Below are positions 1 to 64,000 of a stretch of DNA of 64,000 nt, in pieces. The stretch's first letter is position 1, and each line of letters starts with the position of its first letter. The position numbers were made by a program, and so were the translations under genes. The notes under the pieces are model-generated. The model saw only the letters and a program-made list of their open reading frames with translations. It did no database searches and was not told where the DNA came from. The stretch spans positions 248,001-312,000 of the forward strand of contig JAJNNC010000009.1 in assembly GCA_021730635.1 (NCBI GenBank), given 5' to 3'. Source of the stretch: Catalimonadaceae bacterium JC749 (GTDB lineage: Bacteria; Bacteroidota; Bacteroidia; Cytophagales; Cyclobacteriaceae).

Positions 1-1050
1 CTGCCCAATCTGATCAGGCAGGTTGAGGATGGACAGCGATCGGTAAACACCTTTCTCTCCAGGGAAGAGACCTATGCGGATATCAGTCCGGTGCGTTTGA
101 ACTCCAATGGAATTACCGCTTTTATCTCTATCATGCGTGGCTGCGACAATATGTGCTCCTTCTGTGTGGTACCTTTTACCAGGGGCAGGGAGCGCAGCCG
201 GGATCCTTATTCTATCGTGCAGGAAGCCCGCGACTTATTCCAGCGGGGTTTCCGTGAAGTGACCCTATTGGGGCAGAATGTGGACTCTTACAAATGGAGC
301 CCTGATGCTACGCTGAAGGGCAAAGCCCAGATTGAAAGAGCAGCCACTTCTCACATTATAAATTTTGCACAGTTACTGGAAATGGTAGCCCAGGTGCATC
401 CTGACCTGAGGGTTCGTTTTTCTACCTCCCACCCGAAGGATATTACGGATGAGGTGTTGTATACCATGAAGAAGTACGAAAATATTTGCAAATATATTCA
501 CTTGCCCGTACAGAGTGGCAACACCCGGATTCTGGCCCTGATGAACCGTACCTACACCCGGGAGTGGTATCTGGAAAGGATACAGGCTATCCGACGAATT
601 TTAGGTGACGAATGTGGCATTTCTTCAGACATGATCGCCGGCTTTTGCAGTGAAACAGAGGAAGAACATCAGGATACCCTATCCCTGATGGAGGCCGTGC
701 AGTTTGATTTTTCTTATATGTTTTACTATTCGGAAAGACCCGGCACACTTGCCGCCAAAAAACTGAAAGATGATGTTTCGCTGGCGGTAAAGAAAAGACG
801 ACTCAACGAAATTATTGAAAAGCAGCAACAACATTCGCTGTTACGCAATCAACAGGATATAGGTAAAGTTTTTAATGTGCTGGTAGAAGGTTACTCTAAA
901 AGATCGGATGAGCAGTTGCAAGGTAGAAACAGTGCCAACAAGGTTGTGGTATTTCCCAAGGAGGATTTTCAAAAAGGGCAATACGTAGCAGTACGGATCA
1001 AAGATTGTACGGCAGCGACCCTGCTGGGAGAAGCCCTTACCACAGCATAA
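1..1050 (+). CDS. miaB: tRNA-2-methylthio-N6-dimethylallyladenosine synthase MiaB, 5' end outside window
   Basis: Radical SAM methylthiotransferase that adds the 2-methylthio group to i6A37 of tRNAs reading UNN codons. The frame is open from base 1, so the N-terminal domain with its own cluster cysteines lies upstream of the window. The visible part carries the radical SAM CxxxCxxC motif ([10 protein letters not shown], bases about 136-165) followed by [12 protein letters not shown], the MiaB family signature. A TRAM-type RNA-binding domain occupies roughly the last 65 residues. A GTG at 91 is internal and not the start, because the upstream codons encode the family-typical stretch ending in [10 protein letters not shown]. 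It is the first visible gene of a plus-strand run: the sigma-54 activator starts 13 bp after its stop. Identification is firm; only the start is missing. Confidence 0.96.
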
Positions 1051-1063
1051 TTTTTTTGGATTT

Positions 1064-2362
1064 ATGGTCATAGAACAAGCTGAATTATTAGGTATAAAAC
1101 AACGATTTGGTATTATTGGAAATTCTTCCCGGCTGAATTACGCCCTAACGGTAGCCGCACAGGTAGCCCCTACCGATATGACCGTGTTAATTACCGGTGA
1201 AAGTGGTAGCGGGAAAGAATCTTTTTCCAAGATAATCCATCATTTAAGTCCCAGAAAACATGGGCAGTTTATTGCCATCAACTGCGGAGCCATTCCGGAA
1301 GGGACTATCGATTCTGAGTTGTTTGGTCATGAAAAAGGGGCGTTTACCGGTGCTCAGGAAGCCCGAAAAGGTTATTTTGAGGTAACCAACGGCGGCACCA
1401 TCTTTCTGGATGAAGTAGGAGAAATGCCCTTTGGTACGCAAGCCAGACTGCTGAGAGTGCTGGAATATGGAGAATTTATCAAAGTAGGTTCCTCCAAAGT
1501 GCAGAAGACAGACGTAAGAGTGGTGGCAGCCACCAATGTGAACCTGCTGGACGCTGTTAATAATGGAAAGTTCAGGGAAGATCTTTATTACCGCTTGAGT
1601 CAGGTGCCCATTACAGTGCCTCCCCTGCGTGAACGAGGCAACGACATTGAACTGCTTTTCAGAAAATTTGCTATAGATTTTTCAGAGCGTTATCACCGAA
1701 AGCCCATCCAGTTAACCCCTGAAGCCAAAGAGATTTTGTTAAAATACCGGTTTCCGGGAAATATCAGAGAGCTGAAAAATTTAGTAGACCGCATGTCTGT
1801 GATGCTGAACGACCGGCAGATAGATGGTGAGACGCTCTTAGAATTTCTGCCCCAGGAGAGACCATCTCTGCCAACCCTGTATAACCGGTTAGGCGATCAG
1901 AATAATTTTTCAGAAAGAGATCTGCTCTATAAAGTGCTCTTCGAGATGCGCCACGACCTGAATGAATTAAAAAAACTAGTCCACCAGGTTTTACAGAATG
2001 AAAACTATGGGAACCACATCATAGAACAGCATCAAGATTTGTTCAATAATTTAAAAGACGATATTTCCAAACAAGAAGAGTCTTTGGAAAGTCGTTATGA
2101 TAGTGGTCCCTACTTTCTAAACACTAAATCGAAAGTGGGTGATATCTCCAAAGAATCAGACAATACCTATGATTTAGAAAACATTGAAGATATCACACTG
2201 GAAGCTGAAACCAGTGATGATCTGTCACTGGAAAAGAAAGAAAAAGAGCTCATAGTGAAAGCGTTGAAAAAGAATGGCAATAAAAGAAAATATGCGGCAC
2301 GCGATTTAGGAATTTCCGAGCGAACGCTTTATCGCAAAATAAAACAATATGAGATTGATTAA
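1064..2362 (+). CDS. sigma-54-dependent enhancer-binding protein without a receiver domain
   Basis: AAA+ activator expected to remodel sigma-54 RNA polymerase at -24/-12 promoters. The AAA+ module begins almost at the N-terminus: Walker A GESGSGKE at residues 45-52, the sigma-54-contacting loop GAFTGA at 92-97, Walker B IFLDEVGE at about 113-120. The C-terminal 40 residues form a Fis-type helix-turn-helix (AARDLGISERTLYRKIKQYE). There is no N-terminal receiver, GAF or PAS domain. Between the AAA+ module and the HTH lies an acidic, low-complexity linker of about 120 residues (roughly 265-385). It lies between miaB and the LptE-like gene and overlaps the latter by 14 bp, implying one transcript. 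The regulon cannot be read from the gene itself; a candidate target is the groES promoter. Confidence 0.93.
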   Translation: MVIEQAELLGIKQRFGIIGNSSRLNYALTVAAQVAPTDMTVLITGESGSGKESFSKIIHHLSPRKHGQFIAINCGAIPEGTIDSELFGHEKGAFTGAQEARKGYFEVTNGGTIFLDEVGEMPFGTQARLLRVLEYGEFIKVGSSKVQKTDVRVVAATNVNLLDAVNNGKFREDLYYRLSQVPITVPPLRERGNDIELLFRKFAIDFSERYHRKPIQLTPEAKEILLKYRFPGNIRELKNLVDRMSVMLNDRQIDGETLLEFLPQERPSLPTLYNRLGDQNNFSERDLLYKVLFEMRHDLNELKKLVHQVLQNENYGNHIIEQHQDLFNNLKDDISKQEESLESRYDSGPYFLNTKSKVGDISKESDNTYDLENIEDITLEAETSDDLSLEKKEKELIVKALKKNGNKRKYAARDLGISERTLYRKIKQYEID

Positions 2363-2885
2363 AACCTGTAAAATAATGGCCAGTTTGTTGGCTATTATTT
2401 TATCTACCACACAATGTAATATTTATTCCTTTACCGGTGCGGCCCTGTCTCCGGATGTGAAAACCATTTCTATCTCGAATTTTTTTGATGACGCCGGCGG
2501 TGGTCCCCCTAACCTAAGCCAGCTGCTGACAGAAAAACTTAAAGATTACTTTCAGCAAAACACAAGTTTATCATTGGTGAATGAAAATGGAGATTTGCAG
2601 TTAGAAGGCAACATTGCCCGCTATGATTTCACACCGGTGGCTCCGCAGGCTACGGGCAACGACCAGGTGGCGGATGTGGCAGGCTTGATGCGTCTGACAA
2701 TAACTGTGAATGCATCTTACGTCAATACAAATAATGATGAATTTGATTTTAATAACCGAAGTTTTTCTTTTTATTCGGATTTTAGTGCAGAAAGAGATCC
2801 AAGTTCCGTTGAAAATGACCTGATTGACGAGATTTTGGATCAAATCGTCTTCGACATATTTACAGCAACTGTTGCCAATTGGTGA
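2349..2885 (+). CDS. LptE-like outer-membrane lipoprotein
   Basis: 178-residue predicted lipoprotein. In the Bacteroidota LptE family, members sit in the outer membrane with LptD and help insert lipopolysaccharide. An N-terminal hydrophobic stretch (residues about 10-21) ends at Cys23 (TTQC), a loose lipobox of the kind common in this phylum. The mature part starts with IYSFTGAALSPDVKTISI, typical of the family, followed by alternating strand-like segments. The start codon lies inside the end of the sigma-54 activator gene (14 bp overlap), indicating translational coupling. The family call rests on the conserved N-terminal signature and gene order; the LptD partner is not in the window. Confidence 0.82.
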   Translation: MRLIKTCKIMASLLAIILSTTQCNIYSFTGAALSPDVKTISISNFFDDAGGGPPNLSQLLTEKLKDYFQQNTSLSLVNENGDLQLEGNIARYDFTPVAPQATGNDQVADVAGLMRLTITVNASYVNTNNDEFDFNNRSFSFYSDFSAERDPSSVENDLIDEILDQIVFDIFTATVANW

Positions 2886-2924
2886 TATATTTATATTTTA
2901 AAGAGAATTGAAAAAAAATTAAAC

Positions 2925-3905
2925 ATGGGCTTTAACCAGCAAAAACTACTACAGTATATGTCTTCCCATTCTATTCTGACCGAGAAGGAAGTTGAAGAAT
3001 TACAATCTGCTGTTGCCAAGTATCCCTACTTTCAATTGGGGTATTCATTTATTGCAAAGGGCAAACACGATCTGCAGGCCCCGGATGCTGACACAACCTT
3101 ACATCATGCTGCCATTTATGCACCCAGTCGCCGCCAGTTGAGGAAGCTTTTTTATGAAAATTTGCAATCAAACAATTCTTCTGAAAATTCCGAACTTGCT
3201 ACACCACTGCCCCAGGAGACTGGTACAGTTTCACAAACCACAGCAACGGAGGCTGTCGCTGAAGAAAACAATACCCAGGCTGACATTGATACAACTATCA
3301 GCCAGGCAAAGGCAGAAGAGGTAAAGGAAGAGGCTTCAGTGCCTTTGCAAACACCTTCTGAGGTAGAACCGGCTTCCCGGGATTCAATCTATAAGGAACT
3401 GGAAGAAAATCTAAAGAAGCTGAGAAACAACCGGCAGCAAAACCTGGAAGAACAGACCGAAGAAAACAAAAAAAAAATAACGGATAAAGCATCGTCTCTG
3501 TCAGACTTTTCTCCCAGTGCGCCCGTTACACCCTCCTCAGATAACCCAGAGACACCCACACCCCAAAATCCGCCCTATTTCATAGATTATCTCAAGGATA
3601 TTGAGCCTATTGAATCTGAAAGGCTGGGAATTAACCAGCAACGTCAGCGGGAACTAATCGATAAATTTATGAATTCAGAAAGAGATGTAAAGCTCCGCTG
3701 GCGATATCAGGAGCTGGAACCTCAGGATTTATCTGAAAAGGGATCGGTTTTTTCTGATAACTTAGCGACAGAGAATTTAGCAGATATTTACATCAAACAA
3801 GGCAAAAAAGACAAAGCCATTGATATCCTTGAAAGATTACAGTTGAAATATCCTCAGAAAAAAACGTACTTTGCAGAAAAGATTGAAAGCTTAAAAGAGA
3901 AGTAG
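2925..3905 (+). CDS. conserved TPR-like protein upstream of secG
   Basis: 326-residue protein with no signal peptide or membrane segment. Residues 1-85 form a helical module (QQKLLQYMSSHSILTEKEVE and following). Residues about 85-230 are low-complexity, rich in Glu, Thr, Pro and Ser, and probably disordered. The C-terminal 50 residues contain a TPR-like helix pair (LADIYIKQGKKDKAIDILER). This N-helical, disordered middle, C-TPR layout recurs in Bacteroidota next to secG, but I know of no assigned function. Its stop codon directly abuts the secG start (0 bp gap), so the two are likely co-translated. A scaffold role near the Sec machinery is only inferred from position. Confidence 0.75.
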   Translation: MGFNQQKLLQYMSSHSILTEKEVEELQSAVAKYPYFQLGYSFIAKGKHDLQAPDADTTLHHAAIYAPSRRQLRKLFYENLQSNNSSENSELATPLPQETGTVSQTTATEAVAEENNTQADIDTTISQAKAEEVKEEASVPLQTPSEVEPASRDSIYKELEENLKKLRNNRQQNLEEQTEENKKKITDKASSLSDFSPSAPVTPSSDNPETPTPQNPPYFIDYLKDIEPIESERLGINQQRQRELIDKFMNSERDVKLRWRYQELEPQDLSEKGSVFSDNLATENLADIYIKQGKKDKAIDILERLQLKYPQKKTYFAEKIESLKEK

Positions 3906-4292
3906 ATGTATACACTCATTATCACTTTAACTATTGTTGTTGCAGTATTGCTCATTCTGGTAGTGTTAGCACAAAACTCAAAAGGAGGGCTTTCCAGCCA
4001 GTTTGGTGGCTCAGGGTCTTCCAGCCAGATGATAGGTGTAAAAAGAACCACCGATTTGTTGGAAAAGATTACCTGGGGGCTAGCCATCGTTTTATTAACG
4101 CTCAGCCTTACTTCCAATTTGATCCTTACCCCGGGCGCAGAAAATACCGGACCAGCCAGTCCAAATATTGACCGGGCTCAGGAAAGAAATATTTTGCCTA
4201 ATGTTGCGCCGGGCCAGCCGGCTGACAGTGCGACGGATGGGGGACTGGAAGATCTGATGCAGGAGGATGCCGACACATCAAACAATCAATAA
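3906..4292 (+). CDS. secG: preprotein translocase subunit SecG
   Basis: Small inner-membrane subunit of the SecYEG translocon. Two membrane helices are evident: residues about 3-22 (IITLTIVVAVLLILVVLAQ) and about 57-75 (WGLAIVLLTLSLTSNLIL). They are joined by the typical Gly/Ser-rich loop (NSKGGLSSQFGGSGSSSQM), which identifies the family. The last 50 residues form a polar Asp/Pro-rich tail longer than in Escherichia coli SecG, a common feature of Bacteroidota homologues. It is the last gene of the miaB operon and is followed by a strong hairpin terminator. Confidence 0.93.
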   Translation: MYTLIITLTIVVAVLLILVVLAQNSKGGLSSQFGGSGSSSQMIGVKRTTDLLEKITWGLAIVLLTLSLTSNLILTPGAENTGPASPNIDRAQERNILPNVAPGQPADSATDGGLEDLMQEDADTSNNQ

Positions 4293-4310
4293 ACTTTAAT
4301 CATAAAGTAA

Positions 4311-4334
4311 AAAAGCCGGAGTTTCCGGCTTTTT
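4311..4334. terminator. Rho-independent terminator after secG, probably bidirectional
   Basis: Stem AAAAGCCGGA (4311-4320), loop GTT, complementary arm TCCGGCTTTT (4324-4333) followed by a T run. A-run and T-run flank both sides, so it can also serve the convergent gene ending at 4337. Confidence 0.9.
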
Positions 4335-4336
4335 TT

Positions 4337-5053
4337 TTAGGCTGCTTTTTCTAAATGTTGTACCAATAACCTTTTGGTAATGGGCAACAAGGTTTCCTTT
4401 AGTGGATAGACCAGCTTTGAATAAGCCAGAAAAGTGGCCGGATTGGGCAGTGCCTTGTACCGGGTTATCAGCTGCTTTTTGATGTTTTCATAAGTATTGA
4501 CCAGACTTTTTTCCGCTAATTCCAGATACTCCGTACTGATGGCCCGGTAACTTTCCTCCGCCCGGTTAAAAACAGTCACTTTATAACGGTAAATGTGAAT
4601 TTCCTTACAATGGAAGGCACAGAGAAAAAGATACCCCTCATTCGTAAAAAGCGGAGAAATGCCTACAGGCTCAATGACAATCTGATGGGCAATGTTCTCA
4701 TAAATTTCAGAACCCTCATCCAACCCGTTTTTAAAATGTGGCAACGAAAAATTGATGATGTCTTCAATCACCTGCATCATCTGATCATCTCCTATAATCT
4801 TTTTATAGCTTATCTCTAATTTTTCAAAATCGGCCCGGGTAATTTCCTTCGGAAAGTTCTGGTAAATCAGTTTTTTATTTTCCTTCAGCGTTTTGAGATT
4901 CTTATAATGAAACACAAGGTCTGATAAAAAGGGAAATAAACGTTTTTCCTCAAAATTTGTCTTTACATTTTGCATGTAGGCAAGCAAAATGTACTTTTTA
5001 TATTCTAGGTCCATTAGGCCCTGTGTCAGCCAGTTTTCGTTTAATTCAGTCAT
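4337..5053 (-). CDS. conserved hypothetical protein, 238 aa
   Basis: I do not recognise a named domain. The protein is soluble-looking with no signal peptide or membrane helix. Most of it is predicted helical, with a central beta-like patch (YLFLCAFHCKEIHIYRYKVTVF, about residues 140-160). It is a single reverse gene between the secG operon and groESL, convergent with secG and sharing its terminator. The start at 5053 gives MTELNENWLTQGLMDLEYKK, and no better downstream ATG is evident. Base composition matches its neighbours. Such proteins occur beside groESL in related genomes as far as I recall, but the function is unknown. Confidence 0.65.
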   Translation of the reverse strand: MTELNENWLTQGLMDLEYKKYILLAYMQNVKTNFEEKRLFPFLSDLVFHYKNLKTLKENKKLIYQNFPKEITRADFEKLEISYKKIIGDDQMMQVIEDIINFSLPHFKNGLDEGSEIYENIAHQIVIEPVGISPLFTNEGYLFLCAFHCKEIHIYRYKVTVFNRAEESYRAISTEYLELAEKSLVNTYENIKKQLITRYKALPNPATFLAYSKLVYPLKETLLPITKRLLVQHLEKAA

Positions 5054-5143
5054 AATAGCAATAACTTTATACTAAACTGAAATATATTGATAAGCTGAAA
5101 TTTTGTCAAGGGTGAAAAAATGTCAGTGACAACTTTTATCACA

Positions 5144-5175
5144 TTTGTAGTTCTTTGGATTAAACTGTAATTTTG
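5144..5175 (+). promoter_or_regulatory. vegetative Bacteroidota promoter for groESL
   Basis: A -33 TTTG at 5144-5147, a 20 bp spacer, and a -7 element TAATTTTG at 5168-5175 match the phylum consensus TTTG / TAnnTTTG exactly. Predicted transcription start is about 5180, giving a leader of about 110 nt before groES. Confidence 0.7.
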
Positions 5176-5204
5176 GCCGGAATTTTTCACAAACAGGTCT
5201 CCTT

Positions 5205-5227
5205 TGTGCCATTGGCACATTAAGTGC
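5205..5227 (+). promoter_or_regulatory. palindrome overlapping a near-consensus sigma-54 -24/-12 promoter upstream of groES
   Basis: TGTGCCATTGGCACA at 5205-5219 is a perfect inverted repeat (7 bp arms, 1 bp centre). Its right arm provides TTGGCAC (5212-5218), followed by 5 bp and GTGC (5224-5227). The invariant GG and GC dinucleotides have the correct sigma-54 spacing, and only the T before TGC deviates from TGGCAC-N5-TTGC. The predicted start is near 5239, 50 nt before groES. The palindrome could instead be a repressor site or an mRNA hairpin in the leader made from the 5144-5175 promoter. Confidence 0.5.
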
Positions 5228-5288
5228 GGAATGCCTGAGTGAATTTAACACTGAGTTTCATTAAAATTAATTCAAACTAGAAGAAACA

Positions 5289-5567
5289 ATGTCGAATTTA
5301 AACATCAAACCGCTGGCAGACAGAGTGATCGTAGAACCTGCTGCTGCTGAAGAAAAAACTGCATCCGGAATCATTATTCCTGACACAGCCAAAGAAAAAC
5401 CACAAAAAGGTTCAGTAGTAGCTGTCGGTACGGGTAAAAAAGATGAGCCCCTCACCGTAAAGGTTGGCGACCATGTACTCTATGGCAAATATGCTGGCAC
5501 AGAGATCACTGTTGATGGCAAAGAATATCTCATCATGAGAGAATCTGACATTTTTGCTATCGTCTAA
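5289..5567 (+). CDS. groES: co-chaperonin GroES
   Basis: 92-residue lid of the GroEL folding chamber. The sequence opens with the family-typical [20 protein letters not shown]. The mobile loop ([18 protein letters not shown]) is at residues about 20-37, and the end contains the [20 protein letters not shown] motif. Length is standard for a Bacteroidota GroES. It is followed 40 bp later by groEL. Two candidate promoters lie upstream. No CIRCE/HrcA operator is visible. Confidence 0.98.
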
Positions 5568-5601
5568 CTATCTATTTTTTTCACACAAAACCAAAATCTA
5601 A

Positions 5602-7242
<1,641 letters not shown>

Positions 7243-7267
7243 TACATCCTCCTCAAACTAAATATAA

Positions 7268-7298
7268 AAAGGGCAGCTACTAAGGCTGCTCTTTTTTT
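7268..7298 (+). terminator. Rho-independent terminator after groEL
   Basis: Stem AAAGGGCAGC (7268-7277), 7 nt loop, GCTGCTC then a T run (7285-7298), with one G-T wobble pair. It lies between convergent groEL and the hydrolase gene. Confidence 0.88.
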
Positions 7299-7313
7299 GT
7301 CGATGGCATTTGG

Positions 7314-7994
7314 TCAGAAATCCATACTTTTTCCAATGTCTAACAGTATCAATTCTTTGCCAGCGTCCGCAAATTTTTTCTGTGCCGCCTCATGATCAAT
7401 TCTGATGTAGCCGAAAGTATCATAATGGACACCCATCACCTTATTGCATTGGATAAAATCGGCGGCTACCAATGCATCGTCTACTCCCATGGTGAAATTG
7501 TCTCCAATGGGTAAAATCGCCAGATCCAGTTTGGCAAACTTCGGGATCAGTTGCAGGTCCAACGTCAGGGCTGTGTCCCCGGCGAAGTAAAAATTTTTTC
7601 CTCCTCCCATGATGATGAATCCACCTGGATTACCGGCATAGCTGCCATCCGGAAAAGAACTGCTGTGTACGGCATTGACATACTTCACTTTACCGAAATC
7701 AAAATCAAAGGCTCCGCCGTGATTCATAGGGTGCCCTCCTTCAATGCCCTGGGAAGCCAGCCACTCGATGATCTCAAAGTTAGAAATCACTTTTGCTCGG
7801 GTGTGTTTAGCAAGTTCCACGGCATCGGCAATATGATCCTGATGACCATGGGTGATTAAAATATAGTCTGCTTCTATATCCTCCAGCTTTATATTTTCCG
7901 CCAGTTCATTAGGCGTGATAAAAGGATCGAAAACCAGCTTTTTGCCCTTGACCTCCACTGCAAAACAGGAGTGTCCGTAATAGGTTAATTTCAT
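7314..7994 (-). CDS. UPF0173-type metal-dependent hydrolase (metallo-beta-lactamase fold)
   Basis: 226-residue cytosolic enzyme of the UPF0173 family; the physiological substrate is unknown. It opens with MKLTYYGHSCFAVEVKGKK, the family start. It has the metal-binding HxHxDH motif (HGHQDH, residues 49-54). Further metal ligands are likely in VHSSSFPDG, FAGDTAL and the late MGVHYDTFG. Length is as expected. It follows the serine dehydratase gene in the same direction with about 115 bp between them. It is convergent with groEL. Confidence 0.9.
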   Translation of the reverse strand: MKLTYYGHSCFAVEVKGKKLVFDPFITPNELAENIKLEDIEADYILITHGHQDHIADAVELAKHTRAKVISNFEIIEWLASQGIEGGHPMNHGGAFDFDFGKVKYVNAVHSSSFPDGSYAGNPGGFIIMGGGKNFYFAGDTALTLDLQLIPKFAKLDLAILPIGDNFTMGVDDALVAADFIQCNKVMGVHYDTFGYIRIDHEAAQKKFADAGKELILLDIGKSMDF

Positions 7995-8108
7995 AGGTAA
8001 AAAATTTAACAGTGATCAATAATAGCATCCCACCTTTCCAGGCCAATTCTTTTTGCCTGTCAGGAGAAATGCATTGGTAAAAAATTAACTTCCTGCAGTA
8101 TGAATGGT

Positions 8109-9542
8109 TTAGCACTCTGGCAGGCTCACTGGAATATTAGTGGCTAACCCGCCTTCAGACGTTTCCTTATACTTTGTATTCATATCCTGCGCTGTTTCCC
8201 ACATCACCTGAATCACTTTGTCCAGGGATACTTTGGCTTCCTGCGGATTACTTTCCAGGGCAAGCTGACTGGCCGTGACCGCTTTGATAGCCCCCATGGA
8301 ATTTCTTTCTATACAGGGTATCTGTACCAATCCACCTACCGGATCGCAGGTCATACCCAGATGATGTTCCATGGCAATTTCAGCAGCCATCAACGCTTGC
8401 GCCACACTTCCTCCCAGGTTTTCGGTCAAGGCGGCGGCTGCCATAGAAGAGGAAACCCCAATTTCTGCCTGACATCCTCCCATGGCCGCCGAAATAGTAG
8501 CCCCTTTCTTATAATAAGAGCCTATCTCGCCACAGACCAGTAAAAAACGGATGATTCTTTCTTCATCGACTTCCTTCTGACAAAAGCATAAATCATACAA
8601 TAACACGGCCGGTATGACGCCGGCTGCCCCGTTGGTCGGAGCTGTGACCACCCGGCCAAAGGCAGCATTTTCTTCGTTCACAGCCAGGGCGAAACAGCTA
8701 ATCCATTTCAGGGTCTCCTGAAAATTATAGGTAGCCTGCCGGATAGAATGAATCCACTCGTTGGCATTCTGGTAGTGCTTATCCCTGATCAGTTTTTCAT
8801 GCATGTGAGGTGCTCTACGCACGGTTTGTAATCCACCGGGCAAAGTTCCTTTGGTATGACACCCTCTGTATACGCAATCTTTCATCACCTCCCAGATTTC
8901 CAGCAGATTTTTCCGGATTGCGTCTGGCTTCCGCCAAACGGTTTCATTTTCCCATACCAGCTGGGCAATGGAGTGCCCGGTAGCCATACAATGACTCAGA
9001 AGATCCTGAGGCTGGTGACAGGGAAAGGGCAAGGAAGCAGACTGGATAGCTGTCGTTTCTTCCCCCTCTTTGACAACAAATCCACCCCCAACAGAATAAT
9101 AGGTTCGCTCCCATTCTTGACGATGGCTAAGATGGGCTATGACCTTCATACCATTCGGATGATAAGGCAATACTTCCTGGGGGTGAAACACTACGTCTAC
9201 TGCAGGGTCAAAAGGAATAGGATGTTTACTTAATAAAGAAATTTTCTTTTGGATTTTAATCTGATCTATCTTAGAAGCAATGGTCTGCGTTTCTATCGTT
9301 TCAGGTTCTTCCCCTATCAGGCTTAGCAAAATGGCTTTGTCTGTACCATGCCCTTTACCTGTCTTAGCCAAGGAACCATACAGATGCACCTGCAGTGCAA
9401 CTATTTCTCCTAAAGAATGATGCTCCTGTAGCTCTCTCAAAAACCGTTGGATAGCCCGCCAGGGCCCCATCGTATGCGAACTGGAGGGGCCTATGCCAAT
9501 TTTCAAGATATCAAAGACGCTGATCTGTTCTGCAGATGCCAT
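8109..9542 (-). CDS. sdaA: L-serine ammonia-lyase (iron-sulfur dependent)
   Basis: Deaminates L-serine to pyruvate and ammonia using a catalytic [4Fe-4S] cluster rather than PLP. At 477 residues it is the single-chain type, with the beta-like domain ([20 protein letters not shown], residues 8-27) fused to the alpha domain. Candidate cluster cysteines are C357 (GGCQAE), C399 (TCDPVGG) and C410 (QIPCIERN). Their spacings of 42 and 11 equal those of the Escherichia coli enzyme. [12 protein letters not shown] (about 301-312) is another signature. It appears to be transcribed alone or with the downstream hydrolase. Confidence 0.96.
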
Positions 9543-9622
9543 AACAGTTGTATTGTATGGTTATTGTCTAACCCTTCAACCCACTCTTTTTAATCATAAC
9601 ATCAGAAGTGCTGAAAATATTC

Positions 9623-9844
9623 TTAAGTATCCTCTTCCCCATCGAAAGCCTGCTTGATGGTGTCTTCTGTAGTCCTGAGCTTGGTTTTACAAAAATTGAT
9701 CAGCTCCAGCGCTGTTTTTACTTTTTCAGACAATTCATCTACATCCAAAGGCTCATTTTCTATGGCATGTACGATTGACTCCAGTTCTGTTAAGGCTTCT
9801 TTATAGGTTAGTTTTTCTTTTTTAGGCATTGTCTTTGGGTTCAC
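9623..9844 (-). CDS. xseB: exodeoxyribonuclease VII small subunit
   Basis: 73-residue partner of XseA in the single-strand-specific exonuclease VII complex. The core LTYKEALTELESIVHAIENE with the following LDVDELSEKVKTA is the family signature. The start given lies 23 bp inside the end of xseA; an in-frame ATG at 9829 (MPKKEKLTY) is an alternative start that also overlaps xseA. The overlap implies coupled translation, giving the excess of small subunit the complex needs. Confidence 0.93.
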   Translation of the reverse strand: MNPKTMPKKEKLTYKEALTELESIVHAIENEPLDVDELSEKVKTALELINFCKTKLRTTEDTIKQAFDGEEDT

Positions 9845-11150
9845 TGCTTTCTAATATACTCTTCAGTACCTGCTGTTGGCTAATCGTTGTGAGTTGATCT
9901 CCCTTTTGAAGCATTTGCCCATGGGTTAACAAACGTCCATTGACATAAGTCAGAGTGAAACCCCTTTTGAGAACATTCTCAGGACTGAGTAAATGTAAAT
10001 AACGCTGATAGGTATCCAATTGATTTTGGGCAAGGGTGACTTGTTCGGCTGATTCTTTTTTCAGTGATTTGTGTAGTAGCGCCAGTTGATCTTTCTGATG
10101 ATCCAGTTTGAGTTCTACGCTATGACGCAACTTTTCTTTCAACTGTACAAGCCGGTTTTTATCCTGCGATACATGGGTAGCCACAGCATATTTCAGATTG
10201 TATTGCAGACTTTCCAGCTGGTATCTTTTTTCACTGATGACATGTTCTGTAAAATAAGTAATCCGCTGAGCATATTCATTAACCTGTTCTTCAAAAATCT
10301 GCATCCCATTGATCAGGAATTCAGCCACCGCCGTGGGAGTTTTCATCTTGGTATGAGCCACTAAATCTGTCACAGTTTCATCACGCTCATGCCCGATACC
10401 TGTAATCACGGGTAGGGGAAACTGGGCTACATGCGCTGCCAATCCATAAGCATCAAAGCAATCCAGATCCACCTGAGCTCCTCCTCCCCTAATGATCACC
10501 AACAGGTCAAAAGATACATCACCCAGATCCATGTGGTAAAAAATATCGTGCATGGCCGCAATGATACTATCCTCTGCTTCTTTTCCCTGCATCACCGCTC
10601 TGAAGAGCTGCACCTGAAAGGCATATCCGTACCGGTTATTTTTCAGCTGATCCATAAAGTCGCCATAGCCTGCAGCGGTGGGCGAGCTGATCACAGCAAT
10701 ACGTTGCGGAACCAAAGGCAGTGGCAAGCTCTTGTTCATCTCCATAACCCCCTCTTCGGTAAGTTGCGCAATCACTTCTTGCCGGTGGCGGGCTCTTTCG
10801 CCCAGGGTAAAGTTGGCATCAATATCTTTGATATTCAGACTGAGGCCATACAGCTCGTGAAACTTTACTTCCACCTGACTCAGAATTTTCATACCAGCCC
10901 TCAATTCTTCACCGGTGAGGGTTGCAAACCAGCCATTGAGTTTCCGGAAAGTATAACACCAGATGGTAGCCCTGATTTTAGCTGAGATATGGTTCCCTTC
11001 TTTTTCTACCAACTCCAGATAACAGTGCCCACTACTGTTTTGCCGCATTTCACCTATTTCAGCTACCACCCAGTAGGAAGGTTCCATCTGGATATCCAGG
11101 GCTTCTTTGATCAAGGTATTCAGTTCAGAAAGGTTTAAATGCGAGACCAT
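9822..11150 (-). CDS. xseA: exodeoxyribonuclease VII large subunit
   Basis: 442-residue catalytic subunit, which degrades single-stranded DNA from both ends into oligonucleotides. An N-terminal OB-fold nucleic-acid-binding domain (residues about 1-110, including YWVVAEIGEMRQNSSGHCYL) is followed by the catalytic domain with PQRIAVISSPTAAGYGDF (about 146-163), VIIRGGGAQVDLDCFD and PVITGIGHERDETVTDLVAH. A coiled-coil region follows and binds XseB. The start at 11150 gives the usual short N-terminus. It is directly coupled to xseB downstream. Confidence 0.96.
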   Translation of the reverse strand: MVSHLNLSELNTLIKEALDIQMEPSYWVVAEIGEMRQNSSGHCYLELVEKEGNHISAKIRATIWCYTFRKLNGWFATLTGEELRAGMKILSQVEVKFHELYGLSLNIKDIDANFTLGERARHRQEVIAQLTEEGVMEMNKSLPLPLVPQRIAVISSPTAAGYGDFMDQLKNNRYGYAFQVQLFRAVMQGKEAEDSIIAAMHDIFYHMDLGDVSFDLLVIIRGGGAQVDLDCFDAYGLAAHVAQFPLPVITGIGHERDETVTDLVAHTKMKTPTAVAEFLINGMQIFEEQVNEYAQRITYFTEHVISEKRYQLESLQYNLKYAVATHVSQDKNRLVQLKEKLRHSVELKLDHQKDQLALLHKSLKKESAEQVTLAQNQLDTYQRYLHLLSPENVLKRGFTLTYVNGRLLTHGQMLQKGDQLTTISQQQVLKSILESSEPKDNA

Positions 11151-11195
11151 AGGTAATGGGAATTTTTCAATAGCTGCAACGAAGGTACAACATCA

Positions 11196-11750
11196 CTAAT
11201 TTTCTTTCCTGCCTTTCCAGAAAATTTCCTGAACCTTCAGTTCCTGGGCTACTTTTCTGGCCAGTACGAAAAGATAATCAGAAAGGCGGTTGAGGTAAAT
11301 AATGACGACTGGTTCTATTCTTTCTTTATCGTGCAGGCGAACCACCGACCGCTCAGCCCGACGACAGACACAACGGGCCAGGTGACAATAGGAAACAGAA
11401 GGATGGCCACCCGGCAAGATGAAGTGGTGCATAGGAGGTAATTCAGCTTCCATTTGATCGATGGCTTTTTCCAGGGCTTCTACCTGCTCTTCTTTCAGGG
11501 TAGGTATTTTTCCTTTTCTGTGGCCGGGATCGGTAGCCAGCATAGCGCCTATGACAAACAGTTCGTTCTGGATGTGGTAGAGAATTTCTTTCCGCTGGCT
11601 GTTTACTTCTAAATCTCTGATCAATCCCAGATAGGCGTTGAGTTCATCGACCGTGCCATAGGCTTCTACTCTTTCATGAGATTTGGAAACTCTGGCTCCT
11701 CCAATCAACGCAGTAGTGCCTTCGTCACCGGTTTTGGTGTATATTTTCAT
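11196..11750 (-). CDS. cob(I)yrinic acid a,c-diamide adenosyltransferase (PduO type)
   Basis: 184-residue ATP:corrinoid adenosyltransferase, which transfers the adenosyl group of ATP to cob(I)alamin to make coenzyme B12. The N-terminal ATP-binding segment starts KIYTKTGDEGTTALIGGARV, followed by RVEAYGTVDELNAYLG (about residues 28-43). Further signatures are CRRAERSVV and YLNRLSDYLFVLAR near the C-terminus. Together these mark the PduO/MMAB family rather than CobA or EutT. There is no B12 gene nearby; it lies between xseA and a membrane/TPR gene, all on the minus strand. It probably supports methylmalonyl-CoA mutase or ribonucleotide reductase elsewhere. Confidence 0.92.
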   Translation of the reverse strand: MKIYTKTGDEGTTALIGGARVSKSHERVEAYGTVDELNAYLGLIRDLEVNSQRKEILYHIQNELFVIGAMLATDPGHRKGKIPTLKEEQVEALEKAIDQMEAELPPMHHFILPGGHPSVSYCHLARCVCRRAERSVVRLHDKERIEPVVIIYLNRLSDYLFVLARKVAQELKVQEIFWKGRKEN

Positions 11751-11811
11751 GCATACAAATTTCTCTAAAAATAAGAGGTGCTTCAGACTTAATCAAATGA
11801 TGCAGGCTCAT

Positions 11812-14800
11812 TCAAAAGGCAGGACGATTTTCTTCCAGCAGGGCTTGGTACGTTTTTACAAATTGCTGGTATTCCGAAGCGGGAATCAGTGTCTTTAATT
11901 CCTGCAAAGTCTCTTCTGCATAACTTTCCAGACCAGCCAAAATACTTTGCCGTATATAGGCTTTTAAAAGGGTAGGCGCCCCCGGATTGGTTTGTATGGC
12001 ATCGAGTAATAATTGATAGGCAAGTATATTATTTTCTTCAGGATACAGATAAGCCAGGGCCGCCAAAAACCCTTCTTCATAAAAGGGATTGTTGATCAGG
12101 TACGCATAGGCGTTTCGGGCGGTAGCCGTATCTTTGGCTACCTCAGCTCTTTTTGCCTGGTATAATTGCTTTTTATGACGATGCCAGAGCGAAATTTCCG
12201 GCAGCTGTTCTACAGAGTGCGCTATCTCAGCAAACCCTTCTGTTTTCTCCGTATGAAGTACTTCTAACCAGGAAAGATAATCTTTACCCAATGGAGCCAG
12301 CGCATCACGATCCGATTTCAGGAGAATAATCTGTTCATTCCACCAGGGCCAAGTTTCAGTAGCACGCTGCCGTAACAGGTCATGCAAGGCCAGCACCTTG
12401 TAATTAGGGTCTTTAAATGCCTCTAACACATTACTGATTGAGGACTCCTCCAGCTCCCCACCCCGGTACCGGAGGAAAAGATAACGAAAGGCATCATCTT
12501 CCTGTGTGATGTATTGAGACAGTGCCTGTTGATCTAACACTTTTAGCATATCCTGAGCAACCAGCTTCACCCCTTCCGACGTTTCAACCGAATCGCTTAA
12601 TAAATGCTGCCAAACAGTTCTTACACTACTCCAATCGGGAGCAACTCCAGTGGCTGTAGCTTCTGTCAGGCTGATAGCCTCCCTGAATGCCGCATCCTCA
12701 AAAGAGGATTGGGCCGCTTTCTTAAAATACCGCATAGCCACGGCAGGAGCTTGCTGTTGTAAAGCCCACAATCCTAAGACATTGTTGTAATAGCCTGTTT
12801 TGAAAGGATTCAGGGACTGTAGGCGGTCTAAAATTTTGAAAGCATCCACAACACGGTTGCGGGCATAATTGGCCAATCCCAGCCCATAGGAAAGCGGTTC
12901 GTTGAACCTCCCGTTTTCAGCTTTGTCTGCTAACAGTGCCACCTGCCGGAGCAGGGTAGTATCTGCTTCCGACCGTTGATGAAACAGATAATTGTAGGTA
13001 TAGGCAAAGCTGAAACTACCCAACAGGGAATCTTCCGGCATTTGCCAGGTAAACGCCTGGGATGCGGAAGATGCTTCCGGACGCTGGTTGTATAACAGTA
13101 AAGTGTTGATCTGATTTTGAATATAATTTGGGTCGGTCACCGTTTCCTCCACCAACGAATCAACCGAGAAGGAAATCGAACCGGCCGACCTGGCAAGGAT
13201 GGACAGGGTATTGGCCTCAGCCGCCTTTCGGGTGTCCGCATGTTCCATCGCTTCCTGCAGGTAGAGTAAGGCTGAGTCCGTAACGGAAGTTCTTCCATAA
13301 ATCAAAGCCAGATTGTTCTGCAGATAAGCGTTATCGGGAAATTGTTGTAGACCTTGCCTGACATTGAACATTGCATCAAAAAACTGATTATTTTCAATCA
13401 GCGCATTACTATAATTGACCAATGCATAAGGTGTAGGATTTTTATTCAGGGCTTCTTTAAAATAATAAGGAGCCAGCATCTGATCTTGATGTGCCCTGGC
13501 TAACGTTCCCAGCGAGTAATTAGACCGGTGATTATTATATCCATACTGATCTCCCAGTTTGTAATACTGCTCTGCCACAAAGGTATCGCTACTGGATAGG
13601 TTCAAATCCCCAATGCCATTGTAATATCCGGCCACTGCCTGGTAAAAGGGAAACATACTAGCCCGGAGAAAAAAGGCTACCACTGCTATGGTGCCAACGA
13701 TCTGGGCTGTGCCATAGGGAAAGGTGGTGGGCTTATACATCACCCGGTACACCTGTTTATTTTCCATCAACGGCCCCACAAAATTGGCTATGATATATAA
13801 AAAGAAAAGCAATCCATACCCCAACTGACTAAAGACAATACTGTCTTCCAGGGTTTCTACCATGGGATCGTTGGCCGTTGCAAAAAAATAACTACAGGTA
13901 GCCAGCGTAATGATGGCCAGGGTAAGGTAGACAAACGCTCCCACCGGGTTAAAAGGAAATATAAACTGATACTGTATTTCTCGCCACGAAAACTCCCAAA
14001 TACCAATCACAATCAATACAGCCAGCAGGAAAAAAGCATTCAGGTATAATATCTCCCACTGGATGTTGCCAGCATTCTTTAGGTACAACAAGAACACATT
14101 GGCCAGGTATACGACAGAAAGAACAGAAAAATGAACGATACTATTTTTACTGTGCGCTGTGTTGCTACGGGTCACCAGCATTAAAAAGAAACTGATGGCT
14201 ACATGTCCCAGCAAAAAGATAAAAATGATACTCAGCACCACCGGTACGATGATACCATAGCTCACCAGCATCAGCACGGGATGAGCTGCTTCTGAAAAAA
14301 CCGCGATGAACAATGCAAAAATCAGGGTAATCACCGTAAAGACAAGCATCCTGGGCCCTAAACCCACTTCCGGCCGGATACTTCGGAAATAATACGTAGC
14401 AGGAAGGTACAAGGACAAGGCGACTATCAGTCCCAGCTTATCAGTTTCGCCAAACAGAAGCAATTGCTCCAGCTTGAAACTGATCAAAATACCAATCAGG
14501 AGCAATACACCGAAATAGTACCAAAACTGCCGGAGGGTGCTGATGACAACCGATAAAACGATTAAACTAAGCCCCAGTATCAGTAGAAAAGCATACGCAG
14601 CCTGTTCATTCACTTGTATAGAGCTCCCCCGGTATGTTTCACTGACCACATAATTATCGGCCGTAAAAGAAAAATCGAACAACCCTACCTTGAACTGATC
14701 CACTGCAACGGGCACTTCATCAATTTCAGAAAGCAGCTCCCAGCGAATGACAGGGGCAGGGCTACGCCCATAACTGACTCCAAACCAAACCAGAACGGAG

Positions 14801-14877
14801 GCCAGCACAAGGAGTAAAAAATAGAAAAAAAAGCGGCTGTGGGGATGCCAGGAATTCCAAAAGCTAAGTTGATTCAT
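11812..14877 (-). CDS. large multi-spanning membrane protein with TPR region, function unknown
   Basis: 1021-residue protein. The first 410 residues hold about 12 hydrophobic helices (for example FFFYFLLLVLASVLVWFG near residue 20 and IVHFSVLSVVYLANVFLLYL near 245). They include one larger loop at residues about 37-90. From about residue 420 the protein is soluble and helical with TPR-like pairs (LARAHQDQMLAPYYFKEALN, ALIYGRTSVTDSALLYLQEA, YLQNNLALIYG). I do not recognise a catalytic motif. The layout, membrane block then long TPR superhelix, suggests an inner-membrane platform for a periplasmic or cytosolic complex. Neighbours (adenosyltransferase, gatC) give no clue. Confidence 0.7.
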   Translation of the reverse strand: MNQLSFWNSWHPHSRFFFYFLLLVLASVLVWFGVSYGRSPAPVIRWELLSEIDEVPVAVDQFKVGLFDFSFTADNYVVSETYRGSSIQVNEQAAYAFLLILGLSLIVLSVVISTLRQFWYYFGVLLLIGILISFKLEQLLLFGETDKLGLIVALSLYLPATYYFRSIRPEVGLGPRMLVFTVITLIFALFIAVFSEAAHPVLMLVSYGIIVPVVLSIIFIFLLGHVAISFFLMLVTRSNTAHSKNSIVHFSVLSVVYLANVFLLYLKNAGNIQWEILYLNAFFLLAVLIVIGIWEFSWREIQYQFIFPFNPVGAFVYLTLAIITLATCSYFFATANDPMVETLEDSIVFSQLGYGLLFFLYIIANFVGPLMENKQVYRVMYKPTTFPYGTAQIVGTIAVVAFFLRASMFPFYQAVAGYYNGIGDLNLSSSDTFVAEQYYKLGDQYGYNNHRSNYSLGTLARAHQDQMLAPYYFKEALNKNPTPYALVNYSNALIENNQFFDAMFNVRQGLQQFPDNAYLQNNLALIYGRTSVTDSALLYLQEAMEHADTRKAAEANTLSILARSAGSISFSVDSLVEETVTDPNYIQNQINTLLLYNQRPEASSASQAFTWQMPEDSLLGSFSFAYTYNYLFHQRSEADTTLLRQVALLADKAENGRFNEPLSYGLGLANYARNRVVDAFKILDRLQSLNPFKTGYYNNVLGLWALQQQAPAVAMRYFKKAAQSSFEDAAFREAISLTEATATGVAPDWSSVRTVWQHLLSDSVETSEGVKLVAQDMLKVLDQQALSQYITQEDDAFRYLFLRYRGGELEESSISNVLEAFKDPNYKVLALHDLLRQRATETWPWWNEQIILLKSDRDALAPLGKDYLSWLEVLHTEKTEGFAEIAHSVEQLPEISLWHRHKKQLYQAKRAEVAKDTATARNAYAYLINNPFYEEGFLAALAYLYPEENNILAYQLLLDAIQTNPGAPTLLKAYIRQSILAGLESYAEETLQELKTLIPASEYQQFVKTYQALLEENRPAF

Positions 14878-14962
14878 GCTTGTACCTTATCTATCCGCGA
14901 AATAGTGAAAATTTCGGAAAACTAGGTTTAGCATGTAACGAATTTGTTATTTTTATATGATA

Positions 14963-15250
14963 TTAATCCAGCACTTTTGGTACCCGAAAATAATGCTGGT
15001 CTTTCTTGGGGGCATTGAGCAGGCCACTCTGATGCGACAGGTGTTCTCCAATGTGATCTTCTCTGAATTTATTAACCTCCAGCGACATATTGGTTAAAGG
15101 CTGTATGTCGGTGGTATCCACCTCATTCAGTTGTTCCACCCAATCCAATATTTCCGTCATGCTATCCTTAATTTGATCTTCAGCCTGTTCATCAAATTCT
15201 AAACGAGCCAGATGGGCTATCTTACGGACGGTTTCTCTATCGATTTTCAT
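14963..15250 (-). CDS. gatC: Asp-tRNA(Asn)/Glu-tRNA(Gln) amidotransferase subunit GatC
   Basis: Small subunit of the GatCAB transamidase that converts misacylated Glu-tRNA(Gln) or Asp-tRNA(Asn). The start chosen is the ATG at 15250, giving 95 residues beginning MKIDRETVRKIAHLARLEFD, the exact family start. A longer open frame to 15340 adds 30 residues with no counterpart in the family. The middle carries ILDWVEQLNEVDTTDIQPLT and the end the typical LRxD-like FREDHIGEHL and FRVPKVLD. It overlaps the end of plsC by 14 bp. gatA and gatB are not nearby, which is usual in this phylum. Confidence 0.94.
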   Translation of the reverse strand: MKIDRETVRKIAHLARLEFDEQAEDQIKDSMTEILDWVEQLNEVDTTDIQPLTNMSLEVNKFREDHIGEHLSHQSGLLNAPKKDQHYFRVPKVLD

Positions 15251-16004
15251 AAGTTTCCGGCGTTTGGCTTTGAATATGAGGAAAATATTTGGAAAGTTCT
15301 GTATGAATAATCCAGAAAGTTTGTTGTTTAAGCTTTTCAATGTCTTTTTCTCCCATCCCTTTGGTCTCTATAGGTTCATGAAAAATAACTTTGGGCCTTC
15401 GGGGACGCATCAACAGTTTACCATCATCGGGCAAAATCATTCCATTGTAGGGCATCGTCACGGGCACAATGGGTATTTGTTTTTCAATGGCTACCCGGAA
15501 AGGGCCGTTTTTGAAAGGGGCTAAGTGCATCGCATCTACTGATTTGATACCTCCTTCCGGAAACATCACTACACTTTTCCCCTCGTCTACTGCGCTGCAA
15601 CTGGCGAGCAATGCCAGATAACGGCTACGTACACTTTCCCGATCCACTGTGATGTGTAACTTTTTGAACATGAAACCAAACAAAGGAATTTTGGTCAGAG
15701 AAATTTTCCCCACAAATACAAACGGTTTGGGAACATACCCCATCACGGCTATGTCCAAGAGAGAAAAGTGATTGGGTGCAAAAACGTATGCTTGATTTTT
15801 CTTTAATCTGGCTCTCCACTCCGTTCTGACAGGAACAAAAGAAAGCGTAAAAAAAGCCCTACCCCAAAACTGGTTGAGCAACAGGGCAGACTTATGCCAC
15901 CTCCTTTTGAGTGACAACACCAGAAAAGCGGGCAGTAACGCTAAGAAGACAGACGAAAAGATAAAAAGCCCGTACGTAGCATACAGTCTGATAAGCACTT
16001 TCAT
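15237..16004 (-). CDS. plsC: 1-acyl-sn-glycerol-3-phosphate acyltransferase
   Basis: 255-residue membrane-associated acyltransferase that makes phosphatidic acid from lysophosphatidate. An N-terminal membrane helix (residues about 10-31) precedes the catalytic NHFSLLD (H79 to D84, the HxxxxD motif). The glycerophosphate-binding motif appears as MFPEGGIKS (about 148-156); the usual FPEGTRS has Gly-Ile-Lys here. PIVPVTMPYNG (about 176-186) is block IV. It overlaps gatC by 14 bp, suggesting co-transcription. Confidence 0.9.
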   Translation of the reverse strand: MKVLIRLYATYGLFIFSSVFLALLPAFLVLSLKRRWHKSALLLNQFWGRAFFTLSFVPVRTEWRARLKKNQAYVFAPNHFSLLDIAVMGYVPKPFVFVGKISLTKIPLFGFMFKKLHITVDRESVRSRYLALLASCSAVDEGKSVVMFPEGGIKSVDAMHLAPFKNGPFRVAIEKQIPIVPVTMPYNGMILPDDGKLLMRPRRPKVIFHEPIETKGMGEKDIEKLKQQTFWIIHTELSKYFPHIQSQTPETYENR

Positions 16005-16078
16005 GCTAACTCCTGTTCAAATTTTCTCCTATGATAAAACTAAAAAAACGAATATAGCCGAAAATTCATAAACTGAAT

Positions 16079-16420
16079 TTACCTGTTTTTCCACAGGCCT
16101 GCTGCCTGTGATCTGAGTAACGCCCGGATCTCCTGTAAACCTATCCCTGACACCTTCCGGGCTATGGGTTCCAGTTGTTCCGGAGAACCCTGAAAATGAA
16201 ATGTACGGTGAATATGCGTCATGGTTTCCTGCGGTTTCAGTGCGGCAGCAGGAGAAGAACTTTCCAGTTCGTAGAAAGGTCCCATTTGCCCACCTTCTTC
16301 CAAAGGTCCATCATTGTAAGCATTTACCGCATCGCCCTGAAAAGGTTCCTCCTGCATTTCCCCCATAGCGTTTTGGCAGGTGACCATGAGCATCCCCAGC
16401 AATTTCCAACTATATTTCAT
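16079..16420 (-). pseudogene. C-terminal fragment of a DUF6786-family protein
   Basis: The 113-residue frame matches, from memory, only the C-terminal part of the Bacteroidota DUF6786 family, whose full members are about 350-400 residues and usually secreted. Diagnostic stretches are EMQEEPFQGDAVNAYNDGP (residues about 21-39), GPFYELESSSPAAALKPQET and MTHIHRTFHFQG. The first 15 residues (MKYSWKLLGMLMVTC) look like a hydrophobic segment but have no family counterpart that I recall. Either the upstream two thirds were lost by deletion, or a short product is made from the ATG 3 bp after the fructosamine kinase stop. The frame itself is intact. I call it a remnant, with a functional short protein as the alternative. 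Confidence 0.6.
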
Positions 16421-16423
16421 CAG

Positions 16424-17314
16424 CTATCCTGCATATTTCTGGGCAATACGCCAGGCCTGCTGGCCATAGCCTCCCCCAAATAAATAATAGTGGTTTAAGT
16501 AATGGTAAAGCATGTATAATTCTCTTCTTTCTTTCCATTCCGAAGGCAGCGGAAAGGTTTCCTGATAGGCATCCCAAACGCGGTCGGCATACCCGCCAAA
16601 CATGGCCATCATCGCCAGATCAAATTCCCGGTCGGCATAGTAACTGGCAGGGTCTATCAGGGCGGGTCCTTCCTGCGTATACATATAATTACCCGACCAT
16701 AAATCCCCATGATTCAGGGAGGCTTTGGGTTGATGGCCGATCCAATCGGGCAGTCTTTCCACAAGACGATCGTATGTATTTTTCTCTGCGCTGGACAAGA
16801 CTCGCTTCTGTTCTATCAGCCGGATCAGATGTGCTATCCGCTGTTTTCCAAAAAAAGAAACCCAGTCTTCATTCCAGGTGTTGTTTTGCGGTGTTGATCC
16901 ACAATAGTTATTATGAGAAAACCCAAAAGCTTGTTGCTGATTCTGATGGAGTTCGGCAATACCTCTGCCCAGTATCTCATCTTGTTGAGCTGTCTGGGTT
17001 GAAGGAGGTTTTAGAAAATTTGTCACTAATATAGCGGGTAGTTCATGTTCAGGCTGCGTTTTCACCACCACCCGGGGAATTACCAATGAAGTCTGCGCTT
17101 TACCCAATGCTTCCAGACACTCTGCTTCTCGCAGGAACATGTCCGCCGGCCCCTGATCGTTCCATTTACAAAAAAATGCCCCCCGGTTTGTAATCAACTG
17201 CGAAGCGTGGTTGATACAACCTCCTCCCATGGCCTGCTGGGCCTGTATAAAGACGGATTCCCCTAAAGCATCTGTCAATAATTTTTCCAGTGCCTGTTTG
17301 AGTACTTCCTTCAT
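16424..17314 (-). CDS. fructosamine kinase family protein
   Basis: 296-residue kinase of the fructosamine/ketosamine-3-kinase family, which phosphorylates sugar adducts on protein or free amines and so allows deglycation. The APH-like catalytic motif NHGDLWSGN is at residues 201-209 and the metal-binding ALIDPASYY at 218-226. YYADREFDLAMMAMFGGY is characteristic of the family. The early segment GGGCINHASQL (30-40) is the nucleotide loop. The DUF6786 fragment begins 3 bp after its stop. It is the first gene of this small minus-strand pair. Confidence 0.93.
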   Translation of the reverse strand: MKEVLKQALEKLLTDALGESVFIQAQQAMGGGCINHASQLITNRGAFFCKWNDQGPADMFLREAECLEALGKAQTSLVIPRVVVKTQPEHELPAILVTNFLKPPSTQTAQQDEILGRGIAELHQNQQQAFGFSHNNYCGSTPQNNTWNEDWVSFFGKQRIAHLIRLIEQKRVLSSAEKNTYDRLVERLPDWIGHQPKASLNHGDLWSGNYMYTQEGPALIDPASYYADREFDLAMMAMFGGYADRVWDAYQETFPLPSEWKERRELYMLYHYLNHYYLFGGGYGQQAWRIAQKYAG

Positions 17315-17359
17315 AGCATCCTTTGATCAACCATTCGTAAAAGGGCATTAACCGATGGG

Positions 17360-19387
17360 TTAAGCATTCCTGTCCTTACTTCTTTTTTCATTATACACCT
17401 TAATGACGGTATAGTAAATGCCAGCCGTAATCAGGATTAGCAGTATGAGTCCGGGATAGCTTCCTGCTGGCGGCTCCTCAAAAATCCGCCATTGGTCTAC
17501 ATTACTGACCACAATGCCTATTGCGATCAGAATACCCATCAGGGCCTCACCGGTAATGAGTCCGGAAGCCAGTAGCAATCCAGCCTTATCTGCCTGTTCT
17601 CTGGCCTGTTTTTCCCGGGAAGTATGTTTCTTATAGTATCGGGAAGTAAGCCAGGCCAGTATGCCTCCGAGAAAAATAGAGGTATCCAACTCGAGAGGAA
17701 GATACAATCCAACGGCCACGGCCAACACGGGCATTTTAAAATCTGACTTGATCTTGTGAAGATACACATCGATGGCAATGATCACCCCGGCAATAAAAGC
17801 ACCTATGATGACCATGTTCCAGGGCAATCCTCCACCAAAGATTCCGGAAGCCACACTTTGCATCAGCGTAGCTTGTGGGGCTGCCAGCGCATTAGGATGC
17901 TCCGGTGTGGGAGCGCCCATGCCGTAGCCTATCAGCAGATAGTTTAGTACGGGGGCAATTGCGATAGCGCCAGCGATCACTCCTACGCCCTGCATGATTT
18001 GCTGCTTGTAGGGCGTAGCCCCCAACACATATCCGGCTTTCAGATCCTGCATATTATCTCCTGCGATGGCAGCAGCACAGCATACTACCGCGCCTACTAA
18101 GATAGCGGCGGCGGCCCCTCTTCCCGGATCACCGGTTCCCATCAAGGCAGCCAACAGCAAAGCAGTGGCCAGGATCGTTGCAATGGTTACTCCGGAGATA
18201 GGATTGTTGGAACTACCCACCAGTCCGGCCATATAACCAGCTACTGCTGAGAACAGGAAGCCGGCAATAACCATGATGATGGCCATCACACCGGTGATAC
18301 TTACCTGTCGGATTTCGCCCAGATAGATGATAAAGATAGGCACTACCATCACGCCAATGCCTATCAGTACCCAGGACATAGGTGTGTCCAGATCTGTGCG
18401 TATTTTATTTTTTAAATGACTGCTTCCCGCTTTGAAGGCCTGCACCCCAGAGATAAAAGCACCCTGCAGAGAGGACCTTAAACTGATTAAAGCCCAGAGG
18501 CCACCTACCACCATAGCCCCTACTCCCAAATACCGGATTTGACTTCCCCAAAGGGTAATACCTATTTGAGCTGGGTCCGTTAGTCCCTCCGGAGGTCCAT
18601 ACAGACCAATATAAATAGGAATGGCCAGATACCAACTGATAGCACCTCCCAGAAAAACCAGGAAAGAAATGTTGAGTCCTACAATGTAACCCACCGCTAC
18701 CAGGGCAGGCGAAAGGTTTAACCCAAAGTAAAAATATACCTTCTGGTTCCAGAGCGCTGCTTTCTCAAACAAATTTTGCCAAAGGTTGAGGGCCGCGTCA
18801 CTTAGTTTAAATAAACCTCCTATCAACCCACCCCATATCAGATATTGCACAGATTTACCTCCGGTCTCACCGGATTTTAACACTTCAGCGGTAGCCACCC
18901 CTTCAGGAAAAGTGAGCTTTTCTTTGATTATTAGGGCGTTCCGTAAAGGGATAGTAAATAGGATACCCAACAATCCTCCGGTCATGGAAATCAAGGTAGT
19001 TTCCCAGTAATTAAATTCCTGCCAGTAGCCCATGATGACCAGGGCAGGAATGGTAAAAATGACCCCTGCTGCCAGAGATTCACCAGCCGATGCTGCCGTT
19101 TGTACCAGGTTATTTTCCAGCACATTGGAATGCTTAAAAGCTTTTAAGACAGCCATGGAAATTACAGCCGCCGGTATGGAGGCAGATACCGTGAGTCCGG
19201 CAAAAAGGCCAAAATAAGCATTGGCAGCCGATAAGACGACGGAAAGAATAGCGCCAAGAATGATGGCTTTGAGTGTCAGTTCGGGCAGCCTGGTTTCAGG
19301 ACTGATATAGGGTTTTTCCTTTTCGGAGGTTTCTTCAGCCAGGGGTTTTTCTTCTATCATGCATTTGAGATCATTCTCAACAAACAT
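17360..19387 (-). CDS. OPT family oligopeptide transporter
   Basis: Proton-coupled transporter of the OPT superfamily (prokaryotic oligopeptide/YSL-like branch), expected in the inner membrane with about 15 helices. Family segments include LSAANAYFGLFAGLTVSASI (residues about 56-75), LTFPEGVATAEVLKSGE (about 163-179) and LGATPYKQQIMQG near residue 465. Length of 675 is typical. An ATG nine codons in (19360, MIEEKPLAEE) may be the true start, since a TATGTTTG element on the minus strand overlaps the first ATG. The substrate is unknown; small peptides or metal chelates are the usual options. Confidence 0.92.
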   Translation of the reverse strand: MFVENDLKCMIEEKPLAEETSEKEKPYISPETRLPELTLKAIILGAILSVVLSAANAYFGLFAGLTVSASIPAAVISMAVLKAFKHSNVLENNLVQTAASAGESLAAGVIFTIPALVIMGYWQEFNYWETTLISMTGGLLGILFTIPLRNALIIKEKLTFPEGVATAEVLKSGETGGKSVQYLIWGGLIGGLFKLSDAALNLWQNLFEKAALWNQKVYFYFGLNLSPALVAVGYIVGLNISFLVFLGGAISWYLAIPIYIGLYGPPEGLTDPAQIGITLWGSQIRYLGVGAMVVGGLWALISLRSSLQGAFISGVQAFKAGSSHLKNKIRTDLDTPMSWVLIGIGVMVVPIFIIYLGEIRQVSITGVMAIIMVIAGFLFSAVAGYMAGLVGSSNNPISGVTIATILATALLLAALMGTGDPGRGAAAAILVGAVVCCAAAIAGDNMQDLKAGYVLGATPYKQQIMQGVGVIAGAIAIAPVLNYLLIGYGMGAPTPEHPNALAAPQATLMQSVASGIFGGGLPWNMVIIGAFIAGVIIAIDVYLHKIKSDFKMPVLAVAVGLYLPLELDTSIFLGGILAWLTSRYYKKHTSREKQAREQADKAGLLLASGLITGEALMGILIAIGIVVSNVDQWRIFEEPPAGSYPGLILLILITAGIYYTVIKVYNEKRSKDRNA

Positions 19388-19415
19388 AACAAGTGTTTAG
19401 AAAAAACCCATAGCG

Positions 19416-20555
19416 CTATACCGTTTCTTTCTTCGCTTTTTCCTTCTTTCTATACTTTCTTTTTCTGATAAACTCACTGATCCTGGATCTTTCATTTTCA
19501 AGTGTATCTTCATCAGGAGGGTTTCCTAACAGAAAACCATAAGGTTGTAGCGGTACTACAGCGTCACAAATGACTTTGACGATGGCTAGCACGGGGATGG
19601 ACAAGATCATCCCGATAGGTCCCCAGATCATGCCGCCGATAAACAAGGCTATAATAGCAGCAAAGGGGTTGATACTCACCCTGCCTCCTACCACATTGGG
19701 TGTGATGAAATTACCTTCCAGAAACTGAACGAACCAGAAAACCAAGGCTACCCCCGCCGGATACCACAATGAATCTTTGGTCACCAATGCAAAAATAATC
19801 GGCAGGAGTGATCCGATAAAAATACCGATATAGGGAATAATGGTAAGCACAGCGGCCAGGCAACCGAAGAAGATAGCATGTTGAATGCCTAGCAACATCA
19901 AGCCTACTGTATTCAACACCGCCACAATGATAATCACCGTGAACAGCCCCAAAATGTAACTTCTAACAACTTTTTCAATCTTAACAATGGTATCTTCTAC
20001 CGTATCATGATTTTCATGATGAAAAAGGCGGTATAGAAAAGACACAAAGAATCGCCGGTAATAGAGAAAGAAAAATAAGGCAATCAGAAACAGAAAAAAG
20101 GCAGTAAAAAAGCCAGCCGTAGCTGTTACTGTGTTGGTAAAAAAAGAGGTACTGTTTCTTAAAAAGGTATTCAGTGAATTCTTTAAATATTGAGTTTGCT
20201 CCTGCTGCTCAATGCCAAATTGGCTCTCCATCCAATTGTGACCGCGATCTATGATTTCATTAAACCTACCTCCCAGGGTATCCAGGTCCCTGGTAATATT
20301 GCCAACCTGGGAGGAGAAGAAATAGGAAAGTCCGAACAGCACGACAAAAACCAGGATGATGGAAAGCACGGAACTAAACCCTCTGGGCACATTCACTTTT
20401 TCCAGTTTTGTACTCATAGGACGCAATAGCAGGGCTAAAATGAAAGCCGTCAGAATCGGGCTTAGGATAGATTTCCCTAAAATCATGATATAGCAAGTCA
20501 GTATGATACTTGCCAGTATCGCAAAATATTTGAAGTAACCGGGAATTCGATTCAT
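19416..20555 (-). CDS. AI-2E family transporter (second of a tandem pair)
   Basis: 379-residue membrane protein of the AI-2 exporter (TqsA/YdiK/PerM) family. Eight helices are expected; evident ones include ILASIILTCYIMILGKSILS near the N-terminus and TAGFFTAFFLFLIALFFFLYY near residue 150. Family landmarks are LGIQHAIFFGCLAAVLTIIPYIGIFIG (about 222-248, quoted in part) and NFITPNVVGGRVSINPFAA (about 282-300). A basic tail (RKRKYRKKEKAKK) closes the protein. It is a close paralogue of the next upstream gene (20656-21747) and lies 100 bp downstream of it. The substrate is not predictable; many members do not handle AI-2. Confidence 0.92.
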   Translation of the reverse strand: MNRIPGYFKYFAILASIILTCYIMILGKSILSPILTAFILALLLRPMSTKLEKVNVPRGFSSVLSIILVFVVLFGLSYFFSSQVGNITRDLDTLGGRFNEIIDRGHNWMESQFGIEQQEQTQYLKNSLNTFLRNSTSFFTNTVTATAGFFTAFFLFLIALFFFLYYRRFFVSFLYRLFHHENHDTVEDTIVKIEKVVRSYILGLFTVIIIVAVLNTVGLMLLGIQHAIFFGCLAAVLTIIPYIGIFIGSLLPIIFALVTKDSLWYPAGVALVFWFVQFLEGNFITPNVVGGRVSINPFAAIIALFIGGMIWGPIGMILSIPVLAIVKVICDAVVPLQPYGFLLGNPPDEDTLENERSRISEFIRKRKYRKKEKAKKETV

Positions 20556-20655
20556 GCTAAGTTAAAAAGTTAAATAGAGTACTGATATCTTTATAATAAC
20601 CTTGAAAAGCTTTTTTAGTTGCTCCATCCAAAAACATATTTGTTACTTGCGCTTC

Positions 20656-21747
20656 CTATTTATACTTATAAACTTTCTTTAGGGGAGTATCGGGTCTGGT
20701 TTGTTTAGGCGGGTGTCCTAAGAGATAACCAAAAGGTTTCAACGACTCAATATCATCAAATATTACTTTGGTAATTGCTACGATGGGGATCGCCAGAATC
20801 ATCCCGATAGGTCCCCACATCAAACCACCGGCAAACAATGCCAGCAACACAACAAACGGATTCAGGCTCACCTTGCTGCCTACAATATTAGGGGTAATAA
20901 AGTTGCCTTCCATAAACTGTATAAACCAAAACATCACCATAATGGCCATTGGATACCATAAGGCATCTTTGGTGAGAAACGCATAACCGATTGGTAAAAT
21001 AGAGCCGATGAAAACACCTAAATAGGGAATAATGGTGAGTATGGCAGCCAGAAGCCCAAAAAACAGGGCATACTCTATCCCAATAAAATAAAGCCCCAGT
21101 GTATTCAGTATCGCCAGGATTAAAATCACAGTGGCAATACCTAATATATAACTTTTCACCACTTCTTCAATTCGATACAAAATGTTCCGAAGGTGCGCGT
21201 TGTTATTATTTTCTGTCACCTTATAAAGAAATTCTACAAAAAACTGTCGGTAGTACAGCAGAAAAAACATGGAAAAAAATATTAAAATCGAGGCGGTGAT
21301 GATATCGGCTGTCATTCCTACTGTGGCGCCCAGTAGACTGGAACTCCCCCTAAGCATATTATTCAAAGTGGTTTTAACATACCTTGATTGATCCTGTTGA
21401 CCTATACCCCACTTCTGTTCTAACCAGTAGGCCACCTTATCTACGGCAAAATCAACCCGGGTTCCTACTTCAGGCATTTTATCGGCGATACCGGTAACCT
21501 GATACGAAAAAAAAGAAAATACGATCATAATCACTGTAAATACGGAAAGTATGGATAACAAGGCGCTCAGGACCGGAGGCACTTTCAACAGCTCCAGTTT
21601 TTTGCAAAAAGGATGCAGCAAAAGTGAAAGAATGACGGCTAATATCAGCGGTGAAAAAATAGGACGCCCTACAATCAGCACGAAAACAATCATAATCGTG
21701 CTAAACAAGACAATTGAAAACCTTACAAAGGCGGGTAAATTTTTCAT
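20656..21747 (-). CDS. AI-2E family transporter (first of a tandem pair)
   Basis: 363-residue paralogue of the 19416-20555 gene, aligned along its full length: NFITPNIVGSKVSLNPFVV against NFITPNVVGGRVSINPFAA, and GLMWGPIGMILAIPIVAI against GMIWGPIGMILSIPVLAI. The same helices and PYLGVFIGSILPI loop are present. Both proteins end in a soluble tail that begins with a GYLLGHPP or GFLLGNPP motif. The two probably arose by tandem duplication and share a transcript. The function is membrane transport of an unknown small molecule or ion. Confidence 0.92.
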   Translation of the reverse strand: MKNLPAFVRFSIVLFSTIMIVFVLIVGRPIFSPLILAVILSLLLHPFCKKLELLKVPPVLSALLSILSVFTVIMIVFSFFSYQVTGIADKMPEVGTRVDFAVDKVAYWLEQKWGIGQQDQSRYVKTTLNNMLRGSSSLLGATVGMTADIITASILIFFSMFFLLYYRQFFVEFLYKVTENNNNAHLRNILYRIEEVVKSYILGIATVILILAILNTLGLYFIGIEYALFFGLLAAILTIIPYLGVFIGSILPIGYAFLTKDALWYPMAIMVMFWFIQFMEGNFITPNIVGSKVSLNPFVVLLALFAGGLMWGPIGMILAIPIVAITKVIFDDIESLKPFGYLLGHPPKQTRPDTPLKKVYKYK

Positions 21748-22002
21748 GGCTCAGTTAAAAAAATGGGTCGTTTTATTCTATTAGTAAAATCTAACAAATT
21801 TTTAAAAATTTATCTTCATAGCAAACCGTAAATTCAGAAAAAAATCCATTTCAGAGGTAGATACATCCATAAAGATCAATTAGCAATTTTATCCGTGCCT
21901 CTCCGAAAAGAAAATAATAAAATTGAATTAACTTTATACTAAGGTGGTTTTCTAGATGGTTTATTATGTTGACACACTCCTGTTAATTCAAAATATTATT
22001 TC

Positions 22003-23268
22003 ATGAAATATATACATCACTGTTTTATTCTTCTTCTAACCCTTGCCCTATGGGCTTGCGAAAAAGAAGATATTGTGCAGGATCCTCCCGTATCTCAGGA
22101 AGATTTAAAAGCTAAAGTGCATGAAATTATGCAGGAGTGGTATCTGTGGAATAATGAACTCCCTACTGTTGATGTAGCCACCTACGAAACCGCTGACGAT
22201 CTGCTGTATGCCCTTCGGAAAAATCCTCTGGACAAATGGTCTTATATTGAGAAAGAGGAAGATTATGACAATTATTTTAATAATGGGGAATATGAAGGTT
22301 ATGGTTTCAGGATGGAATTTGACCAGAATGATAAGCTCAGAATCGCTTTTATATATCAACAATCTCCATTCAATGAGGCGGGTGTAGGTCGTTCCTGGAT
22401 CATCGATAAGATCAATGGTAAAATAGTGGAAAGGGGTGATGATGAATTACCAAATGCATTGAATAATGCAACCAATACTTTTGAGTTTATTGATACGGCG
22501 GGGGTCAGATTGACGAAAAGTATTACCAAAACAACCATTGAAATTAATTCTGTCTTATACAAAAATGTGTATGAAATTGATGGCCTTAAAATAGGGTATC
22601 TGGTGTTCAATAACTTTTTACAGACTTCTTTACCCGAACTACAGGAAACCTTCAGCGATTTCAAGCAAGCGGGTATTCAGGAACTCATTCTGGATTTACG
22701 CTACAATGGCGGAGGCCGAGTGAATATGGCATCCTATATCGCTTCCAATATTCTGGGGGCAAGGGGCCAAGGGCATGATTTTGTAAAGTTCGTCTTTAAC
22801 CAGGATAAAACGGAAGAGAATGAAGCGACCCCCTTTGAAGAAGCCGAATACCCTCTTGATCTGAATCGACTGCTGGTGATTGCTTCTGAGAATACAGCTT
22901 CTGCTAGCGAACTGGTCATCAATGGGTTGAAACCTTTTATGGAAGTGGTGTTGATTGGTGAGGATACCTATGGAAAACCTGTAGGCAGTTTTCCCTTTAA
23001 ATATGAAGGCTATGCTATCAACCCCATCAGTTTTAAGACAGCCAATGAAAATGGTGAAGGAGAGTATTTTGAGGGTATCACAGCAAATGCATACGTACAG
23101 GATGACTTAACCCACGATTTCGGAGATGTAAAAGAATCCAGATTGAAAGAAGCACTATATTATGCGGTTCACAATAGTTTTTCTGGTGAGATCGCCCGTA
23201 CACGTCCTTTTATGAAAGGCCATTCAATTCCCTGGCAGGGTTTCCGACAGGAAATCGGAGCCTATTAA
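22003..23268 (+). CDS. S41 family peptidase, lipoprotein
   Basis: 421-residue carboxyl-terminal-processing-type serine protease anchored by a lipid. The signal peptide ends in LALWAC (Cys19). A PDZ-like region lies around residues 105-175, followed by the S41 catalytic domain. LILDLRYNGGGRVNMASYIA (about 227-246) is the family strand-loop. The nucleophile Ser is in ENTASASELV near residue 300, and the general-base Lys is in DTYGKPVGSFPF about 25 residues later. The protein probably acts in the periplasm or at the outer membrane. It is followed by a hairpin terminator, so it is likely monocistronic. Confidence 0.9.
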   Translation: MKYIHHCFILLLTLALWACEKEDIVQDPPVSQEDLKAKVHEIMQEWYLWNNELPTVDVATYETADDLLYALRKNPLDKWSYIEKEEDYDNYFNNGEYEGYGFRMEFDQNDKLRIAFIYQQSPFNEAGVGRSWIIDKINGKIVERGDDELPNALNNATNTFEFIDTAGVRLTKSITKTTIEINSVLYKNVYEIDGLKIGYLVFNNFLQTSLPELQETFSDFKQAGIQELILDLRYNGGGRVNMASYIASNILGARGQGHDFVKFVFNQDKTEENEATPFEEAEYPLDLNRLLVIASENTASASELVINGLKPFMEVVLIGEDTYGKPVGSFPFKYEGYAINPISFKTANENGEGEYFEGITANAYVQDDLTHDFGDVKESRLKEALYYAVHNSFSGEIARTRPFMKGHSIPWQGFRQEIGAY

Positions 23269-23280
23269 AAATAAATTACA

Positions 23281-23309
23281 GCACCGGGCTTCGCCGGTGC
23301 TTTATTTTT
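23281..23309 (+). terminator. Rho-independent terminator after the S41 peptidase gene
   Basis: Stem GCACCGG (23281-23287), 6 nt loop, CCGGTGC (23294-23300), then TTTATTTTT. Confidence 0.85.
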
Positions 23310-23314
23310 GTATC

Positions 23315-24550
23315 ATGAAATATACAGGTTGTATGAAGTTTTTGACACTTTTGTTTTTGGCTCCCTTCATTTTTTTATGCATTTCTTGTTATGAGCAGGA
23401 TGAGGTTGTCGACCAACAGCCACCAGCAACAGACACATTACACCAGTATTTGAATGATTCTGAACTATTAGCCTCTTTCACAACCGATCAGGTGAAGCTA
23501 TTGGCTGAATTGTCTGGCTATGGAAGTTATAATCATCTGGTAGAACATGGGGTTGATATCTACAGACTCACTTATCAAACCACCTATCAGGATCATCCTA
23601 TCACTGCTTCAGGATTGGTTTGCGTTCCCCAAAATATGCAGGAAAAAGCGCCCTTACTGGCAGGACTACACGGCACCATCAGCAATCACAGACAAGCGCC
23701 ATCCAATTTTGAAGATCCAGACAGTAAAACCGGACTCGAAATTTTCAGTACGCTGGGTTTTATCACCGTGATTCCCGATTACATAGGTTTTGGTGCTTCT
23801 CAGGAATTGTTACATCCCTATTATGACTATTTGCATTCGGGCAAAACCGTCGTTGATATGTTGTGGGCGACCCAGGAATTTCTGGAGGAAAAAGAGGTTG
23901 CATTCAGCAATGATTTATTTATCGCCGGTTATTCTGAAGGTGGCTATATGGCTTTGGCCACTTTGAAATATATAGAAGAGAATCAGCTTAACTTTGTGGT
24001 ACAAGCCACAGCTTCAGGAGCAGGCGGCTATGATATTGTAAAATTGATGCGATTCATTATTGAACAAAATCAGTACACTAGTCCGGCATATTTGGCTTAT
24101 TTAATCTACGCTTATCAGAAAACCCTTCAGTGGAACCGTCCCTTGACAGCATTCTTCCTGGAGCCTTTTGCTGGTTCCATCCCATCCTATTTTGATGGTA
24201 GTATGCGTATTTCTCAAATAAACCAGCAATTACCGCAAGCTCTTAATGACCTGTTTAATGCTTCCTTCTTAAATGGGATCGCAAAGGGCACTGACACCTC
24301 GTTTCTGGAAGCTATTTCACAAAACAGTCTTCATGATTGGGCACCTACTTCATTAGTCAGGTTATATCATGGGCCTCAGGATGAAATTGTACCCATCACT
24401 AATACTGAAGAAACTTATAGGGTGATGAAAGAAAAAGGGGCTGAGCATGTGGATATGGTTACTCTTTCAGAAGCCAATTCCCACGGAGAGGGTGCTAGAG
24501 AGATGTTTACCTATGTGGTACCCTGGTTTCTCTCTTTAAAGGATCAATAA
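23315..24550 (+). CDS. secreted alpha/beta hydrolase (lipase-like), lipoprotein
   Basis: Predicted lipoprotein esterase or lipase of the alpha/beta-hydrolase fold. Of three possible starts (23297, 23315, 23333) the first lies inside the preceding terminator's T tract; 23315 gives a 25-residue signal ending in FLCISC. The nucleophile elbow is GYSEGG at about residues 204-209, preceded by the strand DLFIAG. Oxyanion-side LAGLHGTISNH is near residue 110. The acid is probably in HGPQDEIVPITNTE and the His in NSHGEGA near the C-terminus. SGLVCVPQN resembles secretory lipase and cutinase-like groups. The natural substrate is unknown. Confidence 0.82.
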   Translation: MKYTGCMKFLTLLFLAPFIFLCISCYEQDEVVDQQPPATDTLHQYLNDSELLASFTTDQVKLLAELSGYGSYNHLVEHGVDIYRLTYQTTYQDHPITASGLVCVPQNMQEKAPLLAGLHGTISNHRQAPSNFEDPDSKTGLEIFSTLGFITVIPDYIGFGASQELLHPYYDYLHSGKTVVDMLWATQEFLEEKEVAFSNDLFIAGYSEGGYMALATLKYIEENQLNFVVQATASGAGGYDIVKLMRFIIEQNQYTSPAYLAYLIYAYQKTLQWNRPLTAFFLEPFAGSIPSYFDGSMRISQINQQLPQALNDLFNASFLNGIAKGTDTSFLEAISQNSLHDWAPTSLVRLYHGPQDEIVPITNTEETYRVMKEKGAEHVDMVTLSEANSHGEGAREMFTYVVPWFLSLKDQ

Positions 24551-25077
24551 CGTATCCTAAGCCTTATCATCTCAGCGAATTATCCATCATTCCCCTGGTA
24601 ATAAACAAGGACTGAGTGTAATCAACTGAAACTATTCACGTGGGTAAAATCTGTACTAAGTGATCGCCGCTTAACCGATAAAATTGCCAATACATCCGCG
24701 TTTTATAGTCGAAAACCTCTGATTAAACGGTATAACTTCAACCCTTGCCTGTTGTGTGATTAAATTTTATTGTAAGATCAAACTAGATGAAAGGCTTGTG
24801 CATATTGTGTGAGTTCATAAAAATTGTTTGTCTTCAAAAAGCTCTTTGCACTTAATCCTTTAGTTTTGATGTAATTCTATTTGTCACTCATGCCTGCAAT
24901 TCCACAAACAGTTGGTTCATATAACCTGACCTTGACCATTTGTGGATGCAGGCATTCAGCCTCTAGACCTAAATAAACAATATTATTTTTTCTCTACTGC
25001 TTCATAAGCACATGAAAGTTGTTTTAAAAGAATCACTGCTCGCTACTACTGATTTGAGATTTGTAAAACCATAGGTT
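24551..25077. other. gene-free 527 bp stretch
   Basis: No open frame with coding character, tRNA or known motif was recognised between the hydrolase and the oxoamine-synthase fusion, which are convergent. The only structure seen is the interrupted inverted repeat at 24890-24955. It is AT-rich and could be a decayed region. Confidence 0.6.
24890..24955. repeat. long interrupted inverted repeat
   Basis: ATGCCTGCA (24890-24898), ATT, CCACAAA (24902-24908) pairs with TTTGTGG (24939-24945), A, TGCAGGCAT (24947-24955). Sixteen pairs with a 3:1 internal loop enclose a 30 nt spacer. No T tract follows, so it is not a standard terminator. Confidence 0.65.
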
Positions 25078-27507
25078 TTATTTTGCACCAGCCATAGATT
25101 CAATGAGTTCAAGCTTATAATTATCCAGTGTCTGAAGATATCCTACCCTTTCTTTGATCTGAGCACCGTATTTACGCTTTTCCTGAGCAGAGGTAAGCCC
25201 CAGGTAAATACGTTTTTTGTTAAGTGCGCGGGCCCGCATAATTCCTTCAAACAGAATTTGTTTGTAAACTTTGTATTCTTTTGAATAATTGTAATCCATC
25301 CCTAAGATGACTCCACAATAACTTTCCTTGGTTTTATAATTGAAAGATACACCAATCATACTATTGTCTCCGTCCTTCAAATATTTACTTTTTAGATGAA
25401 ATGTAATGAATTCCCAATTAGGATCTTCATTCATCTCTGAAAATAGAGTAAATGGAAATTCAATATTATTAAATGCGTAGTTGCTATTACTCACATTTTT
25501 GTAAAGCTCATAGGCACGTTTTAATTCGTTTTTATCAAGATGCGTCTTGGTTACAATCTCGTAATAAGATTGGTATTTGAGCACATCTTTACGAACATGG
25601 CTACGAGACTTAGGCGATAAAAGCTGTAAGTAATTTTCTGTACTGGTCCATGCTAATGGTTCTATCACTGTACCCTCCGGTAAGTTGATTTTTAGGTAAC
25701 CTTGAGTGTGGAAGATGCTATTCAGATCCTGATCATTGGCATCAACATCCCGGATGATAACCATGCTGCATTGATATTTTTCTTTCAAAGATTCTACTTC
25801 TACACTTAATAATTTCAACGCTTCATGATAGTACGGATGTTTTTTATCCAGATAAAGATGCTCACCGTCTGTGATAAGTGCACCCATACTGAGTACCCGT
25901 GAGGTCAGATAGTCAGGGTTACTCTTACGAGCTGTTTCAATCTTTTCGGATACAGAAGCCGGCGCTAATACATCGTCTTTCCACCAGGCCACTGTAAAAA
26001 ATGTTGCTAATACAATCTTTTGCTGACGGTCACGGATGATTAGATAAATCATTTTCCAGTTATGGTGAGGGTTCTCATGACCTGAAAACACTTTCTCATA
26101 AAAAGCCAGGGCATTCCAATTAAAAGCTCCTCTTTCTCCTAATATAGCATTCCATTCCGATGGGTTTACATCCTGGATCGAGGTTTCCAGTTGTACACGA
26201 AGGAAGTCTTCTGATGACTTGGCTAATGTAATTTTTTCATTAATTAGCGGTAGTTTAAAAGCAGAACGTACCTGATTCATGGAATACCCTTCTTCCTCGA
26301 GTGCTTTAGGGTAATGGTATTTCATGCTCTCCACCAGTTTTTTTATCTCTTCTTTCTGATTGTGACGTGAAATTGTAAATCTAATACCTGTATTTTTGAC
26401 AGGGACTACCGGAAAAGTAGCCACATTCATATAAAAACCATCATTCATCAGTCTGCGCGCAAAGTTATAAGCAACGGCCGGCAGTGCAGTACCAATAAAA
26501 TGTACTGGGCAAACATTTTCCTGAATCAACGGCAGTTGTGACTCTCTGATGAGCTGATTACAATAATTAATTTTTTCTGCCAGATCACGTTGTAAATCAT
26601 AAATTTCTTCTGATAAATGTATTTTGGCCGATGCCAGGGCTGCTGCCACACTTGAAGGTTCTAACTGAGCAGAAAAAGTCTGTGGCCCTCCAAAGATACG
26701 GTAGGATTCATACAATTGGTCGTCACCAAATGCTACTACCCCCCCACTGGCTCCGAATGACTTACTTAAAGTCCCGATCAAAACTATTCGCTCCCGCAGT
26801 TCTCCTAACTGGCTCATCACGTAGCCAGCACCGTGTTTTCCAGCCCAACTCATGCCATGCACATCATCAATATAAAGATGCAACTGATGATATTTCTCCA
26901 TGAGCGGGAGTAATTCTTTCAGTGGAACCACATCGCCATACATTGAATACACTCCATCAGCGGCATACCAGATTTTTTGATGTTTGCTCCGCAGTTGCTG
27001 AATCGTATCTTCCAGCATCCCTATATCATTGTGTTTGATGATCTGAACAGGAATCCCTCGGGGTTTCAACAATTGACTTGCATTTTGCACACTGGCATGT
27101 ACTTGATGATCAAGAATCAACACGTCTTCGTCCCGCACAACAGTCGGGATCACTCCAATATGAGCTAGTGTGCTATTTTTCGTAATGACAATGGGTCGGC
27201 GATAAATCCGTTGGACACTTTCTTCCAATTCTCCATACATGACAAAAGAAATGTAGGTTTTGGAAAGAGGAAATTGCGTACCGTATCGTTGTATAGCATC
27301 AATGGCAGCATCTTTTAATCGCTGATCCTGCTCTAAACCTAAATAACCAGTTGTTCCGAAATGATATAGCTTTTTCCCTTTAATCTGAATATATCTCCCG
27401 TCAAAAAAGTCTCCTTCAGTATATAGATGGACAAGCTGTTCTTTCTTTGCATTAAGAATAAAGTCGCCAATTGTATCTAACAAATGGTTATGTTTTGATT
27501 TAGCCAT
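25078..27507 (-). CDS. fused alpha-oxoamine synthase-like PLP enzyme and GNAT/FemAB-like acyltransferase
   Basis: 809 residues from the ATG at 27507 (a TTG nine codons upstream is less likely). Residues about 1-400 form a fold-type I PLP enzyme of the alpha-oxoamine synthase family (relatives: KBL, BioF, serine palmitoyltransferase, CqsA). Signatures are LDHQVHASVQ, DGVYSMYGDVVPL, YIDDVHGMSW and the PLP lysine in TLSKSFGASGG (Lys near residue 247). Residues about 430-800 resemble the BioF2/FemAB-type acyltransferase fold (SRSHVRKDVLKYQSYYEI; KRKYGAQIKERVGY). Such enzymes condense an amino acid with an acyl thioester; the second domain may acylate the product. The product is unknown: sphingoid or sulfonolipid base, or an alpha-hydroxyketone-like signal, are options. 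It is divergent from the STAS-kinase operon. Confidence 0.8.
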   Translation of the reverse strand: MAKSKHNHLLDTIGDFILNAKKEQLVHLYTEGDFFDGRYIQIKGKKLYHFGTTGYLGLEQDQRLKDAAIDAIQRYGTQFPLSKTYISFVMYGELEESVQRIYRRPIVITKNSTLAHIGVIPTVVRDEDVLILDHQVHASVQNASQLLKPRGIPVQIIKHNDIGMLEDTIQQLRSKHQKIWYAADGVYSMYGDVVPLKELLPLMEKYHQLHLYIDDVHGMSWAGKHGAGYVMSQLGELRERIVLIGTLSKSFGASGGVVAFGDDQLYESYRIFGGPQTFSAQLEPSSVAAALASAKIHLSEEIYDLQRDLAEKINYCNQLIRESQLPLIQENVCPVHFIGTALPAVAYNFARRLMNDGFYMNVATFPVVPVKNTGIRFTISRHNQKEEIKKLVESMKYHYPKALEEEGYSMNQVRSAFKLPLINEKITLAKSSEDFLRVQLETSIQDVNPSEWNAILGERGAFNWNALAFYEKVFSGHENPHHNWKMIYLIIRDRQQKIVLATFFTVAWWKDDVLAPASVSEKIETARKSNPDYLTSRVLSMGALITDGEHLYLDKKHPYYHEALKLLSVEVESLKEKYQCSMVIIRDVDANDQDLNSIFHTQGYLKINLPEGTVIEPLAWTSTENYLQLLSPKSRSHVRKDVLKYQSYYEIVTKTHLDKNELKRAYELYKNVSNSNYAFNNIEFPFTLFSEMNEDPNWEFITFHLKSKYLKDGDNSMIGVSFNYKTKESYCGVILGMDYNYSKEYKVYKQILFEGIMRARALNKKRIYLGLTSAQEKRKYGAQIKERVGYLQTLDNYKLELIESMAGAK

Positions 27508-27519
27508 AAATTGCACTTT

Positions 27520-27551
27520 TATAGTATAGAACAATTTTAAGCAATACTATA
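27520..27551. promoter_or_regulatory. inverted repeat upstream of the oxoamine-synthase fusion
   Basis: TATAGTAT (27520-27527) and ATACTATA (27544-27551) form a perfect 8 bp inverted repeat with a 16 bp spacer, 13 bp upstream of the 27507 start. It sits in the divergent promoter region. This is a possible operator, but the local AT richness makes chance plausible. Confidence 0.35.
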
Positions 27552-27672
27552 CATTTATATATTAATATTTATGGCTTTTTCAAGGAAAAATATGAAAAGT
27601 AGGATATATAAATAAAAGTCAATTTTATATTATAATAATTTAATAATATTGAGGTGTTAATAACTAAACGTC

Positions 27673-28050
27673 ATGATTAAAACAATTCTTGAAAACGATC
27701 TAGTCAGTTTTGAGCTTAAAGATGGAATCCTATATGGTAAATATAAAGTAGCAGAGATAGATATAGAAACCGCAAAAATTGCTACTGTTTTCCGACGACA
27801 AATTACTGGTGATATGGCCATCCCCTCTATTGCTGACATATCCCTGGTAAAAACAGTCTCAAAAGAAGCAAGAGAGTTTATCTCTTCGCCCCAGGCGGGA
27901 GAGGATTTGTCTGCGCTGGCTGTAATAATGAATAATCCCGTTGCCCGTACTATGGGTAACTTCTTTCTCAAGTTTCATCAACCGAAATATCCATTTCGTT
28001 TTTTTACGGATATCGATGAAGCTACAACATGGATTAAACAATATGTATAA
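27673..28050 (+). CDS. small STAS/SpoIIAA-like protein (DUF7793-like), copy 1
   Basis: 125-residue soluble protein. The pattern is a short beta-sheet start (VSFELKDGILYGKYKVAEID), a helix (ETAKIATVFRRQI), a central ISLVKTVSKEAREFISSP, and an end with FFTDIDEATTWIKQYV. It resembles the STAS-like DUF7793 group of Bacteroidota, as I recall it. It shares this layout with the next gene. It lies at the head of a three-gene run with 3 bp and 5 bp gaps. STAS proteins usually act as phosphorylation- or ligand-dependent partners; here the neighbouring sensor kinase is the obvious candidate partner. No signal peptide is present. Confidence 0.72.
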   Translation: MIKTILENDLVSFELKDGILYGKYKVAEIDIETAKIATVFRRQITGDMAIPSIADISLVKTVSKEAREFISSPQAGEDLSALAVIMNNPVARTMGNFFLKFHQPKYPFRFFTDIDEATTWIKQYV

Positions 28051-28053
28051 ATA

Positions 28054-28437
28054 ATGGCTAGTATGTATTTAGAGACAAAACACTTTGTTTCAGAATTAAG
28101 AGAGAATATCATTCTCGTACAGTTTAAGCCTAATTTGCACCTTACTTACGAAGATGCTGAGCAGATAGTGAACGAACGTCTCTTATATTACCAGAATTTA
28201 GAAGTGCCTGTATTGATAAAAAATGCAAAAATAAAAGGCATTGATAAGGCGGCACGTGAGTACTTATTTGATAAAGAGAAGGGCTTGAAAAATATAAAGG
28301 CTGTTGCTCTTGTACATGCCAATGCTATCAATAAAATGTTAGCCACCTTTATCTTTCATCATCATACTCCTTCTGTCCCCCATCGGATGTTTACAGATGA
28401 GCAAAAAGCATTCTTGTGGCTTAAACAATATGTATAA
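28054..28437 (+). CDS. small STAS/SpoIIAA-like protein (DUF7793-like), copy 2
   Basis: 127-residue paralogue of the preceding gene. Shared landmarks are IDKAAREYLFDKEKG against VSKEAREFISSPQAG, MLATFIFHHHTPSVPHRMFTD against the matching block of copy 1, and the identical terminal pattern WLKQYV/WIKQYV. Sequence identity is moderate, so the duplication is old and the copies may bind different partners. It begins 3 bp after copy 1 and ends 5 bp before the kinase gene, so it is clearly in the same operon. Function as a regulatory partner is inferred. Confidence 0.72.
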   Translation: MASMYLETKHFVSELRENIILVQFKPNLHLTYEDAEQIVNERLLYYQNLEVPVLIKNAKIKGIDKAAREYLFDKEKGLKNIKAVALVHANAINKMLATFIFHHHTPSVPHRMFTDEQKAFLWLKQYV

Positions 28438-28442
28438 TATTT

Positions 28443-29723
28443 ATGCATAATAATCATTCAAATGCAGAGTTTGACTTCCGAGTTACCGATCCATTCCCAT
28501 CGTTAGATACCCGACAGCAGCGGATTGAGCTGATAAGCCAGGTACTTATGGAAATTGCGGGAGGTAATTTTGAGCAAATTGCCCCAATTTCTGATCATTT
28601 CGACGAAATTGACGCCATTGCTTCAGGTGTCAATATGCTGAGTGAAGAATTAAGGGAAACGGTTATTTCCAGAAATTACCTGGATAGTGTGTTGAGAAGC
28701 ATAGTTGATATGCTTTTTATATTTGATGAGCAATTTGTAATCCAACAAGTCACTCCAAAAGTTTGTGAATTATTAAAAACCAATGAAAATAACTTAGTTG
28801 AATACCCTATAAATGTTTTGTTTGATGGCCGAAAAAAGAGATTTCTTCAACGTATAAAAGCTTCATTGCGAGAAAAAGAAATCCTCTATAATATAACTAC
28901 CTCCTTCAAGATGGCCAACAAAGAAAAACTTCCGGTCACGATTTCTTTCTTTACATTGAAAAATAACCAAAACAAAACCACTGGATATTTAATGATTGCC
29001 GATGATGTAAAAGAAAAAATCCTTATGTCTAATGCGCTAAAGCAAAGAAACGAGGAGTTGAAAACCCTGATTTATAAAACCTCCCATGATTTGAAAGGTC
29101 CGTTGGCCAGTATGTTAGGCCTTTTCAATTTATTAGAAACTGAAAAACAGGATATACTAACTCTTCAATGTTATCTATCTCATCTAAAAAATAGTGCACT
29201 TAAACTTAACAATACCATTAAAGGGCTTCTTGAGGTTGGCATGGTTGATCAGGGAGAACTTACTGAGCAAGCCTTTAGTATGTATCATACCATTCAAAGT
29301 GTGGTTAGTAGTTTGGATAATTTTCCTGGGAGAGAAGAGGTTGACATAAAAATTCAGGTTGATAAAAAATTAGAAATCACTTCACAAGAAAATTTTATCC
29401 GTTCCATTTTGCAGAATTTAATTGAAAACAGTATCAAATACCGTCAACTCAATCGTAAAGGGCCCGCAATTGTCAGTATCATTGTCCGTTCTCAAAAAGA
29501 CAGGATATTATTAACAGTAAAAGATAATGGGCAGGGAATGGATAAAAATGTCATGAAAAAAGCTTTCGATATGTTTTATAGAGGAAATGAAAGCTCCAAA
29601 GGAAGTGGGTTGGGGTTATTTATTGTCAAATCCAATGTCGAAAAACTAGGAGGGCAAATCAAAATCAGAAGTAAATCCAATGAAGGCACAGAAATAAAGA
29701 TTTATCTTCCGATAGAAAGATAA
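28443..29723 (+). CDS. soluble HAMP-like/PAS sensor histidine kinase
   Basis: 426-residue kinase with no membrane segment. Residues about 25-75 look like a HAMP-type helical module (EIAGGNFEQIAPISDHFDEI, then VNMLSEEL). A PAS domain follows (about 80-200, DMLFIFDEQFVIQQVTPKVC). The dimerisation/phosphoacceptor helix contains KTSHDLKGPLASM (His near residue 218). The HATPase domain has the N box NLIENSIKYR, G1 DNGQGMD and G2 GSGLGLFIVKS. It is the third gene of the STAS-STAS-kinase operon. No response regulator is adjacent, so output is through a distant regulator or through the STAS partners. Confidence 0.9.
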   Translation: MHNNHSNAEFDFRVTDPFPSLDTRQQRIELISQVLMEIAGGNFEQIAPISDHFDEIDAIASGVNMLSEELRETVISRNYLDSVLRSIVDMLFIFDEQFVIQQVTPKVCELLKTNENNLVEYPINVLFDGRKKRFLQRIKASLREKEILYNITTSFKMANKEKLPVTISFFTLKNNQNKTTGYLMIADDVKEKILMSNALKQRNEELKTLIYKTSHDLKGPLASMLGLFNLLETEKQDILTLQCYLSHLKNSALKLNNTIKGLLEVGMVDQGELTEQAFSMYHTIQSVVSSLDNFPGREEVDIKIQVDKKLEITSQENFIRSILQNLIENSIKYRQLNRKGPAIVSIIVRSQKDRILLTVKDNGQGMDKNVMKKAFDMFYRGNESSKGSGLGLFIVKSNVEKLGGQIKIRSKSNEGTEIKIYLPIER

Positions 29724-29796
29724 TATGCCCGCATTTTGCTTTTGAAATTTGATTTTCAAGTAACAAATTTATGTGAATGCTTACAGCTCATCCATT

Positions 29797-32532
29797 CTAT
29801 TTTGATATCTCAAACAGATAGGTACCCGAACCAGCTTTTATCTGCACATACCCTTCTGTAACCCCTATTACTTGTAGATCTTTTACTGAATTCAGTGCTT
29901 TCCCCCCTTCAGATACGGCTTCTGCACTATTGCCCGGAAGGTAAATATCTGCGGTTGTATTCACAGGAATATTGATCTCATAGAGCCACCTGTTTTCTTC
30001 CTTCTTCCAAGAAGATCGCACAGTGCCATAATAAGTCAGCAGTGTTCCTCCTCCGTCTGTCAGTCCTTCTCCAGGTATGGGTTGGATTCTGATATTTTTG
30101 TATCCTGGGCCTTCTTCCGTCGTGTTAATCCCGGCAATATTACGATACATCCAGTCGCCTATCGCTCCATAAGCATAATGGTTGTAAGAGTTCATAGAAG
30201 GGGTTTGGAAAGTACTGTCGGGTTTGATCCCATCCCAACGCTCCCAAATCGTGGTAGCACCCATGGTAACCGGATACAGCCAGGAGGGATACGTTTTCTG
30301 CATAAGCAGTTGATAAGCTACATCCGCATGCCCGAAACGGGTAAGAACATGGCACAGGTAAGGTGTGCCCAAGAAGCCTGTTGTCAGGTGAAAGTCATAA
30401 TTCCTGATATTTTGCACCAGCCTTTCTGCCGCTTGTTCCCGCATCTCTTCCGGCAACATATCAAAATGTAGAGCCAACACATAGGCCGTTTGTGTGCTGG
30501 AAACCAGTCTTCCCGTAGGTGTCACATATTCATTTCGATAAGCTTCCTTGATATTCTTGAGCAGATCAGTATACTTTTCCACCGCTTCTGTTTTGCCCAG
30601 CACCTGCGCAGCATTGATTATCAGTTGGGTAGAGTAAGCAAAGAAACACTGGGCAATCAGATATTTATCTGTGATAGCAGCCTTGCCATCGGGGTCGTCA
30701 CTGGGGCTATAAAAGAGCCAATCGCCAAAATGAAAGCCCTTGTTCCATAAATAGTCCTGGCTCTGATCCTGTATATATTGCACCCAGGCTTCCATGCTTT
30801 CATACTGTTCTTCTAGTATTCTCTCATCGCCATATAGCAGATACATTTCCCAGGGAATAATGGTCGCCACATCGGCCCATCCGGCGCTTCCTGCTGCTGA
30901 TTTCCCCAGTACATTGGGCACTACAAAAGTAACTGCCCCATTAGGCAGCTGGTCAGCGGCAATGTCTTTAACCCATTTGGTAAAGAAACTATGAACATTC
31001 ATATTATAGGCTGCTGTCCGAAAAAATACCTGTGCATCGCCTGTCCACCCCAGACGTTCGTCACGTTGCGGACAATCTGTGGGTACATCCAGGAAGTTGC
31101 CTTTTTGCCCCCATTGTATATTTTTTTGTAGTTGGTTTAACAGAGAATCAGAAGTGGTAAAAGAACCTGTAGGCGGCATATCAGAGTAAAGTGCTATCGC
31201 AGTCAGGTTCGCCGGCTTAAGCTCACCGGGAAACCCTTCTATCCTCACATATCGAAATCCCTGAAAGGTGAAATGGGGCTCAAAAGTTTCGGGTTCACCT
31301 CCTTTAAGAATGTATGTGTTTTTCTGTTTTGCCGACCTCAGATTTTCTGTATAAAAATTTCCTTCTTTATCCAACACCTCAGCATGATACAGAGTAATAG
31401 AATCCCCTGCCTTGCCCTGTACGTTGACCTGCACCCAACCAACCAGATTCTGACCAAAATCAGCCACCAATTCTCCAGTGGGTGTAGTGAATATTTCAAC
31501 AGGTTGAAAAGTCTCGTGCTTACGAATAGGTTCATTGTAGGTAGCGATCAATACCTCTTTGGAGAAATTTCCCACTTGCACATTACTCCATTGACTATCG
31601 TCATAAGTTGTCTCAGACCATCCCGGCATTTCCTTCCGGGCATCATAACGCTCTCCATCATAGATTTCTGAACTCCGAATAGGACCTTCCGAGGATTTCC
31701 AGGAACCATCGGAGAGAATAGATTCTGAGGTACCATCGGCATATTGGATGTCCAGCTGAAAAAGCAGAGCTATATCGTCTCCATAGTAATTCTTCTGACC
31801 TGCAAACCCAATATACCCACGATACCAGCCACTACCAAGCACCACACCCACTGCATTGTCACCTGTTTGTAATAGAGCAGTCACATCATACACCTGATAT
31901 TGTAGTCTTTTGTGGTAACTAGTCCAGCCCGGCGTCAGATAAGCGTCCCCTACCCTTTCGCCATTAAGCCAGGCTTCATATACGCCATGGGCCGTGATGT
32001 AAACGGTAGCCGATTGAATCTTCTTGTCAGGCTGAGCAGCAAATTCTTTCCTGAAGTATGGACTGGGGCGTTGTACGGTATCTTCAGCAAAACCTGGCTG
32101 AATCCAGTTGGCTTTGAAAGCTGTGGCAGGCTCAAAGAAAGCTGTTTGCCAGAATGCTACATCACTCCATTTTGAAGTTTTCCCATTACTGTCTTTCACC
32201 CTGACCTGCCAGTAATACTTTTTCCCCGGCTGCAAGCTTTCTCCTTGGTAAGGAACATGCAACGATTGATCCGAATCAACCATGCCTGAATGCCAGATAA
32301 GGCTATTCCCTTTCTTCACATTTGATTCCTGAAGTCCTACCCGGATCTCATAAGCCGTTTGTTTGATGTTTCGCCCATCGGAGGAAAGTTGCCAGGAGAA
32401 TCTGGGTTGCGATACATCTAAACCGATAGGGTTTTCCCGGTTCTCTACAAAAATTTTATCTATGGCAACCTGGCCATTAGCATAAGACATTAGCATAAGG
32501 GTTAAGCAGGCTGTAAAAAAAATTGGTTTCAT
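29797..32532 (-). CDS. alpha-L-rhamnosidase (GH78)
   Basis: 911-residue secreted glycosidase that releases terminal alpha-L-rhamnose from plant or algal glycans and glycosides. A signal peptide (TACLTLMLMSYANGQ, cut near residue 21) is followed by a fibronectin-like domain, the Bac_rhamnosid_N domain, a concanavalin-like domain, and the six-hairpin catalytic barrel. Catalytic-region signatures are DVPTDCPQRDERLGWTGDAQ (about residues 486-505) and ATTIWERWDGI (about 776). A C-terminal beta domain closes the protein. It lies 34 bp after the NmrA-like reductase gene, same strand. It is not in a SusCD locus. Confidence 0.95.
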   Translation of the reverse strand: MKPIFFTACLTLMLMSYANGQVAIDKIFVENRENPIGLDVSQPRFSWQLSSDGRNIKQTAYEIRVGLQESNVKKGNSLIWHSGMVDSDQSLHVPYQGESLQPGKKYYWQVRVKDSNGKTSKWSDVAFWQTAFFEPATAFKANWIQPGFAEDTVQRPSPYFRKEFAAQPDKKIQSATVYITAHGVYEAWLNGERVGDAYLTPGWTSYHKRLQYQVYDVTALLQTGDNAVGVVLGSGWYRGYIGFAGQKNYYGDDIALLFQLDIQYADGTSESILSDGSWKSSEGPIRSSEIYDGERYDARKEMPGWSETTYDDSQWSNVQVGNFSKEVLIATYNEPIRKHETFQPVEIFTTPTGELVADFGQNLVGWVQVNVQGKAGDSITLYHAEVLDKEGNFYTENLRSAKQKNTYILKGGEPETFEPHFTFQGFRYVRIEGFPGELKPANLTAIALYSDMPPTGSFTTSDSLLNQLQKNIQWGQKGNFLDVPTDCPQRDERLGWTGDAQVFFRTAAYNMNVHSFFTKWVKDIAADQLPNGAVTFVVPNVLGKSAAGSAGWADVATIIPWEMYLLYGDERILEEQYESMEAWVQYIQDQSQDYLWNKGFHFGDWLFYSPSDDPDGKAAITDKYLIAQCFFAYSTQLIINAAQVLGKTEAVEKYTDLLKNIKEAYRNEYVTPTGRLVSSTQTAYVLALHFDMLPEEMREQAAERLVQNIRNYDFHLTTGFLGTPYLCHVLTRFGHADVAYQLLMQKTYPSWLYPVTMGATTIWERWDGIKPDSTFQTPSMNSYNHYAYGAIGDWMYRNIAGINTTEEGPGYKNIRIQPIPGEGLTDGGGTLLTYYGTVRSSWKKEENRWLYEINIPVNTTADIYLPGNSAEAVSEGGKALNSVKDLQVIGVTEGYVQIKAGSGTYLFEISK

Positions 32533-32566
32533 TCTAGGTTGTTTAGTCAGTAGTAGTTAGCAGTCC

Positions 32567-33430
32567 TTACTGATGACCACTTAGAGAATGATCAACATAT
32601 GCTTTGAGATCTGTGGGTTTTCTATATAATAAAGGCTGCATGCCTTCACCTGTGTAATCCAGTGCCCCCTTGGAAAAGGTAATGCCAACGCCTGCTTGCA
32701 AGGTTATGACCTCCTGTGGTAAGCCCGCTTGCCTCATTCGTTCTTTAAAGGATTCAACAGACAGATCATGATAGGATATCTTTTTCCCGGAAACAGCACT
32801 GACCTTGTCAGCAATTTCCTGTAAGGTATAAGCCTGTGTAGAAGCAAACTCATATGTTTTATTTTGGTGTTGCTCAGGCTGAGCCAAGGCATTAGCAGCG
32901 GCTTCTGCCATTTCTGCTCTCAGGGCCAAATTGACTTTTGCTCCTTGGCTTGGAAAATACCAGTGGCCACTTTCCATTGCATTTCCCAAGAACCAAGGCA
33001 GGTACTCTGCATAAAAAGTGTTTCTGAAAATAGTATACGGAATACCCGAACCTGTTAATAGCTTTTCTGTGCCTGCATGGTCTTCAGCGATAGGGCTTAA
33101 CAATTTGCTAGCTTGCAACATACTGGTATAAAAAATTTGTTGAACGCCCGCTTCTTTAGCTGCTTGCATGACGTTGGCATGTTGTCCGACCCTGTCTGGA
33201 AAGGTACTGGAAGAAATGAGCATGACCCTCTTCACTCCTTTCATGGCGGCTTGTAAGGAGCCATAGTCTGAATAGTCTCCTACTCGAAGACCGACTCCTT
33301 TATGTTGCCATGCCTTGCCTTTCTCACTATTTCTGACTAACCCAGCAATGTCAGTCTTGTTATGTTTAGATAATAGGAAATCAATGATTGCACTTCCCAA
33401 GTGTCCGTTTGCACCCGTAATCAGTAGCAT
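32567..33430 (-). CDS. NmrA-like NAD(P)H-dependent oxidoreductase (quinone oxidoreductase 2 type)
   Basis: 287-residue atypical short-chain dehydrogenase. The dinucleotide-binding loop TGANGHLGSAI is at residues 5-15. LISSSTFPDRVGQHANVMQA (about 71-90) and FYTSMLQASKLL follow the QorB/YtfG pattern, in which the usual catalytic Tyr-x3-Lys is missing. It probably reduces quinones or senses the NADPH/NADP ratio. It is upstream of the rhamnosidase gene by 34 bp, but a functional link is not obvious. Confidence 0.88.
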   Translation of the reverse strand: MLLITGANGHLGSAIIDFLLSKHNKTDIAGLVRNSEKGKAWQHKGVGLRVGDYSDYGSLQAAMKGVKRVMLISSSTFPDRVGQHANVMQAAKEAGVQQIFYTSMLQASKLLSPIAEDHAGTEKLLTGSGIPYTIFRNTFYAEYLPWFLGNAMESGHWYFPSQGAKVNLALRAEMAEAAANALAQPEQHQNKTYEFASTQAYTLQEIADKVSAVSGKKISYHDLSVESFKERMRQAGLPQEVITLQAGVGITFSKGALDYTGEGMQPLLYRKPTDLKAYVDHSLSGHQ

Positions 33431-33501
33431 GGTTAATTTTTTTATCTTGAAACGTTTTGCTTTTCATTATTCACCCCCCCAGGGAATTACCAGACCTAGC
33501 T

Positions 33502-33529
33502 TTTGAATTTAGTAATTTTCATATTTTTG
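33502..33529 (+). promoter_or_regulatory. candidate promoter directly at the M23 peptidase start
   Basis: TTTG at 33502-33505, a 16 bp spacer, and TATTTTTG at 33522-33529. The predicted start falls at or near the ATG at 33534, which would give a leaderless mRNA. The spacer is shorter than the 18-20 bp of the other matches here. Confidence 0.4.
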
Positions 33530-33533
33530 TGTT

Positions 33534-34208
33534 ATGGTATCCAAAGATTATATCGAAAAACTTTTATCGCAAAGACGTTTTTTCCCGGTCATTAAACTGC
33601 CTTCTGAAAAAAAAATCATCTGGCTCGACCTGACAGCCAATAATAAACAACTGGTGGCAGAACTACTCGCCGATACCCCCTTATTTTCCAAACTGGTTTT
33701 TGAAGATTTGCTGCAGGGAAACATAGGTGTAGGGGGCTATGGGGAGAACCGTATCATCTATTTGAGAAGTAATCACTATCAGGGAGAAGAACCACGCTCC
33801 GTTCATCTTGGCATGGATATATGGATGGCTGAAAATACGCCCATCTATGCTCCTTTTGAGGCTACTATCCATAGCTTCCAGGATAATCAGGGATTTGGCA
33901 ATTATGGGCCTACCCTGATTTTGGAACATCGGATTGAAGGCATTACTTTTTACACCCTGTATGGCCATCTTAGCCGGAAAAGTATGTTGCACTGGCGGAA
34001 AGGGAATCCCATTCAGGCGGGTGAAGAAATTGGTAGCATTGGCGCTTATCCTGAAAATGGAGACTGGCCTCCCCACCTTCATTTTCAGGTCATGACCTCT
34101 TTAGAAGGCAATACAGGGGATTTTCCCGGCGTTGCTTCACCCAGTCAGGCTTCCTATTATCTGGAAATCTGCCCCGACCCTAACCTCATTTTACAACTTC
34201 CAGTCTGA
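33534..34208 (+). CDS. M23 family metallopeptidase-like protein without signal peptide
   Basis: 224-residue protein with a LytM/M23 domain. The zinc ligands are all visible: His91 and Asp95 (HLGMDIW), then His183 in PPHLHFQ, with the catalytic His145 in LYGHLS likely. M23 enzymes normally cleave peptidoglycan cross-links in the periplasm, but this one has no signal peptide and begins with about 85 residues of unrelated sequence. It may be cytosolic, with a non-cell-wall role, or exported without a classical signal. The J-domain gene follows 35 bp downstream. Confidence 0.82.
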   Translation: MVSKDYIEKLLSQRRFFPVIKLPSEKKIIWLDLTANNKQLVAELLADTPLFSKLVFEDLLQGNIGVGGYGENRIIYLRSNHYQGEEPRSVHLGMDIWMAENTPIYAPFEATIHSFQDNQGFGNYGPTLILEHRIEGITFYTLYGHLSRKSMLHWRKGNPIQAGEEIGSIGAYPENGDWPPHLHFQVMTSLEGNTGDFPGVASPSQASYYLEICPDPNLILQLPV

Positions 34209-34243
34209 TAAAGAGTAATAAGTATTAGATTATCTTTTTTGTT

Positions 34244-34801
34244 GTGGGCCAATACTTCAAGATACTAGGATTACCCGAGAATGCCAGTAAAGCGCAGATT
34301 AAACGAGCCTATCGCAAGTTAGCACTGCAATACCATCCTGACAGAAATTCTTCTCCAGAAGCACACGAACGTTTCTTACAAATCACCGAAGCGTATGAGA
34401 TGCTGACCGGAGCCGGCCAAAGCAACATCCCTTTTGTCAGATACTACAGAAAAACCTATCAGGATGAAAATTTCAGAAGACAAACGGCGAGGGAAAGAGC
34501 CCAGCGTCAAGCCAGAATGCAGTATGAGGAGTTCTGTAAAAACAATGAAGTTTTCCGAAAAGCCTGGTACTACCGGCCTACCCTTTGGCTGGTCTATGTC
34601 ATTTACTGGCTGAGTTGGTCTTTTGGCATTTTCCTGATCCTTTCTCCCGCTACAGTCAGTATCTACATCCACGTGAAAGGGGGATACTGGTGGCAGGGAC
34701 TCTTCTGTATACCGCTCATCCTGGCGGGTCTGTTGGTCATTCACCAGAGCATTCGCCTCAAAAAAGAAGCTTCTCCCTATTTTCAGCAGCATTCATTGTA
34801 A
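34244..34801 (+). CDS. membrane-bound J-domain protein
   Basis: 185-residue DnaJ-domain protein starting at GTG (34244). The J domain covers residues 1-57 with the HPD motif at 31-33, so it should stimulate a DnaK ATPase. The rest lacks the Gly/Phe and zinc-finger regions of true DnaJ. Two membrane helices are visible near residues 113-135 (WLVYVIYWLSWSFGIFLIL) and 150-170. The product is thus a membrane-tethered co-chaperone. It follows the M23 gene in the same direction. Confidence 0.88.
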   Translation: MGQYFKILGLPENASKAQIKRAYRKLALQYHPDRNSSPEAHERFLQITEAYEMLTGAGQSNIPFVRYYRKTYQDENFRRQTARERAQRQARMQYEEFCKNNEVFRKAWYYRPTLWLVYVIYWLSWSFGIFLILSPATVSIYIHVKGGYWWQGLFCIPLILAGLLVIHQSIRLKKEASPYFQQHSL

Positions 34802-34829
34802 AAAGACCGAATGGTTGCAACCTTTTTAC
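34798..34829 (+). terminator. possible terminator after the J-domain gene
   Basis: GTAAAAAG (34798-34805) and CTTTTTAC (34822-34829) form an 8 bp inverted repeat; the left arm includes the stop codon. The inner spacer holds the palindrome GGTTGCAACC. The stem is AT-rich, so confidence is moderate. Confidence 0.45.
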
Positions 34830-34830
34830 G

Positions 34831-34868
34831 CAATTGATGTATATACAAATATAGTATATACAATTGAT
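34831..34868. promoter_or_regulatory. double-palindrome operator candidate upstream of pirin
   Basis: Two copies of the self-complementary octamer GTATATAC (34839-34846 and 34854-34861) are spaced 15 bp centre to centre. They are flanked by direct copies of CAATTGAT (34831-34838 and 34861-34868). The array ends 8 bp before the pirin start at 34877. Confidence 0.5.
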
Positions 34869-34876
34869 TTGAAGCT

Positions 34877-35584
34877 ATGAAAACTATCATGCATAAATCC
34901 CACACCCGAGGGCATGTTAACTATGGCTGGCTGGATTCTCACCATTCCTTTAGTTTTGGGAGATACTATGATCCAGACCGGGAGCAATTTGGCAAATTGC
35001 GTGTCCTCAACGACGACATTGTTGTGGGCGGTGCCGGTTTTGGCACTCACCCTCACAACAACATGGAAATTGTTTCTATTCCTTTACAAGGGGCTATTGA
35101 GCATCAGGACAGCATGGGTACCCGGGGGGTCATTCAAACGGGGGATGTACAGATTATGTCGGCCGGAAGTGGCATTACCCATTCTGAATACAACCAATCT
35201 GCTACTGAAGCTGTAAACTTTCTTCAAATTTGGGTATTGCCCCGGCAGAAAAACATCAAACCCCGATATGCACAAAAATCCTATGACCTGGGTCAATCCC
35301 TGAACCAATGGAACACCGTGGTAGCCCCTGATCATCCGGATGCGCTCCGGATTAATCAGGATGCCTACTTTCAGTTAGCCACTCTGGAAAAAGGGAAAAC
35401 TTTATCATATGAGTTAAAGAATTTCCAGCATGGGGTGTATCTCTTTGTCATTGAAGGGCGAATCAAAGTGGGAGACATCACTTTAGACAAACGTGATGGT
35501 GCAGGTTTTTACGATTTACAACACCTGACGGTGGAATCCGAAGAAAAGACCTATCTGTTGTTGATAGAAGTCCCTATGGCGTAA
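34877..35584 (+). CDS. pirin family protein
   Basis: 235-residue bicupin of the pirin/YhhW family, iron-binding, some members with quercetin 2,3-dioxygenase activity. The N-terminal cupin has the metal-binding stretch GFGTHPHNNMEIVSIPLQG (His in HPHNN, Glu in MEI). SAGSGITHSEYN is the second signature. The start segment HKSHTRGHVNYGWLDSHHSF is typical. A strong palindromic array just upstream suggests repression by a redox- or ligand-responsive regulator. No regulator gene is adjacent. Confidence 0.94.
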   Translation: MKTIMHKSHTRGHVNYGWLDSHHSFSFGRYYDPDREQFGKLRVLNDDIVVGGAGFGTHPHNNMEIVSIPLQGAIEHQDSMGTRGVIQTGDVQIMSAGSGITHSEYNQSATEAVNFLQIWVLPRQKNIKPRYAQKSYDLGQSLNQWNTVVAPDHPDALRINQDAYFQLATLEKGKTLSYELKNFQHGVYLFVIEGRIKVGDITLDKRDGAGFYDLQHLTVESEEKTYLLLIEVPMA

Positions 35585-35718
35585 GCATACCCTCAAACAG
35601 GTTTTTTATAGGCGTAGGATGAAAGCATTCGCAGAAAATCAGGAAAAAATAAATTTATGAGAAAAACATCCTTTTCAACCTGTTAGTTATTTTTCTTTCG
35701 CCTTACCATAAAACAGTA

Positions 35719-36342
35719 ATGTATATCGCAGTCTCAGGAAATATAGGAGCAGGGAAAACCACACTGGTAGAAAAACTAGCCAATCAACTTGGATGGATAG
35801 CAGAATATGAGGCAGTAGACCAGAATCCTTATCTGATAGATTTCTATCAGGATATGCGACGATGGGCGTTTCCCCTGCAAATTTGTTTCCTGAGCCATAG
35901 GTTTAGGCAAGGGCTCTCCCTAACCTCTTCTGCACAGAAAATGGTCATGGATAGAACTATTTATGAAGATGCAGAGATTTTTGCCAGAAATCTTTTCCAA
36001 TCTGGCTACCTGGAGGAACGGGATTATCAGAATTATTTGTTTTTGTATAGTACCATGGTTGAGTTGGTGGCAAAACCTGTATTGCTCATTTATCTGAAAG
36101 GAAACACCAGCACCTTGATGCAACGAGTACAACAGCGGAATTTTAAGAAAAAAATAAAAAAAAAAAATAATGAAGAGTTAATTCCATTTGACTATCTTAA
36201 TAATTTGAATATACTATACGATGAATGGATAAGAAATTTTAAGCTGTGCCCGGTTATTACGGTAGACATTGTTCGCACAGATTTAAAAGATGAAGAAAAT
36301 TTTTATGAGCTTGTTGAACAAATCAATTTATTGATAAACTGA
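35719..36342 (+). CDS. deoxynucleoside kinase
   Basis: 207-residue kinase of the dNK/dGK/dCK family, which phosphorylates deoxynucleosides for salvage. The P-loop GNIGAGKTT is at residues 8-16. The substrate-site segment EAVDQNPYLIDFYQDMRRW follows. DRTIYEDAEIF (about 79-89) carries the catalytic ERS/DR-like motif. A lid region follows near LMQRVQQRNFKKK. A run of 12 A (36156-36167) lies in the coding sequence at the lid. It is followed 9 bp later by a small gene, with which it shares a terminator. Confidence 0.9.
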   Translation: MYIAVSGNIGAGKTTLVEKLANQLGWIAEYEAVDQNPYLIDFYQDMRRWAFPLQICFLSHRFRQGLSLTSSAQKMVMDRTIYEDAEIFARNLFQSGYLEERDYQNYLFLYSTMVELVAKPVLLIYLKGNTSTLMQRVQQRNFKKKIKKKNNEELIPFDYLNNLNILYDEWIRNFKLCPVITVDIVRTDLKDEENFYELVEQINLLIN

Positions 36343-36351
36343 TTACTTTCC

Positions 36352-36618
36352 ATGGAAGATTTTTATGTTAAAAATACGAATGAAAAAATTAAGGTTTATC
36401 TGAAACTGAAACCTATACTTTTTCCGGATAATGAATTTACATTTGAAGGCACTGAAATTGTAGCAGAGGAGGGTAAATGGGGGACTGAAACTTATCCACT
36501 CACCTATCAGGATTTGTTAAAAATGTATGAAGCAGGTTTTCATACTATTGAGAAAGATGAATTTGATAGAGTAGAAGCTATGATGAAGCTGAGCTCAGAT
36601 GGAGAATTAGAGACGTAG
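36352..36618 (+). CDS. small conserved protein downstream of deoxynucleoside kinase
   Basis: 88-residue acidic soluble protein with no recognised domain. It begins 9 bp after the kinase stop and ends within the stem of a terminator, so it is clearly the last gene of that transcript. Content is a strand-rich first half (IKVYLKLKPILFPDNEFTFE) and a helical end (LTYQDLLKMYEAGF). A function in nucleotide salvage is only inferred from the neighbour. Confidence 0.65.
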   Translation: MEDFYVKNTNEKIKVYLKLKPILFPDNEFTFEGTEIVAEEGKWGTETYPLTYQDLLKMYEAGFHTIEKDEFDRVEAMMKLSSDGELET

Positions 36619-36629
36619 TCTCTTTTTTT
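36609..36629 (+). terminator. Rho-independent terminator overlapping a stop codon
   Basis: AGAGAC (36609-36614), loop GTA, GTCTCT (36618-36623), then seven T. The TAG stop of the upstream gene (36616-36618) lies in the loop and stem. Confidence 0.85.
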
Positions 36630-36809
36630 ATTTACTGCAAATACTCACTACAGATCCTTTTTTTATTACCAATTTTAAATAATTTTCCTTCGGGCAGCTA
36701 TGCCCTTGCCTGTGTCTATTATACAGGATTAACCTATTATTTCCTGATTTCTCAACGATTGTCCTCGCCAAATCCCAAATTTTTTTAAAGATTTTCTTTC
36801 CTTCAACAG

Positions 36810-36839
36810 TTTGAATGGACTGTTTCCTTTTTATTTTTG
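36810..36839 (+). promoter_or_regulatory. vegetative Bacteroidota promoter for tex
   Basis: TTTG at 36810-36813, an 18 bp spacer, TATTTTTG at 36832-36839. The predicted start is about 36845, which rules out the TTG at 36837 and supports the ATG at 36870. Confidence 0.65.
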
Positions 36840-36869
36840 CTCCCTGCATTCACATCAAAAAAGGTCAAA

Positions 36870-39098
36870 ATGAAATTTGAGGAAATCATTGCCGGGGAAC
36901 TCAATATTAAGGTGCAGCAAGTCATCGCTACCCTCACTCTTCTGGAGGAAGGTGGGACCATACCATTCATTGCACGTTACCGGAAAGAAATGACGGGAAG
37001 TTTGGACGAGGTACAGATTGGCACCATCCGCGACCGCCATCATCAGTTGGAAGAGTTAGAAAAAAGAAAGGAGTCTGTTCTGAAATCTATAGAAGAACAG
37101 GGAAAACTGACGGATACGCTGGCTCAGCAAATCAGAGAAGCAGAGACGATGGCTAAGGTAGAGGATTTATACTTACCTTATAAACCCAAAAGACGTACCC
37201 GGGCTACTGTCGCAAAAGAGAAAGGTTTGGAACCCCTGGCTCAACTGCTGATGGAACAAAGTCCACAGACCAACCCGGAAGCGGAAGCTGAAAAATATAT
37301 AGATCCTGAAAAAAGTGTGGAAAATGGGGAAGATGCTTTACAAGGTGCCCGAGATATTGTGGCGGAGTGGATCAATGAAAATCAGGAAATCAGAGCCACC
37401 CTCAGAAACTTATTCTTTGAGAAAGGTACTATTCAATCTAAAGTCGTTAAGGGTAAAGAAGAGGAAGGGGTTAAATATAAAGATTATTTTGACTGGGAAG
37501 AATCTATTAAAGGAGTCCCTTCTCACCGGCTACTGGCTATGCGCCGAGGAGAGAAAGAAATGGTGCTCCTCTTAAACTTCTTACCTCCAGAAGATGAAAC
37601 TATTTATCGGATTGAAAAAAATATCCTGAAAAATCAGAGCAGGGCAGCCGAACAGGTGAAGTTAGCGATCAAAGACGCTTTTAAGCGCTTATTGAAACCC
37701 TCTCTGGAAACAGATATTCGGTTAGCCACCAAAAACAAAGCCGATGCTGAGGCCATTAAAGTATTTGCCGAAAATGTCCGGCAGCTGCTGCTGGCTTCTC
37801 CGCTGGGAGAAAAGAATATTTTAGCGCTGGATCCGGGTTTCAGAACTGGTTGTAAATTGGTTTGTCTGGATAAGCAGGGAAAATTGTTGTATAACACCAC
37901 TGTTTTTCCCCATGAACCTCAGAAAAAAACAGAGGAAGCGACCAATATTATCCTGGCCCTGTGCCAACGCTTTGAGATTGAAGCCATAGCTATAGGAAAC
38001 GGTACAGCCAGCCGGGAAACCGAAACTTTTGTAAAGAAGATTGAACATCTCCCCAAAAGTATTGCCGTAGTGATGGTGAACGAAAGTGGTGCCTCTGTCT
38101 ATTCCGCTTCCGCCGTAGCCCGGGAAGAGTTTCCGGATCAGGATGTGACAGTTCGGGGAGCGGTTTCTATCGGACGCCGCCTGATGGACCCGCTGGCAGA
38201 ATTGGTAAAAATTGACCCTAAATCGATAGGTGTAGGACAGTATCAACATGATGTGGATCAGAATGCTTTGAAACAAAGTCTGGACGATACGGTCATCAGT
38301 TGTGTAAACCATGTGGGCGTTGAGTTGAATACGGCCAGCAAGGAACTGCTGACCTATGTTTCCGGATTAGGGCCCGCTCTGGCTCAGAATATCATCAACT
38401 ACCGAAACGAACACGGGGCTTTTAAAAGCAGGGAAGAACTCAAAAAAGTACCTCGTTTGGGTGGGAAAGCTTTCGAACAGTCAGCCGGATTTTTGAGAAT
38501 AAGAGATGCAGCCAACCTTTTAGACCGCAGCGGCGTGCATCCTGAAAGATATACTTTGGTATACCAGATGGCAAAAGATCTGGATTGTACCCTTGAGGAA
38601 CTGATCCAGAAGGATGCTATGAGAAAACAAATCAGGCTTAATAAATATGTGACCAGTGATGTTGGGCTTCCAACGCTTCAGGATATCATGTCCGAATTAG
38701 AGAAACCCGGGCGCGATCCTCGTGCTACTTTTGAATCCTTTTCCTTTACCGAAGGCATTCATGAAATAGAGGACCTCAAAGTCGGGATGAAGTTGCAGGG
38801 CATAGTGACGAACATCACCAAATTTGGTGTTTTTGTCGATGTGGGTGTGCATCAGGATGGGCTGGTTCATGTGAGTCAGTTAGCCGATAAATACGTGTCT
38901 GACCCCAACGAAGTGGTCAAAGTGCAGCAAAAAGTAGAGGTGACAGTGATGGAAGTGGATGTTGCCAGAAAAAGGATTTCACTATCCATGAAAAAGGACC
39001 CTATGGACAGGTCACCCAAGAAGAAAACAAAAAAAGAAGATCCTGCGGAAGACTTACAGGCAAAACTGAATTTACTACGCAACAAATTCAGATCCTGA
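36870..39098 (+). CDS. tex: Tex family transcription accessory protein
   Basis: 742-residue nucleic-acid-binding protein, proposed to act on stalled transcription complexes. The start at ATG 36870 (MKFEEIIAGELNIK) is preferred over an upstream TTG. Domains in order: N-terminal Tex helical domain with TIPFIARYRKEMTG (about 29-42), YqgF-like RNase H fold (ALDPGFRTGCKLVCLD, about 318-333), helix-hairpin-helix repeats (LGPALAQNIINYRNEHGAF), and a C-terminal S1 domain (GIVTNITKFGVFVDVGVHQD, about 643-662). Length and order are as in Escherichia coli YhgF. A good promoter precedes it, so it is probably monocistronic. Confidence 0.96.
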   Translation: MKFEEIIAGELNIKVQQVIATLTLLEEGGTIPFIARYRKEMTGSLDEVQIGTIRDRHHQLEELEKRKESVLKSIEEQGKLTDTLAQQIREAETMAKVEDLYLPYKPKRRTRATVAKEKGLEPLAQLLMEQSPQTNPEAEAEKYIDPEKSVENGEDALQGARDIVAEWINENQEIRATLRNLFFEKGTIQSKVVKGKEEEGVKYKDYFDWEESIKGVPSHRLLAMRRGEKEMVLLLNFLPPEDETIYRIEKNILKNQSRAAEQVKLAIKDAFKRLLKPSLETDIRLATKNKADAEAIKVFAENVRQLLLASPLGEKNILALDPGFRTGCKLVCLDKQGKLLYNTTVFPHEPQKKTEEATNIILALCQRFEIEAIAIGNGTASRETETFVKKIEHLPKSIAVVMVNESGASVYSASAVAREEFPDQDVTVRGAVSIGRRLMDPLAELVKIDPKSIGVGQYQHDVDQNALKQSLDDTVISCVNHVGVELNTASKELLTYVSGLGPALAQNIINYRNEHGAFKSREELKKVPRLGGKAFEQSAGFLRIRDAANLLDRSGVHPERYTLVYQMAKDLDCTLEELIQKDAMRKQIRLNKYVTSDVGLPTLQDIMSELEKPGRDPRATFESFSFTEGIHEIEDLKVGMKLQGIVTNITKFGVFVDVGVHQDGLVHVSQLADKYVSDPNEVVKVQQKVEVTVMEVDVARKRISLSMKKDPMDRSPKKKTKKEDPAEDLQAKLNLLRNKFRS

Positions 39099-39162
39099 GG
39101 AAATTATACCCTCTCGTGCTGACCCTGTTTTGTAGGGTATGATAGGGGATGTTGGTTTGGAG

Positions 39163-39201
39163 TATGAGGTGTTCAACATCCAACATCTCATATCTAACAT
39201 C
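39163..39201. repeat. hairpin with imperfect heptad repeats between convergent genes
   Basis: TATGAGGTGTT (39163-39173) pairs with AACATCTCATA (39182-39192) with one G-T pair and an 8 nt loop. Four imperfect 7 bp units ending in CAACATC, CAACATC, TCATATC and TAACATC run from 39174 to 39201. It could end both tex and GH63 transcripts. Confidence 0.5.
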
Positions 39202-39239
39202 TATGGAACATAGTGCGCAGGAAGGGATATTGAAGGGGG

Positions 39240-41921
39240 TTATATCCTGTAAAAATCAGATTTGCTCTGAGGTTCTTTATCCTGGGTCTCCTGAGGTCTA
39301 GCACCATTCTGGCAGATAAGTTCAGCCACCAGGCCTGTCCATCCGGTTTGGTGTGATGCGCCCAAGCCTTTGCCGTTGTCTCCATTGAAATACTCATAAT
39401 AAAGCAGGTGATCTCTGAAATTGGGGTCTGACAGGCGCTTATGATAATCGCCCGTATACACCCGGGAACCATCTTTCTGCAATGTAAAAATACTGATCAG
39501 CCTTTGTGTGATATGATGAGAAATCTGACGCAAGGTTTGAAAATGACCTGACCCGGTAGGAAATTCCACTTTTAAACTTTCCCCATAGTATTCATAAAAC
39601 TTGTGTAAAGACTCTATGATCATAAAATTGATTGGAAACCATACAGGACCGCGCCAGTTGGAGTTCCCTCCAAACATAGAAGAGTCTGACTCTCCCGGCA
39701 GGTATTTGACCGAATAGGTTTCCCCATTGGCATTATAATAATAGGGATTCTTATCGTGGAATTTGGACAAAGCCCGGATGCCATAGTCAGAGAGAAATTC
39801 ATCTTGGCTAAACATCCGCCTTAAGATGCCTTTCAAACGGTGAATACGGACAAGGGATAACATTCTGGTTTCCCCTTTTCCATGCTCATACCACCGGGAA
39901 ACCAAAGAACTCAGATCCGGACGGTTTCTTAAAACCCATTGCAGTCTTCTGGTAAAATCCGGTAATTTCTGTAACAGTTCGGGCTGCAGCACTTCCACGG
40001 CAAACAAAGGGATAATTCCTACAATAGACCGCACTTTCAGTAAATGGCTGGGTTTCCCGTAGGGATGAACCACATCATAATAAAACTCATCCGTTTCATC
40101 CCAGAGATCTACATTTTCCTTTCCAATGTTAAACATCGCTCTGGCGATGGCCAGAAAGTGTTCAAAAAATTTGGAAGCCATTTCCTGATAATAGGGCCGT
40201 TCCTGTGAAATTTCCAGGGCAATTCTGAGCATATTGAGACAATACATGGCCATCCAGGCTGTACTGTCTGCCTGCTCCAGATACCCTCCGGTGGGAAGGG
40301 CATGGCTACGGTCAAATACACCAATATTATCCAGTCCCAAAAAACCACCCTCAAACAAGTTACTTCCTGTAGAATCCTTCCGGTTGACCCACCAGGTAAA
40401 GTTCATCAGCAGTTTATGAAAAATTTTTTCCAAAAACTCCAGATCCGCTTTACCATTCATTTCCTTGTCGATGCTGTATACCTTCCAGGCTCCCCAGGCA
40501 TGTACCGGCGGATTCACATCGCTGAAGTTCCACTCATAAGCCGGAATTTGCCCGTTAGGATGCATATAATATTCCCGAAGCATTAGGAGCAATTGCCGTT
40601 TGGCAAAATAAGGGTCTAATCGGGCTAAAGGAATACAGTGGAAAGCAAGATCCCAGGCAGCATACCAAGGATATTCCCATTTATCGGGCATGGAAATGAC
40701 ATTGTTGTTCACCAGGTGTCTCCATTGGCTATTTCTTCCATTTTTTCTTCTTTCAGCAACACCATCCAAAGAAGAATCTGTTTCTAACCAATCATTGACA
40801 CTGTAGTGATAGAATTGCTTGGACCAAAGCATACCGGCGAACGCCTGCCTTTGTATGTTCTTCAAATCAGGGTCGACCACCTCTTTTTGCAATTCTTCAT
40901 AAAAGATATCAGCCTCCTCTTTCCGTTTGGCAAAAATCTCTTCAAAATCATTAAACACCTCTTTTTTCTTTTTTGTAAAGCGAAACCGAAGAACAGCGGA
41001 TTGGTTGCCCGGAATATCTAGCTGGTAATAGAGGGAGGCTTTGGTGCCTTTCAGTTTGGGATTTACGGCCTCCTTATTCCCATTCACCACATAATTATTG
41101 ATCCCGTCTTTGAAATAGCTACCCGATGATTTATCCTTACCAGGATGCCTGGTATCATTATCACAAAATAACATTTTCGGAAAACCCTCATAATGAATAT
41201 TGTAGTCGGGAAAATCTCTAAACCGGGTTTGGATACATTTTTCCTGAGGCATGCCCCGCATGGTAGGCTTATAGGGATCTATTCCCCACGACCAGGTATT
41301 GCGGAACCAGGCAGTGGGCAACAGGTGCAACGTGGCGGCTTGATGATAACGATTAAATACACTTATTCTGACCAGAATATCATCCTGATCTTCTTTGGCA
41401 TACTCAACAAACACATCAAAATACTGATGCTGATCAAAAATACCTGTATCCAGTAATTCAAATTCGGGGGTATGACGGCTGCGACTTACATTTTCGCTGA
41501 CTAACTGCTTATACGGAAACTCCTTCTGAGGGTATTTATAAAGCATTTTCATGTAAGAATGGGTGGGAGTAGAATCGAGATAATAATACAACTCCTTCAC
41601 ATCTTCTCCATGGTTACCTTCCGGGTTGCTCAAACCGAACAGTCTTTCTTTTAGAATGGGGTCTTTTCCATTCCACAGTGCCACTGCAAAGCAGAAATTC
41701 TGTTTATGATCAGCCAAACCGGCAATACCATCCTCTCCCCAACGATAGGCAGTATAACGGGCTTTTTCATGTGTCATGTAGCCCCAGGCATCTCCAAACT
41801 CGCTATAGTCTTCTCTCACAGTTCCCCATTGTCTTTCAGATAAATAGGGCCCAAATCTTTTCCATCCTTTGTTATCTGGAGAAATTTTTACACGTGAAAG
41901 CTCTGGATTAGAATCTTGCAT
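39240..41921 (-). CDS. GH63-type glycoside hydrolase (MGH1-like)
   Basis: 893-residue intracellular or periplasmic enzyme without a signal peptide, of the family that includes mannosylglycerate hydrolase and processing glucosidases. Signatures are EDYSEFGDAWGYMTHEKARY near the N-terminus, KWEYPWYAAWDLAFHCIPLA (about 419-438), and WRGPVWFPINFMIIES (about 757-772). The two acidic residues of the inverting mechanism likely lie in AWDLAFH and in the region after YYEYFNGDNGKG. A perfect 9 bp inverted repeat lies just before the start codon. The gene is convergent with tex. The exact substrate is not determined; a glucosyl or mannosyl glycoside is expected. Confidence 0.88.
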   Translation of the reverse strand: MQDSNPELSRVKISPDNKGWKRFGPYLSERQWGTVREDYSEFGDAWGYMTHEKARYTAYRWGEDGIAGLADHKQNFCFAVALWNGKDPILKERLFGLSNPEGNHGEDVKELYYYLDSTPTHSYMKMLYKYPQKEFPYKQLVSENVSRSRHTPEFELLDTGIFDQHQYFDVFVEYAKEDQDDILVRISVFNRYHQAATLHLLPTAWFRNTWSWGIDPYKPTMRGMPQEKCIQTRFRDFPDYNIHYEGFPKMLFCDNDTRHPGKDKSSGSYFKDGINNYVVNGNKEAVNPKLKGTKASLYYQLDIPGNQSAVLRFRFTKKKKEVFNDFEEIFAKRKEEADIFYEELQKEVVDPDLKNIQRQAFAGMLWSKQFYHYSVNDWLETDSSLDGVAERRKNGRNSQWRHLVNNNVISMPDKWEYPWYAAWDLAFHCIPLARLDPYFAKRQLLLMLREYYMHPNGQIPAYEWNFSDVNPPVHAWGAWKVYSIDKEMNGKADLEFLEKIFHKLLMNFTWWVNRKDSTGSNLFEGGFLGLDNIGVFDRSHALPTGGYLEQADSTAWMAMYCLNMLRIALEISQERPYYQEMASKFFEHFLAIARAMFNIGKENVDLWDETDEFYYDVVHPYGKPSHLLKVRSIVGIIPLFAVEVLQPELLQKLPDFTRRLQWVLRNRPDLSSLVSRWYEHGKGETRMLSLVRIHRLKGILRRMFSQDEFLSDYGIRALSKFHDKNPYYYNANGETYSVKYLPGESDSSMFGGNSNWRGPVWFPINFMIIESLHKFYEYYGESLKVEFPTGSGHFQTLRQISHHITQRLISIFTLQKDGSRVYTGDYHKRLSDPNFRDHLLYYEYFNGDNGKGLGASHQTGWTGLVAELICQNGARPQETQDKEPQSKSDFYRI

Positions 41922-41924
41922 ATC

Positions 41925-41950
41925 AGTCCAAATGTAATACGATTTGGACT
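41925..41950. promoter_or_regulatory. perfect inverted repeat over the GH63 promoter
   Basis: AGTCCAAAT (41925-41933), 8 bp spacer, ATTTGGACT (41942-41950), 3 bp upstream of the ATG at 41919-41921. On the minus strand it contains TACATTTG, a match to the -7 element (41929-41936). Likely operator. Confidence 0.6.
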
Positions 41951-42066
41951 AATTCTGAAGACACGAAATTAAATATTTTGAAAAGCAGCAAATAAAGTAT
42001 AAGAGATTAACCACATAACAAATGGGATTTAATCAGTAAAAAATCCCATTTGTTGACATGATCATT

Positions 42067-42507
42067 TCAGGAAATATCGATCGTTCTGGAGCTTTGCTTT
42101 CTGGCGTCTTCTCTTTTAGGAATACTAATTTTAAGAATCCCATCCTGGTAATTGGCTTTAATCTGATCCGCATTGGCCATTTCCGGTAAAGTAAAGGAGC
42201 GGCTAAATGACTGGTAACTGAATTCATGACGGGTGTAGCTGCCACGCTCGTCTTTATCTTCACTGGCATACTCTTTTTCCGAAGATATGGTTAGCACATT
42301 GTTATCCAAATGAAGTTTAAAATCTTCCTTTTTCAAGCCTGGAGCCGCCACATCAATGAGAAATTCATTTTCCTTTTCTTGGATGTTTACAGCAGGCATA
42401 TTGCCTTTTCTTTGAAAAAAGTCGTCAAATTCTGACATCCCTCTGCTAAAAAAATTTTCCAGCATACTTGGAAAATTTGGGAAATTGGATCTTCTAAGAT
42501 TTGCCAT
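42067..42507 (-). CDS. hsp20: Hsp20/alpha-crystallin family small heat-shock protein
   Basis: 146-residue holdase chaperone. The alpha-crystallin domain runs from about residue 38 (MPAVNIQEKENEFLIDVAAP) to about 132, with PGLKKEDFKLHLDNNVLTIS and the GILKISIPKRE motif (about 123-133). The IxI-type tail (IDIS) is at the C-terminus. Length is standard. It is a single gene between divergently arranged neighbours. No clear promoter match or CIRCE element was found upstream. Confidence 0.94.
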   Translation of the reverse strand: MANLRRSNFPNFPSMLENFFSRGMSEFDDFFQRKGNMPAVNIQEKENEFLIDVAAPGLKKEDFKLHLDNNVLTISSEKEYASEDKDERGSYTRHEFSYQSFSRSFTLPEMANADQIKANYQDGILKISIPKREDARKQSSRTIDIS

Positions 42508-42667
42508 AACAGTGAAATTTAGAAGTTAAAAAATCAATTTATCGCAGTATTATACGATATTTCAACAAAAAAGGGTTTAACGCTAACACCAGCACATAAT
42601 TCGATTTCTTTCAATAAATACTTGAACAATAAGTTATTATACTTGCAAGACATCATCCATTTTTATA

Positions 42668-43657
42668 ATGCATATTAAACACATTGTATGGGGACTTAGT
42701 GGATTACTACTCATATATAGTTGTGATACAAAAAACAAGCAGGAAAATCCATCAGCGAATCCTACTGCGAACCCGGTTGCTACTCAAAAAAGCTATCAGG
42801 CTATATCTTTACTGGGAGATACACTTTATTCTCAACATCAATCGGGAGCACCATACCCCCTGGATTCGGCTTTGTCCGATGCTGAAAAAAATTACCGGAA
42901 AAACCCTCATGCGTTGAAACATGTCATTGAATATGGCAGAAGGTTAGCCGATCAGTATCATTTTCAGGAAGCCATACAGGTATATTCAGAAGGAATACGA
43001 AAATTTCCGGATTCTCCTGAGTTATTCCGGCACCGAGGGCAGAGCTACATCGCTATACGGGCTTTTGACCAAGCCATCCGTGATCTTGAGAAAAGTGTAC
43101 AGCTTGTCCAGAACATGCCCATTACCCTGGAAGCCGACGGCCTGCAGGTTTCTTCCCGCGAAGCCTCTTCCTTACAATTCTATATATGGTATCATCTCGG
43201 TTTGGGATATTATCTGTCAGGACAGTATGGTAAAGCAGCTCAAAGCTATGAAAAATGCCTTACTTATTGTGTGCATGATCATGAATTAGCTGCCACCTCG
43301 GATTGGCTCTACATGACCTACCGAAGATTAGGAGAAGATGAAGTAGCAGAAAAAACCTTGGATTTCATCCGGGAAGACATGACCATCCCCCAGGAAGAGG
43401 GTTATTTCGAGAGATTATTGATGTACAAAGGTCTTCTCGAACCAGATACTTTACTACAAATGAGCGCCAAAGCTTCCCTGGATAAGCATCATGTAGTGGC
43501 CCATGTAAGGAAATATGGTGTAGGTAATTATTATCTATCCGAAGGAGATACCTCACGGGGTCGCCAAATATTAAAAGACATGGTAGACGGAAGATACTGG
43601 GCTGCCTACGAATATATTGCCGCCGAAGCGGATCTGGCAAGAATGAATCAGGAATAA
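42668..43657 (+). CDS. TPR-containing lipoprotein
   Basis: 329-residue lipoprotein. The signal peptide ends in LLIYSC (Cys19). A short low-complexity linker (ENPSANPTANPVATQ) follows. TPR units lie in the middle: HFQEAIQVYSEGIRKFPDSP, LFRHRGQSYIAIRAFDQAIR and LGLGYYLSGQYGKAAQSYEK. The C-terminal third continues as helical repeats. It is likely a periplasmic-side scaffold; no enzymatic motif is seen. The beta-barrel gene begins 110 bp downstream. Confidence 0.85.
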   Translation: MHIKHIVWGLSGLLLIYSCDTKNKQENPSANPTANPVATQKSYQAISLLGDTLYSQHQSGAPYPLDSALSDAEKNYRKNPHALKHVIEYGRRLADQYHFQEAIQVYSEGIRKFPDSPELFRHRGQSYIAIRAFDQAIRDLEKSVQLVQNMPITLEADGLQVSSREASSLQFYIWYHLGLGYYLSGQYGKAAQSYEKCLTYCVHDHELAATSDWLYMTYRRLGEDEVAEKTLDFIREDMTIPQEEGYFERLLMYKGLLEPDTLLQMSAKASLDKHHVVAHVRKYGVGNYYLSEGDTSRGRQILKDMVDGRYWAAYEYIAAEADLARMNQE

Positions 43658-43767
43658 GATAGCATAGGAATACAATCAGCGTTCAAATTCATCGATAAAC
43701 GGCCACACCTTACACTCAGCAGAATCTTCTTGACATAAGAAGGCTTTTCATACTGACTTTTTCTTCC

Positions 43768-44652
43768 TTGCTTAAAAAAGCTTTGAGAAAGAACTTTTGT
43801 TTGTTAGCATGCTGCTTTACTTTGCTGAGTAGTGTCTGCTTTGCTCAAAATTATAGGAAGGGTGCGAAAAGCTCATTCAGTTCTTCCCAATGGTATTTCG
43901 GTTTGCAACTAGGAACCAATTACTCGCAAGCGCTTCCCATCACTTCATTTTCAGAGTTTTCCTATCACCCTGCCACTGTAGCAGATACTGAAAAGAAATA
44001 TCTCAAACGTTTTGACAACGCAGAAAAGCACATAGGATTGACCACTACCTTCTCTCCTTTTCGTCAGATTAATCTGAGTTTGTCAGGTGTGTATTACAAT
44101 TATAGCTATGGATACGACACAGACTTTAGTTGGCAAGATGAAGAAACACCAACCCATAATTTAGATCTCACTTTTCAGCATACACATCGTCTTACCTACC
44201 TTGAATTTCCTTTAATGGTTCAATATAATTTCTTTCCCGACAGGAGAATCAAGCCTCATGTGCAGCTGGGATTTTTCTATGGCATTTTACTGGAGGGGAG
44301 TAAGAGCGTTTCAGAATCCGGAATTGATTATGCATCCGGGGGTACTGTTACCTTTCAGGAACCTGCCTTTTCTACTTTTATTACGCCATTATACAGAAAG
44401 TATCATATGGGTTATCTCTATGGCGGAGGGCTAACCTACCGGGCAGGCACCTTGACCATGCGTCTGGATATTAACCATAAGACTGGGCTCAGCAATATTA
44501 CAAACGATGAAACCCGTTTCTCAGGCACACGCCATATTTTGGGATTTGGCAACGTTCAGGATGATTTAAAAATCAAAAACCTTGAAATTTCCCTCAGCCT
44601 GCTTTTCCCCTTAAAGTTCTTAAGTAAAGATTTCAAACCGGTTGTTCTATAA
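43768..44652 (+). CDS. outer-membrane beta-barrel protein
   Basis: 294-residue protein with a signal peptide (KNFCLLACCFTLLSSVCFAQ) and a body of alternating amphipathic strands (LEFPLMVQYNFFPDRRIKPH, MGYLYGGGLTYRAGTLTMRL). This matches the PorT-like/outer-membrane beta-barrel group of Bacteroidota. No ATG exists upstream in frame, so the TTG at 43768 is used as start; it gives a normal positively charged leader (MLKKALRKN). A lipoprotein gene begins directly after the stop codon with no gap, suggesting a coupled pair. Confidence 0.78.
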   Translation: MLKKALRKNFCLLACCFTLLSSVCFAQNYRKGAKSSFSSSQWYFGLQLGTNYSQALPITSFSEFSYHPATVADTEKKYLKRFDNAEKHIGLTTTFSPFRQINLSLSGVYYNYSYGYDTDFSWQDEETPTHNLDLTFQHTHRLTYLEFPLMVQYNFFPDRRIKPHVQLGFFYGILLEGSKSVSESGIDYASGGTVTFQEPAFSTFITPLYRKYHMGYLYGGGLTYRAGTLTMRLDINHKTGLSNITNDETRFSGTRHILGFGNVQDDLKIKNLEISLSLLFPLKFLSKDFKPVVL

Positions 44653-45846
44653 ATGGTGATGAAAAAATATATCCTTAGTTTGTTACTGTTGATCAGCCTA
44701 GTGGCTTGTGAGAAAAAGGATGAAACATTGAATCCAGGTACAAGCTTTACCAAAATATTTGACAACCCTGCATTTTCAGGCGATATTCATCCGCTCTCTG
44801 TCGTAGAAATTCCGGATAGCGGATATCTCATATTGGCAGCTAAAGATACCTGGAACGTTTATCTGCTTAGAACCCAAGAAAACGGAGATTTTACCTGGGA
44901 ATTATCGCTGGGCGAGCCCTATGTCAATCCCCTGTCGGGTATTATAGAAAAGGAGGGTCAATGGTATATCGCTTGCATGGATGAGGTCACACTGGGAACT
45001 TACCTGTTGCAGATTGATCTTAAAGGAGGCACACCAGCCATTGCTGCTTACTACCCTGAAATCACCTATCCTTTAAGTATTTCAAATACACCGGATCGGG
45101 GCCTCCTCCTGCAAGGTTATGACCGTACCTCCCGAAGCACCACCCTCACCAAAATCAACAAAGATTTCACCATGGGATGGCAACACAACTATGATATTCT
45201 GGAGGATAAAGAAGAACAGTTGATCAATCATTTGACCCGTACCGGACCGTACTTTCCTTTCTTCAACGGTTTTACCGGCACAAACGGAAATACAGGTTAT
45301 TATTTCTTCAACGGTTACTTCAATTTTACATTATCACTGGTTTTTGTTGATGCCTCAACCAGGGAGATGTTAGGAAACATCAATGGATTCAGAGAGGAAG
45401 GATACATCAATGCCTTACACCCTATGCAGGATGACTTTTTCGCCCTGTCAAGAATCAGTTTTGATGACAATTACCTTCTACCCAAAAAAGAGGTGAACGT
45501 TCGGGAAATAAGCTTCAGTGGAGATTTTGTATCCAACCGATTTCCGGAAATATCGGCCCATGCCAAAGTAGTCATCAAAGAAAAAGAGCTGATTTCGTCT
45601 TCGGTTGTTGTCTATGGTACTCATTCCAAGAACAATCAGTTGTTGTTATATGCCTACGATAAAGAGGAGGCCACTCTGCTGGGAATGGAGCATATCGGCC
45701 AGACGAATCCTTATCAGATGGGGGATTTTATCTTCACCGCAGATGGGGGGCTCCTGGTTTTGAGTAAAACTTATCTGGCCAAACGGTTTCCCAGATTGGC
45801 CCTTTTCAAATTAACGGAAGAAGAAGTATTGGAAATGGTTCGCTGA
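44653..45846 (+). CDS. lipoprotein, probable beta-propeller-like, function unknown
   Basis: 397-residue lipoprotein with signal ending in ISLVAC (Cys19). The start may be the ATG at 44653, abutting the previous stop, or the ATG at 44659 (MKKYILS). The mature sequence shows repeated strand-rich units with DSGYLILAAKDT, DRGLLLQGYDRT and DGGLLVLSKTYL, reminiscent of beta-propeller blades. It is paired with the beta-barrel upstream. Its 3' end overlaps the convergent glycosyltransferase gene by 76 bp. I infer a cell-surface binding role only from the fold-like pattern. Confidence 0.75.
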   Translation: MVMKKYILSLLLLISLVACEKKDETLNPGTSFTKIFDNPAFSGDIHPLSVVEIPDSGYLILAAKDTWNVYLLRTQENGDFTWELSLGEPYVNPLSGIIEKEGQWYIACMDEVTLGTYLLQIDLKGGTPAIAAYYPEITYPLSISNTPDRGLLLQGYDRTSRSTTLTKINKDFTMGWQHNYDILEDKEEQLINHLTRTGPYFPFFNGFTGTNGNTGYYFFNGYFNFTLSLVFVDASTREMLGNINGFREEGYINALHPMQDDFFALSRISFDDNYLLPKKEVNVREISFSGDFVSNRFPEISAHAKVVIKEKELISSSVVVYGTHSKNNQLLLYAYDKEEATLLGMEHIGQTNPYQMGDFIFTADGGLLVLSKTYLAKRFPRLALFKLTEEEVLEMVR

Positions 45847-47519
45847 TCAATCATTGAAGCACTTTTGCTGCCTTTCTTTACCCAAACAGTATATTCACCA
45901 AAATCTTTGTTGAGACGATAATTATTTCTGATAAAATCATCCAGCAAGGTTATGCCACTACTCTTTCCACTTTTATTCACTGTTTCTACCCGTGTCTCTT
46001 CTTTGAGCACAATCACCTTCACACCGGATGAAGCAATGTCATGGACAATTTGTTGCTGTACTTCCCGAGTGGTGGCTACTCCGGGATGCAGTTCATAATA
46101 TTTGGTAGGACTCTCCCGGTTGGAGAGAAAATAAAATAATACATCATTGGTAAAGATACGATCGTGTCGTGTATTTCCCACAAAGATCTTTTCATGTTCC
46201 GGCACCAGTGAATGGACATACCGTATCACTTCTTTGTATTCGGCCCCTCTTTCATCCCATTGTATATGTTCCGCCCTCGGTATGTTTAAGGTTTCTTTTT
46301 GACCAAATCCACTTTCTTTCATATTGACCGATTCGCTCCAGAAAGGACGAATCAGTGTGGGAATCGCCAACAGATACAAAAAAAGGCAGGCCATCCGGTT
46401 GATGGTGCTATTGGATATAGCTTTGTATACATTGGTTAACACTACGAAAAAGACAATAATGGCCACCACATAGGTGGGCATCAAATGAAGATATAAGGAT
46501 CTGACGGCTACTTTCGTAAAAAAAAGTGATCCAAGAACCAGTAAACCAAAATTCCCCCAGAACATTTTGCTTTGCCTATAACCAGAATGGTTCAGGCTTC
46601 GGATAATTAATTGTAATAAAAGAGCAGCATACACGATCAGGGGGAAATAAAGGTAAATCCTGTTTAGATTTTCCTTCAGATAACCATCGATGGTAGCGTT
46701 TTCGGCTATTTGCTGAAAATGCGCATAGGTGATAAAGGGCGGTGGGAAAGGTATTTCTCTATAATCAGCGTATATATAGAGTGGAAAAATTATCAAATCC
46801 CTGATGAGTACCTCCAGGGGCACGTGGATCATGAAATATATAGCCACGGGCATGAAAACCGCGGCTGTTCCCACAGTCAGTCTGAGAAAATTTTTAATAG
46901 CGATGCGGAGATTCTCATTCTCAGTAGGATGGCCGTAAAATATTTTAGAAAAGACTATAATGACTGTTTCAGACAAAAATACATAAAAGCCAAAATCGTG
47001 GCGGAACAAAGCAGTCATACCGACCATTGCTCCGGCCCAGTAAAGCAGCTTTTTATCTTTATGTAAAAGATAGCGCAGGAAGAAATTAAAACTAGCCAGA
47101 CTACACAACAAAGTGGGATAGATAACATAGCCAAAAAAATCGAAGGAGGAAAGCCAGACCGCAGCAAAGAAAAAAGCCAGTAAAGCATACATTTTAGGTA
47201 ATAGCTTTCTGGCAATCAGAAAAGAAAAGATAGCAATACCTATCATTAACAGGATAGACGTTACTCTTTCTACCAATAAGGAAGGACTAAAAATTTTAAA
47301 GACAAAGGCATACAGGTAATAATTGCCCGGCATATACACCGTCCAGAAATCCCGGTAAGGCAAGGCTCCTTCCAACACCAGGGAAGCCCCATAGACGGTA
47401 ACCCCTTCATCATACACTTTGAGCCCCTCAAAAGCATCAGCTGAAATAAAAAATAGAGAAAAAAGAAGGATTAAGATGAACCACAGAACTTCCTGCTTCT
47501 TAACAATAGCCAACTCCAT
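45771..47519 (-). CDS. GT-C type membrane glycosyltransferase (family 39-like)
   Basis: 582-residue multi-spanning protein. The first periplasmic loop contains YDEGVTVYGASLVLEGALPY and then RDFWTVYMPGNYYLYA, the acidic motif pattern of polyprenyl-phosphate-sugar-dependent GT-C enzymes. About 10-12 helices follow. A soluble C-terminal domain lies from about residue 410. It should transfer a sugar from a lipid carrier on the outer face of the inner membrane. The acceptor is unknown. The gene is alone, convergent with the lipoprotein gene and overlapping it by 76 bp. Confidence 0.82.
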   Translation of the reverse strand: MELAIVKKQEVLWFILILLFSLFFISADAFEGLKVYDEGVTVYGASLVLEGALPYRDFWTVYMPGNYYLYAFVFKIFSPSLLVERVTSILLMIGIAIFSFLIARKLLPKMYALLAFFFAAVWLSSFDFFGYVIYPTLLCSLASFNFFLRYLLHKDKKLLYWAGAMVGMTALFRHDFGFYVFLSETVIIVFSKIFYGHPTENENLRIAIKNFLRLTVGTAAVFMPVAIYFMIHVPLEVLIRDLIIFPLYIYADYREIPFPPPFITYAHFQQIAENATIDGYLKENLNRIYLYFPLIVYAALLLQLIIRSLNHSGYRQSKMFWGNFGLLVLGSLFFTKVAVRSLYLHLMPTYVVAIIVFFVVLTNVYKAISNSTINRMACLFLYLLAIPTLIRPFWSESVNMKESGFGQKETLNIPRAEHIQWDERGAEYKEVIRYVHSLVPEHEKIFVGNTRHDRIFTNDVLFYFLSNRESPTKYYELHPGVATTREVQQQIVHDIASSGVKVIVLKEETRVETVNKSGKSSGITLLDDFIRNNYRLNKDFGEYTVWVKKGSKSASMIDQRTISNTSSSVNLKRANLGNRLAR

Positions 47520-47611
47520 CTATCAGTAAAAAAATTAGACTTTAAATGATTGAAAAAATTGCCTGACAGGCACAATTATTTTATTCTACAACAGCAAATA
47601 TATAGGACTCC

Positions 47612-49264
47612 TCATATTTTCACGAATTTTTTTCTTTCTTTAAACCTGCCAGCACTGATACTGTATATGTAAACGCCGGGTTTCCAGGAAGATAGGTCGA
47701 GGTGAAAATAATGTTCACCTGCCTGCTTCTGCTCATTGAGTACCCGTTTCATCAGAGGGCCTGATACATCATAAATGGAAAATTCCACCCAGACTGTTGC
47801 ATTAATTTTAAAACCAAATTGCACCAAACTTTTGACAGGATTAGGGGTACAATCTTTCAATCCATATCTCTCCGTTAAAAATTCCTCCCGGTCTCCCATG
47901 ATAATATCACGGATCACTGGAATTTTATTTTCTCCCTGCACATAATCGTAAAAGCGGGTTTGCTGTAAAACCTGGTCCTCTCCTTTCATCCAATCCTGCA
48001 TGATAGCCCCGTATACCTGACGGTAATCATGTTGCATGCGAAGATTATTCCTCTCCAGATTGCTTAAATCCGGACTGACACCTATGATGCCAGGGTTTAC
48101 ATGTTTTCCTATGACAAACAGGGGCGCTGATGTGCCATGGTCTGTACCCCAGCTACCATTAGAAGCCGCCCGCCGGCCAAACTCGGACATAGTGACAGTG
48201 AGTACCCGATCTTCCAGTCCCAAAGCTTTCAAATCTTCCTGAAATGCTCTGAGCGACTCCGACAGATGATACAGCAGGGCTGCATGGGTTCCCATACTGG
48301 CATCATAACTCTCTACCTGTGAGGCATGGGTATCAAAACCACCAATTCTGGCCAGATATATTTTTGTCTTCGCCCCTCCGCTGATCAGCCGGGCAATCAT
48401 CTTAAGCTGTGTCCCTATCCCATTTCTCAGCGAAGAGGCAGGCGCATTATAGGGGTAGAGCTCCGGATACGTTACCTTCTGACTATTACTCCCTTTTTCA
48501 TAGATCTCTTTCAGACGACCTGCATATTGATTTGATTTTTTTTCTATATCCATGATCCATTGCAGCTCATGACCATAATAGGTATTCGCCACGGAGGCAG
48601 GGGGCTCCCCTCCTACACTGTTGATGAGATCATAAAATTGCTGTGGATTATCAATGGATACTGCTGTAGGGATACCATTCGCCCGGTGAAATGCCAAAGA
48701 AACAGCACTGCCGATCTCCAACCCAAGGGGATCGGGCATGTCTGAAGTAGGATAATCCTGAGGATACCCCGGATACAAATAGTCTAAATATCTTCCCATC
48801 CAGCCTGAACCTATGTATTCGTCATAGTCTCCACCCATAAACCAGATATCACGACTTCGGAAATGGGACTGGTTGAGATTTTCATAAGCCACTCCCTGAA
48901 TGATAGATACTTTTCCCTGATCATATAAATCCTTGATGCCGGTCATATCCGGGTGTAGGCCAGCCTGTTTTTGAGTGGATAATGTCGTATCCAACGTGAT
49001 ATATTTTCTCTTTCCATGATCGGGAAGAGCAATATTGGGCCTTAGATGATAATACTGGGCATATTGCTCTATAGGAATCACTGTATTTAACCCATCGTTG
49101 CCCCCATGCAACTGAATGATGACCAACACCCTGTCGTTGTCTGAAGTAGCCGCTATTCTTTGCAACTCCCCTTGTTTTCCCAAAGTTGTTAAGGGAATAC
49201 CATTGATGAGGACCGGCATGCTGGCCATCCATGGCAATTTTTTTAAAAACGCTCTTCTTTTCAT
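47612..49264 (-). CDS. DUF1501 protein with T9SS C-terminal sorting domain
   Basis: 550-residue secreted protein. The N-terminus (MKRRAFLKKLPWMASMP) is a Tat-like leader. The DUF1501 body includes VIIQLHGGNDGLNTVIPI (about 48-65) and TVTMSEFGRRAASNGSWGTD (about 354-373), a sulfatase/phosphatase-like layout with unknown activity. The last 80 residues, from about NPVKSLVQFGFKI to GRFKERKKFVKI, form a type A T9SS sorting domain, so it is exported and probably cell-surface attached. It follows the DUF1800 gene by 14 bp in the same direction, a widespread pairing. Confidence 0.9.
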   Translation of the reverse strand: MKRRAFLKKLPWMASMPVLINGIPLTTLGKQGELQRIAATSDNDRVLVIIQLHGGNDGLNTVIPIEQYAQYYHLRPNIALPDHGKRKYITLDTTLSTQKQAGLHPDMTGIKDLYDQGKVSIIQGVAYENLNQSHFRSRDIWFMGGDYDEYIGSGWMGRYLDYLYPGYPQDYPTSDMPDPLGLEIGSAVSLAFHRANGIPTAVSIDNPQQFYDLINSVGGEPPASVANTYYGHELQWIMDIEKKSNQYAGRLKEIYEKGSNSQKVTYPELYPYNAPASSLRNGIGTQLKMIARLISGGAKTKIYLARIGGFDTHASQVESYDASMGTHAALLYHLSESLRAFQEDLKALGLEDRVLTVTMSEFGRRAASNGSWGTDHGTSAPLFVIGKHVNPGIIGVSPDLSNLERNNLRMQHDYRQVYGAIMQDWMKGEDQVLQQTRFYDYVQGENKIPVIRDIIMGDREEFLTERYGLKDCTPNPVKSLVQFGFKINATVWVEFSIYDVSGPLMKRVLNEQKQAGEHYFHLDLSSWKPGVYIYSISAGRFKERKKFVKI

Positions 49265-49278
49265 GCTTGTCTCATTTT

Positions 49279-50934
49279 TCAGGATAATTGATATTCAGGC
49301 GATTGCATAATGGTATTTACCAGATTCTCAAGCTGTATTCGTACCGCACTGTCATCGCCGGTGGCCTGGAACCTTTGCCACTCTTTTTTCCAATTGATTT
49401 CTGATAAATCGTCCAGTAAGATGACTTTCAAAAAATAATCGAACCGCTCTGTTGTGATAATTTCCGGTAACAGATAACCTAGCAGTTCTTCCACCAACAG
49501 TCTTGCATTTTCAGGGTCCGTGATGTTGTTGGGTTGCTTCACATACTCCACTATGTCCAATCGAAAAAGCATCTCATCATTTTCATTCCTGATTCCCTGT
49601 ATGATATGTTTTGAATACTCATACCGCCGGGCTAGATAATTGGCACTGATCCAGTTACGGTGAAATGCAGGACTTTGGTGGTAGGCCGGATATCCAGCTA
49701 CTTCGAAGGGCTCATAAAAATCCAGGCCCTGCCAGCGCAATGGTTTTAAAATACCCGACTCATAGGCCTGGTAATATTGTTCTATAGGGTCACTTGCCTG
49801 TGGAAGATTTACCTGGAAGAATCTCAGTGAGCCTACAACCAGTTCCAGAGGAGATTTGATCATCGCACCCACCACATTATCTTCTGGCAGATGATTATCC
49901 GCATCGTAAAAGTGCTGACTTGTGAATAATGCCTGTAAGACCGGTTCTATGGCGTAATTATTTTCTAACAGGATCTCCGCCATAGGTGCTATCACCTTCG
50001 CTTCTGTTTCTTCTGAAATTTGATAGTATACAAAAAACCGGTATAATTTTCTGGAGAAATGCCTGGCTGTTTCTGGTTTGGCAAAAACCATGTCTACCAA
50101 CTGATTAATTTCATCCTCAGCCGCTTCTTCGGTGGCTAGCCCATTCGCAGTTTGGGAAGGTGCAATGGTTTGATGCTCAAAAGCATGGCTGAATGTTTTT
50201 ACACTAGCATCATGGCGACTCGCCAAACCGTTACCGTCTGTTTTTAACAAAGCTTGAGATAAGCCAGTCTCAGGGTCTGTATGCGTAAAATTTTTATCCT
50301 CCTGATACCCGGAAAATATTTTGGCAGCTTCGATAATATCATCCTCCGTATAATGAGTATAATCGCTGGGCCCTATCTGGGGACCTTTTCCGATGGTATA
50401 CAACTCTAAAAATTCTCTGGCGAAGTTTTCATTAGGTCGGCCAGCTTCATTGAGATCTCCATCCAGAAAGCGCAACATGGCATTATCCAGACAAATCTTT
50501 TTGCTCAACACTTTCAGGTTACCTAAAGCAAAATGCCTGAAAAGCCTGATCTGATAATAAATGGATTGGCTGTAGCTTATCCTGGATTCTATGGTAGTAA
50601 AATGAGTGTGCAGGAAATAGGACAATTTGGGAATAACAGAAAGAGGTGAGTGTACCATTTCATCAATCCACCATGCTTTCAGGTGTTGTTTTAGAGCGTC
50701 ATGGTCCACTTTTTCCCCTTCCAAGGAACGGTTAATCCAGGTTTGCCCAGTGTCGGGATCAATGGGATCAGGTAAAGGAGGTAGCGCTTTGAGCAAATCG
50801 GCAAGTGCCTCTTCCGGAGTTTTCTCAGCAAAAGTATCAATTTCCCTTTTGGTAGGGCCGAAGGTGATTCTTCTCAGCAGATGAGCGGCATATTTCTTTC
50901 CTAATTTGCCCTGAAAAGCAGTAAGTGAAGCCAT
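49279..50934 (-). CDS. DUF1800 family protein
   Basis: 551 residues from the ATG at 50934 (MASLTAFQGKLGKKYAAHLL); an upstream start at 50967 would lie on top of a possible -7 element. DUF1800 hallmarks are HLLRRITFGPTKREID near the N-terminus, GRPNENFAREFLELYTIGKG (about 167-186) and the repeated helical FSRKLYRFFVYYQ segment. There is no clear signal peptide. It is located 14 bp upstream of the DUF1501 gene. DUF1800/DUF1501 pairs are common in Bacteroidota and Planctomycetota, but their reaction is not known. Confidence 0.9.
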   Translation of the reverse strand: MASLTAFQGKLGKKYAAHLLRRITFGPTKREIDTFAEKTPEEALADLLKALPPLPDPIDPDTGQTWINRSLEGEKVDHDALKQHLKAWWIDEMVHSPLSVIPKLSYFLHTHFTTIESRISYSQSIYYQIRLFRHFALGNLKVLSKKICLDNAMLRFLDGDLNEAGRPNENFAREFLELYTIGKGPQIGPSDYTHYTEDDIIEAAKIFSGYQEDKNFTHTDPETGLSQALLKTDGNGLASRHDASVKTFSHAFEHQTIAPSQTANGLATEEAAEDEINQLVDMVFAKPETARHFSRKLYRFFVYYQISEETEAKVIAPMAEILLENNYAIEPVLQALFTSQHFYDADNHLPEDNVVGAMIKSPLELVVGSLRFFQVNLPQASDPIEQYYQAYESGILKPLRWQGLDFYEPFEVAGYPAYHQSPAFHRNWISANYLARRYEYSKHIIQGIRNENDEMLFRLDIVEYVKQPNNITDPENARLLVEELLGYLLPEIITTERFDYFLKVILLDDLSEINWKKEWQRFQATGDDSAVRIQLENLVNTIMQSPEYQLS

Positions 50935-50964
50935 AGGAAACCCAGTTGGTTTCGAGCATGCCTC

Positions 50965-50972
50965 CAAAAATA
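50965..50972 (-). promoter_or_regulatory. possible -7 element of the DUF1800-DUF1501 operon
   Basis: On the minus strand the octamer TATTTTTG matches TAnnTTTG. The expected TTTG at -33 is replaced by a weaker sequence, so the call rests on one element and its position about 31 bp before the start. Confidence 0.35.
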
Positions 50973-51156
50973 ATACTGTACTATATAGAAATAGTTAATA
51001 TTTTTATAAAAATAGCACAAACTTTCTTAATGCAAGTGAATGATAATTCGAATTTGCTTCATGGCTAAGATAAGCTTTATCCTCAGCGTTTTGATGATAG
51101 GTAAAGCCACCGCTAACCGATTTTACCTCACGGTTGCTGCAAAAACGAGAAAAATA

Positions 51157-52146
51157 TTACCACTGCTTGTGGATGTTTGCTCTTAAATACTGATCATAGA
51201 TGTGCTGTACTTCCTGTAGTTCCTCAGCATTTAGCGCGGGTATCTCGCTTGCCTTCACATTCTCTGTAACCTGCTCAGGGCTGGAAGCTCCGGCAATGAC
51301 TGTACTCACTTCCGGAAACATGAGCACCCAGCGCAAAGCCATGAGGGCCAGGGAATCCTTTCTTGTCTTGAAAACCTCTTTCAGGGCATCTACGGCTTTC
51401 AATCCCTGATGGAAGTCTACTCCAGAAAATGTTTCCCCTTTATCAAAAGCTTCTCCCTGCCTGTTGAAATGGCGATGATCATCTTTCCCAAAAGTGGTTT
51501 TTTCAGACATTTTTCCTGAAAGCAGTCCACTCGCCAGGGGTACTCTGGCAATAATGCCAATATCATTTTCAGCAGCAAGTGAAAAAAATGCTTCGGCGGG
51601 CTTCAGGCGAAACATATTAAAGATAATCTGCACAGATACTACATTAGGGTAACTGATGGCTTTCCTGGCTTCTTCTACTTTCTCTACGCTAACCCCCAAA
51701 TGCTTAATTTTTCCATCCTGTTTCAGTTGATCGAAAATTTCAAAATATTCAGGACGATCGTAGATTTCGGTCGGTGGACAATGCAGTTGAATTAAATCAA
51801 TAGTATCCACCTTCATGTTCCTAAGGCTGTCTTCTACCATCCGTACCAGTTTCTCAGGAGAAAACTGTGAAGGTATATGTGGCTGAATTCTTCTCCCACA
51901 TTTGGTAGCCAGATACACCTCCTCTCTTCTTTCTTTCACAACTTTTGCCACTGTGGCTTCACTTAAACCCTCTGAATATACATCGGCTGTATCAATAAAA
52001 TTAACTCCAGCATCAATAGCCTCATGTATTATTTTTTCAGCGTTTTTTTGGTCAAATGGCTCCCCCCACTTCCCGCCAACCTGCCAGGTACCTAAGGATA
52101 TTTCTGATATGGATAATCCGGATTTTCCTAATTTTCTGTAATTCAT
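51157..52146 (-). CDS. aldo/keto reductase
   Basis: 329-residue NADPH-dependent oxidoreductase of the AKR superfamily. The catalytic tetrad is visible: Asp52 and Tyr57 in DTADVYSEG, Lys82 in ATKCGR, and His in IQLHCPP near residue 125. The start LGKSGLSISEISLGTWQVGG is typical. The C-terminal cofactor region has TVIAGASSPEQVTENV. The gene is isolated between DUF1800 and the divergent serine hydrolase. The substrate is unknown. Confidence 0.94.
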   Translation of the reverse strand: MNYRKLGKSGLSISEISLGTWQVGGKWGEPFDQKNAEKIIHEAIDAGVNFIDTADVYSEGLSEATVAKVVKERREEVYLATKCGRRIQPHIPSQFSPEKLVRMVEDSLRNMKVDTIDLIQLHCPPTEIYDRPEYFEIFDQLKQDGKIKHLGVSVEKVEEARKAISYPNVVSVQIIFNMFRLKPAEAFFSLAAENDIGIIARVPLASGLLSGKMSEKTTFGKDDHRHFNRQGEAFDKGETFSGVDFHQGLKAVDALKEVFKTRKDSLALMALRWVLMFPEVSTVIAGASSPEQVTENVKASEIPALNAEELQEVQHIYDQYLRANIHKQW

Positions 52147-52261
52147 GACTAGGGGTTTTCTTAAAAAATTATCATTTAGCGAACTAATACATTTATTTTT
52201 TCCTATAAAAGTATATTAATTGCGTATTGAATTTGATTAACTCACTAAAGGATATTCTGTT

Positions 52262-53434
52262 TTGATTAGCCGTAAAGTTATTGTTTTCTTAACACTATGC
52301 ATGACCGTTATTTTTTCTGCCTGCCAGAAAAACAGAGTGGAGCGAGCTCCGGTCATTGTTGAGGACACCACCACGCAAGACTCTACTACCGTTGTCACAT
52401 TAGATCCAGCGCAGCAAGAACTGTTTGAGCAAAAAGCCGCTCGAATTGACTCCTTCTTTTCTCATTATTACAAGCATGGTATGTTCAATGGCACCGTGTT
52501 ATTTGCAGAAAATGGTAATGTAATTTACGAAAATGCCTTTGGCTATGCTGATTTTCGTGCCAAGGATACCCTCACCATTCATACCCCCTTTCAGTTGGCC
52601 TCCGTTTCCAAACCACTGACAGCATTGGCCATCTTGTTGCTGAAAGAAAAAAAATACCTTTCACTGGAGGACAGTGTGCAAAAGTTTTTTCCCAATTTTC
52701 CGTACCCTGGCATCACGGTACGCATGCTGCTCACCCACCGTTCTGGCTTGCCTAATTATATGTATTTTGCCGATGAGCTCTGGCATGACCGTAAACAGCC
52801 CATCTCCAACCAGGATGTCCTCTGCCTGATGGAAACCTATCATCCTGATATCTATTACCGGCCTAATTATCATTACAACTACTGCAACACCAATTATACT
52901 ATTCTGGCATCCATCATTGAAAAAGCATCCAGAATGCCCTATGACCGGTTTATGAAAAATTACATTTTCAATGCCCTTGGCATGACTCATACTACTGTCT
53001 ACAGTTCCTTTAATGGCCGGGAATTAGACAGTGTTGCTGTTGGCTATACCCGCACCAACCGGAAAGCAGAAGATACTTATCTGAATGGCGTCATGGGAGA
53101 CAAAGGTATTTATTCTACGGTAGATGATCTTTTCAAGCTGGATCAGGCCCTTTATGATGGAACTTTAATTAGTAAAAGTACATTGGAAGAAGCTTTTACT
53201 CCTTACCATCCTGAATTGTATGACCATGACAATTACGGTTTAGGTTGGCGGATTAACACCAGGCCGGACTGCAGTCAGATTGTCTTTCACAGTGGGTGGT
53301 GGAAAGGTTTCAGAACCCATTTCATTCGTATCCTGGATAAGAAGCAGACCATTATTGTCTTGGCCAACACAGACGGTAGCAAATATGTGAGCACCAGAAA
53401 CTTACTTGACTTAATGCAAGAAGAGTCCATATAA
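52262..53434 (+). CDS. serine hydrolase of the beta-lactamase/esterase family, lipoprotein
   Basis: 390-residue class C-like serine hydrolase. The start is TTG at 52262; it gives a signal peptide ending in VIFSAC (Cys21), and no ATG precedes this in frame. The nucleophile Ser114 and Lys117 are in SVSK. The YxN-type motif lies in YNYCNTNYT near residue 207. The third motif is HSGWWKGF. Members hydrolyse peptides or esters rather than antibiotics as a rule. The protease gene downstream starts 13 bp later, same strand. Confidence 0.88.
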   Translation: MISRKVIVFLTLCMTVIFSACQKNRVERAPVIVEDTTTQDSTTVVTLDPAQQELFEQKAARIDSFFSHYYKHGMFNGTVLFAENGNVIYENAFGYADFRAKDTLTIHTPFQLASVSKPLTALAILLLKEKKYLSLEDSVQKFFPNFPYPGITVRMLLTHRSGLPNYMYFADELWHDRKQPISNQDVLCLMETYHPDIYYRPNYHYNYCNTNYTILASIIEKASRMPYDRFMKNYIFNALGMTHTTVYSSFNGRELDSVAVGYTRTNRKAEDTYLNGVMGDKGIYSTVDDLFKLDQALYDGTLISKSTLEEAFTPYHPELYDHDNYGLGWRINTRPDCSQIVFHSGWWKGFRTHFIRILDKKQTIIVLANTDGSKYVSTRNLLDLMQEESI

Positions 53435-53447
53435 AAATCCAATTTGC

Positions 53448-53906
53448 ATGAAAAGAATACCTCCTATCATCATTGGCAGCCGTGATAAAATTGATATTCC
53501 TGAATTTGCTCTTTTTGATCTACCCTGTAAAATTGATACAGGTGCCGCTACCTCAGCCATTCACTGCCATCATGTAAAACTCCTGCAAGTAAATGGGGTA
53601 GAAACTATATCATTTCGCTTACTGGACCCATCCCACGATGCCTATAACCATAAAGAATTCAGAACCTCAAAATTTATTGAGAAAAAGATAAAAAGTTCTT
53701 TTGGAGACATAGAGTACCGTTATACTATCAATTGTCAGGTTACCTTATTCGGCCGTACCTTCAATGCCGATTTTACGCTGGCTGACCGTGAAAACATGCG
53801 GTATCCGGTGTTATTAGGAAGAAGACTGCTGCGTAAGCGATTTGTCGTAGATGTGTCAAAATCCAATTTATCTTATAAGCAAAAAATTAAAAGCGATCAT
53901 CAGTAA
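53448..53906 (+). CDS. retropepsin-like aspartic protease (Zn_protease/RimK-associated family)
   Basis: 152-residue protein of the family once called ATP-dependent zinc protease. The catalytic aspartate motif KIDTGAATSAIH (Asp30) is near the N-terminus. YPVLLGRRLLRKRFVVDV near the C-terminus is the matching second part. Homologues are often adjacent to rimK, which is not seen here. It overlaps the convergent rarA gene by 7 bp. Confidence 0.88.
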   Translation: MKRIPPIIIGSRDKIDIPEFALFDLPCKIDTGAATSAIHCHHVKLLQVNGVETISFRLLDPSHDAYNHKEFRTSKFIEKKIKSSFGDIEYRYTINCQVTLFGRTFNADFTLADRENMRYPVLLGRRLLRKRFVVDVSKSNLSYKQKIKSDHQ

Positions 53907-55168
53907 CCATACTTTTCATGCCATATGGATTTTAATCGCTTTCTGATCTCAGCTTCTCTCGGATTTTCCCCTGGATCATACAATTTGGTAGCCGCGATGG
54001 ATTCAGGCAAATACTCCTGTTCAACGAAATTTCCAGGATAATCATGGGCATACAAATAACCCGATCCATACCCCATCTCTTTCATCAGGCGTGTTGGCGC
54101 ATTCCTCAGGTGTAATGGTATAGGCAGGTCACCAGTGTTGGATACTACCTGTTTGGCTTCCTGAATGGCTCTATAGCTGGCATTGCTTTTGGAGGAAGAC
54201 GCTAAATAAGTAGTACACTGTGATAAGATAATTTCTGCTTCAGGATACCCTACAAAACTGACGGCCTGGAAAGTAGTCGTAGCCATTACCAATGCGGTTG
54301 GATTGGCATTTCCTATATCTTCGGAAGCTAAAATAACCAGACGGCGGGCAATAAATTTAGGATCTTCTCCTCCGGCGATCATTCTGGCCAGATAATAGAC
54401 AGCCGCATTAGGATCACTCCCTCGGATAGACTTAATAAAGGCAGAAATGATATCATAATGTTGTTCACCCTGTTTATCATACATGGCTGTCCGGCTTTGG
54501 GCAGCTGCCATTACTTTTTCATTGTTGATCCTAACAACAGTCTCTTCTTCACTCATTACTGTAATTTCTAATAAGTTTAGAAGCTTACGGGCATCACCCC
54601 CTGAAAGTCTGAGTAAGGCTTCACTCTCCTCTACATGAATTTCTTTTTGGCGTAGTTTTTCATCGGCTGATATGGCATGGTCAACCAGTGATAACAAATC
54701 TTCTTGTGCCAACTCATGCAAACGGTACACCTGACAGCGGGAGAGTAAGGCAGCATTCACTTCAAAGGAAGGATTTTCTGTGGTGGCTCCGATCAAAGTC
54801 AGAATGCCTTTTTCCACAGCACCTAACAGGGCATCTTGCTGTGATTTGTTAAAACGATGAATTTCATCGATGAATAGAATAGATTTTGTATAACTCCGGG
54901 CTTTTTGAATGACATCCCGGATCTCTTTAACGCCAGCGCTGATCGCACTCAGAAACGATATATTGGCTTTTATCTGGTTAGCCAAAACAATGGCTAAAGT
55001 AGTTTTTCCAACGCCTGGAGGTCCCCAGAAAATCATGGAGGGTAAAAATCCGGTCTTTAACAAACCTCTTAATACACCTTGTGATCCTACCAGATGAGGT
55101 TGCCCGATAATCTCATCAAGGCTTTGAGGGCGTAGTCTTTCCGCTAATGGTTGATTGACATTAAACAA
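53900..55168 (-). CDS. rarA: replication-associated recombination protein RarA
   Basis: 422-residue AAA+ clamp-loader-like ATPase acting at stalled replication forks. Walker [10 protein letters not shown] is at about residues 50-58, with Walker [10 protein letters not shown] about 98-106 and the sensor-1 region [20 protein letters not shown] about 127-146. The C-terminal MgsA-type tetramerisation domain includes [20 protein letters not shown]. The N-terminus ([20 protein letters not shown]) is typical. It is a single gene, overlapping the upstream-strand protease gene by 7 bp. Confidence 0.96.
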
Positions 55169-55200
55169 GGTTCTGACACTTAAAAAATTATTTTCAAACT

Positions 55201-55232
55201 TTTGTTAATATAATTATTTTAATATATTTTTG
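55201..55232 (+). promoter_or_regulatory. vegetative Bacteroidota promoter for the DUF2062 gene
   Basis: TTTG at 55201-55204, a 20 bp spacer, TATTTTTG at 55225-55232. The predicted start is about 55238, 31 nt before the ATG at 55269. Confidence 0.65.
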
Positions 55233-55268
55233 AACTAAAATGTTACTTATGTTATATTTTTTAAAAAA

Positions 55269-55742
55269 ATGAATAAAATAATTAAATACTGCAAAGAGTT
55301 AGTACAGACCAATGCCTCTCCTGCCTCCATCGCATTGGGATTTGCTATGGGCACTTTTATAGCCATATTGCCTACACCAGGATTTGGTATTTTTATCGGT
55401 TTATTTTTAGCCATTATTTTCAAAAGAATCAATAAAATAGGATTAATTGCTGCTTTCTCCATTTGGAATCCTCTACTCTTATTACCCACCTACTGGGTAT
55501 GTTATCTTCTCGGTGATTTAATTTTTCAACCCGATCCAATGTTAAAATTTGATATCGAGATTGTCAATCAAATATATCACTATTCAGGAAAGTTTTTAAT
55601 AGGGAATTTCTTTATAGCCCTCACTGTGGCTGCTCTCAGTTATTATTTAGTTTTTTATATAGTTTCCTTACACAGAGAAAGGAAAAGCTGGAAAGGGATT
55701 TTTAACTTTTTCTGGATTAATCAATTTAATAAAGCGAAATAA
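55269..55742 (+). CDS. DUF2062 domain membrane protein
   Basis: 157-residue protein with three likely membrane helices: about residues 20-40, 41-65 and 110-130. The DUF2062 signature NASPASIALGFAMGTFIAIL, then PTPGFGIFIGLFLAIIF, fits exactly. The function is unknown. It has its own promoter. It is followed 70 bp later by the DprE1-like gene, with which it could be co-transcribed. Confidence 0.87.
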   Translation: MNKIIKYCKELVQTNASPASIALGFAMGTFIAILPTPGFGIFIGLFLAIIFKRINKIGLIAAFSIWNPLLLLPTYWVCYLLGDLIFQPDPMLKFDIEIVNQIYHYSGKFLIGNFFIALTVAALSYYLVFYIVSLHRERKSWKGIFNFFWINQFNKAK

Positions 55743-55812
55743 TAAAGAAATATTCGCTTAAAATTGTTAAATAGTGTAATTTGCCATTTACAGAATATTA
55801 TAAATATTCAAT

Positions 55813-57189
55813 ATGCTATTCAAGGAAAAAGAGCTATCAGGTTGGGGAAATTACCCTAAGGTGAAGACTAAATTGTTGAAACCCCGGTATGTAGAGGAAG
55901 TAAGACAAATTTTAAAGTATAAAAATAATGTTGCCAGAGGATTAGGCCGTAGCTATGGTGATCAGTCTGTCAACGAGGATCACTTCACCACAGACCTTTC
56001 TGCGCTCAATCACTTTATTTCCTTCGATGCTGAAAAGGGTATTCTGGAATGCGAAGCAGGTGTATGTTTGGCGGATATTATCAGCACTTTTGCACCCAAA
56101 GGATGGTTTCCTCTCATTACACCAGGGACTAAGTTTGTAACGATTGGTGGTGCTATCGCAAATGATATTCATGGCAAAGCCCATCATGTGGATGGTTCTT
56201 TTTCCAGTTGTGTCCTGGAATTCAAAATTCTGCTGGCAGACGGTAGCCTGCTGACTGCCAGCAGAAAGGAAAATCCGGACCTGTTTTGGGCAAATTTTGG
56301 AGGATTGGGTTTATTGGGTTTTATCATTTCCGCCAAAATAAAGCTCAGAAAGATTGAGACCACTTACTTCATTACAAAATCAATCAAGATCAGTAATATA
56401 GAGGAGATGCTGGATGCCTTTGATCAGTATGACCAGCAGTACCAGTATTCAGTGGCCTGGATTGATCCTTTGGCCAAAGGAAAGTCGCTTGGAAAAGGTG
56501 TCCTTTCTTTAGGCAATCATGCAACTGTTGCCCAGTTGTCTCCAGCCAAACAAAAAAGCCCATTGAAAATATCGTCTCCAGCCAAACTTACATTACCGTT
56601 TTTCTTGCCTGATTTTTCTCTCAACAAGTATACAGTCTCTGTTTTGAACAAGGCTATAGAGATTGTGCAGAGCCAGAATGGCTCGATTACACATTATGAA
56701 TCTTTTTTCTACCCACTGGATGCGATACACTATTGGAATCGTGGTTACGGGAAACGCGGTTTTATCCAGTATCAATTTGTAATACCTCCTGTCAATGGCA
56801 GCTACAATATTACCCGGATTCTTACCAAAATTGCCAGTAGCGGCTGCGTTCCTTTTTTAAATGTGTTGAAGAAGCTGGGGAAAGCGCAAACAGAAATGCT
56901 TTCTTTTCCAATGGAAGGCTATACTTTTGCCATCGATTTTCCTGTCACGAAAAATTTACCATCGCTCATACGGGATCTGGATGAAATGGTCTTGCATATG
57001 CAAGGGCGTATTTATCTTGGAAAAGATGCCATGCTGGATGAAAAAACATTTCGGGCAATGTATCCCAATTTTGAAAAGTGGCTGGCCGTCAAACAAAAAT
57101 ATGATCCTACCAATTTCTTTTCTTCCAATATTGCCCGCAGATTAGGATTAAAAGCAAAAAAGGATGAAAACAAACTGGTTATTCACTAA
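55813..57189 (+). CDS. FAD-binding oxidase, DprE1-like
   Basis: 458-residue oxidoreductase of the vanillyl-alcohol-oxidase type with FAD_binding_4 and ALO-like C-terminal domains. Signatures are NNVARGLGRSYGDQSVNED (about residues 37-55), TPGTKFVTIGGAIANDIHGK (about 101-120) and the C-terminal FEKWLAVKQKYDPTNFFSSN. The closest known group oxidises decaprenylphosphoryl-ribose at C2 (DprE1). The arabinan-forming partner DprE2 is not nearby, so the substrate may be another polyprenyl sugar. The end overlaps the convergent DUF2452 gene by 11 bp. Confidence 0.86.
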   Translation: MLFKEKELSGWGNYPKVKTKLLKPRYVEEVRQILKYKNNVARGLGRSYGDQSVNEDHFTTDLSALNHFISFDAEKGILECEAGVCLADIISTFAPKGWFPLITPGTKFVTIGGAIANDIHGKAHHVDGSFSSCVLEFKILLADGSLLTASRKENPDLFWANFGGLGLLGFIISAKIKLRKIETTYFITKSIKISNIEEMLDAFDQYDQQYQYSVAWIDPLAKGKSLGKGVLSLGNHATVAQLSPAKQKSPLKISSPAKLTLPFFLPDFSLNKYTVSVLNKAIEIVQSQNGSITHYESFFYPLDAIHYWNRGYGKRGFIQYQFVIPPVNGSYNITRILTKIASSGCVPFLNVLKKLGKAQTEMLSFPMEGYTFAIDFPVTKNLPSLIRDLDEMVLHMQGRIYLGKDAMLDEKTFRAMYPNFEKWLAVKQKYDPTNFFSSNIARRLGLKAKKDENKLVIH

Positions 57190-57655
57190 CCTCCTCTGCT
57201 TCACTGTCGACTTCCCACGTATGATCTGCCAGTAAGGTCACCTGAGCTATGTATTTTCTATAGGGAAAACTTCTCCCCCATTCTTTGGGGGAAATCATGG
57301 ATAGCACGTCCTGGCCATCCTTTTTTTCATATAAAAAATAGGTATGGGAAATGATAGGTTCGAAGTTCATTTGTGCGGAATAGATTCTTTCCGATACTTC
57401 AACTCTGCGTTTGATTTCGTTTGCCTGTTTGATCAGTGTTTGCACCTGATGATAAATCTGCGACATCTGACGGTCAGTCTGTTGTCTCATGGCCATCACC
57501 GCACGCCCTTTCAGCTTACCTTTATCTTCAGGTTTAATAAGAGCACTCCCCACATGATGAGGAAAAGCAATCAAGCCCGGATGATCCGTTATTTTTTCCC
57601 TCTCTTTTTCCAGATCAATTTTATCAATATCAATTCTTTGACTTTTATCGGCCAT
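57179..57655 (-). CDS. DUF2452 family protein
   Basis: 158-residue soluble protein. It shows the DUF2452 core: LIAFPHHVGSALIKPEDKGK (about 29-48), then FEPIISHTYFLYEKKDG (about 97-113) and the closing LLADHTWEVDSE. A charged helical middle (TDRQMSQIYHQVQTLIKQAN) may form a coiled coil. The function is unknown. A 48-residue membrane peptide gene ends 3 bp upstream of its start, so the two are likely co-translated. Confidence 0.85.
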   Translation of the reverse strand: MADKSQRIDIDKIDLEKEREKITDHPGLIAFPHHVGSALIKPEDKGKLKGRAVMAMRQQTDRQMSQIYHQVQTLIKQANEIKRRVEVSERIYSAQMNFEPIISHTYFLYEKKDGQDVLSMISPKEWGRSFPYRKYIAQVTLLADHTWEVDSEAEEVSE

Positions 57656-57658
57656 AGT

Positions 57659-57805
57659 TTATTTATTTGAAGGAGAGATTCTTTCTTTTAAATTTGGTTT
57701 AGAACCCGGAAACGTAGTTTTGCTGGCAATATCAATCCCTAAATAAAGCATGATTATCAGAAAAATGATTGCCAGGATCATAAAGATTTTTTTGGAACGT
57801 GGCAT
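57659..57805 (-). CDS. small single-helix membrane protein, 48 aa
   Basis: Short gene (ATG at 57803-57805, stop at 57659-57661) encoding MPRSKKIFMILAIIFLIIML and onward to a tail with LYLGIDIASKTTFPGSKP. It has one membrane helix (residues about 8-24) and a basic, Pro/Ser-rich end. Its stop is 3 bp before the DUF2452 start, and a start, hydrophobic helix and tail pattern of this kind recurs in relatives as I recall. The function is unknown. Confidence 0.68.
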   Translation of the reverse strand: MPRSKKIFMILAIIFLIIMLYLGIDIASKTTFPGSKPNLKERISPSNK

Positions 57806-57918
57806 TTTACTTTCCAGTTTTACCTGAAAAACGCTAATGAATAAAATTAGTTCAGGTACTTTCTAAGACAAAAACACTATTCGCTATATTTCCCTTACGT
57901 AAAATAATACACATAGAT

Positions 57919-58965
57919 ATGGATGCGTTTTATGCATCTGTGGAACAGAGAGACTTTCCGGCTTTTCGTAATAAACCGCTATGTGTAGGAGGAAGCAGGG
58001 AAAGAGGGGTTGTAGCTGCAGCCAGTTACGAAGCACGGCAATACGGAATTAAATCGGCGATGCCCTCTGCCCACGCTTTCCGGCTATGCCCACAGGTAAT
58101 CTTCGTAGCACCTCGTTTTGAGGTTTATAAAAAAGTTTCTGAACAAATTCGTCAAATCTTCTTTCAGTATACTGATCTGGTAGAACCGCTCTCCCTGGAT
58201 GAGGCCTATCTGGATGTGACTGAAGACAAACAGCAGATCAAATCAGCGACCATCATCGCCCAAAAAATCAAGGCGCATATTAAACAAACCACAGGACTTA
58301 CAGCCTCAGCCGGTGTTTCCTATAACAAATTCCTGGCTAAGATCGCTTCCGCCTATGAAAAACCTGATGGACTAAAAGTGATTCTTCCGGAAGAGGCTGC
58401 CCATTTTTTAGAACAATTGCCCATAGAAGATTTCTATGGCATTGGTAAAGTGACAGCCCACAAAATGCATCTGATGGACATACGGCTGGGAAAAGACTTA
58501 AAACAGCAATCCTTGTCTTTTCTACAAAAGCATTTTGGCAAGGCAGGCCTTTTTTTCTATGAAATGGTTCGTGGTTCAGACAATCGCGCCGTCACTCCCA
58601 ACCGGATCAGAAAATCCATAGGCACTGAAAAGACTTTTTCTTCAGATTTACAGGATTTGAAAACCATTCATGAAAAACTAAACGAGTTATCCGTTGAGCT
58701 GACAGAAAGAATTAGTCATCTTCAGGATTCGGGTACTACCCTTACCCTAAAGATTAAGTTTGAGAATTTTACGCAAGTGACCAGAAGCACTACCGCTTCC
58801 CTACCTTTTCTACAAACGCCCGTGATTTATCAGACTGCTCAATATTTATTGCAATCAGTAGTGATTGAAGACAGACGGATCAGGTTACTGGGGCTAACCA
58901 TTAGCAACCTGATGCCTAAAAAAGTGCAAACAACAGGATCTCAATTAACCATAGATTTTGATTAA
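57919..58965 (+). CDS. dinB: DNA polymerase IV (DinB), start uncertain
   Basis: Y-family translesion polymerase, 348 residues from the first standard start. Signatures are MDAFYASVEQRD, SYEARQYGIKSAMP, SLDEAYLDVTE (catalytic Asp/Glu pair), the thumb segment LPIEDFYGIGKVTAHKM, and a little-finger domain. The in-frame codons before 57919 read RKIIHID, the conserved N-terminus that carries the first metal-binding Asp. A product from 57919 would lack it. No ATG, GTG or TTG occurs upstream before the stop at 57838, so translation probably begins at a rare codon, perhaps ATA at 57886. The C-terminal clamp-binding tail (GSQLTIDFD) is present. Confidence 0.9.
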   Translation: MDAFYASVEQRDFPAFRNKPLCVGGSRERGVVAAASYEARQYGIKSAMPSAHAFRLCPQVIFVAPRFEVYKKVSEQIRQIFFQYTDLVEPLSLDEAYLDVTEDKQQIKSATIIAQKIKAHIKQTTGLTASAGVSYNKFLAKIASAYEKPDGLKVILPEEAAHFLEQLPIEDFYGIGKVTAHKMHLMDIRLGKDLKQQSLSFLQKHFGKAGLFFYEMVRGSDNRAVTPNRIRKSIGTEKTFSSDLQDLKTIHEKLNELSVELTERISHLQDSGTTLTLKIKFENFTQVTRSTTASLPFLQTPVIYQTAQYLLQSVVIEDRRIRLLGLTISNLMPKKVQTTGSQLTIDFD

Positions 58966-59263
58966 GCCCAACCTCAACTTCAATTTTTCTCATCTTTTTT
59001 CATAGGAATATTACCCAAATAGTCCAATTTTATTCTAGCACTACAACCTATTTATATTCCTATATTGGGAAAAGACGTTCCAACTATCATATAACAAGCT
59101 GTTATTCAGTTATTTGCATACAAATGTAAATTATAGCCTCATTATACTTTTCTTACAATCCACTTCATTAATTTAATTTTAATAGGATTAATTTTTGCAT
59201 AATAATGATAAAAAATAGGCCATAACTCCTAATAAACAGCCTTTTTTAAGAACTTTTTAAGAT
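58966..59263. other. 298 bp AT-rich leader between dinB and the PKD adhesin gene
   Basis: No gene, tRNA or terminator was recognised. A TAATTTTTG octamer-like element near 59183-59193 deviates from the -7 consensus by one spacer base and lacks a clear -33. A repeated CTTTTTTAAG/CTTTTTAAG pair lies just before the start at 59264. Confidence 0.4.
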
Positions 59264-62200
59264 ATGATTTCTTTGAAAAGTATATTTTTAACCACAACGG
59301 CTTTCTTTTGGACCAGAAAAGTAAAGGTGCCATTGGCTCTTTTATTTTTATGTCTCTGCTTCACACTACAGGGGTATGCACAATGTGCGCTTTATAGTAA
59401 TCCGGGTAACAATGTGATCAGCGAGCCAAGGACTTGTGCCCCTAATCTTTTTCAGTGGGAAATTACTTATTCGGTACGGACAGGAAGAGCAGTACAGTTT
59501 CTGATAGACTGGGGTAATGGTACTGATACGATTTCAGCACCTACCAACGTGGGTACGGCTGGTATGTTTACTGTTTATGTAGACACTGTAGAATATGTTT
59601 ATCCAAAAGGAGGAGATGACTGTAACTACCTGCCTACTGCATATGTCATTATTGATGGCGTTCAATGCTTAAATTCAGACCAGAGCCAAAGTATAACCGT
59701 ATGGGATCTGGATGATGAGAATGGAGGACAGCCCAGAATTGATCCTCCCCTGTATCGGGTTTGTCTGGGAGAAAGTGCTACCATCAGTTTTAGAGATAAT
59801 AGCATTTGGAACTGTGTTCCCAACTCAGGAGAAAACGATCGCATCAATGATCTGGGAAGATGGGTGCAATGGATTTACGGAACTGGCCCGGCAGGAAACA
59901 GGATTCCCAACGTAGAAGTCAATGGAGCACCACGAACCTATAGCTTTGATGGCCCGGTAGAATACCTTCCAGGCCCCATCACAGCACCTAACTCTCAGAG
60001 TTATGATATCTTCGTACCGGCCACTTTTAACCCCGCAGATATCGGTAAAGAATTTGAGGTTCAACTTAGGAACTGGAATATCTGCAACCCTTATGACGCC
60101 AATTTAGGAGATGGCAATCCCTTAAATCCTGTGGACCCCAATGGAGACAGTGCCTATATTGAAACGGAAGCCAGGATTGTGATCGTCAAAAAATCTGAAC
60201 CTGATTTTCGCACACGCTTAAATAACAGTGCAGGAGCAGTAAAAACAGAGTTTTGCCTGGGAGAAACTATTTTCTTTCAGGATCAGACACCTTCTATCCC
60301 GGATGCAAATTTTAAGTATGAATGGAAAATATATGACGATGCTGCAGGCACCACCCTATTAAGAACGCAACCTGGTAAAAACATCGCCTTTTCTTCCTTT
60401 CCTACTAAAGGAACAAAAATGATTAGTCTCACTGTCAGAGATGAGAACTCCGTCGGACAATGTGGTGGCACCATTACAAAATTCATTGACATTCTCTCAG
60501 TAGCAGATGCTCAAATTACCGTTACCGATGAACTGGACCAACCACTCAATTCATTATGCTACGATCCGGCCAACCCAACAGCATTTAAGGTTAAGTTTAC
60601 AGATAATTCTACAGATTTTGATCCGGCCACCTCTCAGTGGCAATGGAATTTTTATCACCATAATGGTGCTACTTACCAGAACGATAGTACCAAAAACGGA
60701 GCAGGTATACAGGAAAGTTATATCGCGACCTACACCCAACCTGGTTCCTATATGGCTGTGCTGACCAATACAGCAAGTAATGTTGACTGTACAACCCAAG
60801 ACACTGTTTTCGTTCATATTTATCACAAACCGGCAGCCGATTTTGATGCTTTACCGGTATGTCTGTCAGATAGTACGGAATTTATCAGTACGGCTACTAT
60901 CCCGACCCTTGTGAACAATGACGACATCGCCCAATATGGCTGGGACTTTGATTATGACGGGATTACTTTTACCCCTGATACCACCACCACTGAGGCTACC
61001 CCATTCAAGCATAAGTATGACCTGCCAGGCACCTATCAGGTTGCGCATCAGGTAATCACGACGAAAGGAAACTGCTCTGACATGGTGGTAAAGGATGTAG
61101 AGGTTAAGCCCATTCCTATCGTTACATTCCAGGCTGATCAGATCATTGGTTGTTCTCCCTTAAAAGTCAATTTTACCATAGACACACCCCTGTCCAGTCA
61201 ACCCGTTTCGATAAACGCTTACATCTGGCATGTTCTGAATCTTAAAACCGGTACAGAGAACACTTTCAATGTAGCGCCCACGGCCGGTACGTTCAATGCT
61301 CCCGATTTTGTCAACAATCAAATTACGGCTATTGATCATCTGTATGAAGTATGGCTGGAAGCTGTTCCTGGGAATGGTTGCCCTGCTATCAGCGAAAGAA
61401 TAATCATCACTGTTTTTCCCGGACCAACTTCTGAATTTAATATTACTAATTTGTTGGGCACGGAGAACAACTGTTCGCCAAGAAACTACCAATTTCAGGT
61501 AACTGCTGCTACCCAGGCCCTAATTCCGGATGCCTATCACTGGACCATATTGGATGAATCTAACCAAAGCGTGGTGGTAGATCAAACCATATCCGGTATG
61601 GAGCCCAACTTCAGTTATACACTTCTCAACGAGGGCGCTAATACAAAAAAATATAGGGTTAGACTGATTGCAGAAAGGTTAGGCATGTGCTTCAGTGCCA
61701 CCGAAAAGATCATTTTTGTCAACCCTGTTCCAAGCTCTGCTTTTTCAACCACACTGATTGAGTCAGACTGTCAATTAATGACTTTTCATGTAGAGGCACA
61801 ACAGAAAGGGCTCAATTATGATTGGACCATCAGCCCTCAACCTATCAACTCACCAGACCTGAGCCAAAGCCAATTTGAGCTGGTATATGATAAAAAATTA
61901 GGGGCTTCCTATGAGGTGGACATTTCGCTGAAAACAACCAACATGGTGGACTGTGAAAGTACGGAAACGGTTGATCAAATGACGATTCACCCACGTGAGT
62001 TGTTAGATGCTTCCTTTTTTGTGAATCCTTCTATTCTGGAAATTCCCAGTAAAACCGTTAGCATCAACAATAATACTATCAACAGCAGTTGGACTTATCA
62101 GTGGGATTTCGGTGATGGCACCACTTCCACGGAAGAGATTCCCGGTTTCCATGAGTATGAAACCTATGGAGAATACTGGATTAAACTCACCATACATGGA

Positions 62201-63553
62201 CAGTATTGTTCGGTGCGGGATTCTGCCAAAGTGATCATTAAGCAAACACTACCACAAACTGACTTCGAATTTGTACAGTTGGAAGATTGTCAGCCCTTGG
62301 CAGTAACGTTTACTAACCTGTCGCAATATGCAGAGGAGGACACCTATCTTTGGGATTTCGGCGATGGTGCTACTTCCACTGAGATTAATCCCAGCCATAC
62401 CTATGCTTCACCAGGCGTTTACAGAATTTCGTTGAAAGCCAGCAACAGTTTAGGCATCATAGTAGAAAAGCAAAAAGATTTTATCGTTGATTTTTCTCAA
62501 CTTCCCAAGGCTGCATTCAGTACCTATGGATTAGGTCCGTTCTATCCCAAACAAAATGTCAATTTTCGGAACCAAAGCCAGAATGCCAGTAGCTATTTCT
62601 GGGATTTCGGTGACGGAGAAACCAGCGAGGAAATAGAACCGGTGCATCAATTTGAAGAACCTGGCACTTACGATATCACCCTGATCATTCAGAATGAAAT
62701 AGGGTGTATCGATACCTTGAAACAACCTTTCACGATTGATCCTTTGATACCAATCGTTGATTTTACCTATGAACCACCCCAGGGTTGCCGTCCACTGACT
62801 GTACAATTCAGGAACATGAGCCGCTATACAGATCCAAAATCCTACTACTGGAGTTTTGGAGAAGGGGAAGGTTTCTCCACAGAAGAGAATCCTACCTACA
62901 CCTATTATGAAGCTGGTATTTATACGGTTACCTTGGAAGCCAAAAACAGTGCTGGGGTAAAAGTTACTGAAATGAAAGAGTTTAGTGTAGAGGTATTTGA
63001 TAACCCTATCGCCGGTTTTAAGCTCAGACCTGAAAAAACTTTCCTGGGCGAAAACATATATTTTGCAAACCTGAGTATAGGGGCTAAATATTACTTCTGG
63101 GATTTTGGTGACGGCAATACCTCTTCTGAATTTGAACCTGTTTACCAGTATAACCGCCCAGGCGCCTATGATATCACCCTCATTGTAGAAAATGAGAAAG
63201 GGTGTGTGGATACTTTGAAAAAGGAAAACGCAATTGTGGTAGAGGAAGGAGGAAAAATCATGGTTCCAAATGCCTTCACACCCTCAACCGATGGACCAGG
63301 GAGTGTAGATCCATCCGGAGACAGTAAAAACGACGTTTTCTTACCCATTATTGAAGGGATTACCTCCTATCATCTGCTGATATTTAATCGTTGGGGAGAA
63401 TTGATGTTTGAAACCTATGAAAAGACTTACGGCTGGGATGGTTACTACAAAGGCAGGCTCTGTCCGAAGGATGTGTATGTGTATAAATTAGAAATCAAAT
63501 TCAGCGACGGCAGATCAGAAACCCTGGTCGGAGATGTTACCTTAATCCGGTAA
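59264..63553 (+). CDS. SprB-like PKD-repeat surface protein with gliding-motility C-terminal domain
   Basis: 1429-residue secreted protein with a signal peptide (VPLALLFLCLCFTLQGYAQ, cut near residue 40). It has an N-terminal region with a WGNGTDT loop, then PKD and PKD-like domains: WDFDYDG near 570 and five WDFGDG/WSFGEG copies from about 945 to 1300. The last about 90 residues form the gliding-motility-associated C-terminal domain (NAFTPSTDGPGSVDPSGDSK, then WDGYYKGRLCPKDVYVYKLE). This is a type B T9SS sorting signal. It is likely an adhesin or motility protein. Directly downstream is a PorP/SprF gene, the usual partner. Confidence 0.92.
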   Translation: MISLKSIFLTTTAFFWTRKVKVPLALLFLCLCFTLQGYAQCALYSNPGNNVISEPRTCAPNLFQWEITYSVRTGRAVQFLIDWGNGTDTISAPTNVGTAGMFTVYVDTVEYVYPKGGDDCNYLPTAYVIIDGVQCLNSDQSQSITVWDLDDENGGQPRIDPPLYRVCLGESATISFRDNSIWNCVPNSGENDRINDLGRWVQWIYGTGPAGNRIPNVEVNGAPRTYSFDGPVEYLPGPITAPNSQSYDIFVPATFNPADIGKEFEVQLRNWNICNPYDANLGDGNPLNPVDPNGDSAYIETEARIVIVKKSEPDFRTRLNNSAGAVKTEFCLGETIFFQDQTPSIPDANFKYEWKIYDDAAGTTLLRTQPGKNIAFSSFPTKGTKMISLTVRDENSVGQCGGTITKFIDILSVADAQITVTDELDQPLNSLCYDPANPTAFKVKFTDNSTDFDPATSQWQWNFYHHNGATYQNDSTKNGAGIQESYIATYTQPGSYMAVLTNTASNVDCTTQDTVFVHIYHKPAADFDALPVCLSDSTEFISTATIPTLVNNDDIAQYGWDFDYDGITFTPDTTTTEATPFKHKYDLPGTYQVAHQVITTKGNCSDMVVKDVEVKPIPIVTFQADQIIGCSPLKVNFTIDTPLSSQPVSINAYIWHVLNLKTGTENTFNVAPTAGTFNAPDFVNNQITAIDHLYEVWLEAVPGNGCPAISERIIITVFPGPTSEFNITNLLGTENNCSPRNYQFQVTAATQALIPDAYHWTILDESNQSVVVDQTISGMEPNFSYTLLNEGANTKKYRVRLIAERLGMCFSATEKIIFVNPVPSSAFSTTLIESDCQLMTFHVEAQQKGLNYDWTISPQPINSPDLSQSQFELVYDKKLGASYEVDISLKTTNMVDCESTETVDQMTIHPRELLDASFFVNPSILEIPSKTVSINNNTINSSWTYQWDFGDGTTSTEEIPGFHEYETYGEYWIKLTIHGQYCSVRDSAKVIIKQTLPQTDFEFVQLEDCQPLAVTFTNLSQYAEEDTYLWDFGDGATSTEINPSHTYASPGVYRISLKASNSLGIIVEKQKDFIVDFSQLPKAAFSTYGLGPFYPKQNVNFRNQSQNASSYFWDFGDGETSEEIEPVHQFEEPGTYDITLIIQNEIGCIDTLKQPFTIDPLIPIVDFTYEPPQGCRPLTVQFRNMSRYTDPKSYYWSFGEGEGFSTEENPTYTYYEAGIYTVTLEAKNSAGVKVTEMKEFSVEVFDNPIAGFKLRPEKTFLGENIYFANLSIGAKYYFWDFGDGNTSSEFEPVYQYNRPGAYDITLIVENEKGCVDTLKKENAIVVEEGGKIMVPNAFTPSTDGPGSVDPSGDSKNDVFLPIIEGITSYHLLIFNRWGELMFETYEKTYGWDGYYKGRLCPKDVYVYKLEIKFSDGRSETLVGDVTLIR

Positions 63554-63589
63554 AAATTAATGATCACATGGCTTTGAATGATATAATCT

Positions 63590-64000
63590 ATGGGTAGGCA
63601 TTTACTTTTTATCTTAACTTTCATATTTACGTTTCTCAAGAGTTTTGGGCAAGATCCCAGCTTTACACAATATTATGCGGCTCCTCTTCATTTGAATCCT
63701 GCCTTTACAGGAACAACTAACCAACATAGGGTTGCGGTGAATTACAGGAATCATTGGGCAAGCCTGCCGAAAGCTTTTGTTACTTATGCTTTTTCCTATG
63801 ATTATAATATAAAAGGTTCTAACAGTAATGTAGGCTTCCTGGCTAAGACCGACCGGGCAGGCACCGCTAGTTTACAATCTACTACTGTGGCAGGTATTTA
63901 CAGCTATTCCATTCCCCTTACCGATGGGGTTAGAGTGATGCCGGCTATACAAATAGGCTATACTACTCAAAACCTGGATTTCTCAAAAATTATTTTGGGG
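63590..64000 (+). CDS. PorP/SprF family T9SS-associated membrane protein, 3' end outside window
   Basis: Frame open from the ATG at 63590 to the end (137 residues visible). A signal peptide (HLLFILTFIFTFLKSFGQ) is followed by DPSFTQYYAAPLHLNPAFTG, the PorP/SprF signature, then strand-like blocks ending in VMPAIQIGYTTQNLDF. It lies 36 bp after the PKD protein's stop. PorP/SprF proteins anchor or help secrete their adjacent type B substrate at the outer membrane; here that is the SprB-like protein. Confidence 0.93.
   Translation, partial: MGRHLLFILTFIFTFLKSFGQDPSFTQYYAAPLHLNPAFTGTTNQHRVAVNYRNHWASLPKAFVTYAFSYDYNIKGSNSNVGFLAKTDRAGTASLQSTTVAGIYSYSIPLTDGVRVMPAIQIGYTTQNLDFSKIILG

Follow-up and report, generated by a model that had tools for sequence, protein, structure and literature searches.

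A fusion of an alpha-oxoamine synthase (AOS) domain with an acyltransferase domain travels together with a carrier-like DUF7793 protein and a soluble HAMP-PAS sensor whose outputs are swapped among relatives, so that several Bacteroidota groups may possess an as yet undescribed system for making and sensing a molecule. The conserved linkage of synthase, DUF7793, and sensor and the domain architecture are both shown by the sequences. Within the window (the whole 64,000-nucleotide stretch analyzed), the module comprises the following features:

25078..27507, minus strand: AOS and FemX-like acyltransferase fusion, 809 aa (ORF call, Pfam, alignment of relatives)
26209..27507, minus strand: PLP-dependent alpha-oxoamine synthase domain, residues 1-433 (invariant PLP-site residues)
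25081..26208, minus strand: candidate C-terminal acyltransferase domain, residues 434-809, FemX-like tandem GNAT (profiles of relatives, Foldseek)
27508..27672, no strand: divergent spacer, 165 bp, between the fusion and the first DUF7793 gene
27673..28050, plus strand: DUF7793 protein 1, STAS/SpoIIAA fold (Pfam and structure model comparison)
28054..28437, plus strand: DUF7793 protein 2 (Pfam; 27% identity to DUF7793 protein 1)
28443..29723, plus strand: soluble HAMP-like and PAS histidine kinase, 426 aa (Pfam, hydropathy)
28443..29042, plus strand: HAMP-PAS module of the kinase, common to relatives' sensors with other outputs

The initial annotation had described an 809-residue fusion lying divergent from two STAS-like genes and a soluble PAS kinase, and the ORF coordinates and the Aminotran_1_2 match agree with it, as do the 165-bp spacer and the gaps of 3 bp between the DUF7793 genes and 5 bp before the kinase. 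The 809-residue length follows from an ATG start; an alternative upstream TTG would give 818. An anti-phage defence role was set aside, as the four proteins of the module have zero PADLOC matches at E up to 0.01.

Conservation of the neighborhood

Among 46 fusion loci in 39 genomes, a divergent DUF7793 gene is found at 41 and a HAMP-PAS protein as well at 39, while 2 loci on short contigs have DUF7793 only and 5 have neither of the two beside the fusion. The presence of the two beside the fusion is thus nearly all-or-none. In 5 genomes (G004, G177, G096, G209, and G072) all DUF7793 genes found sit at the fusion, which, together with the 41 divergent cases, places the layout beyond chance. Held-out loci that took no part in profile building have both partners in 12 of 13 cases; 11 of these 13 are from genera already in the profiles (g82 and g94), and the 2 from new genera include one with both partners and one with neither. 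The neighborhood is therefore conserved in relatives, a point on which the initial annotation had made its proposal depend. The linkage is present in six family codes (f1, f5, f9, f13, f16, and f26), with fusions down to ~37% identity to that of the window, and close kinship is common among the 46 loci (e.g. L051, L052, L054, L061, and the f13 loci). The fusion itself is sparse, occurring in 29 of the 390 genomes surveyed in the order, and apart from one weak AI-2E match, the outer neighbors in the window lack counterparts near the other fusions compared.

Several loci count against a single-module reading. Specifically, 5 of the 46 fusions stand without either partner, as do 8 of 9 mapped solo AOS loci, one genome (G752) has a DUF7793-DUF7793-kinase operon ~0.5 Mb from its fusion, and another (G692) has a HAMP-PAS kinase and DUF7793 adjacent with no fusion between them. 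DUF7793 also has other uses, since, of 75 matches counted across 17 genomes, 50 stand away from a fusion or its solo relative. By contrast, one solo AOS (G130) that is nested among the fusions in the tree has lost the acyltransferase and kept both DUF7793 and HAMP-PAS.

Placement of the synthase and acyltransferase domains

Aminotran_1_2 covers fusion residues 50-393 (Pfam, 83.5 bits), and K249, H137, D214, H217, and R376 are invariant in 16/16 aligned fusions, i.e. the fold type I PLP site is kept, with the Schiff-base Lys, stacking His, ring Asp and His, and substrate Arg of the alpha-oxoamine synthase superfamily. These positions were transferred through an Spt alignment to SulA residues described in PMC9304779. 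The fusion in the window scores well below the equivalog models for BioF (170.5 bits vs a cutoff of 426) and KBL (154.6 vs 460), and below both SPT models (159.5 and 161.3 vs 640 and 500). In the tree, the AOS domains of the fusions form a clade separate from the KBL and BioF groups (100/100), with the reservation that the BioF-labelled outgroup rows fall under the BioF cutoff and that four SPT-like rows fall under every NCBIfam cutoff, so that the SPT label is loose. A placement inside either group, which the initial annotation had named as evidence against its proposal, is therefore not what we find. The tree contains 5 of the 8 fusions from f26 and 16 others; L160, L161, L164, and L172 (duplicates), L171 (broken frame), and L173 (multidomain) were dropped, and a second tree is also without L011 (long branch). 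For CqsA, SulA, and ALAS, which the tree does not contain, profile scores stand in.

The position of SulA Asn53 holds Thr or Cys in 16/16 fusions, where the Spt family features Asn (or Tyr). The position of SulA Lys281 holds Gly in 9, Ala in 6, and Val in 1 of the 16, and with this signature lysine absent from all of them a SulA/cysteate acyltransferase identity was rejected, even though the AOS fold and the PLP-site residues are shared with that enzyme, as described in the same source. A search of PDB sequences with the AOS profile places Alb29 (8XHA) on top at 197.7 bits and Spt as the second best group, while CqsA (CAI-1 synthases) has the lowest score among the 54 PDB sequences listed. Hence, the initial pointer to CqsA and LqsA as related enzymes does not hold for CqsA, which is no close relative.

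The C-terminal domain is best seen in relatives, where PF13480 is found in 15/16 and PF04339 in 10/16 at E up to 0.1. In the window, the fusion has PF13480 alone and below cutoff, and Acetyltransf_6 matches residues 633-778 at 18.1 bits vs a cutoff of 22. Foldseek of the C-terminal model returns FemX on top (E ~1e-7), but with a TM-score of ~0.3 and a model mean pLDDT of 62, and the C-terminal profile has no match among PDB sequences up to E = 1. PF04339 has matches in Caulobacter vibrioides and none in the genome of the window (E up to 0.001), so the FemAB label comes from relatives and the structure model.

The sensor, the DUF7793 proteins, and the divergent spacer

The kinase in the window has HisKA and HATPase_c over cutoff, with PAS_9 and HAMP under cutoff (Pfam), and is thus a two-component histidine kinase. 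This label covers the window's kinase and not the whole module, for which AraC and output-less variants exist. Hydropathy finds no membrane segment in it (maximum 1.26; membrane control 2.72). Among relatives, the HAMP-PAS part is kept and the output is a kinase, a hybrid kinase, a HisKA_3 kinase, an AraC-type DNA-binding domain, or none. A survey of the order at E up to 1e-18 finds HAMP-PAS in 27 of 380 genomes, and 23 of these 27 also have the fusion. Fisher values for this co-occurrence take no account of common ancestry, combine surveys of 380 and 390 genomes, and assume that two genomes (G763 and G766) are outside the 380. Over 80 bits there are 28 matches in 21 genomes: 15 belong to the sequences that make up the profile, and the remaining 13 comprise 9 at a fusion or degraded copy and 4 away from any fusion. 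These 4 count against a single module, as does the chance that the PAS domain might respond to another cue.

Both DUF7793 proteins belong to PF25056 (98.9 and 103 bits, cutoff 26), whereas the SpoIIAA-like model is over cutoff only in protein 2 (29 vs 25). The position that we take to be the phosphorylatable Ser of SpoIIAA, read by eye from the alignment, is Asp in 6/7 DUF7793 proteins and Ser in 1/7. By E-value, the best structural match of the DUF7793 model is the SpoIIAA-like protein 2q3l, although identity is 18% and STAS anti-sigma antagonists, which rank after it, reach higher TM-scores. Proteins of the 2q3l kind have been proposed as CRAL-TRIO-like carriers of nonpolar molecules (PMC2954212), and by analogy DUF7793 may bind or carry a nonpolar ligand. 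The word DUF7793 was found nowhere in the open-licence papers searched, subscription papers being outside the scope of the search.

In the AraC variant, tandem half-sites lie exactly 21 bp apart in 8/8 divergent spacers, forming a putative operator, and also precede the next gene in 5/8. The motif was defined by visual inspection of these eight spacers, so its occurrence in them is no independent test. Allowing up to one mismatch, seven f26 fusion genomes have 39 matches vs 8 for the reversed pattern (8 being the spacers themselves, 10 near the module or a degraded copy, and 21 scattered), two relatives without a detected fusion have 1 and 0 (reversed 1 and 2), and the genome of the window has 7 (reversed 4). 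The window's own 165-bp spacer, aligned with four relatives, has no recognizable shared or operator motif. As such, the shared regulation that had been proposed from the divergent layout gains DNA support in the AraC variant and none from the window's own spacer. A MauE-family gene comes after the sensor in this variant. In 3 loci, a third operator-like site is located ~1.4 to 2.7 kb upstream of a SusC-SusD operon; a first reading of it as that operon's operator was withdrawn.

Possible function, alternatives, and known systems

The architecture, the retained catalytic residues, the conserved linkage, the exchange of outputs, and the tandem sites of the AraC variant are all supported by sequence. 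We propose, at slightly less than even likelihood, that they reflect one functional module, i.e. a small-molecule synthase that comes with a carrier-like protein and a soluble sensor of its own. The proposal draws on DUF7793 at 41/46 and HAMP-PAS at 39/46 loci and the fusion in 23/27 HAMP-PAS genomes, on outputs exchanged while the sensing part is kept, on the 21-bp tandem half-sites, on the solo AOS that retains both partners despite acyltransferase loss, and on the invariant PLP site. The AOS domain would join an acyl thioester to an amino acid, with loss of CO2, to form an alpha-aminoketone, and the fused FemX-like transferase would acylate the new amine to an N-acylated aminoketone, in the order of Spt and then bCerS. 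The likeness to FemX also makes an aminoacyl donor possible, which counts against this scheme. DUF7793 might then bind or present the nonpolar product, a step suggested by its resemblance to the proposed SpoIIAA-like carrier, and the HAMP-PAS protein could read the product or loaded DUF7793 and drive its fused output, which would act on the divergent promoters such that the module regulates itself. We infer the substrates, N-acylation, product, ligand, signaling, and action within or between cells. The initial proposal of a signal synthase paired with intracellular sensing thus retains its conserved linkage and a PLP domain outside BioF and KBL, and loses its closeness to CqsA.

PAS domains as a class accommodate a wide variety of cofactors. 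A dedicated biosynthetic enzyme whose HAMP-PAS partner responds to redox, the state of the membrane, or a precursor, with the lipid or metabolite as an end product and no signal, is a serious contender with roughly a third of the likelihood; the linkage and operator evidence is equally compatible with it, and the MauE-family gene also favors it, but a sensing part that stays with the enzyme while outputs are swapped fits an enzyme-tied ligand somewhat better. It is unlikely that the fusion makes a structural membrane lipid resembling sphingolipids or sulfonolipids through fused Spt-like and CerS-like steps, with neighbors tuning membrane composition: the domain order parallels Spt and bCerS (PMC11087976) and Spt ranks second among the PDB groups, but the scores are far under the SPT cutoffs, the SulA-specific lysine is absent, the distribution is sparse, and the profile-mapped partners are sensors rather than a CerR-like reductase (in a profile set without CerR). 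An alpha-hydroxyketone autoinducer synthase of the CqsA/LqsA type, paired with its kinase as the AOS and sensor kinase layout of the cqs and lqs clusters would have it (PMC3376566), is very improbable and was rejected, given 69.8 bits vs a cutoff of 428 for the family model NF005526, over whose cutoff no protein of the window's genome rises, the bottom PDB rank of CqsA, the fused acyltransferase, and a soluble, unrelated sensor. A chance or purely inherited neighborhood, for which the close kinship of many loci speaks, is scarcely credible and was rejected on the linkage in six family codes, the unmatched outer neighbors, and the operator-like sites spanning the divergent spacer.

Beyond the module itself, a more speculative extension, less likely than not, is a new class of chemical signaling in Bacteroidota. 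Here a one-protein synthase would make an N-acylated aminoketone that serves as a lipid-like messenger, either between cells or inside them, with DUF7793 as its intracellular carrier. A soluble HAMP-PAS receptor would couple this ligand to outputs that differ by lineage, namely a histidine kinase, hybrid kinase, or HisKA_3 kinase, or an AraC-type domain binding the 21-bp tandem operator directly. In the open-licence papers searched, excluding subscription papers, we found none that treats an AOS together with a sensor, a STAS protein, or quorum sensing. If true, Bacteroidota would possess a compact molecule-and-receptor system, DUF7793 would be placed in a functional context for the first time, and a single sensing module wired to several outputs would be a natural experiment. 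The AOS-acyltransferase fusion is an enzyme of interest even if its molecule is no signal.

Among known systems, Alb29 tops the PDB matches to the AOS profile and produces aminoketones out of L-glutamate and acyl-CoAs (PMC11906848), but similarity is low, its solved chain (401 aa) has no fused acyltransferase, and it belongs to a natural product pathway. In bacterial ceramide synthesis, Spt condensation is followed by bCerS acylation, both cytoplasmic, according to PMC11087976; the fusion likewise pairs AOS with an acyltransferase, yet in one polypeptide, and the likeness to bCerS is by description only. In CqsA/CqsS and LqsA/LqsS, the gene for an AOS-fold synthase adjoins that of a sensor kinase, as here, although CqsS and LqsS are six-helix membrane kinases (PMC3376566), whereas the module in the window has a soluble HAMP-PAS kinase, a distant AOS clade, a fused acyltransferase, a DUF7793 partner, and exchangeable outputs. 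The best reading, by analogy, is that the module resembles CqsA/CqsS-type synthase-sensor pairs in its working while lying outside that family.

The fusion and its conserved neighbourhood

The initial annotation described a fused synthase facing a small operon across a spacer of 165 bp, a four-gene layout borne out by open reading frames and Pfam matches:

25078-27507, minus strand: fusion of a PLP-dependent alpha-oxoamine synthase (AOS) domain and a FemX-like acyltransferase domain, 809 aa counted from the ATG
27673-28050, plus strand: DUF7793 gene (Pfam)
28054-28437, plus strand: DUF7793 gene (Pfam)
28443-29723, plus strand: HAMP-PAS kinase, soluble by hydropathy

The C-terminal half of the fusion matches Acetyltransf_6 under the cutoff. 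All HAMP-PAS proteins measured (n = 30) are soluble, with a hydropathy maximum of 1.73 vs 2.72 for a membrane control. Elsewhere in the window, proteins of 1021 aa (11812-14877) and 397 aa (44653-45846) have no Pfam match at E up to 0.001, and a 1429-aa protein (59264-63553) combines PKD domains with a type IX secretion signal domain (CHU_C).

Using profiles, we mapped 33 fusion loci from the order search, phylum sample, and named contigs. DUF7793 divergently adjoins the fusion at 29 of them, and a HAMP-PAS protein lies near it at 27, two of these being weak (51 bits). L022 and L028, on short contigs, have DUF7793 and are not among the HAMP-PAS loci, while L047, L056, L058, and L060 have neither partner beside the fusion. 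A second set, 13 further fusion genomes from the C-terminal-domain search that were kept out of the profiles (11 are congeners of loci used), has both partners at 12 of 13 loci and neither at L213. Overall, DUF7793 adjoins 41/46 fusions and HAMP-PAS 39/46 (39 genomes, many close relatives), and the neighbourhood is thus conserved in relatives. Linked loci belong to six family codes (f1, f5, f9, f13, f16, and f26); fusions also occur in f2, f15, and f17, without linkage to partners. Around the other fusions compared, the window's S41, lipase, rhamnosidase, and NmrA genes are unmatched and its AI-2E gene has one weak match, so the conserved unit runs from the fusion through the kinase. It comprises an AOS that looks intact, joined to an acyltransferase-like domain; a protein of STAS/SpoIIAA fold; and a soluble PAS sensor whose outputs can be exchanged.

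Specifically, HAMP-PAS is joined to a histidine kinase in the window and, by profile, at L012-L014 and L043; to a hybrid kinase with receiver at L044, L045, L212, and L216; to a HisKA_3 kinase at L055; and to an AraC-type HTH_18 domain at L080, L082, and L084. A hybrid kinase at L046 and other f13 loci, and an AraC-type output at other f26 loci, were assigned from length and position; the f16 proteins, mostly near 215 aa, have no recognised output domain. Because the f26 fusions nest in a tree group (100/99) containing the window, L043, L044, and L045, the output was probably swapped without separating the enzyme, DUF7793, and the sensing part.

Distribution and partner specificity

At E up to 1e-60, 23/241 genomes of the order matched: 16 carry the fusion (22 loci in total, of which some are truncated or split), and the other 7 only a relative of the AOS domain without fused acyltransferase (solo AOS). 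At an E-value limit of 1e-90, 9/395 genomes of the phylum sample matched (the window's genome, seven f26 genomes with eight fusion loci, and one solo-AOS genome), and three more matches came from named contigs labelled uncultured Flammeovirgaceae. With the C-terminal domain alone as query, 29/390 genomes of the order exceed 300 bits, every one in fusion frames; remaining matches reach at most 83 bits in frames of 376-437 aa, except the second piece of the split G192 copy.

Every DUF7793 gene found in G004, G177, G096, G209, and G072, and 2/3 in the window's genome, lies at a fusion; in G052 and G102, whose fusions have no DUF7793 beside them, none was found genome-wide. By our count in 17 genomes, 25/75 DUF7793 matches are at a fusion or the G130 solo AOS, and G016 has 18 matches, none at its fusions. 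HAMP-PAS gave 28 matches above 80 bits in 21 genomes (15 are rows of the profile itself), with 24 at a fusion, the G130 solo AOS, or a degraded fusion, and 4 elsewhere. Among 380 genomes of the order, HAMP-PAS (E up to 1e-18) occurs in 27, 23 with the fusion, and DUF7793 in 46, 25 with the fusion. From these co-occurrence and location counts, HAMP-PAS is therefore nearly private to the fusion, whereas DUF7793 is not.

Several partner genes stand apart from an intact fusion. The window's genome has a second HAMP-PAS kinase (L113, G000:C9, ~94106-95254; 382 aa, 123 bits); neither a fusion nor DUF7793 adjoins it, and it may be an orphan receptor. L228 (G752:C1) has a DUF7793-DUF7793-HAMP-PAS kinase operon that is separated from the fusion by ~0.5 Mb, and at L229 (G692:C3) a gap of ~560 bp, which contains no fusion, separates a HAMP-PAS kinase from DUF7793. 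At L114 (G307:C15), a degraded copy, 169 aa of the AOS domain remain, and the neighbouring DUF7793 and HAMP-PAS genes are intact. DUF7793 may have a broader role with kinases, because a kinase-like gene is directly followed by two DUF7793 genes at L234 and L239, in genomes without a fusion among the C-terminal-domain matches.

Divergent spacers

In all eight f26 spacers, a pair of half-sites TCCYNNNNNGNYAA is oriented towards DUF7793 with a spacing of exactly 21 bp (7 perfect pairs, 1 with one mismatch). Five of the eight loci have a second paired site just 3' of the AraC-type gene, between it and the gene that follows; in L080, the locus scanned, that following gene is of the MauE family. Allowing up to one mismatch, there are no further pairs within these loci. 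The shared regulation of the divergent genes proposed initially is thus supported, as a sequence pattern, in the f26 AraC variant; the window's own spacer showed no recognisable motif of this kind.

At L080-L087, the genes following the AraC-type one encode a MauE-family protein (by a scan of L080) and a small protein of DUF6520 type. The DUF6520 match exceeds the cutoff in L080, L084, and L151; in L081 it falls short. In two f26 loci scanned, the fusion is closely followed on its own strand by an RteC-family gene (L080, 6915-7745; L084, 10168-11007).

Enzyme, putative carrier, and possible product

PF13480 matches 15/16 aligned fusions and FemAB_like PF04339 10/16 (E up to 0.1). The C-terminal domain model is weak (mean pLDDT 62), and its best structural matches are FemX enzymes (TM ~0.3). 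Since FemX uses aminoacyl-tRNA, this is a possible donor for the domain. The DUF7793 model is good (mean pLDDT 85.6), and its best PDB match by E-value is the SpoIIAA-like protein 2q3l; STAS anti-sigma antagonists rank after it with higher TM-scores. A profile search gave 3bl4 (E 1e-10) and, insignificantly, 2q3l. The SpoIIAA-like protein is a proposed carrier of nonpolar molecules (PMC2954212), and DUF7793 could likewise be a carrier beside a lipid-like product.

We suggest that the module works like a synthase with its receptor, in which the fusion would make an N-acylated aminoketone, DUF7793 would bind it, and the PAS domain would read it. Almost as likely, the fusion is a dedicated enzyme controlled by a sensor that responds to a different cue. 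The open-licence literature searched yielded no paper on DUF7793 or DUF6520, and none joining AOS with sensor, STAS, or quorum-sensing terms.

In the tree of the AOS domain, fusions and solo AOS form one clade (30 rows, 100/100), set apart from 17 other AOS rows. The G130 solo AOS is placed among the fusions; its acyltransferase has been lost, and DUF7793 and HAMP-PAS are still present at the locus. Neither partner occurs at the remaining eight mapped solo AOS loci. In the window's genome, one solo AOS from this clade (L007, G000:C23:362000-380000; 438 aa, 43% identical) adjoins a hybrid-type kinase of 980 aa and a protein resembling a receiver, and DUF7793 is absent there. At L173 (G102:C48), the score of an AOS-like domain in a ~1000-aa frame (132 bits) places it outside the fusion clade.

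No NCBIfam equivalog comes near its cutoff for the AOS domain, the best model being the uncharacterised subfamily PRK07505 (285.9 of 342 bits). Membership with CqsA/LqsA, named as related enzymes in the initial annotation, was tested and rejected, CqsA scoring lowest (66 bits) among 54 PDB sequences. Alb29 entries score highest (198 bits), followed by Spt (176); Alb29 converts L-glutamate and acyl-CoAs to aminoketones (PMC11906848). In SulA numbering (PMC9304779), the positions of Lys251, His140, Asp217, His220, and Arg376 are invariant in 16/16 aligned fusions, and that of Asn53 is Thr or Cys. Judged by these residues, the AOS domain is apparently active, with an altered residue at the carboxylate-activating position. 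Unlike SulA, which has the SulA-specific Lys281, the 16 fusions carry Ala, Gly, or Val there.
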